30,258 bases of DNA from IMG/VR virus record IMGVR_UViG_3300034103_000314, positions 1 to 30,258 of that record. The stretch is one strand, 5' to 3'. Below the pieces are notes generated by a model. It worked only from the letters and a program-made list of their open reading frames with translations, was not told the origin of the DNA and did no database searches. The translations under genes and the position numbers were made by a program. The DNA comes from a virus. Below are positions 1 through 30,258 of the stretch, in pieces (position 1 is the first letter of the stretch; every line of letters begins with the position of its first letter).

Positions 1-2
1 AT

Positions 3-476
3 CCACAGATGGCAGTTCAAAAGACTGTTGATAATCACCCAGACATCCTAGCGGCACGACAAGTAACGCTAGAAATGAAAAGGTCACAGATTCAGCAAAG
101 GTTAGCGCAAGAGCATCCCGACTTTGAAGACATTGCCAAAGATCAGGACTTTGCAAATTGGGTGAAATCTAGCCCTATTCGCATTAAAATCTTCGAGCAA
201 GCCGATTCTGGATATGATTACGACTCAGCCAATGAATTGCTATCTACCTATAAACAGCTACGTTCTGTTAAACAGAAGCAAACAAGTAATGAGGGCGAGG
301 TAACTCGCAAACAGAACTTAAAAGCAGTAGGTGTTGATGTAGGTGGTTCTGGTGAATCATCAAAGAGGGTATACAGAAGGGCAGACCTTATTCGGCTCAA
401 AATGCAAGACCCAGATCGTTATGATGCTTTAAGTCAAGAAATTATGGCAGCATACTCAGAAGGTCGAGTTCGTTAA
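3..476 (+). CDS. Scaffold protein, C-terminal part (5' truncated by window edge)
   Basis: The reading frame is open to the left edge. The first ATG (9) has no ribosome binding site, so the true start lies outside the window. What remains is about 157 codons: a helical, charged segment with HPDFEDIAKDQDFANWV, then YDYDSANELLSTYKQL, a flexible linker, and a conserved end with YRRADLIRLKMQDPDRYDAL and YSEGRVR. This C-terminal pattern is typical of scaffold proteins of P22/SU10-like podoviruses, which bind coat protein through the C-terminus and are lost during maturation. Its position directly before the capsid gene fits. Family members are usually much longer, so roughly half the protein is missing. 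Family assignment is from remembered sequence patterns. Confidence 0.75.
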   Translation, partial: PQMAVQKTVDNHPDILAARQVTLEMKRSQIQQRLAQEHPDFEDIAKDQDFANWVKSSPIRIKIFEQADSGYDYDSANELLSTYKQLRSVKQKQTSNEGEVTRKQNLKAVGVDVGGSGESSKRVYRRADLIRLKMQDPDRYDALSQEIMAAYSEGRVR

Positions 477-494
477 ACTTTAGGAGATTTAATC

Positions 495-1457
495 ATGGCA
501 TATCCAACACCAGCGGTTACAGTAACAACCGCAGAAAAATTCATCCCAGAAATCTGGTCAGATGAAATCGTAGCCGCATACAAGAAAAACCTTGTTTTGG
601 CTAACATCGTAATGAAGATGAACTTCAAGGGCAAGAAGGGTGACACAGTTCACATTCCAGCTCCTACTCGTGGTAACGCATCAGCAAAAGCGGCATCTAC
701 TGCTGTGACTCTGATTGCCGATACTGAGACAGAAGTTCAAGTCTTGATTAACAAGCACTATGAGTACTCACGTTTCATTGAGGACATTGTTGAAGCACAA
801 GCATTGAACAGTTTGCGTCAGTTTTATACTGCCGATGCTGGTTACGCTTTGGCTAAACAAGTTGATACCGACTTGATCCAATTGGGTCGTGCTTTCAATG
901 GTGCTACTGTCGGTACTAACGACTACGCAACAAGCAATACATCCACCAAAGCCTTTATTGGCGGTGATGGTACTACTGCTTACAACAGCACATCTTCCAA
1001 TGCTTCTGCGTTGACTGATGCCGCTATTCGTCGCACGATTCAGCGTTTGGATGACAATGACACTCCTATGGATGGTCGTTTCTTCATCATTCCTCCTTCA
1101 AGCCGCAATACGTTGATGGGTCTTTCCCGTTATACAGAACAGGCTTTTGTGGGTAATGGTAACGCAATCCGTACTGGTGAAATCGGTCAACTGTATGGTA
1201 TCCCCGTGTTCACATCTAGCAATGCTGATACTGGCGCAGGTAATAGTGCAACAGATCGTATCTGCTTGATGGGTCACAAGGACTCTATGGTTCTGGTTGA
1301 GCAAGTTGGTGTTCGTTCACAGACTCAGTACAAACAAGAGTATCTCGCTACTCTGTTTACATCTGACACTCTGTATGGTGTAAAAGCCATGCGTACAGCC
1401 GCCACAACTGGTGCAGCTTTGTCTTCTAGCGCATTTGCGTTAGCAGTTCCAGCCTAA
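495..1457 (+). CDS. Major capsid protein
   Basis: A 320-residue protein starting MAYPTPAVTVTTAEKFIPE, 18 bases after the scaffold stop, with a strong TAGGAG site eight bases before the ATG. It has features of HK97-fold coats of small podoviruses: an N-terminal segment with FIPEIWSDEIVAAYKKNLVL, a GKKGDTVHIPAPTRGNA loop, an EYSRFIEDIVEAQ helix, a central region with RRTIQRLDDNDTPMDGRFF, and a C-terminal part ending in small residues. It would form the icosahedral shell around the scaffold. Codon use is very regular, as expected for the most highly made virion protein. A terminator follows at once, which could let capsid mRNA end here and raise its dose over the genes downstream. No fused decoration domain is evident. 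Confidence 0.88.
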   Translation: MAYPTPAVTVTTAEKFIPEIWSDEIVAAYKKNLVLANIVMKMNFKGKKGDTVHIPAPTRGNASAKAASTAVTLIADTETEVQVLINKHYEYSRFIEDIVEAQALNSLRQFYTADAGYALAKQVDTDLIQLGRAFNGATVGTNDYATSNTSTKAFIGGDGTTAYNSTSSNASALTDAAIRRTIQRLDDNDTPMDGRFFIIPPSSRNTLMGLSRYTEQAFVGNGNAIRTGEIGQLYGIPVFTSSNADTGAGNSATDRICLMGHKDSMVLVEQVGVRSQTQYKQEYLATLFTSDTLYGVKAMRTAATTGAALSSSAFALAVPA

Positions 1458-1469
1458 TAGTTGCCTTTT

Positions 1470-1500
1470 CCCCTCGCCTTAATCGGTGGGGGGATTTTTT
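1470..1500 (+). terminator. Rho-independent terminator after the capsid gene
   Basis: Bases 1470-1478 (CCCCTCGCC) pair with 1485-1493 (GGTGGGGGG) in a nine-pair stem with two G-U pairs and a six-base loop, followed by ATTTTTT. It lies 12 bases after the capsid stop, so it probably limits read-through from the capsid gene into the small genes. Confidence 0.8.
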
Positions 1501-1518
1501 ACATCAAGGAGATTTATT

Positions 1519-1842
1519 ATGGCAGCAGCAACAGCAGTAGTTTCCCGTAGGGGAACTGACCAATTCCGAGGTCTTTTTTCGGATACTTGGTCTGTAACAG
1601 CAACACTAAACGCTTCATCTTTAGTTGATGGCGCAGGTGAAACAAACACCATTACAGTACCTGGCGTAAAGCTAGGCGACATTGTGATGAACATCAGTAT
1701 GGGTGTGGATGTCTCTGGACTCTCCATCACGCCTTATGTCTCAGCAGCAGATACTGTCTCTATTCGTTTCCAAAACGAAAGTACAGCTACTGTGGACTTA
1801 GCAAGCACTACAGTTAAGTGCGTTGTGGTTCGTTTGGTATGA
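1519..1842 (+). CDS. Small beta-rich virion-associated protein
   Basis: A 107-residue protein. I chose the ATG at 1519 (MAAATAVVSRRGTDQFRG) because AAGGAG ends eight bases before it; a GTG at 1486 in the same frame lies inside the terminator and has no such site. After a short arginine-rich start, the chain alternates hydrophobic and polar residues as in a beta sandwich, with GVKLGDIVMNISMGVDVSGL and VSAADTVSIRFQNESTATVD. The second motif recurs in small phage proteins encoded just after capsid genes. A head decoration or fibre-base protein is possible, but the function is not established from sequence. It sits alone between two terminators, so its mRNA may be made separately from its neighbours. 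Confidence 0.7.
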   Translation: MAAATAVVSRRGTDQFRGLFSDTWSVTATLNASSLVDGAGETNTITVPGVKLGDIVMNISMGVDVSGLSITPYVSAADTVSIRFQNESTATVDLASTTVKCVVVRLV

Positions 1843-1843
1843 T

Positions 1844-1871
1844 AAAAGGGGGCTAATACCCCCCTTTTTTT
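1844..1871 (+). terminator. Rho-independent terminator
   Basis: Five Gs (1848-1852) pair with five Cs (1860-1864) around a seven-base loop. The stem is extended by AAAA/TTTT and followed by a T run to 1871. It starts two bases after the stop of the 1519 gene. The next gene's GGAG site lies at the very end of the T run, so terminator and ribosome binding site abut. Confidence 0.82.
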
Positions 1872-1881
1872 GGAGTTTTTT

Positions 1882-2064
1882 ATGGCTACTTTTCGTTGTT
1901 TACAGTCTGGTACTTTAATAACTTTCACGTATCAACACGATATTGACAGCATGAAAGGTCACGAAGGATACGTTCTTGTTGAGGAAACTCCAAAGGAAGT
2001 AGAAGATAAACCTAAATCCCGTGGTGGAAGACCTAGAAAAGAGGTTGCAAATGTCGGAAATTGA
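1882..2064 (+). CDS. Small protein of unknown function
   Basis: A 60-residue protein starting MATFRCLQSGTLITFTYQHD. The ATG at 1882 follows GGAG at 1872-1875; an upstream TTG in frame lies inside the terminator and is unlikely. The first half reads like a short beta unit (FRCLQSGTLITFTYQHDID, then HEGYVLVEE). The second half is a charged tail, KSRGGRPRKEVANVGN, whose GRPRK resembles a minor-groove-binding AT-hook. The final 14 bases overlap the next gene. I do not recognise a family. The place between capsid and head-completion genes suggests a minor virion or packaging-related role, but this is only inference. Confidence 0.6.
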   Translation: MATFRCLQSGTLITFTYQHDIDSMKGHEGYVLVEETPKEVEDKPKSRGGRPRKEVANVGN

Positions 2065-2254
2065 TCCAAGGGAATTTGGTAAGCTAGAAGCCCAAGTTGA
2101 GGCTTTACAAGCAGAAGTCCATGCACTTCGCCAAGATATTAAAACGCTTTTAGAGATGGCTAACAAGTCTAAAGGCGGTTTCTTTGTGGGAATGGCTATC
2201 GCCTCTGTTGTTGGCGGTGTTATTTCTTTTGTTGCAACCAAGTTAATTCGATAG
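2051..2254 (+). CDS. Coiled-coil protein with C-terminal membrane anchor
   Basis: A 67-residue protein starting MSEIDPREFGKLEAQVEAL at the ATG 2051, with GAGG six bases before. Residues about 6-40 have a heptad pattern (LEAQVEALQAEVHALRQDIKTLLEMA) and residues about 47-62 form one hydrophobic segment (FFVGMAIASVVGGVISFVAT), ending in KLIR. Similar tiny coiled-coil plus one-TM proteins are common in phages and are sometimes called holin-like. The gene lies far from the lysis cassette, so a holin role is uncertain; a membrane-attachment or ejection accessory is equally possible. It starts inside the previous gene (14-base overlap), suggesting translational coupling. Confidence 0.65.
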   Translation: MSEIDPREFGKLEAQVEALQAEVHALRQDIKTLLEMANKSKGGFFVGMAIASVVGGVISFVATKLIR

Positions 2255-2261
2255 GAAATAT

Positions 2262-2447
2262 ATGCCACAAGTAGGAAACAAGAAATTCCCATACACAGAA
2301 AAAGGCGAGAAAGAAGCCAAAGAGTATGGCAAGAAGAAATCTATGCCTGTTACTGTAATGATTGCTATTGGTAAGCCTAAAGCTATGCCTACCCGTGGTG
2401 GTCGTACCGCTACTAACATGATGAAGAAATCAGGTCGTGGTAAATGA
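2262..2447 (+). CDS. Small lysine-rich protein
   Basis: A 61-residue protein, MPQVGNKKFPYTEKGEKEAK at its start, preceded by AGGAAAT. It is strongly basic: many Lys residues, KKSMPVTVMIAIGKPKAMPT in the middle, and an RGGRTATNMMKKSGRGK-type tail. It opens a cassette of four consecutive basic proteins joined by ATGA overlaps (2444, 2593, 2736). No enzyme motif is visible. Such proteins recur in freshwater and marine phage genomes with no known function. High charge and a place among head genes would fit binding to packaged DNA, but this is inference. Confidence 0.6.
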   Translation: MPQVGNKKFPYTEKGEKEAKEYGKKKSMPVTVMIAIGKPKAMPTRGGRTATNMMKKSGRGK

Positions 2448-2596
2448 AAAAGACCAAGGCAGAAAAGAAGATTAGTTCTGTCATGCGAGAGTACAAGGCG
2501 GGAACGCTTCACTCTGGCAAGGGTGGCCCTGTTGTCAAGAAGCCTAAACAGGCTATTGCCATTGCTTTATCTCAGGCTAGGAAGGTCAAGAAATGA
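2444..2596 (+). CDS. Small basic protein, DUF6496-like
   Basis: A 50-residue protein whose ATG overlaps the previous stop as ATGA. It starts MKKTKAEKKISSVMREYKAG and ends with KKPKQAIAIALSQARKVKK. The pattern KAxKKxxxVMREYKxGxLHSG, then KQAIAIALSxA, matches what I remember of the DUF6496 family of small phage and bacterial proteins. The function is unknown. The net charge is strongly positive. Together with its two downstream partners it forms a recurring trio in phage genomes, so the set may act together in the head or on DNA. Confidence 0.68.
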   Translation: MKKTKAEKKISSVMREYKAGTLHSGKGGPVVKKPKQAIAIALSQARKVKK

Positions 2597-2739
2597 AACA
2601 AGGTCTATACGCTAACATCAATGCCAAACAAGAACGCATCAAGGCTGGTTCTAAGGAAAAGATGCGTAAGGTTGGCTCTAAAGGTGCTCCTACTGAGGCG
2701 GCATTTAAGGCGGCAGCTAAGACTGCTAAGAAGAAATGA
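2593..2739 (+). CDS. Small basic protein of the KQGLYANI type
   Basis: A 48-residue protein, ATGA-coupled to the previous gene. The order MKQGLYANINAKQERIKAGS, KMRKVGSKGAPT, then FKAAAKTAKKK is a signature I recognise from many uncharacterised phage and giant-virus proteins, where it appears alone or as a short domain. It is lysine-rich and glycine-poor, with no catalytic residues. The gene is followed by another ATGA overlap, which makes equal, coupled synthesis of the whole set likely. Its function is unknown. Confidence 0.65.
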   Translation: MKQGLYANINAKQERIKAGSKEKMRKVGSKGAPTEAAFKAAAKTAKKK

Positions 2740-3029
2740 AAACTCCTGCTTGGCAAACAAAGGCTGGAAAAAACCCGAAAGGGGGCTTGAATGCCAAAGG
2801 TAGAGCATCGTATAATGCAGAAACGGGTGGCAATTTAAAACCGCCAGTAAAGTCGGGAGACAACCCTCGTAGGGCATCCTTTTTAGCACGTATGGGCAAT
2901 ATGCCTGGCGCTGAGATGAAAGATGGAAAGCCTACCCGACTTTTACTTTCTCTTAGAGCTTGGGGCGCAACGTCCAAGGAAGACGCTAAAGCAAAAGCTA
3001 AAGCGATCTCTAAGAGGAATAAGAAATGA
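2736..3029 (+). CDS. Small basic protein, DUF6321-like
   Basis: A 97-residue protein starting MKTPAWQTKAGKNPKGGLNA, ATGA-coupled to the gene before. The conserved run GKNPxGGLNAKGRASYNxxTGGNLKPP, then RRASFLARMGNMPG, DGKPTRLLLSLRAWG and a lysine-rich tail fits the DUF6321 family as I remember it. The fold and function are unknown. It is the largest member of the basic cassette. Aromatic and glycine-rich loops set it apart from simple histone-like proteins. It ends in another ATGA overlap with 3026. Confidence 0.68.
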   Translation: MKTPAWQTKAGKNPKGGLNAKGRASYNAETGGNLKPPVKSGDNPRRASFLARMGNMPGAEMKDGKPTRLLLSLRAWGATSKEDAKAKAKAISKRNKK

Positions 3030-3364
3030 GAGCAAGGTCAGTCGGTGCAAATTTAACTGCTAATACGGCTACTACGCTGTTTACAGTTCCGACTGGCTAT
3101 TACGCTAGGTGTGTACTTTTACACGCATCAAACAACGGCTCATCAAATAAGCACATAAGTTTCACTTGGTATGATTCAAGTGCAAGCCTTTCTATCCTAA
3201 TTACAAATGAATACACCTTAACATCTAAATCAACTTATGCCGAGATTGATGTTAATCAGTATATTGTGATGGAAGAAGGCGACTATTTGACTGCTACATC
3301 AGAGTCTGGGTCTACCATTTCTGTCATTGCAACATTTGAAATTGAAGGGTCACAACGAGTATGA
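3026..3364 (+). CDS. Small beta-rich virion protein
   Basis: A 112-residue protein, ATGA-coupled to the basic cassette and overlapping the next gene by four bases (ATGA at 3361). It has an alternating beta-strand pattern throughout (ATTLFTVPTGYYARCVLLHA, HISFTWYDSSASLSILI, YIVMEEGDYLTATSESGSTI, SVIATFEIEG). Small beta-sandwich proteins like this are frequent between head and tail genes of podoviruses and may be decoration, stopper or fibre-base proteins. No specific family could be fixed. It is probably a virion protein, judging from position and fold pattern alone. Confidence 0.6.
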   Translation: MRARSVGANLTANTATTLFTVPTGYYARCVLLHASNNGSSNKHISFTWYDSSASLSILITNEYTLTSKSTYAEIDVNQYIVMEEGDYLTATSESGSTISVIATFEIEGSQRV

Positions 3365-4005
3365 CATACCTAGAATTAGTCAATGATGTACTCACTCGTT
3401 TGCGTGAGACTAATGTTTCTACTGTTTCAGAGACAACATATTCTGCTTTGATCGGCAAGTTTGTCAATGATGCTAAGAGACAGATTGAAGACTCTTACAA
3501 CTGGAATTGTCTTACTCAAGCAATCACAGTAACGACTACTGCTGGCACGAGTTCTTATGCTTTGACAGGTGCGGGACAGAAGTTCCGTATCAATGATGCG
3601 CTTAACACAACAAGTTTAATTGGTCTTCGGAACATTGAGTTTGTGGACATGAACCGCAAATTGAACCTTGGCGCACCTTCACAGTCTATTCCATCAGAGT
3701 TCTGCTTTAGCGGTGTGGATGGTAATGGAGACACAAAAGTAGACTTGTTTCCTGTTCCTTCTGGTGCTTTTACTCTGTTGTTTGATTTGACCATCCCACA
3801 AGCGGCTTTGTCTGCTGATGGCACATCTGTAAAGGTATTAGACTATTTGGTGACTCAGAGTGCTTATGCTCGTGCTTTGATTGAACGTGGTGAAGATGGC
3901 GGTACGGCAAGTTCAGAGGCTTATGCTTTGTTCCGTGGAATGCTATCTGATGCTATTGCGTTGGAAAGCACTCGTTACCCTGAAGACAACTTTGTGGCGG
4001 TCTAA
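3361..4005 (+). CDS. Head-tail adaptor protein (SU10 adaptor/P22 gp4-like)
   Basis: A 214-residue protein starting MTYLELVNDVLTRLRETNVS. The N-terminal helix pattern YLELVNDVLxRLRE, the RQIEDSYNWNCL helix, then IEFVDMNRKLNL, and a C-terminal helical part with YLVTQSAYARALIERGEDGG match the adaptor proteins that sit under the portal in SU10- and P22-like phages. These proteins close the filled head and receive the nozzle. It overlaps its left neighbour by four bases, and its stop overlaps the nozzle gene start (TAATG), so the neck proteins are made as a coupled set. Length is normal for the family. Confidence 0.75.
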   Translation: MTYLELVNDVLTRLRETNVSTVSETTYSALIGKFVNDAKRQIEDSYNWNCLTQAITVTTTAGTSSYALTGAGQKFRINDALNTTSLIGLRNIEFVDMNRKLNLGAPSQSIPSEFCFSGVDGNGDTKVDLFPVPSGAFTLLFDLTIPQAALSADGTSVKVLDYLVTQSAYARALIERGEDGGTASSEAYALFRGMLSDAIALESTRYPEDNFVAV

Positions 4006-5549
4006 TGGCAGCTCCACTACAAAGTAATAGCATAAGCGCACCAGGCTTTTATGGCCTGAATACGCAAGACTCTCCATTGGATTTGTCTTCTGGTTTTGCT
4101 TTGGTTGCTTCTAATTGCGTGATTGACCAGTATGGACGTATTGGTGCTCGCAAGGGTTATACATTGGTTAATTCTTCATCTGGAAACCTTGGGTCTAACG
4201 ATGTAACTGTTATCCATGAGTTAGTGCAGATTGATGGCACATTGACTGTGTTGTTTGCTGGCAACAATAAGTTGTTCAAACTTGGTACTTCCAATGCTGT
4301 AACTGAGTTGACCTATGGGGGGGGTGGTTCTGCTCCTACCATTAGTGCTAGTAACTGGCATTGTGCTTCTTTGAATGGAATCACTTATTTCTTCCAAACT
4401 GGACACGATCCATTGATTTATGACCCAGCGGTGAGTACTACCACTTATCGCAGAGTTTCTGAGAAGACTGGTTATGTAGGTACTGTTCCACAAGCAAACA
4501 TTTGTATTTCTGCTTTTGGTCGTTTGTGGGTTGCCAATACATCTACTAACAAAGTAACGATTACTTTCTCTGATCTGATTGCAGGTCATGTATGGGGGGG
4601 TGGTACTACTGGTACTTTAGATGTGTCTCGTGTATGGCCTAATGGTTCTGATGAGATCATGGGATTGGCGGCTCACAATGATTTCTTGTTTATCTTTGGT
4701 AAACGACAGATTCTTGTTTACTCTGGTGCAACAACTCCTGCAACGCTTCAGTTAAGTGACACAGTAGGTTCTATTGGATGTATTGCTAGAGATTCTATTC
4801 AGAGTATTGGTACTGATGTAATTTTCTTGTCAGACTCTGGTGTTCGTTCATTGATGAGGACTATCCAAGAGAAGTCTGCTCCTTTGAGAGACATATCTAA
4901 GAATGTTCGTTCTGATTTAATTGGGTCTTTGGCTGTTGAGACATTGGCTAACCTCAAGTCTGTTTACTCAGAGAAGAATGCTTTTTATCTGTTGGTTTTG
5001 CCTACTTCAGCACAAGTCTATTGTTTTGATACAAAGATGCAATTGCAAGATGGGTCTAACAGAGTAACCAAGTGGGATTCCATCACTCCTAAGTCTTTAT
5101 ATGCGCTTAGAAATGGTGATTTGTACATTGGTAAGACTGGATACATTGGTAAGTATGATGGTTACTTAGATAACACATCTACTTATCGGATGGCGTACTA
5201 CACGAACCATGCTGATCTGGGCAATGAGAATCAGATCTCTGTTCTCAAGAGAATCAAGACAATCATCATTGGTGGCTCAAACCAGTTTGTGACGATCAAG
5301 TGGGGATTTGACTTCGCAGCCAATTATCTGTCTGCAAACGCCAACATTGCTACACAATCTATTTCTGAGTATGGAATAGCTGAATATGGGGTTGCTCAGT
5401 ATTCAAGTGGTGTGCTTATCAGAACATTGGATGTGAATGCTTCTGGTATGGGAAAGATTGTTCAAACTGGTTACGAAACTACAATTAACGGCACTCAGTT
5501 GTCAATTCAAAAGATTGAGATTCAATCTAAGAATGGCAAAATTTCGTGA
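4005..5549 (+). CDS. Tail nozzle protein
   Basis: A 514-residue protein beginning MAAPLQSNSISAPGFYGLNT, starting inside the adaptor stop codon (TAATG). It has repeated beta strands in the style of the propeller-fold nozzles of T7 gp12/P22 gp10/SU10 type: an N-terminal LNTQDSPLDLSSGFALVASNC with CVIDQYGRIGARKGY, blade-like repeats (ITYFFQTGHDPLIYD, RLWVANTSTNKVTITFSD, DFLFIFGKRQILVYSG), VIFLSDSGVRSLM, and a C-terminal sheet region. It would form the hexameric tube through which DNA leaves. Runs of eight and seven Gs occur in frame (4317-4324, 4594-4600), encoding Gly-rich loops. The assignment rests on order after the adaptor and on this pattern. Confidence 0.72.
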   Translation: MAAPLQSNSISAPGFYGLNTQDSPLDLSSGFALVASNCVIDQYGRIGARKGYTLVNSSSGNLGSNDVTVIHELVQIDGTLTVLFAGNNKLFKLGTSNAVTELTYGGGGSAPTISASNWHCASLNGITYFFQTGHDPLIYDPAVSTTTYRRVSEKTGYVGTVPQANICISAFGRLWVANTSTNKVTITFSDLIAGHVWGGGTTGTLDVSRVWPNGSDEIMGLAAHNDFLFIFGKRQILVYSGATTPATLQLSDTVGSIGCIARDSIQSIGTDVIFLSDSGVRSLMRTIQEKSAPLRDISKNVRSDLIGSLAVETLANLKSVYSEKNAFYLLVLPTSAQVYCFDTKMQLQDGSNRVTKWDSITPKSLYALRNGDLYIGKTGYIGKYDGYLDNTSTYRMAYYTNHADLGNENQISVLKRIKTIIIGGSNQFVTIKWGFDFAANYLSANANIATQSISEYGIAEYGVAQYSSGVLIRTLDVNASGMGKIVQTGYETTINGTQLSIQKIEIQSKNGKIS

Positions 5550-5577
5550 GTATTAAACTCACACAAGGAGAATAATC

Positions 5578-7500
5578 TTGTCAAATTACACAAAAAGCAC
5601 TAACTTTGCAACTAAAGACAATCTAACACCTGGTGATCCACTCAAGATTGTTCGTGGTACTGAGATTGATACTGAGTTCAATAACATTGCTACTGCTATT
5701 GCTACGAAGACAGACAATGCTTCTGCTGCGATAACTGGTGGAACTATCAACGATACAACCATTGGTGCAACTACAGCATCTACTGGTGCGTTTACTACCA
5801 TTAGTGCTACTGGTGCTATTACATCTACCTTGGCTACTGGTACAGCGCCTTTAGTGGTTGCTTCAACTACGAAGGTGACTAACCTTAATGTTGACTCATT
5901 GGATGGTGCTGATTGGGCATCTCCTGCGGCTTTAGGTTCTACTACCCCTGCGGCTGTCTCTGCTACGACTTTGAGCGCTTCTGGGAACGTAACACTCTCT
6001 GGTGGTACTGCTAACGGAGTAGCGTATTTAAACGGCTCTAAGGTTGTTACAAGCGGTTCTGCGCTTCAGTTTGATGGCACTAATTTTGGGATTGGTGGAA
6101 CTGGTCAATTGCGTTTTGCAACTTCAGGTGGTGCTATTGGCGATAACTGGATTCAAACGACAAACAGTTTTGACTTAACTTTATTTTGTGGTCGTGGCTC
6201 TACAACGCAGTACAATTTGTCCTTGGATTACCACCGATGGGCTATTGCAGGCTCTGAAGTCGGTCGCTTTACCAGCACAGGTCTGGGTATTGGTACAAGT
6301 AGTCCTAGCCAGAAACTTGATGTGGCTGGAATTATAACTGCTACAGCGTGGATTGGTCGTGCTAATGGTTCTGCGCCATCTGCTGACTGCGCCATCTATC
6401 GTGCTGCTGACAACACGCTTGGTTTTAGTACAGCAAGTACAGAGCGTATGCGCCTCGACTCCTCAGGTAATCTAGGCTTGGGAGTTACTCCTAGTGCTTG
6501 GAATTCTGTTTTTAAAGCTGTTTCTGTTGGCAGGGCTGGCTCTAATTTGTTTGGACAAACAAGTTCAAATTTAACAGGAGTTACAGCAAACGCCATATTT
6601 GATTCGTCTGATTGGAAGTATGTAACATCTGACAATGCTAGTCGTTATCAACAAAATAGCGGTGTTCATTCTTGGTTCACCGCCCCATCAGGCACAGCAG
6701 GAAACGCCATTACCTTTACTCAGGCAATGACTCTGGATGCTAGTGGGCGGTTGGGCATAGGAGAAACAAGCCCCTCAAGCAGATTAGTTGTAGGTTCAGT
6801 TAGTGATGCGTCAAATTTTTTCAGAATTAACTCATCAACAGTACAAACTGTTTTTGGTTCTGATGCTAGTGGTGGATACGTTGGAACAGATAATTCTTAT
6901 GCTTTGCGGTTCTTTACCAACAACACAGAACGTGCCCGTATAGACTCAAGCGGCAACTTGCTGGTGGGGACTACGACAGCTGGTGGAAGACTTGCTGTTA
7001 CCGCAGGAAGCGCAGCGCAGTCTCCTATCGCTACTACAAGCGTTACTGGAGACACCGCATATCAAGCTATTTTAGTAACCAAATTTGATAACGACTCAAC
7101 TACATCACAGAACTTTATTCAGTTCCAAATTAACAATGGCAGTGCAAACTGCGGGAAAATCACCGCTAATGGCGCAAACACAGCAGCGTTTGGTTCAACG
7201 TCTGATCAACGGGTGAAAGAAAATATTGCTGAGCTGCCATCACAACTTGCAAACATTATGGCTTTGCGCCCTGTTGAGTTTGACTACATTGAGTCTTATG
7301 GTGGCGGTCATCAGGTTGGTTTCATAGCACAAGAAATACAACAGGTTTATCCTGATGTAATTTCAACAGACGATTCATCTGAAAAAATTATGTCCATTAC
7401 AGGTTGGAGCAAAACAGAAGCTCGTCTTGTCAAAGCCATCCAAGAACAACAAGCAATCATTGAATCACTCAAGGCACGTTTGGATGCCGCTAACCTGTAA
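5578..7500 (+). CDS. Tail fibre with C-terminal S74 intramolecular chaperone
   Basis: A 640-residue fibre starting with TTG at 5578, seven bases after AAGGAG; no ATG is nearby. Residues about 8-42 carry the virion-attachment pattern FATKDNLTPGDPLKIVRGTE. A Thr/Ser/Ala/Gly-rich shaft follows, and then repeated modules of the type LDSSGNLGLGVTPS (near residues 235-255, 290-310, 385-400 and 455-475). The C-terminal 100 residues are a peptidase S74 domain: SDQRVKENI with the Ser542/Lys546 dyad for self-cleavage, then ALRPVEFDYI, GFIAQEIQQVYPDVI and a final coiled coil (ARLVKAIQEQQAIIESLKARL). In this family the domain trimerises the fibre and is cut off. It probably carries host recognition. Confidence 0.88.
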   Translation: MSNYTKSTNFATKDNLTPGDPLKIVRGTEIDTEFNNIATAIATKTDNASAAITGGTINDTTIGATTASTGAFTTISATGAITSTLATGTAPLVVASTTKVTNLNVDSLDGADWASPAALGSTTPAAVSATTLSASGNVTLSGGTANGVAYLNGSKVVTSGSALQFDGTNFGIGGTGQLRFATSGGAIGDNWIQTTNSFDLTLFCGRGSTTQYNLSLDYHRWAIAGSEVGRFTSTGLGIGTSSPSQKLDVAGIITATAWIGRANGSAPSADCAIYRAADNTLGFSTASTERMRLDSSGNLGLGVTPSAWNSVFKAVSVGRAGSNLFGQTSSNLTGVTANAIFDSSDWKYVTSDNASRYQQNSGVHSWFTAPSGTAGNAITFTQAMTLDASGRLGIGETSPSSRLVVGSVSDASNFFRINSSTVQTVFGSDASGGYVGTDNSYALRFFTNNTERARIDSSGNLLVGTTTAGGRLAVTAGSAAQSPIATTSVTGDTAYQAILVTKFDNDSTTSQNFIQFQINNGSANCGKITANGANTAAFGSTSDQRVKENIAELPSQLANIMALRPVEFDYIESYGGGHQVGFIAQEIQQVYPDVISTDDSSEKIMSITGWSKTEARLVKAIQEQQAIIESLKARLDAANL

Positions 7501-7508
7501 GGAAAATC

Positions 7509-7808
7509 ATGACAACATACAACTGGTCAGTCTCAAATCTTGATAGCAAAACAGCAGACGGGTTCGTTTTTTGTGCCCATTGGACTTGCACAGCAGTAGA
7601 TGGAGAACACTCTGCCTCTGCCTACGCAACAGTCTCATGGGCTGAAGGCACTCCTACAATTCCTTACGCATCCCTCACAGAAGCAACAGTCCTTAATTGG
7701 GTATGGGAAAGCGTAGACAAAGAAGCTACAGAGTCTGCTTTGGCGGCTCAGATTGAGTTGAAGAAAAACCCTGTAAAAGCTACTGGTAAGCCTTGGGGTG
7801 AAGCATGA
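7509..7808 (+). CDS. Fibre-associated small protein, DUF7936-like
   Basis: A 99-residue protein starting MTTYNWSVSNLDSKTADGFV with AAGGAAA just before. The pattern TYNWSVSNLD, then CAHWTCTAVDGEHSASAYATV, PYASLTEATVLNWVW and AALAAQIELKKNP with a Trp near the end is one I recall from small proteins encoded right after fibre genes (DUF7936 type). It may be a fibre chaperone or a fibre-tip attachment, by analogy to other small genes in this place. Its stop overlaps the next start as ATGA. Confidence in the family is moderate and in the function low. Confidence 0.65.
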   Translation: MTTYNWSVSNLDSKTADGFVFCAHWTCTAVDGEHSASAYATVSWAEGTPTIPYASLTEATVLNWVWESVDKEATESALAAQIELKKNPVKATGKPWGEA

Positions 7809-7942
7809 ATTTAGATTTAGAACAAAGTGAAGTCCAATTTATTTTAAATGTTCTTGGTGAGATGCCAGCTAAATCTGGTGTCTGGCCTTTGATTGTTAAG
7901 ATTAAAGAACAAGCAGAAGCACAAATCCCTAAAGTGGAGTAA
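7805..7942 (+). CDS. Tiny helical protein
   Basis: A 45-residue protein, MNLDLEQSEVQFILNVLGEM at its start, ATGA-coupled to the 7509 gene. It is predicted to be all helical, with the pattern SEVQFILNVLGEMPAKSGVWPLIVKI followed by KEQAEAQ. Small proteins with this signature are often paired with the protein before it in phage genomes. No catalytic or metal-binding residues are present. Its function is unknown; a helper of fibre or ejection-protein assembly is one possibility from its place. Confidence 0.6.
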   Translation: MNLDLEQSEVQFILNVLGEMPAKSGVWPLIVKIKEQAEAQIPKVE

Positions 7943-7947
7943 AAATT

Positions 7948-9885
7948 ATGGCTAGAGCAAGAGAAAACAATTTCCTGAGAGACTTCGAGGACACAGGTTT
8001 ACAGCCTAGTATTCAGCAAATTCTTGCTCAGACACCTGTTGTTCAGCAACCTTCTATGGCAAAGCAACCTACTATGGCTACAGATAAAGCAACAATCATT
8101 GATAACTTGGTAAAACAAATCCAAGCCAGAAGCAACACATCTCAATGGTCAGGTGGTGTTGGTGCTGATCAAGCTACTAAGGACATGGCTCGAATTCTTG
8201 CTGAAACAGGAATTACAGACATTAGTCAGTTTGGCCCTATAACCCAACAAGTTCAAAAGATAGTTGGTTACGAGGATTGGGGTGACCCAATTTATCAGAC
8301 TGTAACTGAGCAAACCTATGGCAATAAGGTAACTGGTCAAGCAGTTCCTAACACCTACACAACGCGACAAACAGGTGAGTTCTTTGGTGGAACTTACGAG
8401 GGTAAGGGTAATACTGGATATGGTGTTCAGTTTGATGAACAAGGAAACCCTAGTTTCTTTACCCAAGGTGCATCAAGCCGTGATCCTATTGTAAAAGCGG
8501 CAATTCCTATCGGTGCTCTTGCATTGGGTACTCTTGGTGCTCAAAGTCTATTGGGTGGTGCGGCAACTGGTGCTACAGGAGTTGGCAGTGCAGGTGCTTC
8601 AGGTTTAACAGCCGCAGAAGCCGCAGGATTAGGTTTAACAGCTACAGAGGCAGCCGCATTAGGATTGCCAGCGGCAGAGTTTGCGGCGGCAGGTACTGGT
8701 GGTTTACTATCAAGTGCTGCTCCTAGTCTTGCCGCAGTAGCCCCAGAAGTAGCGGCTGTATCTCCTACTGTTGCTTCTACAGTTGCACCTGCTGCTGCGT
8801 CTGCCGTTGCTCCCACAGTAGCTTCTACTGTCGCTCCCGCTGTAGCCTCGACTGCTGGCGGTCTTTTAGGTTCTGCAATACCAAGTACTGTTGGTGGTGC
8901 TTTGGCTTCTGGTGCTTTATCATCTTTAGGTGGTTCTCTTGGAGGTCTTCTTTCAACAGGTTTAACTCTTGGTGGTGGATTACTACAAGAGCAAACAGCT
9001 AGAGAAGCGGCTCAAAAAGCCCAAGCAATGATTGAAGCTGAGACTGCTGCCGCTAAACAAGCCGCACAGTTCCGTCCTGTTGGAATGACAACTAGATTTG
9101 GTACTTCTGAGTTCAAAGTTGATCCTGCAACTGGTCAATTGGTTAGCGCAGGGTATACCTTAACACCTGAAGCTAAAGCACAACAAGATAGATTGGTTGC
9201 TTTACAGAATCAAGGTCTAACACAAGCAGAACAGGCTCAAGCACAATTTGCTCCTTTGCAAACAGGCGCTCAATCCTTGTTTAACCTTGGTAATCAGTAT
9301 CTGGCTCAAAGCCCTCAATCTGTTGCTCAGAATTACTTAAATCAGCAGTTGGCTTTGTTGCAACCAGGCAGAGAGTTAGAGTTGGCTAACTTGCAAAACA
9401 GACTACAACAGCAAGGTCGTTCTGGTCTTTCTGTTGCTCAAGGTGGCTCTTATGGTGCTACAACTCCTGAGTTACAGGCTCTGTATAACGCTCGTGCAAT
9501 GCAAGAGGCTCAATTGGCGGCTAATGCTCAACAAGCGGGTCAACAACAGGTTCAATTTGGTGCGGGATTACTTGGTCAAGGTGCTCAAACAATGGGTCAG
9601 TACTATGGTGGTCAGCAAGCGGCTTATGCGCCTTATACAACTGCTTCTGGACAAGTTCAAGGGCTTGAGGCTCTTGGTCAACAACCATTGACTATGGGTT
9701 CTGCTCTTGGTCAACAAGCGGCACAAGCGGGTGCTAATGTTGGTCGACTTGGTTTGGTTGGTGCGGGTCAGAGTGCTGAGTTGGCAACAAGTCAAGCGGC
9801 AACGACCAATCCTTATGCTTCTTTACTGGGTGGACTGGGCGCATCTCCAACATTTGGCAGATTCCTCGGTGGTTTATTTGATTAA
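7948..9885 (+). CDS. Internal virion/ejection protein, Gln-rich
   Basis: A 645-residue protein starting MARARENNFLRDFEDTGLQP, with GGAG eight bases before the ATG. Residues about 185-350 are an Ala/Gly/Ser-rich hydrophobic region with short repeats around AVSPTVASTVAPAAASAVAP and glycine-rich membrane-active-looking stretches. Residues about 350-370 are a helix (QEQTAREAAQKAQAMIEAET). After a conserved FRPVGMTTRFGTSEFKVDP segment the chain is extremely Gln- and Ala-rich with long helices (LANLQNRLQQQGRSGLSVAQ). This layout is typical of ejection proteins of small podoviruses that are packed in the head and form a channel across the cell envelope. Assignment rests on composition, order and that conserved segment. 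Confidence 0.68.
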   Translation: MARARENNFLRDFEDTGLQPSIQQILAQTPVVQQPSMAKQPTMATDKATIIDNLVKQIQARSNTSQWSGGVGADQATKDMARILAETGITDISQFGPITQQVQKIVGYEDWGDPIYQTVTEQTYGNKVTGQAVPNTYTTRQTGEFFGGTYEGKGNTGYGVQFDEQGNPSFFTQGASSRDPIVKAAIPIGALALGTLGAQSLLGGAATGATGVGSAGASGLTAAEAAGLGLTATEAAALGLPAAEFAAAGTGGLLSSAAPSLAAVAPEVAAVSPTVASTVAPAAASAVAPTVASTVAPAVASTAGGLLGSAIPSTVGGALASGALSSLGGSLGGLLSTGLTLGGGLLQEQTAREAAQKAQAMIEAETAAAKQAAQFRPVGMTTRFGTSEFKVDPATGQLVSAGYTLTPEAKAQQDRLVALQNQGLTQAEQAQAQFAPLQTGAQSLFNLGNQYLAQSPQSVAQNYLNQQLALLQPGRELELANLQNRLQQQGRSGLSVAQGGSYGATTPELQALYNARAMQEAQLAANAQQAGQQQVQFGAGLLGQGAQTMGQYYGGQQAAYAPYTTASGQVQGLEALGQQPLTMGSALGQQAAQAGANVGRLGLVGAGQSAELATSQAATTNPYASLLGGLGASPTFGRFLGGLFD

Positions 9886-9894
9886 GGATTTATC

Positions 9895-11178
9895 ATGGCA
9901 GAAAATATGGTAGCGGGTCTATTTGGTTTGACACCTGAAATGTATGGTGAGCAACAACGAATAAGCGCACTAAATGAAGGCATTAACCTTGCCAAACTAA
10001 ATCCATCAGCCCGTGGTACGGCAATGATTTATGGTGGTGCTAAAGGATTAGGTAATGCTATTGGTAGTTTGATGGGTGTAGAAGACCCACAAATGAAGAT
10101 AATCTCTGCTCGTCAACAGATTATTGGCAGACTTGATCAAACAAACCCTACATCAATGCTTGAAGGGGCTAAGATGCTTGCCCAAATGGGTGACCAACAA
10201 GGTGCTTTTGCTTTGGCAGACTATGCCCGTAAAGCGCAAAGTGAGATTGCTCAAGCCCAACAGCGTTCGGCAGCGGCTAATCGTGAACGTCAACAAGCAG
10301 TCCCACCACAGCTTTTGATTTCCGACAGAATTGCCCAACTAAATACTCAATTAGATCTCTTAAGTCAACAACCAGCATCTCCAGAACGTGATGCCCAAAT
10401 GAACTTAACAACTAGAAGACTTGAGGCTATTGAGAAACAAGTTGAGAAAGCGCCCAAAACAGTAGTTGTTGGAAATGCATTGGTAGATGCTGTTACTGGT
10501 GCAGAAATATATAAAGGCCCAGAAGCACAGAAATACTCAGAGTTTGCAAAAACATTGATCGATGCTGGTTTAACACCAGGCAGTGAGCCTTTCCAAAAAC
10601 GTATGCTTGAATACGCAACTAAGAAGGTTGAAGGTGCTGGCAAAGGTACAGGCAATGTCACCATTGGTGGAATCAATGTTGATACTGGTGCGGCTGCTAA
10701 AAAGGCTAGTGAAATAATTGGTACTAATGTAGCCAACATTGAACAGCAATTCTCTTTGAAGACTGCATTTGATGATGCTATTAAAATTGTCAATCAAGGC
10801 ATCTATGCTGGTGCGTATGGCCCTGAAAAGCAATTTGTTGCTAAGTTTACTGGTATTGGAAGCCCACAAAAGGTCGAAAACACTGAAGTATTCATGGCAA
10901 ACATTGGTGAAATTGTTATTCCTAGATTGCAACAGTTCGGTGGTAATGACTCTAATGAAGAGTTGAAATATCTACAAAAAGTTGTTGCTGGCGATTTAAG
11001 GATGGAGCCAAAAGCAATGTTGCGTGTTTTGGAAAGTGCTGAGAGAAAAACAAGGAACAACATTGAGCGACTTCAGAAACAAGCAAGTTCTGCTGGTAAG
11101 AATGAGCCTTTATCAACAGCACCAATAAATGCACCTCTTGGTTCTCCTCAAAATCCCATCAAATTGAAGGATAAGTAA
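9895..11178 (+). CDS. Internal virion/ejection protein
   Basis: A 427-residue protein starting MAENMVAGLFGLTPEMYGEQ with AAGGA before the ATG. The N-terminal pattern (LFGLTPEMYGEQQRISALNE, then GAKGLGNAIGSLMGVEDPQM) and the helix-rich middle (AKMLAQMGDQQGAFALADYA) resemble the second ejection protein of several freshwater and marine podoviruses, always found between a Gln-rich and an Ala-rich partner. The C-terminal third is helical and charged (VESAERKTRNNIERL-type). No enzyme motif is visible. It probably helps to build the DNA-ejection conduit with its two neighbours. Only nine bases separate it from the gene before. Confidence 0.65.
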   Translation: MAENMVAGLFGLTPEMYGEQQRISALNEGINLAKLNPSARGTAMIYGGAKGLGNAIGSLMGVEDPQMKIISARQQIIGRLDQTNPTSMLEGAKMLAQMGDQQGAFALADYARKAQSEIAQAQQRSAAANRERQQAVPPQLLISDRIAQLNTQLDLLSQQPASPERDAQMNLTTRRLEAIEKQVEKAPKTVVVGNALVDAVTGAEIYKGPEAQKYSEFAKTLIDAGLTPGSEPFQKRMLEYATKKVEGAGKGTGNVTIGGINVDTGAAAKKASEIIGTNVANIEQQFSLKTAFDDAIKIVNQGIYAGAYGPEKQFVAKFTGIGSPQKVENTEVFMANIGEIVIPRLQQFGGNDSNEELKYLQKVVAGDLRMEPKAMLRVLESAERKTRNNIERLQKQASSAGKNEPLSTAPINAPLGSPQNPIKLKDK

Positions 11179-11180
11179 TC

Positions 11181-12857
11181 ATGCCTACCATTTATGAATA
11201 CAAGGGTGTGTCTTATGAGTTGCCTGATGGCTTGACTGAGGATGCGGCACTTGCAAGAATTAAGAGTTCTTTGCAACCACAACCTGCTCAACCACCAGTT
11301 GCTCCTCCTTCATCTGGATTCTTGATGGGTTTAAAAGACCCAATCACTGGTGCGGCTCAATTGCTTCCTCGTGCTTTAGCGGGTATTACCAGTTTAGGTG
11401 GCACTACGCCTAATCCTGTCAGCCAATACTTCTCTGAAGAGGCAAAGCGTCTTGATGAGATGGCTAAAGCTGAAGAGCAAGCATATCAAGCTCAACGTGA
11501 GGCTCAAGGTGGCTCTGGCTTTGATGTGGCACGATTGGGTGGCAATATCCTAAACCCAGCTAGTTTACTACCTGCGGCTAGAGTTGCTCAATTAGCAAGG
11601 GCAAGAGGTGTATCTACTGTTGGACAAGCGGCAGCGGGTGGTGCTGTTAGTGGCGCTATGCAACCTGCTGTTGGAGAAGGTACTTTTGGCGAACAGAAGA
11701 CTGAACAAGTTGCTTTGGGTGCAGTTACTGGCCCTATTGGTGAAAAAGTTGTTGCTGGTGCGGGTCGAGTACTTAACCCGTTAGTCTCTAAAGCAGAGCA
11801 AACCATGCGTGATCTTGGTATTACTCCAACTACAGGTCAAACTCTTGGTGGTCAATTTAAGACAATCGAAGAGTTCGCTCAAAACTTACCGCTAATTGGT
11901 TCAAGTATTGAGAATGCTAGACAGAGAGTATTGTTTGATTTTAACAAAGGTGTAATCAACAAAGCTCTCCAGAAGGTTAATGATAAGTTACCTGCTGATG
12001 TTGTTGGCAGAGATGCCATCGCTTATGCTTCTGATGAAGTATCTAAGAAATATGACGATGTTTTGTCGAAGATGTCATTTGACTTAAACTTTGCAACAAC
12101 TAGCAATATTCTTGGTGCTTTGAGTAAGGCTAAAAGTTTGGATTCAAACCAAAGAGCGCAAATTACTGAAACATTGAATGACATTGTTTTTGGTAAGTTT
12201 GCTGGTCAAAAGATAGATGGTCAAACATACAAAGGCATTGAGAGTGATTTGCGTAAGAAAGCAAGCAACTATGCCAATAGCTCAACAGCTTCCGAACGTG
12301 AGGTTGGAGAGGCTTTAACAGATGTTCTTGGTGTTATCAAGAAAGAATTGTATTTCCAGAATCCAAAGCAAACATCTCAGTTGCGTAGGATAGATAGTGC
12401 ATACAGTGATCTATCTATTATCAATGTAGCGGCTGCTAATTCTGGTGCAGACAATGGTGTTTTCACGCCAAAACAATTCAATACTGCTGTTCGCCAACAA
12501 GATCAAACAAGACGTAAAACTTCATTTGCTAAAGGTCGTGCTAAAGGACAAGAAATCTCCGATGCGGCAGTTCAGGTTCTTGGAGATACAGCAAGATCAA
12601 CATTAGAGGGTCGCATTGCGGCATCCACTGTTGGTGGTTTTGGGTTGTTGTCTCAACCTCAAGTAGCAATTCCTGCGGTTGGCATTATTCCTCCTGCTTA
12701 CAGTCCTGCTGGGCAAGCGGCAATTGATATGTTGTTACGCCAACGACCAGAGCTACTACAGCGTGTTGGCGGTCTACTTTCCCAACAGTCAGCACCGCTT
12801 GGAAGTGTTTTAGCACCTAGTGCTGTTGGACAGTACAACATATCTGAGCGTCAATAA
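11181..12857 (+). CDS. Internal virion/ejection protein, Ala/Gly-rich
   Basis: A 558-residue protein two bases after the previous stop. The start MPTIYEYKGVSYELPDGLTE is a short domain found at the N-terminus of many phage proteins of this kind (EYxGxxYELPDGLxxxxALxxI). Next come a Pro-rich linker (residues about 33-45), hydrophobic Ala/Gly helices (ARLGGNILNPASLLPAARVA, AGGAVSGAMQP) that could insert into membrane, a helical region (VSKAEQTMRDLGITPTTGQT, KTIEEFAQNLPLIGSSI) and a C-terminal Ala/Gly-rich part with QPQVAIPAVGIIPPAYSPAG. It is probably the third ejection protein. No lytic transglycosylase motif was found, so it is unlikely to be a peptidoglycan cutter. Confidence 0.66.
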   Translation: MPTIYEYKGVSYELPDGLTEDAALARIKSSLQPQPAQPPVAPPSSGFLMGLKDPITGAAQLLPRALAGITSLGGTTPNPVSQYFSEEAKRLDEMAKAEEQAYQAQREAQGGSGFDVARLGGNILNPASLLPAARVAQLARARGVSTVGQAAAGGAVSGAMQPAVGEGTFGEQKTEQVALGAVTGPIGEKVVAGAGRVLNPLVSKAEQTMRDLGITPTTGQTLGGQFKTIEEFAQNLPLIGSSIENARQRVLFDFNKGVINKALQKVNDKLPADVVGRDAIAYASDEVSKKYDDVLSKMSFDLNFATTSNILGALSKAKSLDSNQRAQITETLNDIVFGKFAGQKIDGQTYKGIESDLRKKASNYANSSTASEREVGEALTDVLGVIKKELYFQNPKQTSQLRRIDSAYSDLSIINVAAANSGADNGVFTPKQFNTAVRQQDQTRRKTSFAKGRAKGQEISDAAVQVLGDTARSTLEGRIAASTVGGFGLLSQPQVAIPAVGIIPPAYSPAGQAAIDMLLRQRPELLQRVGGLLSQQSAPLGSVLAPSAVGQYNISERQ

Positions 12858-12888
12858 AACAATATTACAACTTACCAGAGGTTTTGGA

Positions 12889-13386
12889 ATGTTGCCCATA
12901 GATCCAGTAAGCGCTCTAGCAGGGATACAAAGTGCTGTAAAGCTCATTAAACAGGCTTCTAAGACTGTTGATGATGTTGCTTCTCTTGGGCCACTATTAG
13001 GTAAGTATTTCAATGCTAAGAGTGAGGCTACGAAGGCTGTTGTAGAGTCCAAGAAGAAGGGTGGCTCTAGCATGGGCATGGCTATCGAGATTGAGATGGC
13101 TCTTGAGCAGACCCGTGAGTTTGAGAAAGAACTTCAGATGTTGTTCTTTCAGGCTAATAAGATGGATGTCTGGGCAAAGATCAAGGCTCGTGCCTCTGCA
13201 ATGGATGTAGAGGAAGCCCACAATGCTCGTAAAGAGAAAGAAGCTCTTGCTCGTAAGAAGAAGAAAGAACAAGAAGACCTTGAAATAGGTCTAATGATTG
13301 GTGGGCTTGTATTTATTGTTGCGCTTATTGCGTTTGGTGTCTATGAACTACTAGATCATTGTGCAAAAGTGAGGTGCGGAAGATGA
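12889..13386 (+). CDS. Coiled-coil protein with C-terminal TM segment
   Basis: A 165-residue protein. The ATG at 12889 (MLPIDPVSALAGIQSAVKLI) has AGAGG seven bases before; a TTG at 12820 in the same frame lies in the end of the previous gene and lacks a site. Residues 10-45 are helical (SAVKLIKQASKTVDDVASLG), residues 75-145 form a long charged coiled coil (MALEQTREFEKELQMLFFQA, ARKEKEALARKKKKEQEDLE), and residues about 142-160 make one TM segment (GLMIGGLVFIVALIAFGVYE), followed by a short Cys-containing tail. Similar proteins occur next to ejection genes in marine and freshwater podoviruses with no known function. A structural or membrane-docking role is likely. Confidence 0.62.
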   Translation: MLPIDPVSALAGIQSAVKLIKQASKTVDDVASLGPLLGKYFNAKSEATKAVVESKKKGGSSMGMAIEIEMALEQTREFEKELQMLFFQANKMDVWAKIKARASAMDVEEAHNARKEKEALARKKKKEQEDLEIGLMIGGLVFIVALIAFGVYELLDHCAKVRCGR

Positions 13387-13532
13387 ACTTCTATCAAAAG
13401 CAAGCAGATATGACTTTCAAGATAGTGGGTTATTCTTGGGGAACTATTCTCTTCTTTGACATTATGAAAGTACTTCCTAACTTCTTGTCAGACAGAATAA
13501 TGAACGCTCTTTTAGCAAAGTTGCCAATATGA
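13383..13532 (+). CDS. Tiny hydrophobic protein
   Basis: A 49-residue protein starting MNFYQKQADMTFKIVGYSWG, ATGA-coupled to the previous gene and itself overlapping the lipoprotein start by four bases (ATGA at 13529). Residues about 12-31 are hydrophobic (FKIVGYSWGTILFFDIMKVL) and may span or lie on the membrane. It is not long enough for a full class I or II holin with two spans. Its function is unknown. Its chain of overlaps with the lysis genes suggests a role in late membrane events. Confidence 0.55.
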   Translation: MNFYQKQADMTFKIVGYSWGTILFFDIMKVLPNFLSDRIMNALLAKLPI

Positions 13533-13738
13533 GATATTTGATTTTGTTATCTGCAGTATTTCTATCTGGTTGTGAAGATAGGTACAGATACTTTTGTCAG
13601 TCTCCCGACAACTTTACACACGCTAACTGTCAAAAGCCTAAGTGTTTGTTTACCCAGACTTGTCCTGAATACCTTGTAGCCCCAATCTTGGAGAAAAAAG
13701 TCAATGAACAGCAATCAGAAACCAAGACCAACAATTGA
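13529..13738 (+). CDS. Small Cys-rich lipoprotein
   Basis: A 69-residue protein with a clear lipoprotein signal: MRYLILLSAVFLSGC, where Cys15 would be lipidated after signal peptidase II cleavage at LSG-C. The mature part has four further Cys residues (YFCQSP, ANCQKP, KCLFTQTCPEYL) that may form disulphides in the periplasm. It ends in a hydrophilic Gln/Lys/Asn tail. It overlaps the next gene by 35 bases. Outer-membrane anchoring next to lysis genes recalls outer-membrane spanins, but a better Rz1 candidate is present at 14412. An exclusion or surface-modifying role is another option. Confidence 0.68.
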   Translation: MRYLILLSAVFLSGCEDRYRYFCQSPDNFTHANCQKPKCLFTQTCPEYLVAPILEKKVNEQQSETKTNN

Positions 13739-14204
13739 AGAGGTAGAAACCTACGTCTGGGGCTTTGTGGTCGTCATGGTCACATTGATTCTTTGCTTTA
13801 TTGTTGTTGCTTTGCTCTACTCTGTCACGTTTGTGACTCAACCTATTAAGAGCATGGCCCCGATTGATATGGCCTACACCAAGATGCTGAATGACATTGT
13901 TCTGCTGATTGTGGGTGGTATCGGTGGAGTTATCGGTAAAAAGGGCGTAGGAACGGCTTTAAACGCCATCCAAGGCACTTCTACACCGCCTCCTAGCCCT
14001 ACACCGCCTCCAGTAGTTCAAGCGTCTGTAACGCCTACTTCTACATGGTCTCCAACATCTCCAGCACCTAATTGGTTGAATTTCAAGAATCCTGATTTAG
14101 ATGAGTCTTGGACACCTCCTCCTCCTCCGACTACACCTCCTGATTTGCTAGAACCAGACCATGAGCGTGAGCAGTTGGCAATGGCTCGTAAAGAGGCTCA
14201 ATGA
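13704..14204 (+). CDS. Two-TM membrane protein, holin candidate
   Basis: A 166-residue protein with two hydrophobic segments: residues about 18-43 (VWGFVVVMVTLILCFIVVAL region) and about 65-83 (IVLLIVGGIGGVIGKKGVG). The remaining 80 residues form a Pro/Ser/Thr-rich tail (TPPPSPTPPPVV, WTPPPPPTTPPDLLEP) that ends in a charged helix. Two spans, the neighbouring spanin and endolysin genes and the ATGA overlap with Rz (14201) make it the best holin candidate here. The long Pro-rich tail is unusual for holins and may be an interaction arm. It starts inside the lipoprotein gene. Confidence 0.58.
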   Translation: MNSNQKPRPTIEEVETYVWGFVVVMVTLILCFIVVALLYSVTFVTQPIKSMAPIDMAYTKMLNDIVLLIVGGIGGVIGKKGVGTALNAIQGTSTPPPSPTPPPVVQASVTPTSTWSPTSPAPNWLNFKNPDLDESWTPPPPPTTPPDLLEPDHEREQLAMARKEAQ

Positions 14205-14698
14205 TGTTTGGCATACCATTACCTTGGGTTTTGGTGGTTCTTTGTATAACCTTATTTGGAACTTACAGAGGTGGATACCACTTTGGTTGGTCAGACAGGG
14301 ATAAAGAGATGCAGATTGAGATTGCTCGCAAGAATCAGGAATCTCGTCAAACTGAACAGAAACTTAACGAACAACTAAACACTACTGCTAGTAAACTTTT
14401 GGAGGTTAACAATGTTGTCACTCAGAAACAGTCTGCTCTTGATCGTGCTATTAGGGATGGCAGGGTGCGGCTCAACACCTCAAGTTGTGTACAAGCCCCC
14501 ACAAGTACCCCCGTTGCCACCACAGATACAAAAGCAACCAGTGAACCTGACAGACCGACTGACACAGCTTCTGATGCCGAAAGAGCAACCCTTGCCGCCA
14601 TCGCAGAAATAGTGGCACAGGGAGATCGGAATACTGCTGCACTCAATGCGTGTGTGGATTCGTACGAGCAAGTTAGACAGTTATTCAATAGCAAATAG
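14201..14698 (+). CDS. Rz: Inner-membrane spanin (Rz-like)
   Basis: A 165-residue protein starting MMFGIPLPWVLVVLCITLFG. One N-terminal TM segment (residues about 7-23) is followed by a long periplasmic coiled coil (residues 33-85: DKEMQIEIARKNQESRQTEQ and on), a Thr/Ser/Pro-rich linker, and an Ala/Glu-rich helix ending near two Cys-containing motifs (NTSSCVQAP, NACVDSYEQ). This is the layout of Rz proteins, which join Rz1 to fuse the inner and outer membranes at lysis. It starts by ATGA overlap with the holin candidate. Its last 14 bases overlap the end of the reversed HNH gene. Confidence 0.8.
   Translation: MMFGIPLPWVLVVLCITLFGTYRGGYHFGWSDRDKEMQIEIARKNQESRQTEQKLNEQLNTTASKLLEVNNVVTQKQSALDRAIRDGRVRLNTSSCVQAPTSTPVATTDTKATSEPDRPTDTASDAERATLAAIAEIVAQGDRNTAALNACVDSYEQVRQLFNSK
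14412..14612 (+). CDS. Rz1: Outer-membrane spanin (Rz1-like), nested inside Rz
   Basis: A 66-residue protein read in another frame entirely within Rz. The ATG at 14412 is six bases after GGAGG (14401-14405), a site that has no use for Rz itself. The signal sequence MLSLRNSLLLIVLLGMAGC has a good lipobox (GMAGC, Cys19). The mature part is short and Pro-rich (VVYKPPQVPPLPPQIQKQPV, then EQPLPPSQK), as in classic Rz1. The nested Rz/Rz1 arrangement is known from lambda. With its own site, lipobox and Pro-rich body, the call is strong. It would form the spanin complex with the 14201 product. Confidence 0.88.
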   Translation: MLSLRNSLLLIVLLGMAGCGSTPQVVYKPPQVPPLPPQIQKQPVNLTDRLTQLLMPKEQPLPPSQK

Positions 14699-15155
14699 CT
14701 TCTGGATGATAGGTTTTCTTTGCCTCTATGTATGCTTGATGTGCTTGTTGTGCGCTATCGTAATAACCAATGTGGACTCTTTTGTAGTTCACAGTAATTG
14801 ATGCAGCCCATTTTGGAGTATGTTTTGGTTTTGTTACACCAATAAATCCAGTTGAACTGTTTTTGTTAGGTCTTACTCTGTTTCTACTGTTTAACAAATC
14901 ATCGGCAAGCCTTAAATTTGATATGCGGTTATCAGTTTTTATTCTGTTTATATGGTCTATATGTTTTGGAGGTGGAAAGCCATGCGTTATTTCCCATGCA
15001 ACTCTATGAACATAATGCACTTTGTTTTCATGTCTAAAAACAAAATAACCAATTTTTTTATTAAAAGTCCCAACTTTTCTTGTCGGATTACTTTTTCTAA
15101 ACAAATAACCAGTAGACGGATCATAAATGAAACCGCTAAAATTAGAATTGCTCAT
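14685..15155 (-). CDS. HNH homing endonuclease with AP2-like domain
   Basis: A 156-residue protein on the opposite strand to the lysis genes. The N-terminal part has a small beta region (SGFIYDPSTGYLFRKSNP, YFVFRHENKVHYVHRVAWEI). The HNH motif follows: HGFPPPKHIDHINRIKTDNR with the His-Asp-His core, then NLRLADDLLNSRNR. The C-terminal 55 residues look like an AP2-type DNA-binding domain (STGFIGVTKPKHTPKWAASI, HIGYYDSAQQAHQAYIEAKK). AGAGGA precedes the ATG. Stand-alone HNH-AP2 genes of this kind are mobile and insert between essential genes. Its last codons overlap the last codons of Rz from the other strand, so insertion was precise or the ends have since been trimmed. Confidence 0.87.
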   Translation of the reverse strand: MSNSNFSGFIYDPSTGYLFRKSNPTRKVGTFNKKIGYFVFRHENKVHYVHRVAWEITHGFPPPKHIDHINRIKTDNRISNLRLADDLLNSRNRVRPNKNSSTGFIGVTKPKHTPKWAASITVNYKRVHIGYYDSAQQAHQAYIEAKKTYHPEAICY

Positions 15156-15191
15156 GCTGTTGTTCCTCTAAAACAATGGTATGTGAAGTGG

Positions 15192-15217
15192 GTAACAGGG
15201 ACTGCAATCCCTGTTGC
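15192..15217. other. Inverted repeat between HNH and endolysin genes
   Basis: AACAGGGA (15194-15201) and TCCCTGTT (15208-15215) are perfect complements with a six-base spacer; one more G-C pair beyond a G-U pair extends the stem. No T run follows on either strand, so it is a poor terminator. It lies in the 88-base gap between the divergent HNH and endolysin starts and may be an operator or an mRNA-stabilising hairpin upstream of the endolysin. Confidence 0.45.
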
Positions 15218-15243
15218 TTGCGATTTTACTAGGAGATCAGTTT

Positions 15244-15837
15244 ATGGTCAATGCTGAACAACTTAAACAGCTTCATATCGGCCCTGAGTGGTTGGATGGT
15301 TTAAATGCCACTTTTGAGCGTTTTGACATTATGAATCCCCTTAGAAAAGCGGCTTTCATTGGTCAATGTGGGCATGAGTGTGGGAACTTCAAAATACTTG
15401 AGGAAAACCTGAACTATCGTGCAGAGGCTTTACAGAAGTTATGGCCTAGAAGGTTTGATGCTACCAAAGCACAGATGTGCGCTCGCAATCCTAAGGCTAT
15501 TGCCAATACTGTTTACTCTAGTAGGATGGGAAACAGGGATGAGGCTTCTGGTGATGGCTATCGGTTTAGAGGTCGTGGGTGTATCCAATTGACAGGACAC
15601 GCCAATTATTACCATGCTGGTCAGGCTTTAGGGGTGGATTTTGTGATGAATCCTGATCTTGTGGCAACCCCAATGTATGCTGCACTCACTGCGGGATGGT
15701 TCTGGGACACCCATAAGCTAAACCAATACGCTGATACCAAAGACTATAAGACCATGACCAAAAAGATCAACGGGGGATTTATTGGTTTGGCAGACAGAGA
15801 AAAGCACATTGCCCATGCTCTCTCTGTCCTTGGTTAA
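15244..15837 (+). CDS. Endolysin, glycoside hydrolase family 19
   Basis: A 197-residue enzyme. The ATG at 15244 (MVNAEQLKQLHIGPEWLDGL) lies eight bases after AGGAG; a possible upstream start at 15214 lies in the hairpin and is less likely. GH19 (chitinase-like lysozyme) features: FIGQCGHECGNFKILEENLN, where Glu45 and Glu54 are the expected acid and base, YRAEALQKLWPRRF, the GYRFRGRGCIQLTGHANY loop, and a C-terminal helix with KKINGGFIGLADREKHI. It cuts the glycan strands of peptidoglycan. There is no signal peptide, so it would depend on the holin for export. It ends in a stop shared with the reversed 15834 gene through GGTTAACC. Confidence 0.88.
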   Translation: MVNAEQLKQLHIGPEWLDGLNATFERFDIMNPLRKAAFIGQCGHECGNFKILEENLNYRAEALQKLWPRRFDATKAQMCARNPKAIANTVYSSRMGNRDEASGDGYRFRGRGCIQLTGHANYYHAGQALGVDFVMNPDLVATPMYAALTAGWFWDTHKLNQYADTKDYKTMTKKINGGFIGLADREKHIAHALSVLG

Positions 15838-16085
15838 CCTTTCATGTTCCTTACGAAAGCAGCGAAACTCTGTGCAGTATCACCAAATGACTTCATTAAA
15901 CTGAATTCATGGGCAACCTCATCTAAAGTCTTGTTGCGTACTGGACAGTTCCTTCCTTGAACACAATCGTATGTGCAGCAGTCCATTCCACTAGATTTGT
16001 TTGCTCGCAATATCTGCTTTCCAAGGTTACTGTTTTGTTCAACCATGTTAAAGGCTTCGTCCTCTTCTTTTGTCCATTGAGTCAT
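15834..16085 (-). CDS. Small protein with a Cys motif (CVQGRNCPVR)
   Basis: The last gene of the leftward early operon, 83 residues, MTQWTKEEDEAFNMVEQNSN at its start. The middle has CCTYDCVQGRNCPVRNKT, a CxxxCxQGRxCPxR pattern I recall from small proteins of many unrelated phages and possibly metal-binding. The rest is helical. It is ATGA-coupled to the gene before. Its stop and the endolysin stop lie on opposite strands of the same palindrome, with no terminator between. Its function is unknown. Confidence 0.65.
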   Translation of the reverse strand: MTQWTKEEDEAFNMVEQNSNLGKQILRANKSSGMDCCTYDCVQGRNCPVRNKTLDEVAHEFSLMKSFGDTAQSFAAFVRNMKG

Positions 16086-16750
16086 GTGTTCTTCTCCTTG
16101 AGTTGATAGTCTTTAAAAACAGTTCCTTTGCTTGCATCACCTTTCCAACATTCACTCACCCAACCGCGCTTTCCTGATTTGTAAGTGCGCCAATGTCCAC
16201 GCACTTGATGGCGGCGTGGCGTTGCGTGTGTACCACCTTGCGGGTCATTCTTTTGTTTTGGCGGCTCTATCACTACGGTGTGCCAATCAAATGTCAAGGC
16301 TGGTTTTCCTTTTGACTGGCGCTTTTGGTTGATGAATGTGCGTTGGGGTGTAGGTTTGTAGCCCTCAGACTGCATGGCCAACTTGGTCACCACAGCAAGC
16401 ACCATGCGATGCACTGGCTTGATGTCCTCTAGGGTGATTTCTTCACCTTTGCGGTAAACCTTAAAGCCATCTGGCGTTACGATGTATGCGTATGGCGCAA
16501 AGTATTTGCCACCATGCCACATTGAACACCCTCCAACGGCAACAGAACCATCACCCTTTGTAAGCCACAGGGCAAAATCTTTTCCGCCTGTGTCAAGTCC
16601 AACAATGCCAGTTCTTTTTGATGGCAAGTTCATTAAGGAATCAGCAGGAACTTTCATTGCGGGAGTTGTATTCATCTGACCAACATCAAACCACAGTGCT
16701 GTTTCTGGCTCTGGCGCGAACTTAACGGCTTTACAAACTAATGGAGTCAT
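16082..16750 (-). CDS. Early protein of unknown function with basic C-terminal motif
   Basis: A 222-residue protein starting MTPLVCKAVKFAPEPETALW, ATGA-coupled on both sides. The first half looks like a mixed alpha/beta domain (TGIVGLDTGGKDFALWLTKG, YAYIVTPDGFKVYRKGEEIT, HRMVLAVVTKLAMQSEGY). The C-terminal 45 residues are basic and aromatic (TPRRHQVRGHWRTYKSGKRG, then WVSECWKGDASKGTVFKDY). That last pattern is widespread at the end of early phage proteins and suggests nucleic-acid or chromatin binding, but no function is known to me. It ends in LKEKNT, the same six residues that end the 16872 product. Confidence 0.65.
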   Translation of the reverse strand: MTPLVCKAVKFAPEPETALWFDVGQMNTTPAMKVPADSLMNLPSKRTGIVGLDTGGKDFALWLTKGDGSVAVGGCSMWHGGKYFAPYAYIVTPDGFKVYRKGEEITLEDIKPVHRMVLAVVTKLAMQSEGYKPTPQRTFINQKRQSKGKPALTFDWHTVVIEPPKQKNDPQGGTHATPRRHQVRGHWRTYKSGKRGWVSECWKGDASKGTVFKDYQLKEKNT

Positions 16751-16875
16751 TGTGGTTTCTCCTCGTCTGCAAAATCCATTTCTTGCGGATGCAATATATC
16801 GTCATGCACAATGACCCCGTGTTCGTTTGCCAACAAAAACCTGCCGCACACTACGCAGTAATAGCCATCACTCAT
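16747..16875 (-). CDS. Tiny zinc-finger-like protein
   Basis: A 42-residue protein starting MSDGYYCVVCGRFLLANEHG, with AAGGAG eight bases before the ATG and ATGA overlaps at both ends (16872-16875 and 16747-16750). The short Cys-x2-Cys knuckle (CVVC) followed by two His residues in VIVHDDILHP gives a plausible zinc site. The tail is acidic (EMDFADEEKPQ). It is too short for most gene finders; the strong site and the coupling make it credible. It may bind a host protein or nucleic acid. Confidence 0.6.
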   Translation of the reverse strand: MSDGYYCVVCGRFLLANEHGVIVHDDILHPQEMDFADEEKPQ

Positions 16876-17069
16876 GTGTTCTTCTCCTTGAGTTTGGCCT
16901 CAACAGCTCTGGCAAAATCCTTGTAGAAGTACATTGGGTTCATTTGAAGATGAATTTGCTCATATTCAGCATCTGTCAGACCAACCCAAGGGCGCTTCTT
17001 TTTCCCGTCAAATAAGCCATCTATGTAAGCATATGCCATGCTTTGTATCTCTTTTCTCTCTTTACTCAT
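16872..17069 (-). CDS. Small phage protein with WVGLTDAEY motif
   Basis: A 65-residue protein. I chose the ATG at 17069 (MSKERKEIQSMAYAYIDGLF), five bases after AGGAG and inside an ATGA overlap with the previous gene; a longer version starting at 17129 would overlap that gene deeply. The pattern RPWVGLTDAEYEQIHLQ, then FARAVEAKLKEKNT, resembles many uncharacterised early phage proteins that have a conserved W-x-GLTDxE unit. It has the same LKEKNT end and the same following gene-start sequence as the 16082 gene (a 23-base direct repeat). Function unknown. Confidence 0.62.
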   Translation of the reverse strand: MSKERKEIQSMAYAYIDGLFDGKKKRPWVGLTDAEYEQIHLQMNPMYFYKDFARAVEAKLKEKNT

Positions 17070-17227
17070 TTCTTCTCCTGCAAAGAGATAGGCATATAGA
17101 TGCAAGCCTTGTCCTTGCTGTTGACGCAAGAAACATGAACAACATCCCTTAAACCAAAGCGTTTACAGTTCTTACACTTAGAGTCAGGCTCTTTTGGCAA
17201 ACAACCAATGATCTTAAAACCGATCAT
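17066..17227 (-). CDS. Tiny Cys-rich protein, probable zinc binding
   Basis: A 53-residue protein starting MIGFKIIGCLPKEPDSKCKN, preceded by AGGAGGG four bases before the ATG. Cys residues at 9, 18, 21, 34 and 42, with CKNC as a knuckle, could bind one zinc ion. ATGA overlaps join it to both neighbours. It is too short for usual thresholds, but the strong site and coupling support it. No family recognised. Confidence 0.58.
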   Translation of the reverse strand: MIGFKIIGCLPKEPDSKCKNCKRFGLRDVVHVSCVNSKDKACIYMPISLQEKK

Positions 17228-17397
17228 TTGACCCTCCTGAATTCAACCTTCTCTGGTGGAGGAGGAATCATCTTTTCTGAGGGTGGAGTCCAACCATGCT
17301 TTCTCCAAAGTGCCTGGACATCAGACCCTGACTCCCACTTGAAATCCTTGGTCGGAATAGAGGGATAACTGATCTTTGAATGTGGAGGAAGTGTCAT
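17224..17397 (-). CDS. Tiny protein with DVQALWRKHGWTPPSE motif
   Basis: A 57-residue protein starting MTLPPHSKISYPSIPTKDFK, ATGA-coupled to the winged-helix gene and to the gene after. The run SGSDVQALWRKHGWTPPSE is a recurring signature of tiny early phage proteins (the form TDVxxTWxKxGWxPPSE), often next to replication genes. The rest is Pro-rich (MIPPPPEKVEF). Function unknown; it may be a host-interaction peptide. Confidence 0.6.
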   Translation of the reverse strand: MTLPPHSKISYPSIPTKDFKWESGSDVQALWRKHGWTPPSEKMIPPPPEKVEFRRVK

Positions 17398-17726
17398 TTT
17401 GTCACCCGCATAATTCTTTGTTTTCTACCTGAACGACCATTGCGTGTACCAGTAATCTCAATGAATCCCTTGTCTAACAAAGCACGATAACGAGCTGTTA
17501 TGGAGGAATATGGGTATTGGGGATACATCTCTAGCACCTGATCAGAAATACACCCATCTGGGAAGCTCTTAATGGCCTCATAGACGAGTTGTTCTATCTT
17601 GGTGGTGTCAATGGCTTGGGATGCCTCATGGCTCGTTACAGGGTCTTCTTTGCGTACCAACTTAAATGCTGGTGTACCAAAGAATCTGTCCATTGACTGC
17701 TTCATGTTGTTAAAAATATCATTCAT
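17394..17726 (-). CDS. Winged-helix DNA-binding protein
   Basis: A 110-residue protein. Two ATGs lie side by side; I take the second (17726), six bases after AGGAG, over 17729 at three. The first 30 residues are a linker. Residues about 42-108 fit a winged helix: KIEQLVYEAIKSFPDGCISD (helix), DQVLEMYPQYPYSSITARYR (turn and recognition helix), ALLDKGFIEITGTRNGRSGR (wing with basic tip). TSHEAS before the domain is a motif often seen in phage HTH proteins. It may control early transcription. Its mRNA begins just after the structured region 17742-17820, so that RNA could control its translation. Confidence 0.72.
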   Translation of the reverse strand: MNDIFNNMKQSMDRFFGTPAFKLVRKEDPVTSHEASQAIDTTKIEQLVYEAIKSFPDGCISDQVLEMYPQYPYSSITARYRALLDKGFIEITGTRNGRSGRKQRIMRVTK

Positions 17727-17741
17727 CATTGACTCCTATTA

Positions 17742-17820
17742 GGTGAGGCTACTCGCTGCGTCTGTGCGTAATCAGAGGCTTTTGATCGCAACTGGCACAG
17801 CATCCGCTTTCGCCTCGTAA
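17742..17820 (-). ncRNA. Candidate structured RNA between SSB-like and winged-helix genes
   Basis: This 79-base stretch has no reading frame of note but several helices on the leftward transcript. GAGGC (17116-side, bases 17816-17812) can pair with GCCTC at 17749-17745. CTGTGC (17800-17795) pairs with GCACAG (17767-17762). ATCA (17786-17783) pairs with TGAT (17774-17771), extended by GCG/CGC. The eight-base hairpin loop itself holds a second GCCTC (17779-17775) that could take the GAGGC partner, giving either a closed form or a pseudoknot. The region ends five bases before the AGGAG of the winged-helix gene. It may be a regulatory leader; no known class was recognised. Confidence 0.5.
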
Positions 17821-17826
17821 ACTTAC

Positions 17827-18063
17827 TCAAAATGGCAAATCTTCGTCTGCAAAACTAGCCTTCTTAGGGGCTTGTTTAGGCTGATAATCTTCTTTGGGTG
17901 ACAGTGCTAAACCCATGAATTTGCCTGATTTACCTTCTTTGATCCAAGCAGATAGCCAGTAATCCTGACCATTTACTGTGATATTTCCTTTGTAATCAGG
18001 GTGGTTGCCTGTTTCTTTCTTATCGTTTTTGAACAAAACGCCAGAGTTATCTTTCTTTTCCAT
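17827..18063 (-). CDS. Small SSB-like/DUF736-like protein
   Basis: A 78-residue protein starting MEKKDNSGVLFKNDKKETGN. The run NHPDYKGNITVNGQDYWLSAWIKEG, then GKFMGLALSPKE, matches the small beta-barrel pattern of DUF736-type proteins, which look like short OB-fold units. The last residues, ADEDLPF, mimic the acidic tip of bacterial SSB (DDDIPF), the part that recruits host recombination and replication proteins. It lies just after the ERF gene, sharing one base (TAATG). It probably binds single-stranded DNA together with ERF or competes for host SSB partners. No separate ribosome site is needed if it is coupled. Confidence 0.7.
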   Translation of the reverse strand: MEKKDNSGVLFKNDKKETGNHPDYKGNITVNGQDYWLSAWIKEGKSGKFMGLALSPKEDYQPKQAPKKASFADEDLPF

Positions 18064-18677
18064 TACATTTCCTTCGCTTTCTTTAACGCACTTCTTACTT
18101 TACTTGGAAGGAGTGTCCATAGAGCAATCTTTTGTTGATCGTCTAGGTTCTCTCCCTCTAACTTAACCCAAGCTGCCTTGGGATCACCTTGCTCACAAGT
18201 GGCAATCAGTTCAACTGCCATCTCTTGTAAGTACTGCAATTCTTCTGGAGGAATGTCGTCTGTTGCACCCTGAGTAGGTGTGATGACAACTTTCTCCTCT
18301 TTAAGTGGAGCAGAGGAGTCTAAAGCATCATGCTCAACAATCTCCATTGCAGAAACCCAAAGATAACGCCTGGTATACGTTTCTACTGCACCAAGATTCT
18401 GGATAGGATGACATCCCTTTAGGTTTGCTTCTGCCATAGGGCTTGTCAATTTGATCTCAGATCCATCTTCTGTGTCTGTGATAGTCAATGTTGCTAGTTC
18501 TTTATCGAACGAAACAACACCGCATAAACCAATCTTATAGAAGATTGAATTGATTGTTGGCAAGAAATCACCAAGCTCAAAGTAGGAATACCCTGCGAAC
18601 TTGTTGTGTCCTGACTTTTTGAGAGGTGCGTGTTGCAAGTGAATTCTTGCATCCATCAGTTTCTTATGTACGCCCAT
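18063..18677 (-). CDS. erf: ERF-family single-strand annealing protein
   Basis: A 204-residue protein with AAGGA before its ATG. The N-terminal helix (HKKLMDARIHLQHAPLKKSG) leads into the family core: NKFAGYSYFELGDFLPTINS, then a beta region, and the hallmark QNLGAVETYTRRYLWVSAME (residues 93-112), where the GxxxTYxRRY box is typical of ERF. The C-terminal part is acidic and helical and probably not conserved. It would anneal complementary single strands in phage recombination and concatemer formation, working with the SSB-like protein next to it. There is no exonuclease partner nearby, although RusA is encoded at 21922. Confidence 0.82.
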   Translation of the reverse strand: MGVHKKLMDARIHLQHAPLKKSGHNKFAGYSYFELGDFLPTINSIFYKIGLCGVVSFDKELATLTITDTEDGSEIKLTSPMAEANLKGCHPIQNLGAVETYTRRYLWVSAMEIVEHDALDSSAPLKEEKVVITPTQGATDDIPPEELQYLQEMAVELIATCEQGDPKAAWVKLEGENLDDQQKIALWTLLPSKVRSALKKAKEM

Positions 18678-18685
18678 GATTTTCC

Positions 18686-18868
18686 TTAAAAATTATCGTT
18701 TAACTCTTGATCAATGATTTGTGTTTGTTGGTCAAGGTCTAATTCATTGAACTCAATGAAGTCTGCTTCTTGGCAGCAAACTATTCTGTTTCCCTTGGTT
18801 GTCAAGCAATAAGGACAGTATTTAATGTCAGAGAACTCTTCCAAATAGGTCTGAAATAGTGATTTCAT
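18686..18868 (-). CDS. Tiny zinc-ribbon-like protein
   Basis: A 60-residue protein, MKSLFQTYLEEFSDIKYCPY at its start, ATGA-coupled to the gene before. It has CPYC at residues 18-21 and CC near residue 31 (GNRIVCCQEADFIEF), a likely four-Cys zinc site, followed by an acidic helix (NELDLDQQTQIIDQELND). This CPYC/CCQE/F-x-EF pattern recurs in small early phage proteins. Function unknown. Confidence 0.63.
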   Translation of the reverse strand: MKSLFQTYLEEFSDIKYCPYCLTTKGNRIVCCQEADFIEFNELDLDQQTQIIDQELNDNF

Positions 18869-19065
18869 GTGAGCCTATCGAAAGCCATTTCCCAGAGAAC
18901 ATCACCTGCTAGATCGGTGAGTTTGTTTAACTCATCTTCGGTTAGTGGTGTTCCATCTTCATAGCATCCACTTGAGAAGTAAGCATCAGAGAAGTCTGGA
19001 TAATCTCTGCTGTCAACTCCATCTACTTCTAGGTCTATGACATTTTTTCCATTAAGCATTGGCAT
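18865..19065 (-). CDS. Small acidic phage protein
   Basis: A 66-residue protein starting MPMLNGKNVIDLEVDGVDSR. The pattern VDGVDSRDYPDFSDAYFSSG, DGTPLTEDELNKLTD, then VLWEMAFDRL is widespread among uncharacterised early phage proteins. It is strongly acidic and has no catalytic residues I can name. The first ATG (19065) overlaps the upstream stop; the second (19059) is also possible. AAGGGG lies about eight bases before the first. Confidence 0.63.
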   Translation of the reverse strand: MPMLNGKNVIDLEVDGVDSRDYPDFSDAYFSSGCYEDGTPLTEDELNKLTDLAGDVLWEMAFDRLT

Positions 19066-19298
19066 TATTCGCCCCTTGCTTTAAGCATTGCATCTGCAAT
19101 TGCATACGCCCTTTGTGCAACCTTTGAAGGTTGATGCCACCAACCAAGATTCATGTCATTCTCAACACCTTGCTCAAGACCCCCAGAAAGAGCTTGTCCA
19201 GCAAAGTAATCACGCAGAGTCATGCCTTGACTGTTAGCAATTGATATAGATGCAACAACACGATCATTGGTTTGTGGAAATGCTGGTTCATTTTTCAT
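19065..19298 (-). CDS. Small phage protein with GMTLRDYFAGQAL motif
   Basis: First gene of the leftward early operon, 77 residues. The ATG at 19298 is five bases after AGGAG; a GTG two codons upstream overlaps that site and is rejected. The motif NEPAFPQTNDRV, then SQGMTLRDYFAGQALSGGLE and VAQRAYAIADAMLKARGE, is a well-known but uncharacterised signature in early regions of many temperate and lytic phages of Proteobacteria. Function unknown. Confidence 0.66.
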   Translation of the reverse strand: MKNEPAFPQTNDRVVASISIANSQGMTLRDYFAGQALSGGLEQGVENDMNLGWWHQPSKVAQRAYAIADAMLKARGE

Positions 19299-19476
19299 GT
19301 TCACTCCTATTTGTTTATCAAAAATGTGGGTTATTTACTGCCCACACCGCTAATGTGCCACACCTTTTTAGCCTTTTATACTAGGATTTACCCTAATAGA
19401 CAGCACTTTTTTCTATGCTAATCTGAAAAGACTTGTCCTATTAATAAATAGTCCTTCTACCTACTTCCTTCTTCTT
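19299..19476. promoter_or_regulatory. Divergent control region of the two early operons
   Basis: A 178-base gap between genes read away from each other. TGTGGG (19325-19330) and CCCACA (19341-19346) form an inverted repeat, and CCACACC occurs twice, 16 bases apart (19342-19348 and 19358-19364); both could bind a regulator. GGATTTACCC (19384-19393) is a variant of the palindrome seen around 26047 and 26485. Rightward: TAGACA (19397-19402), 16 bases, TAATCT (19419-19424) is a fair host-type promoter. Leftward, TATAAA (19380-19375 on the minus strand) is a good -10 but no clear -35 is visible. Confidence 0.55.
19397..19424 (+). promoter_or_regulatory. Candidate host-type promoter for the rightward operon
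   Basis: TAGACA and TAATCT separated by 16 bases match five and four of six positions of the usual -35 and -10 boxes. Transcription would start near 19431, about 45 bases before the 19477 ATG. The operator-like GGATTTACCC ends four bases before the -35, a good position for control. Confidence 0.4.
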
Positions 19477-19656
19477 ATGCACGTTGAAATACTTGAACAA
19501 AGATGCGCTGAAGCCTTGCTTGGGTACTCTCAAACAATGGCAGATGCTTATACAACCGAACCAGAGGACTTAGATGCTTCTATGACTGCCTTGCTTGCTA
19601 GAACGCTAGAACTACATCTAAACCGCAAAATCAATTTGGAGAACCTTTTTAAATGA
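19477..19656 (+). CDS. Small helical protein, first gene of the rightward operon
   Basis: A 59-residue protein, MHVEILEQRCAEALLGYSQT at its start, with an ATGA overlap to the next gene. It looks all helical and acidic (TEPEDLDASMTALLARTLEL), ending in NRKINLENLFK. There is no purine-rich site before the ATG; the 25 bases upstream are mainly C and T. Initiation may depend on a weakly structured leader. The coupling to the HTH gene supports it as a real gene. Function unknown. Confidence 0.5.
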   Translation: MHVEILEQRCAEALLGYSQTMADAYTTEPEDLDASMTALLARTLELHLNRKINLENLFK

Positions 19657-20018
19657 CTCAAGCCATGATCATTAAAGCTCTACAGAATGGGCCACTTACT
19701 TCACAAGAAGTCTGTGATTTAACAGGGATGCCTAAATCCTCTGTATTGTCCACAGCTAAGAAGTTGAGATACAAAGGTGAGCTAACAACAGAAGAGGTTA
19801 AGGTTGGTCGCTACAGGGTTGCCAGGTACACCCTTGCTGATCACCTGATTGAGAGCAAGCCAAAAGATGAAGCCCGCTGCTTGCTAAATCCTTTTGACAT
19901 CAGAAATGCCAAAGGTATCTTTAGTAAAGCTGAGTATGCTGTGATGAATGCACAAGCTAAAAGATTGCTTGGCAGACCAAAACCTGCGAAAGAGATCACA
20001 AATAATCAATTTATTTGA
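19653..20018 (+). CDS. Helix-turn-helix DNA-binding protein
   Basis: A 121-residue protein starting MTQAMIIKALQNGPLTSQEV. Residues about 4-48 fit a winged HTH: helix (AMIIKALQNG), turn and recognition helix (TSQEVCDLTGMPKSSVLSTA), wing (YKGELTTEEVKVGRYRVARY). The C-terminal half is basic and helical (AVMNAQAKRLLGRPKPAKEI). As the second gene of the replication operon it could regulate early expression or assist the initiator downstream. It is a candidate to bind the palindromes listed here, though no direct link can be shown. Confidence 0.66.
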   Translation: MTQAMIIKALQNGPLTSQEVCDLTGMPKSSVLSTAKKLRYKGELTTEEVKVGRYRVARYTLADHLIESKPKDEARCLLNPFDIRNAKGIFSKAEYAVMNAQAKRLLGRPKPAKEITNNQFI

Positions 20019-20033
20019 TACAATGTTTTGAAA

Positions 20034-20128
20034 CAACGGCTAGGTACGAAGTCATGAGCGTACCGAAAAGAGTTCCTCCCTCTCCTGCCGACTGTTTCTT
20101 TTTCAGGGAGTTGTAAAAGGCGAGAGAT
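20034..20128 (+). promoter_or_regulatory. Structured leader of the DUF1376 initiator gene
   Basis: The 110-base gap before the initiator gene carries a perfect hairpin, GGTACG (20043-20048) with CGTACC (20059-20064). Two competing arrangements follow: CGGC (20037-20040) with GCCG (20087-20090) plus CTCCCT (20076-20081) with AGGGAG (20105-20110), which together form a pseudoknot; or CTCTC-ct-GCC (20080-20089) with GGC-GAGAG (20119-20126), which covers the ribosome site (AAGG, 20117-20120) just before the ATG. The leader could switch translation on and off. Confidence 0.52.
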
Positions 20129-20914
20129 ATGCATTACTACTCTTTTCATGTGAGTGACTACATTCACGACACAGCTCATTTGTCAGCCTATGAGGACTTG
20201 GCATTTAGACGCTTACTTGACTTGTACTACACAAGCGAAAAACCTATCCCAAACAAAACCCACGAGGTTGCCAGACGGATAAGAATGTCTGCACAAATCA
20301 ATGCTGTTCAAACAGTACTTGAGGAATTCTTTATGTTTGACATGGAGAATGATTGTTGGTTTCACAAGCGTTGCGACAAGGCAATTGCAGATTACCAAGC
20401 TAAAGCAGAGCGTAATCGTGAGGTTGGAAAGCTAGGGGGTAGACCCAAAACAAACCCAAGTGCTAACCCACAAGAAACCCAAATGGTTTCCAAAGATAAC
20501 CCTAACCAAGAACCAATAACCAATAACCATAAACCAATAACCAATAACCAAGATAAGAAGGCACTCGGCAAACGCCTCGCCAATGATTTTTCTTTTCCAT
20601 TGGAGTGGGAACAGTTTTGTAAAGAGACAAGGCCAGAGCTTCACCCCACCAGAACCTTTGATCAATTTAAAGATTACTGGATAGCCCAAGCTGGTCAAAA
20701 GGGCGTGAAACTAGATTGGTTTGCTACATGGCGTAATTGGGTGAGAAGCACTAACGCACCTAAACAAAACCCTGCCGACATTGGTAGGGTCACAGTTCCA
20801 CCATCAAATGAGCCTGATGCGGCTTTAGAAAAGATTAAAGCTGATGACAAAAAAGCAGCACCCATTCCGCTTGAAGTTTTGGCAAAAATGGCTGAGTTGA
20901 GGAAAAGAGCATGA
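20129..20914 (+). CDS. DUF1376-type replication initiator/YdaU-like protein
   Basis: A 261-residue protein with the DUF1376 N-terminal domain (residues about 1-90): MHYYSFHVSDYIHDTAHLSA, then YEDLAFRRLLDLYYTSEKPI and VLEEFFMFDMENDCWFHKRC. Residues about 100-150 are a low-complexity linker with KLGGRPKTNPSAN and repeated PITNN units. The C-terminal domain (residues 150-210) has FPLEWEQFCKETRPEL and a Trp-rich core (KLDWFATWRNWVRSTN), as in helicase-loader-like phage O-type proteins. It would bind the origin and bring the host helicase; no phage polymerase or helicase is encoded here. The repeats in its linker region may be the origin. Confidence 0.78.
   Translation: MHYYSFHVSDYIHDTAHLSAYEDLAFRRLLDLYYTSEKPIPNKTHEVARRIRMSAQINAVQTVLEEFFMFDMENDCWFHKRCDKAIADYQAKAERNREVGKLGGRPKTNPSANPQETQMVSKDNPNQEPITNNHKPITNNQDKKALGKRLANDFSFPLEWEQFCKETRPELHPTRTFDQFKDYWIAQAGQKGVKLDWFATWRNWVRSTNAPKQNPADIGRVTVPPSNEPDAALEKIKADDKKAAPIPLEVLAKMAELRKRA
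20511..20551. repeat. Iteron-like repeats inside the initiator gene
   Basis: A 19-base unit, AACCAATAACCAATAACCA, occurs twice exactly (20511-20529 and 20532-20550), so that CCAATAA appears four times in 41 bases. It encodes the PITNN repeats of the linker. AT-rich direct repeats within an initiator gene recall the lambda origin inside gene O, so this may be the replication origin. Confidence 0.5.
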
Positions 20915-21018
20915 ACTACTTTGAAGCAATGAAACTGCTAGATAAGGTAAAAGATGGAGTCCCCTTTCCACTTCATCTGATAAACCAAGCCTTAGAGCTT
21001 ACTGGCGACTTAGAGTAA
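20911..21018 (+). CDS. Tiny protein after the initiator
   Basis: A 35-residue protein starting MNYFEAMKLLDKVKDGVPFP, ATGA-coupled to the initiator. It is helical and amphipathic and ends in LELTGDLE. The unit NYFEAMKxLDxVxxG...TGDxE appears in other phages just after DUF1376 genes. It may be a replication accessory; function unknown. Confidence 0.52.
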   Translation: MNYFEAMKLLDKVKDGVPFPLHLINQALELTGDLE

Positions 21019-21024
21019 ACCCCT

Positions 21025-21237
21025 ATGGCATACAGCCGAAAAAACATATCCAATGAGGGCGACAGAGTTGTTCTTGAGAAAGCCGAGGCAAGGGAGATAT
21101 TCCGAACTTGGCAAACAAACAGAGATAACGATTTTGTTCGTGCCAGGCTTGAGCGTTGCGAAAGAATCTATGGAACTGGAGCAAGAGATCGGGTCAGGTT
21201 TTATATGCGTCAAATGAAAGAAGGACAAATTGAATGA
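21025..21237 (+). CDS. Small basic helical protein
   Basis: A 70-residue protein, MAYSRKNISNEGDRVVLEKA at its start. It is helical and rich in Arg and Glu (FVRARLERCERIYGTGARDR, then VRFYMRQMKEGQIE). Similar small proteins stand before methyltransferase or RusA genes in other phages. Its TGA stop (21235-21237) overlaps the ATG at 21234 as ATGA. That ATG is the start of the second, overlapping frame and not of the methyltransferase. Confidence 0.6.
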   Translation: MAYSRKNISNEGDRVVLEKAEAREIFRTWQTNRDNDFVRARLERCERIYGTGARDRVRFYMRQMKEGQIE

Positions 21238-21925
21238 GTTGGCACTATTTGCGGGAGCTGGAGGGGGAATCCTTGGAGGACATTTGCTCGGGTGGAGAAC
21301 AGTTGCAGCCGTTGAAATCGAAGATTACCCACGCAGAGTTTTACTGCAACGGCAAGCTGATGGACTCTTACCTAGATTCCCTATCTGGGACGACATTAAA
21401 ACATTCGATGGGAAGCCTTGGGCAGGAAAAGTCGATGTCATCTCAGGAGGTTTCCCATGCCAAGATTTGTCTGCAGCAGGAAAAGGAGCAGGACTTGATG
21501 GGGAACGATCAGGACTCTGGAGAGAAATGGCAAGGATCATTTGCGAAGTACGACCCCAATACACATTCATTGAGAACTCACCAATGCTCACTATTCGAGG
21601 ACTCGACAGAGTATTGTGCGACCTTGCCTCGATGGGGTTCGATGCGAACTGGGGAGTGTTGGGAGCTTCCGATGTTGGAGCAAAACACCAACGGGACAGA
21701 ATTTGGATTGTGGCCCACGCCAACAACACCAAGCGGAGGCGGGAATTGCGGGGGTTCTGGGGCTTACAAAAATGCATTAAAGAATGGGACACACATTCCA
21801 CATTCAATCAACCCGAACCTATACGAATGGTTGATGGGATTCCCAATCGGGTGGACAGACTTAAATGCATCGGTAATGCTCAAGCGCCCCTTTGCGCTGC
21901 CACAGCATGGAGAATCCTAAAATGA
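21230..21925 (+). CDS. DNA (cytosine-5) methyltransferase
   Basis: A 231-residue C5 methyltransferase. Motif I is FAGAGGG (residues 7-13, cofactor site), motif IV is GGFPCQDLSAAGKGAGL (catalytic Cys77), motif VI is IENSPML (Glu115, usually ENV), motif VIII is QRDRIWIVA (154-162) and motifs IX/X are RVDRLKCIGNA (207-217). The target-recognition region between VIII and IX is only about 40 residues, shorter than in bacterial enzymes but common in phages. The start is TTG at 21230, four bases after AAGGA; no ATG is in frame nearby. A second long frame covers 687 of its 696 bases. It probably protects phage DNA from restriction. Confidence 0.87.
   Translation: MNELALFAGAGGGILGGHLLGWRTVAAVEIEDYPRRVLLQRQADGLLPRFPIWDDIKTFDGKPWAGKVDVISGGFPCQDLSAAGKGAGLDGERSGLWREMARIICEVRPQYTFIENSPMLTIRGLDRVLCDLASMGFDANWGVLGASDVGAKHQRDRIWIVAHANNTKRRRELRGFWGLQKCIKEWDTHSTFNQPEPIRMVDGIPNRVDRLKCIGNAQAPLCAATAWRILK
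21234..21920 (+). CDS. Overlapping long frame within the methyltransferase gene
   Basis: A 228-codon frame on the same strand, shifted by one base from the methyltransferase. Its ATG (21234) is in an ATGA overlap with the previous gene, eight bases after AAGGA, the junction style used throughout this genome. The protein has stretches I remember from phage proteins annotated alongside Dcm genes: SSQEVSHAKICLQQEKEQDL, GSFAKYDPNTHSLRTHQCSL, LPRWGSMRTGECWELPMLEQ, GLWPTPTTPSGGG, and NLYEWLMGFPIGWTDLNAS. EVSHAK is simply GGFPCQD read in the other frame. It is either a truly overprinted gene or a conserved by-product of methyltransferase codons; I cannot decide by reading alone. Confidence 0.5.
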   Translation: MSWHYLRELEGESLEDICSGGEQLQPLKSKITHAEFYCNGKLMDSYLDSLSGTTLKHSMGSLGQEKSMSSQEVSHAKICLQQEKEQDLMGNDQDSGEKWQGSFAKYDPNTHSLRTHQCSLFEDSTEYCATLPRWGSMRTGECWELPMLEQNTNGTEFGLWPTPTTPSGGGNCGGSGAYKNALKNGTHIPHSINPNLYEWLMGFPIGWTDLNASVMLKRPFALPQHGES

Positions 21926-22350
21926 CATTCATGGTCACTTTTAAGGTTGACGCTGACCCTGTTGGCAAACAAAGAGCAAGATACGCCAAACGTGGAAACT
22001 TTGTCCAAACTTACACCCCTGACAAAACAAGAAACTATGAGTCTTTAATCAAAGAAGCCGCAATAGAAGCAATGGGAAGTAGCGAACCATTGGAAACCCC
22101 TGTAACGCTGTATTTGTATATTCGTGCGCCAATCCCTAAGTCTTTGCCCAAAAAGCGCATAGAAGCCTGTTTAAACGGCTTAGAGAAGCCAATTAAGAAG
22201 CCAGATGCATCCAATGTGCTTAAAAGTGTAGAAGACGCTATGAATGGAGTTGTTTACAAGGATGATTCTCAGATCGTGAATATCCATGTTTCCAAGGTTT
22301 ATTCAAGTGTTTCAGGAGTAGACGTTTGCATAAAAGAATGCTTGGATTAG
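21922..22350 (+). CDS. rusA: RusA-like Holliday junction resolvase
   Basis: A 142-residue nuclease. The ATG at 21922 is ATGA-coupled to the methyltransferase stop; a longer version from 21892 would have no ribosome site. RusA features: VDADPVGKQRARY near the N-terminus, VTLYLYIRAPIP strand, and the acidic set KKPDASNVLKSVEDAMNGVV followed by YKDDSQIVNIHVSKV, giving Asp95, Asp105 and Asp114/115 as metal ligands. It cuts four-way junctions formed in recombination and trims branched concatemers before packaging. It pairs with the ERF/SSB-like set of the leftward operon. Confidence 0.85.
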   Translation: MTFMVTFKVDADPVGKQRARYAKRGNFVQTYTPDKTRNYESLIKEAAIEAMGSSEPLETPVTLYLYIRAPIPKSLPKKRIEACLNGLEKPIKKPDASNVLKSVEDAMNGVVYKDDSQIVNIHVSKVYSSVSGVDVCIKECLD

Positions 22351-22360
22351 GGTAAGTCCC
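22349..22360. promoter_or_regulatory. Operator-like palindrome variant
   Basis: AGGGTAAGTCCC lies right at the RusA stop codon, 55 bases before the 22416 gene. It differs from the perfect GGGTAAACCC of the 26 kb region by one inserted or changed base. It may mark control of an internal promoter for the genes downstream. Confidence 0.35.
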
Positions 22361-22415
22361 AATACAAAACCTTGCAAAACAAGACTAACATTTAATTTTT
22401 AAACAGGAGTGAATG

Positions 22416-22652
22416 ATGGAAAAAACTTGGGAATTCGACACAACCACAGGCGAAGGTAGTGAGATCGTTACAGTAGTCTACGAGTATGAGAACGATGGTG
22501 AGACTACTTACAACGAATCAATCAAAGAGGTTTGGTTTGAGGGTCGCAATGTCATAGGGCTATTCTCTGACGAACACTTCAAAGAACTAGAGATGGAAGC
22601 GGCTATGCGTTTCCAACACCACAAGCTGAACTACAAGATGGAGGATGTATGA
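22416..22652 (+). CDS. Small acidic phage protein
   Basis: A 78-residue protein. Of two adjacent ATGs I take 22416, six bases after AGGAG, over 22413. The pattern EFDTTTGEGSEIVTVVYEYE, NDGETTYNESIKEVWFEGRN, VIGLFSDEHFKELEMEAAMR is found in many freshwater phages as a protein of unknown function. It looks like a small beta sheet followed by a helix. A 65-base gap precedes it, with an operator-like site, so it may begin its own transcript. Confidence 0.65.
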   Translation: MEKTWEFDTTTGEGSEIVTVVYEYENDGETTYNESIKEVWFEGRNVIGLFSDEHFKELEMEAAMRFQHHKLNYKMEDV

Positions 22653-22825
22653 CTAACGAAGAAAGAGATTTGTTTGTTAAGGCTTGCAAACTTCTAACTG
22701 TTGCCAGCTTTTATAGCGACAAAAACAGGCAAGAAAGCAAAGTTGTTGCTGAACAAATACAGGATGCATTGATTATTGACGCATCAAATATATTGGCAGA
22801 ACATAACAATGCGGAAGCGAACTAA
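22649..22825 (+). CDS. Small helical protein
   Basis: A 58-residue protein, MTNEERDLFVKACKLLTVAS at its start, ATGA-coupled to the gene before. It is predicted to be helical (RQESKVVAEQIQDALIIDAS) with an AEHNNAEAN end. It overlaps the next start by 17 bases. Function unknown. It is shorter than usual gene-finding limits; the coupling supports it. Confidence 0.52.
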   Translation: MTNEERDLFVKACKLLTVASFYSDKNRQESKVVAEQIQDALIIDASNILAEHNNAEAN

Positions 22826-23270
22826 ACGCAAGGTATGGGCGTTGATTGATCCTCTCACTCATGCCCTAACTGGTGCAGCCATCACCCAAAGGGATAAGCT
22901 AGACAAACTCAGAATGCTCGAATACTCAGCCCTAGAAGCAATGACAAAGGGACAAGGCACAGTAACAGACTGGCGCACCCTAGTCGATGTTTTAAACCTA
23001 AGTGAAACGATGGCAAGGCACAACATCGGAAAAGATGAGGTCTTACCAGTTTGCCAAAAAGCACAAGAAGCCCTACATCAAGCAGCAGAACGCTACCAAA
23101 AAACATTGAAAATGGGATTATCAGGCGAAGGTATTAAAGCGGTAAGGGATTTAATCCAATATGCTGATTTACAACAATCAAGCATTAGCCGATCTGAATT
23201 CGAGAGATATATTAAGAAAACCAAAGATTATATTAAATCAAATAATGATTTAGTCGTGGAGATAATATGA
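22809..23270 (+). CDS. Early protein common in Burkholderiales phages
   Basis: A 153-residue protein starting MRKRTKRKVWALIDPLTHAL at 22809; a longer frame from 22776 would overlap the gene before more deeply. The pattern KRKVWxLxxPxxHAxxGAAxT, DKLRMLEYSALEAMTKGQGT, LVDVLNLSETMARHNIGKDE, and YQKTLKMGLSGEGIKAVRDL is one I know from many hypothetical proteins of Burkholderia, Ralstonia and related phages. It is all helical. The match to that group is the main clue to the host. The function is not known to me; its place between resolvase and nuclease genes suggests DNA metabolism. Confidence 0.7.
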   Translation: MRKRTKRKVWALIDPLTHALTGAAITQRDKLDKLRMLEYSALEAMTKGQGTVTDWRTLVDVLNLSETMARHNIGKDEVLPVCQKAQEALHQAAERYQKTLKMGLSGEGIKAVRDLIQYADLQQSSISRSEFERYIKKTKDYIKSNNDLVVEII

Positions 23271-23590
23271 ACGAGCCAACTAAAGCAATTCAATACTTAA
23301 TAGATACTGCTCCACTATATGCCAAAGCCAAAGCTGACAGGATGTATCTTGAGGAATTCAGGAAAAGCAGAAAAGCCCAACTCATGTCACAAGCAGGGAC
23401 TGAAGTACTTGGAAAGCAAGAAACCTATGCCTATGCACACGCTGATTACATCGAAATACTTGAAGGAATCAGGCAAGCTGTCGAAACCGAGGAGAAATAT
23501 CGCTGGCTAATGACCGCAGCACAAGCCAGAATTGAGTGCTGGAGAACCGAGCAATATAGTGCCCGCATGGAAATGAAAGCCGCCACTTGA
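23267..23590 (+). CDS. Helical early protein, common phage hypothetical
   Basis: A 107-residue protein, ATGA-coupled to its left neighbour. It is helical throughout: TKAIQYLIDTAPLYAKAKAD, RMYLEEFRKSRKAQLMSQAG, YAYAHADYIEILEGIRQAVE, then EEKYRWLMTAAQARIECWRT. The LEEFRKSxKAxLM and EEKxRWxxxAAQxRIExWRT units recur in many phage early regions, where the protein usually stands next to an HNH or NinG-like gene, as here. It may form a coiled-coil dimer. Function unknown. Confidence 0.68.
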   Translation: MNEPTKAIQYLIDTAPLYAKAKADRMYLEEFRKSRKAQLMSQAGTEVLGKQETYAYAHADYIEILEGIRQAVETEEKYRWLMTAAQARIECWRTEQYSARMEMKAAT

Positions 23591-23865
23591 ACAACAAACT
23601 AAACGCAAGGCAAAGACTACACATTGGGAAAGTTAAACTATTGCCATGCTCAGTATGTGACGCACCAGGCATTTCAGACGCACATCACATAGAGCAAAAA
23701 CTACAATATTGCGTGATCGCTTTATGCCGTGATTGTCACAATAGTTGGCACGGAACTAAGGCTATATGGCGCATCAAAAAAATGGATGAACTAGCAGCCC
23801 TTGACATAACCATTCGCAGATTGACTCAGGAAATGCCCCTAGAAGGCGATTCAAGCCCCTTTTAA
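23587..23865 (+). CDS. HNH-like nuclease, Ref/NinG type
   Basis: A 92-residue protein starting with TTG at 23587 (TTGA overlap with the previous stop); no ATG fits. The zinc-bound HNH core is CSVCDAPGISDAHHIEQKLQ, then CVIALCRDCHNSWHGTKAIW: two Cys pairs around a DAHH centre. This is the short pattern of phage recombination-associated nucleases. The end, EGDSSPF, resembles an SSB-type tail. It is the last gene of the rightward operon and probably acts with RusA and ERF. Being embedded in the operon, it does not look like a mobile HNH gene. Confidence 0.74.
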   Translation: MNNKLNARQRLHIGKVKLLPCSVCDAPGISDAHHIEQKLQYCVIALCRDCHNSWHGTKAIWRIKKMDELAALDITIRRLTQEMPLEGDSSPF

Positions 23866-23912
23866 GCCGTTTTTTGGCAATAGGGAATAGCGTGGCAAGG
23901 GTAAAGCCCATT

Positions 23913-23934
23913 AGAGCCTTAAATGTGGCTTTTT
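23913..23934 (+). terminator. Terminator of the rightward early operon
   Basis: AGAGCC (23913-23918) pairs with GGCTTT (23927-23932, one G-U pair) around an eight-base loop, ending in five Ts. It lies about 50 bases after the last gene of the operon. The stem is weak, and a GCC/GGC hairpin at about 23872-23884 may help. Confidence 0.5.
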
Positions 23935-23944
23935 GACAGACAAC

Positions 23945-23964
23945 AAAAAACCCTCCGTAGAGGG
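23945..23964 (-). terminator. Terminator of the leftward small-gene cluster
   Basis: On the minus strand CCCTC and GAGGG (23964-23951) form a perfect five-pair stem with a four-base loop, followed by six Ts (23950-23945). It ends leftward transcripts from the 24019-25920 genes before they enter the rightward operon. Confidence 0.75.
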
Positions 23965-24018
23965 CTTGAATTTATCGTTTTGTAAGTATTCGTAAGATTA
24001 GGGCTAATGTTGCATAGA

Positions 24019-24324
24019 TCATTGCATCTCACTTTTTACTTTAAAAGTAGCAAAAAACCAGTTGCAATTTTGCTGACCATATTTTGCAGAATCATGGCGT
24101 AGGTGCATTGGTGGCTTGTCAGACCCTAGTGGGAAATAATAACTGTCAACATTTTCAAATCCCATTTTGTCCAATGTTTTGCACAATTCACCAAATTTTC
24201 CCCTTGCTACAGCCACACATAATTGCCCAGAACCGCCACCTTTGCCAGTTTCACAATCAAGGGCCGTCAATGCACCATAAACTTTAAACCGCACAGTTTC
24301 AGGTAAATCGTAAAATGATTTCAT
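24019..24324 (-). CDS. Protein of unknown function, last of the leftward cluster
   Basis: A 101-residue protein. I chose the ATG at 24324 (MKSFYDLPETVRFKVYGALT), six bases after AAGGGG; a longer frame from 24354 would overlap the previous gene by 20 bases. It looks alpha/beta: a helix (TVRFKVYGALTALDCETGKG), a strand with GGSGQLCVAVARGKFGELCK, then VDSYYFPLGSDKPPMHLRHD and an aromatic end (NWFFATFKVKSEMQ). Three Cys residues are spaced irregularly. No family recognised. It is near the terminator, with no gene following. Confidence 0.6.
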   Translation of the reverse strand: MKSFYDLPETVRFKVYGALTALDCETGKGGGSGQLCVAVARGKFGELCKTLDKMGFENVDSYYFPLGSDKPPMHLRHDSAKYGQQNCNWFFATFKVKSEMQ

Positions 24325-24334
24325 TTTTAGCCCC

Positions 24335-24778
24335 TTAATAAACGCAAATGCCACGGGAATAATAAGAATCTACATTTTTGCCCTCTGGGATATCATCAGG
24401 GCGGATTAAATATAGTGCAGCCCCTCTAGGGTCACCTTGGATATAGGGTTTAATTTCAACTTGTGACATGGGGCAACCTAAAAAAGCCCATTCACGGGTG
24501 TTTCTAAGCCCCAAAATGTGACTGAGCCGCTTTTTACCCCCTTTTTCTCTATCTGCAATGGGTGAAAGTTTGCCTGAGTATTCACTACGCCAAAAAGGTT
24601 TGCCAGCCTCATCCCGTTCAACACACCCGCCATCGATACCGCATTCAAGCTCATGCCATCGTTGCAGGGTCATGCTTATTTTGCGAAGTTTGTCAGCTTC
24701 AAACGCTGTAAAACCTAAGTTTATAAGAGTATTTTCTTGTGCTGTAATGCGCTGCTTTTCCCGTTTTGTCATTGCCAT
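24335..24778 (-). CDS. Phage protein with QGDPRGAALYLIRP motif
   Basis: A 147-residue protein with AGGTGT before its first ATG (24778). The first part is helical (ITAQENTLINLGFTAFEADK, then SMTLQRWHELECGIDGGCVE). The middle is charged and lysine-rich (SPIADREKGGKKRLSHILGL). The end has KPYIQGDPRGAALYLIRPDD. The combination SMTLxRWxELECGxxxG...RDExGKP...QGDPRGxxLY is frequent in phages of many hosts, where it is always uncharacterised. It is the only member of this cluster that I place in a broad family. The QGDPRG loop could be a binding site, but nothing proves it. Confidence 0.68.
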   Translation of the reverse strand: MAMTKREKQRITAQENTLINLGFTAFEADKLRKISMTLQRWHELECGIDGGCVERDEAGKPFWRSEYSGKLSPIADREKGGKKRLSHILGLRNTREWAFLGCPMSQVEIKPYIQGDPRGAALYLIRPDDIPEGKNVDSYYSRGICVY

Positions 24779-24786
24779 ATTGACAC

Positions 24787-24850
24787 CTATAAATTGAAAA
24801 CCTTGGGAAATTCCAAGGCCATAAGCCCTTAAGTTAAGGGCTTACAGTCT
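24787..24850 (-). repeat. Twin-hairpin spacer element, copy B
   Basis: Between the stop of the 24856 gene and the start of the 24335 gene on the leftward transcript. First hairpin: TAAGCCCTTAA/TTAAGGGCTTA (24844-24822), almost a perfect palindrome. Second: CCTTGG/CCAAGG (24818-24801) with a short loop, then TTTT. The ATAGGTGT ribosome site of the next gene follows. Copy A at 25136-25212 has the same plan with different stem bases. Confidence 0.6.
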
Positions 24851-24855
24851 TAAAA

Positions 24856-25131
24856 TTACATTGCGTGAGCAGATAACCAAGCTGGATTAGAAATTGGTTT
24901 CGATTCTTGAACATACCAAAGTTGGCTTATGGGCTTAGATTGTCTGAAATCGCCTTGATGAATTTGCCATGCAACAAAGCCCCTTTTTTGGCATTCTTTT
25001 GCAGATATTTCACCCATGAGCTTTTTAGTGATTCGCCCGTCAAGAATAATCACCGCACGATCACCGCACCCCTCAATAATTCTATTGTGGTCAATGGCGG
25101 AGCGAATAAAGAATTGAGCATAATATTTCAT
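24856..25131 (-). CDS. Small protein of unknown function
   Basis: A 91-residue protein starting MKYYAQFFIRSAIDHNRIIE at 25131, preceded by AATAGGTGTTACATC. That leader, with the start codon, is the same over 22 bases as the one before the 25723 gene. The chain mixes short strands (GDRAVIILDGRITKKLMGEI) and helices (SAKECQKRGFVAWQIHQGDF), with a variable end (WYVQESKPISNPAWLSAHAM). It is of the size of anti-defence or host-takeover proteins, but no family is recognised and no function can be claimed. Confidence 0.58.
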   Translation of the reverse strand: MKYYAQFFIRSAIDHNRIIEGCGDRAVIILDGRITKKLMGEISAKECQKRGFVAWQIHQGDFRQSKPISQLWYVQESKPISNPAWLSAHAM

Positions 25132-25135
25132 GATG

Positions 25136-25212
25136 TAACACCTATTCAAAAAGTTAATGAAACCCTAGTAAAACACTAGGCCAATAGCCCCTAGATCAAG
25201 GGCTATCAGTCT
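25136..25212 (-). repeat. Twin-hairpin spacer element, copy A
   Basis: Between the stop of the 25218 gene and the start of the 24856 gene on the leftward transcript. First hairpin: ATAGCCC/GGGCTAT (25106-25084 side, that is 25206-25184). Second: CCTAGT/ACTAGG (25180-25164), followed by GTTTC. The plan is the same as in copy B, but the stem bases differ in matched pairs (ATAG/CTAT against TAAG/CTTA; CCTAGT/ACTAGG against CCTTGG/CCAAGG). Confidence 0.6.
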
Positions 25213-25217
25213 AAGGT

Positions 25218-25412
25218 TTAGTTTTCAGGATATACCGCTACTGAGGCAAACCCATAATTCCATTGTGCAAGGTTTCCATCTTGCAAAGCATCAAAGGCCC
25301 TAATGATTGTGGCTTGAGTTGCATAAACTTGCAAACGGGCAAACGACAGAGCTTCATTGATAGAAGCAAAGGTTTTTTCAGAATTGCCTTGAACGTGAAC
25401 AATAATTTTCAT
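25218..25412 (-). CDS. Small alpha/beta protein
   Basis: A 64-residue protein, MKIIVHVQGNSEKTFASINE at its start, with TATAGGTGTTCAC before the ATG. It reads as strand-helix-strand-strand: KIIVHVQG, FASINEALSFARLQVYATQA, TIIRAFDALQDGNLAQWNYG and ASVAVYPEN. This resembles a tiny ferredoxin-like or HicB-like half, but no signature residues support either. Function unknown. Confidence 0.56.
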   Translation of the reverse strand: MKIIVHVQGNSEKTFASINEALSFARLQVYATQATIIRAFDALQDGNLAQWNYGFASVAVYPEN

Positions 25413-25443
25413 GTGAACACCTATAAAAAATTGATTGAGAGAA

Positions 25444-25620
25444 TTATTTATATCCGTTTATATAAGGATATACATTAATTGATAATTGTTTTTGATTCAT
25501 GCTACTGCAAAATTCATATGCTTTTTTTAGGGCATCTTCATCATTTGTAGCAAAAACGTGAGGTTCTACAAAAGGCAAATATTCGCCATAGTAGGTAACG
25601 CAACATATGTAGTGTTTCAT
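25444..25620 (-). CDS. Small protein of unknown function
   Basis: A 58-residue protein. Three ATGs in a row follow AAGGGG; I take the third (25620, MKHYICCVTYYGEYLPFVEP), six bases after the site, but 25623 is also possible. It looks like strand-strand-helix-strand: KHYICCVTYYG, PHVFATNDEDALKKAYEFCS, QLSINVYPYINGYK. Its size and plan resemble the 25218 product, so the two could be distant copies. No family recognised. Confidence 0.56.
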   Translation of the reverse strand: MKHYICCVTYYGEYLPFVEPHVFATNDEDALKKAYEFCSSMNQKQLSINVYPYINGYK

Positions 25621-25630
25621 CATCATCCCC

Positions 25631-25726
25631 TTATTTAACCAAAACGTCAAAATAATCCAGTAAACCTATGCAAAGCACAAGGGCTATTGCAAGGGCCGCT
25701 GCATAGTCTAAAAATTGATCGTTCAT
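25631..25726 (-). CDS. Tiny single-span membrane protein
   Basis: A 31-residue protein starting MNDQFLDYAAALAIALVLCI. Residues about 8-24 form one hydrophobic span, with a FDVLVK tail. The ATG is in an ATGA overlap with the gene before and has AGGGG about nine bases upstream. It is far below gene-finding limits, but the overlap and membrane span make it a sensible call. It could disturb or mark the cell membrane. Confidence 0.5.
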   Translation of the reverse strand: MNDQFLDYAAALAIALVLCIGLLDYFDVLVK

Positions 25727-25920
25727 GCTGTAACCCCTAAAATTGAGGGTTTATCGGTGCAAATACACGCAACACGCTGGAATTTTGGTGCATTGTCTAA
25801 TGTACAAGCAATTAGATTGCGGCCCGTGTGTGTGTAGCTTTCAACACGCATTGATTGCCCGTGAACTTGAATAATTTGGCCTATTGTGTATTGGCCCTTA
25901 GGGATAAAAGCAAATTTCAT
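25723..25920 (-). CDS. First protein of the leftward small-gene cluster
   Basis: A 65-residue protein. The ATG at 25920 (MKFAFIPKGQYTIGQIIQVH) follows AATAGGTGTTACATC, the same leader as before the 24856 gene; a longer frame from 25974 would begin inside the promoter. It is beta-rich (GQIIQVHGQSMRVESYTHTG, NLIACTLDNAPKFQRVACIC), like a small barrel. Three Cys residues cluster near the end. Function unknown. Confidence 0.58.
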   Translation of the reverse strand: MKFAFIPKGQYTIGQIIQVHGQSMRVESYTHTGRNLIACTLDNAPKFQRVACICTDKPSILGVTA

Positions 25921-25950
25921 GATGTAACACCTATTTGAGTTGATAAAAGA

Positions 25951-25972
25951 GAGAGCATTTTTTGACCCTCTC
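25951..25972 (-). other. Hairpin in the leader of the leftward cluster
   Basis: GAGAG/CTCTC (25972-25951 on the minus strand) with a 12-base loop, followed by TTTT. It would lie at the very 5' end of the transcript, and like the twin-hairpin spacers it is followed by an AATAGGTGT ribosome site. It may protect the mRNA or act as a leader attenuator. Confidence 0.42.
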
Positions 25973-25983
25973 ACTATATAAGC

Positions 25984-26011
25984 ATAATAGAATCGTGCCA
26001 GTTGCTGTAAC
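25984..26011 (-). promoter_or_regulatory. Candidate promoter of the leftward small-gene cluster
   Basis: On the minus strand GTTACA (26011-26006), 16 bases, TATTAT (25989-25984): four and five matches to the usual boxes. Transcription would start near 25976, right before the leader hairpin, about 55 bases ahead of the first ATG. Confidence 0.45.
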
Positions 26012-26046
26012 CCGTTGATTTATAAGACCCCTCCAAATCCCTAATA

Positions 26047-26056
26047 GGGTTTACCC
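26047..26056. promoter_or_regulatory. Operator-like palindrome with candidate rightward promoter
   Basis: GGGTTTACCC (the reverse complement of GGGTAAACCC) lies in the 193-base gap between the leftward cluster and the 26114 gene. It is directly followed by TTGGAA (26057-26062) which, with TAAATA 17 bases later, may be the promoter for 26114. This is an ideal place for a repressor or self-regulator. Confidence 0.45.
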
Positions 26057-26113
26057 TTGGAACTATTGTGTGCAATAATTAAATAAATCAATTTTTCGCA
26101 TAAGGTTAGGACA

Positions 26114-26353
26114 ATGGCACGGCCCCCTAAAGTAGATACAGTACAGTTTAGACGCAAGCTGGACAATCCTAAGCTGCAAATACTTTTATCCGCTGGACAT
26201 GGCAATATTTCACAAGGTTTCGAAAACCTATTGAGCCTTTATCACTACTTGCATAGTATCGGATATAGAACAGATAGCCCCTTGGAAACAATAGGGTTAG
26301 TAACTAACCTAGAACAAAGTAAAAGGGGTAGCCCTAGTCAAGTGAACGTGTAA
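26114..26353 (+). CDS. Small candidate regulatory protein
   Basis: A 79-residue protein starting MARPPKVDTVQFRRKLDNPK with AGG-containing purines before the ATG. It is basic at the N-terminus; the middle is helical (NPKLQILLSAGHGNISQGFE, NLLSLYHYLHSIGYRTDS). The first 15 residues, a strand-like VDTVQFRRKL after a basic arm, recall ribbon-helix-helix repressors such as Arc/Mnt, but the helices do not match well. It stands alone between palindrome sites at 26047 and at 26485 and 26535, which is what one would expect of a self-regulating DNA-binding protein. Family not recognised. Confidence 0.5.
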   Translation: MARPPKVDTVQFRRKLDNPKLQILLSAGHGNISQGFENLLSLYHYLHSIGYRTDSPLETIGLVTNLEQSKRGSPSQVNV

Positions 26354-26644
26354 GGAATAGTAAGAGGGAATCAATAGGGAATGTATAGGGTAAGACAATG
26401 ACAAACAATAATTCAAGTACCCTGAAAAAGGTGCATCAACCCCTCTTACAACTTTATGCAAAAAACGCATAACCTTTGCACTAAGGGTAAACCCTATGCT
26501 GTATGCCTGGACAGTACTGTAAGGATAACCATGAGGGTAAACCCGATATGGGGGGGGAGGGGTGGTGATGGGTGGTAGAAATTTGTGGTACATCCCTTAT
26601 ACCGAAAAAGCTAAATTGAACTAATCCATTCCAAGGAGGAGAAA
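26354..26644. promoter_or_regulatory. Noncoding region before the terminase genes
   Basis: These 291 bases hold no convincing gene. I see: the hairpin TTATGC/GCATAA (26454-26472); two exact GGGTAAACCC palindromes (26485-26494, 26535-26544); a ten-base palindrome ACAGTACTGT (26511-26520); and a G-rich tract (26550-26575) with eight Gs followed by further runs of G. The strong AAGGAGG site of the small terminase gene lies at its end. It is a likely site of late-gene control and possibly of packaging start (pac), as small terminase proteins often bind near their own gene. Confidence 0.5.
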
Positions 26645-27010
26645 ATGGAAAAAAGAGGAAGAGGACGCCCTAAAGGTTCTGTGAAGATGACGATACAGAG
26701 GTTTGCTGACAATCCTCCTGCTGTATTGCCTAAGACTGATCACCAGAGGCTCAAGGAGTTGAAGGAATTGATGATCAGGAGTGGGGGTAAGGATGTTGCT
26801 CAGAAGGTGATAGAGATAGCGTTGAATGACGAGCATCCGCATCAATTGGTGGCTTTGAAGATGTGTTTAGACAGGACTCTTCCTGTTAGTATGTTTGAGA
26901 AGGACAAGAGTCAGAGGAGTGCTGTGACCATCAATATCACTGGATTGGGACAAGAACCTACTATTATCGATACTGAACAACCTGAAGATGTAGAGGCTAA
27001 GTATGGCTGA
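26645..27010 (+). CDS. terS: Terminase small subunit
   Basis: A 121-residue protein preceded by AAGGAGG. The start MEKRGRGRPKGSVKMTIQRF has an AT-hook-like RGRGRPKG arm. The middle is helical (HQRLKELKELMIRSGGKDVA, QKVIEIALNDEHPHQLVALK). The run MCLDRTLPVSMFEKDKSQRS and the end with VTINITGL are typical of small terminases of podoviruses with this gene order. It would recognise the packaging site and load the large subunit. It overlaps the large-subunit gene by eight bases. Assignment is by pattern and by position directly before a clear large terminase. Confidence 0.75.
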   Translation: MEKRGRGRPKGSVKMTIQRFADNPPAVLPKTDHQRLKELKELMIRSGGKDVAQKVIEIALNDEHPHQLVALKMCLDRTLPVSMFEKDKSQRSAVTINITGLGQEPTIIDTEQPEDVEAKYG

Positions 27011-28262
27011 TCTCAATTTCTCTCTCTTGCCTTGGCAACAAGAAGTATTCAAAGATACGACTCGGTTCAAGGTAGTGGCTGCTGGAAGGCGTTGTGGTAA
27101 GTCTCGTATGGCGGCAGTTACCCTACTGATCGAAGGACTCAAGTGTCCACAAGGCTCTGCTGTGTTGTATGTGAGTCCTACGATGGGTCAATCAAGACAG
27201 ATTATCTGGGACTTGTTGTTAGACCTTGGTAGAGAGGTTATACAGAGTAGCCATGTGAATAACTTGGATATCACCCTGATAAACGGGGCTAGGATTTATG
27301 TTCGTGGGGCTGATAGACCTGATACCTTGCGTGGTGTGTCTTTGACCTATGCGGTGTTAGACGAGGTAGCGGATATTAAACCAGAGGCTTGGGAACAGGT
27401 TATTAGGGCTTCTTTGTCTGACAAGCGTGGTAGAGCACTCTTTATTGGCACTCCAAAGGGCAGAAATTGGTTCTATGACACCTTTAAGTTGGGTGAGTCA
27501 GAGGATGATCCTGATTGGAAGTCATGGCACTTCACTACTGCTGATAACCCTTTGATTGACCAAAAAGAGATTGAATCTGCCAAGAAGACCCTGAGTACCT
27601 TTGCTTTTAAACAAGAGTACATGGCTTCGTTTACCAATGCGGGGTCGGATATTTTTAAGGAAGAATGGATTAAATACGGGGTTAAGCCTGAACATGGAAG
27701 CTATTACATCGCTGTTGACTTGGCAGGATTTGAGGAAGTTGCCAAACAAGCGGCTAATTCTAAGAAACGTTTGGACGAGTCTGCTATCTCAATAGTGAAG
27801 GTGACAGACGATGGAAAGTGGTTTGTTGAGAAGATAGAACACGGGAGATGGGATATTCGTGAGACTGCCTCTAAGATTCTGATTGCCATTAGAGACTACC
27901 GACCTCTTAGTGTGGGGATAGAGAGGGGGGCGCTAAAGAACGCTGTTTTGCCCTATCTAAGCGACCTGATGCGAAAGAACAACACCTATGCTCATATCGT
28001 AGATTTGACTCATGGGAATAGAAAAAAAGCGGATCGAATCATCTGGGCTTTACAAGGAAGGTTCGAGCATGGCAGAATTGTGTTAAATTCGGAAGAAGAT
28101 TGGGATGAGTTCGTAGACCAGTTAATCCTGTTCCCCGCACAAGGGGTTCACGATGACTTGCCTGACTCCCTTAGTTACATTGACCAACTTGCTGTCACTT
28201 CGTATATGGAAGAAGATGACTCCGAGGAGTGGGAACCAGTAGATATTATTAGCGGGGTATAA
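27003..28262 (+). CDS. terL: Terminase large subunit
   Basis: A 419-residue packaging motor and nuclease. ATPase: LLPWQQEVFKDTTRFKVVAA, Walker A AAGRRCGKS (26-34), Walker B TYAVLDE (115-121), coupling motif IGTPKGR (148-154). RNase-H-like nuclease: YYIAVDLAG (Asp239), SVGIERG (Glu307) and GVHDDLPDSLSY (Asp384/385/388). All key residues are present. It pumps DNA through the portal and cuts concatemers. Length is a little short compared with many terminases (450-500) but complete by motif. The portal gene begins two bases after its stop. Confidence 0.92.
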   Translation: MADLNFSLLPWQQEVFKDTTRFKVVAAGRRCGKSRMAAVTLLIEGLKCPQGSAVLYVSPTMGQSRQIIWDLLLDLGREVIQSSHVNNLDITLINGARIYVRGADRPDTLRGVSLTYAVLDEVADIKPEAWEQVIRASLSDKRGRALFIGTPKGRNWFYDTFKLGESEDDPDWKSWHFTTADNPLIDQKEIESAKKTLSTFAFKQEYMASFTNAGSDIFKEEWIKYGVKPEHGSYYIAVDLAGFEEVAKQAANSKKRLDESAISIVKVTDDGKWFVEKIEHGRWDIRETASKILIAIRDYRPLSVGIERGALKNAVLPYLSDLMRKNNTYAHIVDLTHGNRKKADRIIWALQGRFEHGRIVLNSEEDWDEFVDQLILFPAQGVHDDLPDSLSYIDQLAVTSYMEEDDSEEWEPVDIISGV

Positions 28263-28263
28263 G

Positions 28264-30258
28264 ATGGAATATCAAGAACCAACCGAGTCCGACAAGGAAA
28301 TAGTTAACTTTGTTGTTAACCATTGTGATCGTTGGAGGGATTGGAGAGATGTTAACTGTCTTGATGATTGGCTAGAGTACGAGCGTATCTTCAATGGTGA
28401 GTGGGATGTCCAAGACAAGACAAGGGACTCTGAAAGAAGCCGTATCGTTACCCCCGCTACCCAACAAGCCGTAGAGACACGCCATGCCGAGATCATGGAA
28501 GCAATCTTTGGTCAGGGTGAGTTCTTTGATATTCAAGACGATATTCGTGATGTCAATGGTAGTCCTTTAGATGTTGCTGCCATCAAAGCACAACTCATGG
28601 AAGACTTTAAAGTAGACAAGATTCGCAAGTCTATTGACCAGATTGAGTTGTTGGCTGAGATTTATGGAACTGGCATTGGTGAGATTGTTGTCAAAACAGA
28701 GAAAGTCTATGTTCCTTCTACTCAGGCAATACCTGGTCAAATAGGTCAAGCCGCTATCGGAGTAGTAGAACAAGACCGAATCGCAGTCAAGATTGTTCCT
28801 GTTAACCCCCGTAACTTCCTGTTCGACCCTAATGGAACATCTATTGATGACTGTATGGGTGTGGCTATTGAGAAGTATGTCTCTATCCACAAGATTGTTA
28901 AAGGTCAAGAAGAAGGTATCTACCGCAAGGTAAAGGTTGGTACTGACTCGATGGACACGGACTTAGAGCCTACACAAGAAGTCTCCCAGTACGAAGATGA
29001 CAAGGTAAAACTACTTACTTACTATGGCTTAGTCCCTCGTGAGTACCTAGAACAGTTGGAAAACGAAGATGGTGAAGTAGAAGATTTCTTCCCTGATGAC
29101 ACTATTCAGGACGAGTATTCCGATCTGGTTGAGGCTATTGTAGTGATTGCCAATGATGGTGTTCTTCTGAAAGCAGAAAAGAACCCATACATGATGAAGG
29201 ATAGACCGATTCTTGCTTATCAGGATGACACAGTTCCTAATCGCTTGTTGGGTCGTGGTACTGTTGAGAAGGCTTACAACTCACAAAAGGCTATTGATGC
29301 CCAAGTGCGTAGCCACTTAGATTCTCTAGCGCTCACAACTAGCCCAATGATGGCTATGGATGCTACTCGCCTTCCTCGTGGTGCTAAGTTTGAAGTAAAG
29401 CCAGGCAAAGCAATCCTGACAAACGGCAATCCCAATGAGATTCTGTTCCCGTTCAAGTTTGGCAATACTGATGGTTCTAACCTGACAACTGCTAAAGAGT
29501 TTGAGCGTATGCTTTTGATGGCAACAGGAACACTTGACTCTCAGGGAATGATTACTGCTGTCTCTAGGGATGCGGGTCAGGGTGGTATTTCGATGGCTAC
29601 AGCCTCGATTATCAAGAAATACAAGCGTACCTTAGTGAACTTTCAAGAGGATTTTATGATCCCCTTCATCACCAAAGCCGCATATCGGTATATGCAGTTC
29701 GACCCCGAGCGTTACCCTACTGTGGACATGAAGTTTATTCCCACGGCTGCACTTGGAATCATCGCTAGAGAGCATGAGCAACAACAATTCATTGCGCTTT
29801 TGCAGACTCTTGGCCCGAATACGCCTGTTTTGCCTATCATTCTGAAGGGAATCATGGCTAATTCATCTCTGTCTAACAGATTTGAGTTGATTCAGATGTT
29901 GGATGAGATGAGCAAACCTGATCCACAAGCACAGCAGATGCAACAAGCACAGGCTGAGTTGGCTATGCAAGCGGCACAGGCTCAGATTGCTGTTCAAACT
30001 ACACAAGCAGAGCAAAATCGTGCTGAAGCGGCTAAATTGATGACTGAAGCACAGTTAATGCCTCAAGAAGTCCAAGCCAAGACACTTGCTGCAACGACCA
30101 AGAACTTGCCTGACAATGATGCTATGGCTGAAAAAGAATTCAATAAGCGTGTCAAAATCGCAGAATTGATGCTTAAAGAAAAAGACATTGAGAATAAGTT
30201 AAAGGTTGTTGAATTGCAAAACATGGACAAGAACGAGCAAAAAGCAAAAGACACCAAC
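28264..30258 (+). CDS. Portal protein (3' truncated by window edge)
   Basis: The frame is open for 665 codons to the last base, so the stop lies outside. It starts MEYQEPTESDKEIVNFVVNH. P22-type portal features: the N-terminal WRDWRDVNCLDDWLEYERIF region, RSRIVTPATQQAVETRHAEI, IDQIELLAEIYGTGIGEIVV, VPVNPRNFLFDPNGTSIDDC, KDRPILAYQDDTVPNRLLGR followed by EKAYNSQKAIDAQVRSHLD, and a C-terminal region of long Gln/Ala-rich coiled coil (residues about 555-660: QQMQQAQAELAMQAAQAQIA and further). It forms the 12-mer at the unique vertex. Only a few dozen residues are likely to be missing, judging by family length of about 680-720. Confidence 0.86.
   Translation, partial: MEYQEPTESDKEIVNFVVNHCDRWRDWRDVNCLDDWLEYERIFNGEWDVQDKTRDSERSRIVTPATQQAVETRHAEIMEAIFGQGEFFDIQDDIRDVNGSPLDVAAIKAQLMEDFKVDKIRKSIDQIELLAEIYGTGIGEIVVKTEKVYVPSTQAIPGQIGQAAIGVVEQDRIAVKIVPVNPRNFLFDPNGTSIDDCMGVAIEKYVSIHKIVKGQEEGIYRKVKVGTDSMDTDLEPTQEVSQYEDDKVKLLTYYGLVPREYLEQLENEDGEVEDFFPDDTIQDEYSDLVEAIVVIANDGVLLKAEKNPYMMKDRPILAYQDDTVPNRLLGRGTVEKAYNSQKAIDAQVRSHLDSLALTTSPMMAMDATRLPRGAKFEVKPGKAILTNGNPNEILFPFKFGNTDGSNLTTAKEFERMLLMATGTLDSQGMITAVSRDAGQGGISMATASIIKKYKRTLVNFQEDFMIPFITKAAYRYMQFDPERYPTVDMKFIPTAALGIIAREHEQQQFIALLQTLGPNTPVLPIILKGIMANSSLSNRFELIQMLDEMSKPDPQAQQMQQAQAELAMQAAQAQIAVQTTQAEQNRAEAAKLMTEAQLMPQEVQAKTLAATTKNLPDNDAMAEKEFNKRVKIAELMLKEKDIENKLKVVELQNMDKNEQKAKDTN

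Follow-up and report, generated by a model that had tools for sequence, protein, structure and literature searches.

We observed that the spacers between genes of a phage accessory operon carry a repeated element whose sequence supports well a bistable RNA, in which a long upstream helix and a downstream hairpin compete for one common arm. Each such spacer would be a cis-acting intercistronic RNA of about 60 nt, and in our judgement it is an evenly balanced call whether it acts as a transcription attenuator between the genes of the operon, using the ribosome to sense translation of the upstream gene. The window (the whole stretch of DNA that was analysed, 30,258 bases) was taken to be that of a tailed phage since it carries head, portal, large terminase, tail fibre, spanin, endolysin, Erf-like and RusA-like genes. 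The operon with the elements runs on the minus strand from about 25,974 to a terminator at 23,948-23,967, with the terminase genes on one side and a plus-strand gene block on the other. The accessory operon itself (24019-25974, minus strand) is oriented opposite to both of these neighbours.

Where the window has this operon, related contigs carry ArdC-N-like (PF08401), DUF7222 and clamp-like genes, so the place appears to be a variable slot for accessory or counter-defence genes. The clamp-like protein (206-212 aa; L008 1410-2027 and relatives) has a weak likeness to the DNA polymerase III beta clamp, with PF02767 below the cut-off, and its gene often has one element on each side. The phages are uncultured tailed phages whose relatives are all metagenomic contigs. 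The closest isolate matches of the clamp-like protein were in Burkholderia phages (35% identity) and those of the head protein in cyanophages (32-33% identity); these matches are too distant, and therefore no host could be assigned.

Two copies of the element lie in the window, both on the minus strand. Copy B (25220-25131) is placed between a 64-aa gene (25218-25412, minus strand) and a 91-aa gene (24856-25131, minus strand), while copy A (24858-24776) is placed between the 91-aa gene and a 147-aa gene (24335-24778, minus strand; start codon at 24776-24778). None of the three genes showed a clear family. The order of parts is the same in both copies: a helix, P1, of 12-13 bp, directly followed by hairpin 2 (HP2, 6-7 bp), a short T-run, the Shine-Dalgarno sequence ATAGGTGT and the start codon. 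In copy A, the stop codon TAA of the 91-aa gene (24856-24858) provides with its AA the first two bases of the 5' arm of a third helix, P0. This arm, AATTTTAAG (24849-24857), pairs at 9/9 positions with the 3' arm CTTGGAATT (24809-24817), as covariation also indicates. Between the two arms stands hairpin P1, CTGTAAGCCCTTAACTTAAGGGCTTATGG (24819-24847), which was recognized by folding and covariation. The P0 3' arm overlaps the left arm and loop of hairpin 2, CCTTGG-AATTTC-CCAAGG (24801-24818), which is followed by TTTT (24797-24800) and by ATAGGTGT in the Shine-Dalgarno region of the 147-aa gene (24783-24790). Copy B is built alike, with the AA of the TAA of the 64-aa gene (25218-25220) opening the P0 5' arm AAACCTTAG (25211-25219), 8/9 pairs with CTAGTGTTT (25171-25179), and hairpin P1, CTGATAGCCCTTGATCTAGGGGCTATTGG (25181-25209), again backed by folding and covariation. 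Its P0 3' arm overlaps hairpin 2, CCTAGTG-TTT-TACTAGG (25164-25180), after which come GTTT (25160-25163), ATAGGTGT in the Shine-Dalgarno region of the 91-aa gene (25138-25145) and the start codon (25129-25131).

A preliminary description had reported the same twin-hairpin plan in the gaps before the genes at 24335 and 24856, with matched base changes in both stems. Both elements are where it placed them, the changes that it listed are correct, and sense-strand folding of the two spacers gave -25.9 and -27.0 kcal/mol (z = -3.0 and -2.9 against dinucleotide shuffles). It knew the twin hairpins only, and the element is longer than that, since the 9-nt 5' arm that begins at the upstream stop codon pairs with the left arm of hairpin 2. 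The ribosome-binding region ATAGGTGT is repeated before several genes of the operon (25138-25145, 25415-25424, 24783-24790 and 25927-25934, minus strand), with or without a hairpin element. An extra hairpin, GAGAGGGTC...GCTCTCTC with a T-run, is present at 25949-25972 (minus strand), directly upstream of the Shine-Dalgarno sequence of the first operon gene, and relatives have similar hairpins ahead of their first operon gene (e.g. L003, about 4200-4262).

The 91-aa gene led to eight related contigs, several of them with additional copies, and 71 DNA stretches came from scanning 2.9 million viral contigs for the pattern (63 distinct copies over all loci at that stage). A covariance model then brought in diverged copies in which the P1 sequence is wholly different, e.g. 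AAGGGCATTTTGTGCCCTT, and the core AGACTG...TGGCCT is retained. Two protein-based scans, one with the clamp-like family and one with a 108-aa family, provided loci independent of the element pattern. Altogether we collected 130 distinct main-family elements from viral contigs, so that the two copies described at first, though both real, belong to a set of about 130. There are one to four copies per record of about 29-38 kb, and every mapped copy lies within the same accessory operon. Broken stems beside intact genes were not seen among the collected copies, for which intact stems were required.

The element pattern had no match in 84,980 prokaryote genomes and the clamp-like protein none in prokaryote genome contigs, and a bacterial or prophage origin was rejected on these two results. 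Among isolated phages (50,697 phage records), the 551-nt region and the 147-aa protein had no match and the element itself chance matches only. We also evaluated known RNA families using Rfam 15 and rejected them, as the window gave 0 matches at the gathering score and only chance matches below it, the E-value threshold included. No tRNA was found in the window.

One strand of helix P0 is a 9-nt stretch on the 5' side of P1, which runs from the AA of the upstream stop codon to the G of AGACTG; the other is made of nine bases that include the left arm of hairpin 2. As P0 and HP2 use this one common arm, they are mutually exclusive. In an alignment of such gaps across related phages (60 copies), P0 and P1 together form a long imperfect duplex of 21 pairs with one conserved mismatch, and 95.1% of its cells were paired, compared to 23-60% after sliding by 1-3 columns. 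Changes on both sides were seen in 154 cells, against 51 +/- 6 in shuffles, and ten of the pairs had such changes. (The MAFFT alignment shifts hairpin 2 by one column in some rows, and hairpin 2 was therefore analysed sequence by sequence.) When the P0 arms were permuted among copies, the observed pairing was never reached in 20,000 trials, either with the first set or with the larger set, where P0 was paired at 510/594 positions against 433 +/- 7 after permutation. Since permutation tests ignore shared ancestry, we also relied on the slid control and on the elements of unrelated sequence described below. P0 pairing had not been a search criterion, the elements being found by P1 and HP2, and the core used in the search fixes about two of the nine P0 positions; all 130 elements nevertheless pair at 5/9 positions or more, and 124 at 7/9 or more.

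The shared arm covaries with both of its partners. At the fourth base of the hairpin 2 left arm, the combination of 5' arm, shared arm and right arm was T-A-T in 69 cases, C-G-C in 30 and A-T-A in 15. Because this base covaries with both partners at once, the left arm is held to two alternative partners, which is the signature of a switch. Within P0 of the 130 elements we counted 149 G-U pairs and 19 A-C oppositions. On the opposite strand each G-U would become A-C, and selection therefore seems to act on the RNA of the gene strand and not on a DNA cruciform. The two helices, their exclusion of each other, the covariation and the strand bias can all be read directly in the aligned copies. That structure rather than sequence is under selection, as had been proposed from two copies, is borne out by covariation in both hairpins and in the third helix, and by the same plan in unrelated sequence in other phages.

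The elements also lie where genes have been exchanged. We found 77 pairs of elements that are >93% identical and have unrelated genes on both flanks, and the gene families occur in many neighbour combinations. The homology between the window and L006 starts at the 5' edge of copy B. In L009 the element is absent after the 91-aa gene, and the stop codon TAA leads straight into the ATAGGTGT start region; it is also absent in L112, where the stop of the clamp-like gene closely precedes the start of the next gene. From the near-identical pairs, the many combinations and these element-free junctions, we conclude that the elements sit at module boundaries. At the junction in L009 (2800-2835), TAATTTTTAATAGGTGT resembles two element ends joined, a likeness that may be due to chance because the linkers are T/A-rich.

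The idea of recombination spacers that let genes be swapped as cassettes, one of three functions first offered, thus holds as a description. As an explanation, it would make the elements short blocks of homology at which an annealing recombinase, such as the Erf-like protein encoded at 18063-18677, exchanges accessory genes, with the structure being secondary. We think this quite unlikely. DNA homology needs no compensatory changes, and the elements differ by matched changes instead of being identical; the G-U bias (149:19), the competing third helix and the register of the stop codon would be left unexplained; and unrelated sequences of the same architecture would not recombine with each other. 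As recombination alone needs no competing helices, the place of the elements at gene-swap boundaries is probably a consequence or an added role.

We further examined the position of the upstream stop codon. It was found 5, 4, 2 or 6 nt ahead of the core in 114 of the 120 copies with an upstream frame, regardless of the upstream family, and it was TAA in 111/120, as against 50% in other genes of the same strand. The upstream frames are diverse genes, mostly of about 46-230 aa. A ribosome ending the upstream gene would, by its footprint, cover the entire P0 5' arm. The translated frame is so placed, with the stop 2-6 nt before the core and its AA within the P0 arm, that the ribosome would cover the switching segment. 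This register, too, is visible in the copies themselves.

The same architecture was also searched for irrespective of sequence. A structural finder run earlier over all stop codons was too loose (981 matches, with about 525 expected from shuffles), and an intergenic version was used instead. The stop-anchored three-helix architecture was present in 122 of 1,188 intergenic regions compared to 5 of 5,940 shuffles. Thirteen of the 122 are outside the main family, e.g. L147, L148, L149, L198 and L233; another of the thirteen, L231, was counted as weaker because its start codon falls right at the edge. Upstream of clamp-like genes in L090, L027, L159 and L161 there is a second family of stop-anchored elements, of different sequence, with hairpin 2 around TGCAATGTTGCA or TGCAATAGTGCA.

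The core AGACTG/TGGCCT is near-invariant, being found in 110/130 copies and in 70/88 of the set independent of the search pattern; this invariance comes partly from the search pattern, and the independent 88 had still to match a loose expression for the core and to have intact stems. It is conserved far more than the flanking P1 pairs, which vary freely. Such conservation suggests recognition of the sequence, possibly by a protein, and the attenuator model does not need it. The same bistable RNA might then be switched not by the ribosome but by an RNA-binding protein of the phage or its host, which would recognise the AGACUG/UGGCCU core (C-G, U.G and G.U steps next to an A-C mismatch) and make one of the two forms more stable. 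Several copies per operon would be expected for such a shared regulator. However, we found no protein that could play this part, some phages have this architecture with another core, and the conservation that argues for the protein was in part imposed by the search. We regard a protein-operated switch as unlikely.

We also estimated the energies of the two forms. The mean was -24.1 kcal/mol for the HP2 form and -21.0 kcal/mol for the P0 form, a gap of about 3 kcal/mol. When copies A and B were folded as growing chains, P0+P1 was predicted at 52-60 nt, with a flip to HP2 at 64 nt. At equilibrium most copies favoured the HP2 form whether the 5' arm was included or not, and any switch must therefore be kinetic or factor-dependent. 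The terminator score of HP2 was above 0 in 40% of copies compared to 2% of control hairpins. Its mean was -4.4, and the conventional terminator hairpin that closes the operon (23948-23967, minus strand), our yardstick, scored +20.6. The tail of HP2 is T-rich, but its U-run is short (3-5 T). As the U-run is short and the score marginal, HP2 may merely pause the polymerase or act otherwise. Both the order of folding and the weak terminator strength are thus model estimates from energies and scores. A marginal score suits an attenuator better than a full stop, and it is the weakest link of the argument.

The weak likeness of HP2 to a terminator could mean that the elements are simple weak terminators which grade expression along the operon, with P0 as a by-product of repeated sequence. 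This seems to us very improbable, since at several positions the P0 5' arm and the shared arm have changed together, the stop codon keeps its register, and P0 is found again where the sequence is unrelated. RNA processing or stability was another of the functions first offered: the long P0+P1 hairpin or the twin hairpins would be cut by an RNase or would block exonucleases, so that the message of each gene is separated and protected. The long imperfect duplex with its conserved mismatch and the intergenic position would suit this, but the need of one arm for two partners and the T-rich tail would not be accounted for, and we consider it improbable. Transcription attenuation fits best among the three functions offered, given the mutually exclusive helices and the weakly terminator-like HP2.

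In the attenuator that we propose, the element would have four segments. Segment 1 would be the P0 5' arm, whose first bases are the AA of the UAA that ends the upstream gene; segment 2, hairpin P1, would always be formed; segment 3, the shared arm, would pair with either segment 1 or segment 4; and segment 4 would comprise the right arm of hairpin 2 and the short U-run. Pairing of segments 3 and 1 would stack P0 on P1 in an antiterminator-like form, the first to be made during transcription. Pairing of segments 3 and 4 would give hairpin 2, a weak terminator or pause hairpin that, after segment 4 has been made, is predicted to be the more stable form by about 3 kcal/mol. A ribosome completing the upstream gene would sit on segment 1, hairpin 2 would form promptly, and RNA polymerase would tend to stop or pause before the next gene; with no ribosome on segment 1, P0 would delay hairpin 2 and transcription would read through. 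As the two folds are mutually exclusive, the element probably controls expression of the next operon gene. Termination in the cell, the sensing by ribosomes and the direction of the effect are what we infer from this arrangement.

We also compared the element with known systems. Gene cassettes of integrons carry attC sites with conserved GTTRRRY/RYYYAAC cores. These were absent from the consensus of the 60 copies, which has AGACTG...TGGCCT, and the element is thus not an attC site by its consensus. The put-type antitermination RNA of phage HK022 is formed of twin hairpins that make the polymerase ignore terminators, and our elements may resemble it. A literature search for intercistronic attenuators and put RNA gave no match.

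The trp/his attenuators have four RNA segments and a nearby stop codon, and one segment can enter either of two structures of similar stability, an antiterminator or a terminator (PMC1183508). The phage element likewise has terminator-like and antiterminator-like helices that exclude each other and share one arm, and a stop codon close by. However, in place of a short leader peptide that carries regulatory codons it has a whole upstream gene as its translated frame, it is intergenic and repeated within one operon, its stop codon is inside the antiterminator-like arm, and the U-run of its terminator-like hairpin is short. The nearest phage analogue is the SAS/ESAS of cluster K mycobacteriophages, in which an inverted repeat with a ribosome-binding-site motif recurs just ahead of many small genes that are non-structural and belong to different families (PMC3203893). 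Our element is also repeated upstream of small genes of different families, but it differs in sequence and in its anchoring to stop codons; the 13-bp SAS, GGGATAGGAGCCC, is not the repeat here, the start-proximal repeat being ATAGGTGT. Departures among the ESAS repeats do not support RNA pairing according to their authors (PMC3203893), whereas the phage element shows matched pairing changes in P0, P1 and HP2. Mosaic phages are known to have short conserved boundary sequences between swapped genes (PMC3029335, as a concept), and our elements are such conserved short blocks, although with strand-specific competing helices that simple homology blocks do not need.

Tentatively, and with more doubt than confidence, we suggest that these elements may represent a new class of phage riboregulator, in which the upstream stop codon is part of the antiterminator and an accessory gene is transcribed less when translation of the one before it has been completed. 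If this is true, the several copies per operon would be gene-by-gene valves, moving together with the gene cassettes that are exchanged. The element would, in addition, be a compact and sequence-flexible attenuator, for which compensatory mutants allow direct tests. The accessory genes of phages, here near ArdC-like anti-restriction, DUF7222 and clamp-like genes, are constantly swapped, and how newcomers come under control has been unclear. A portable RNA element that fits any stop codon and sets the expression of the next gene would answer this.
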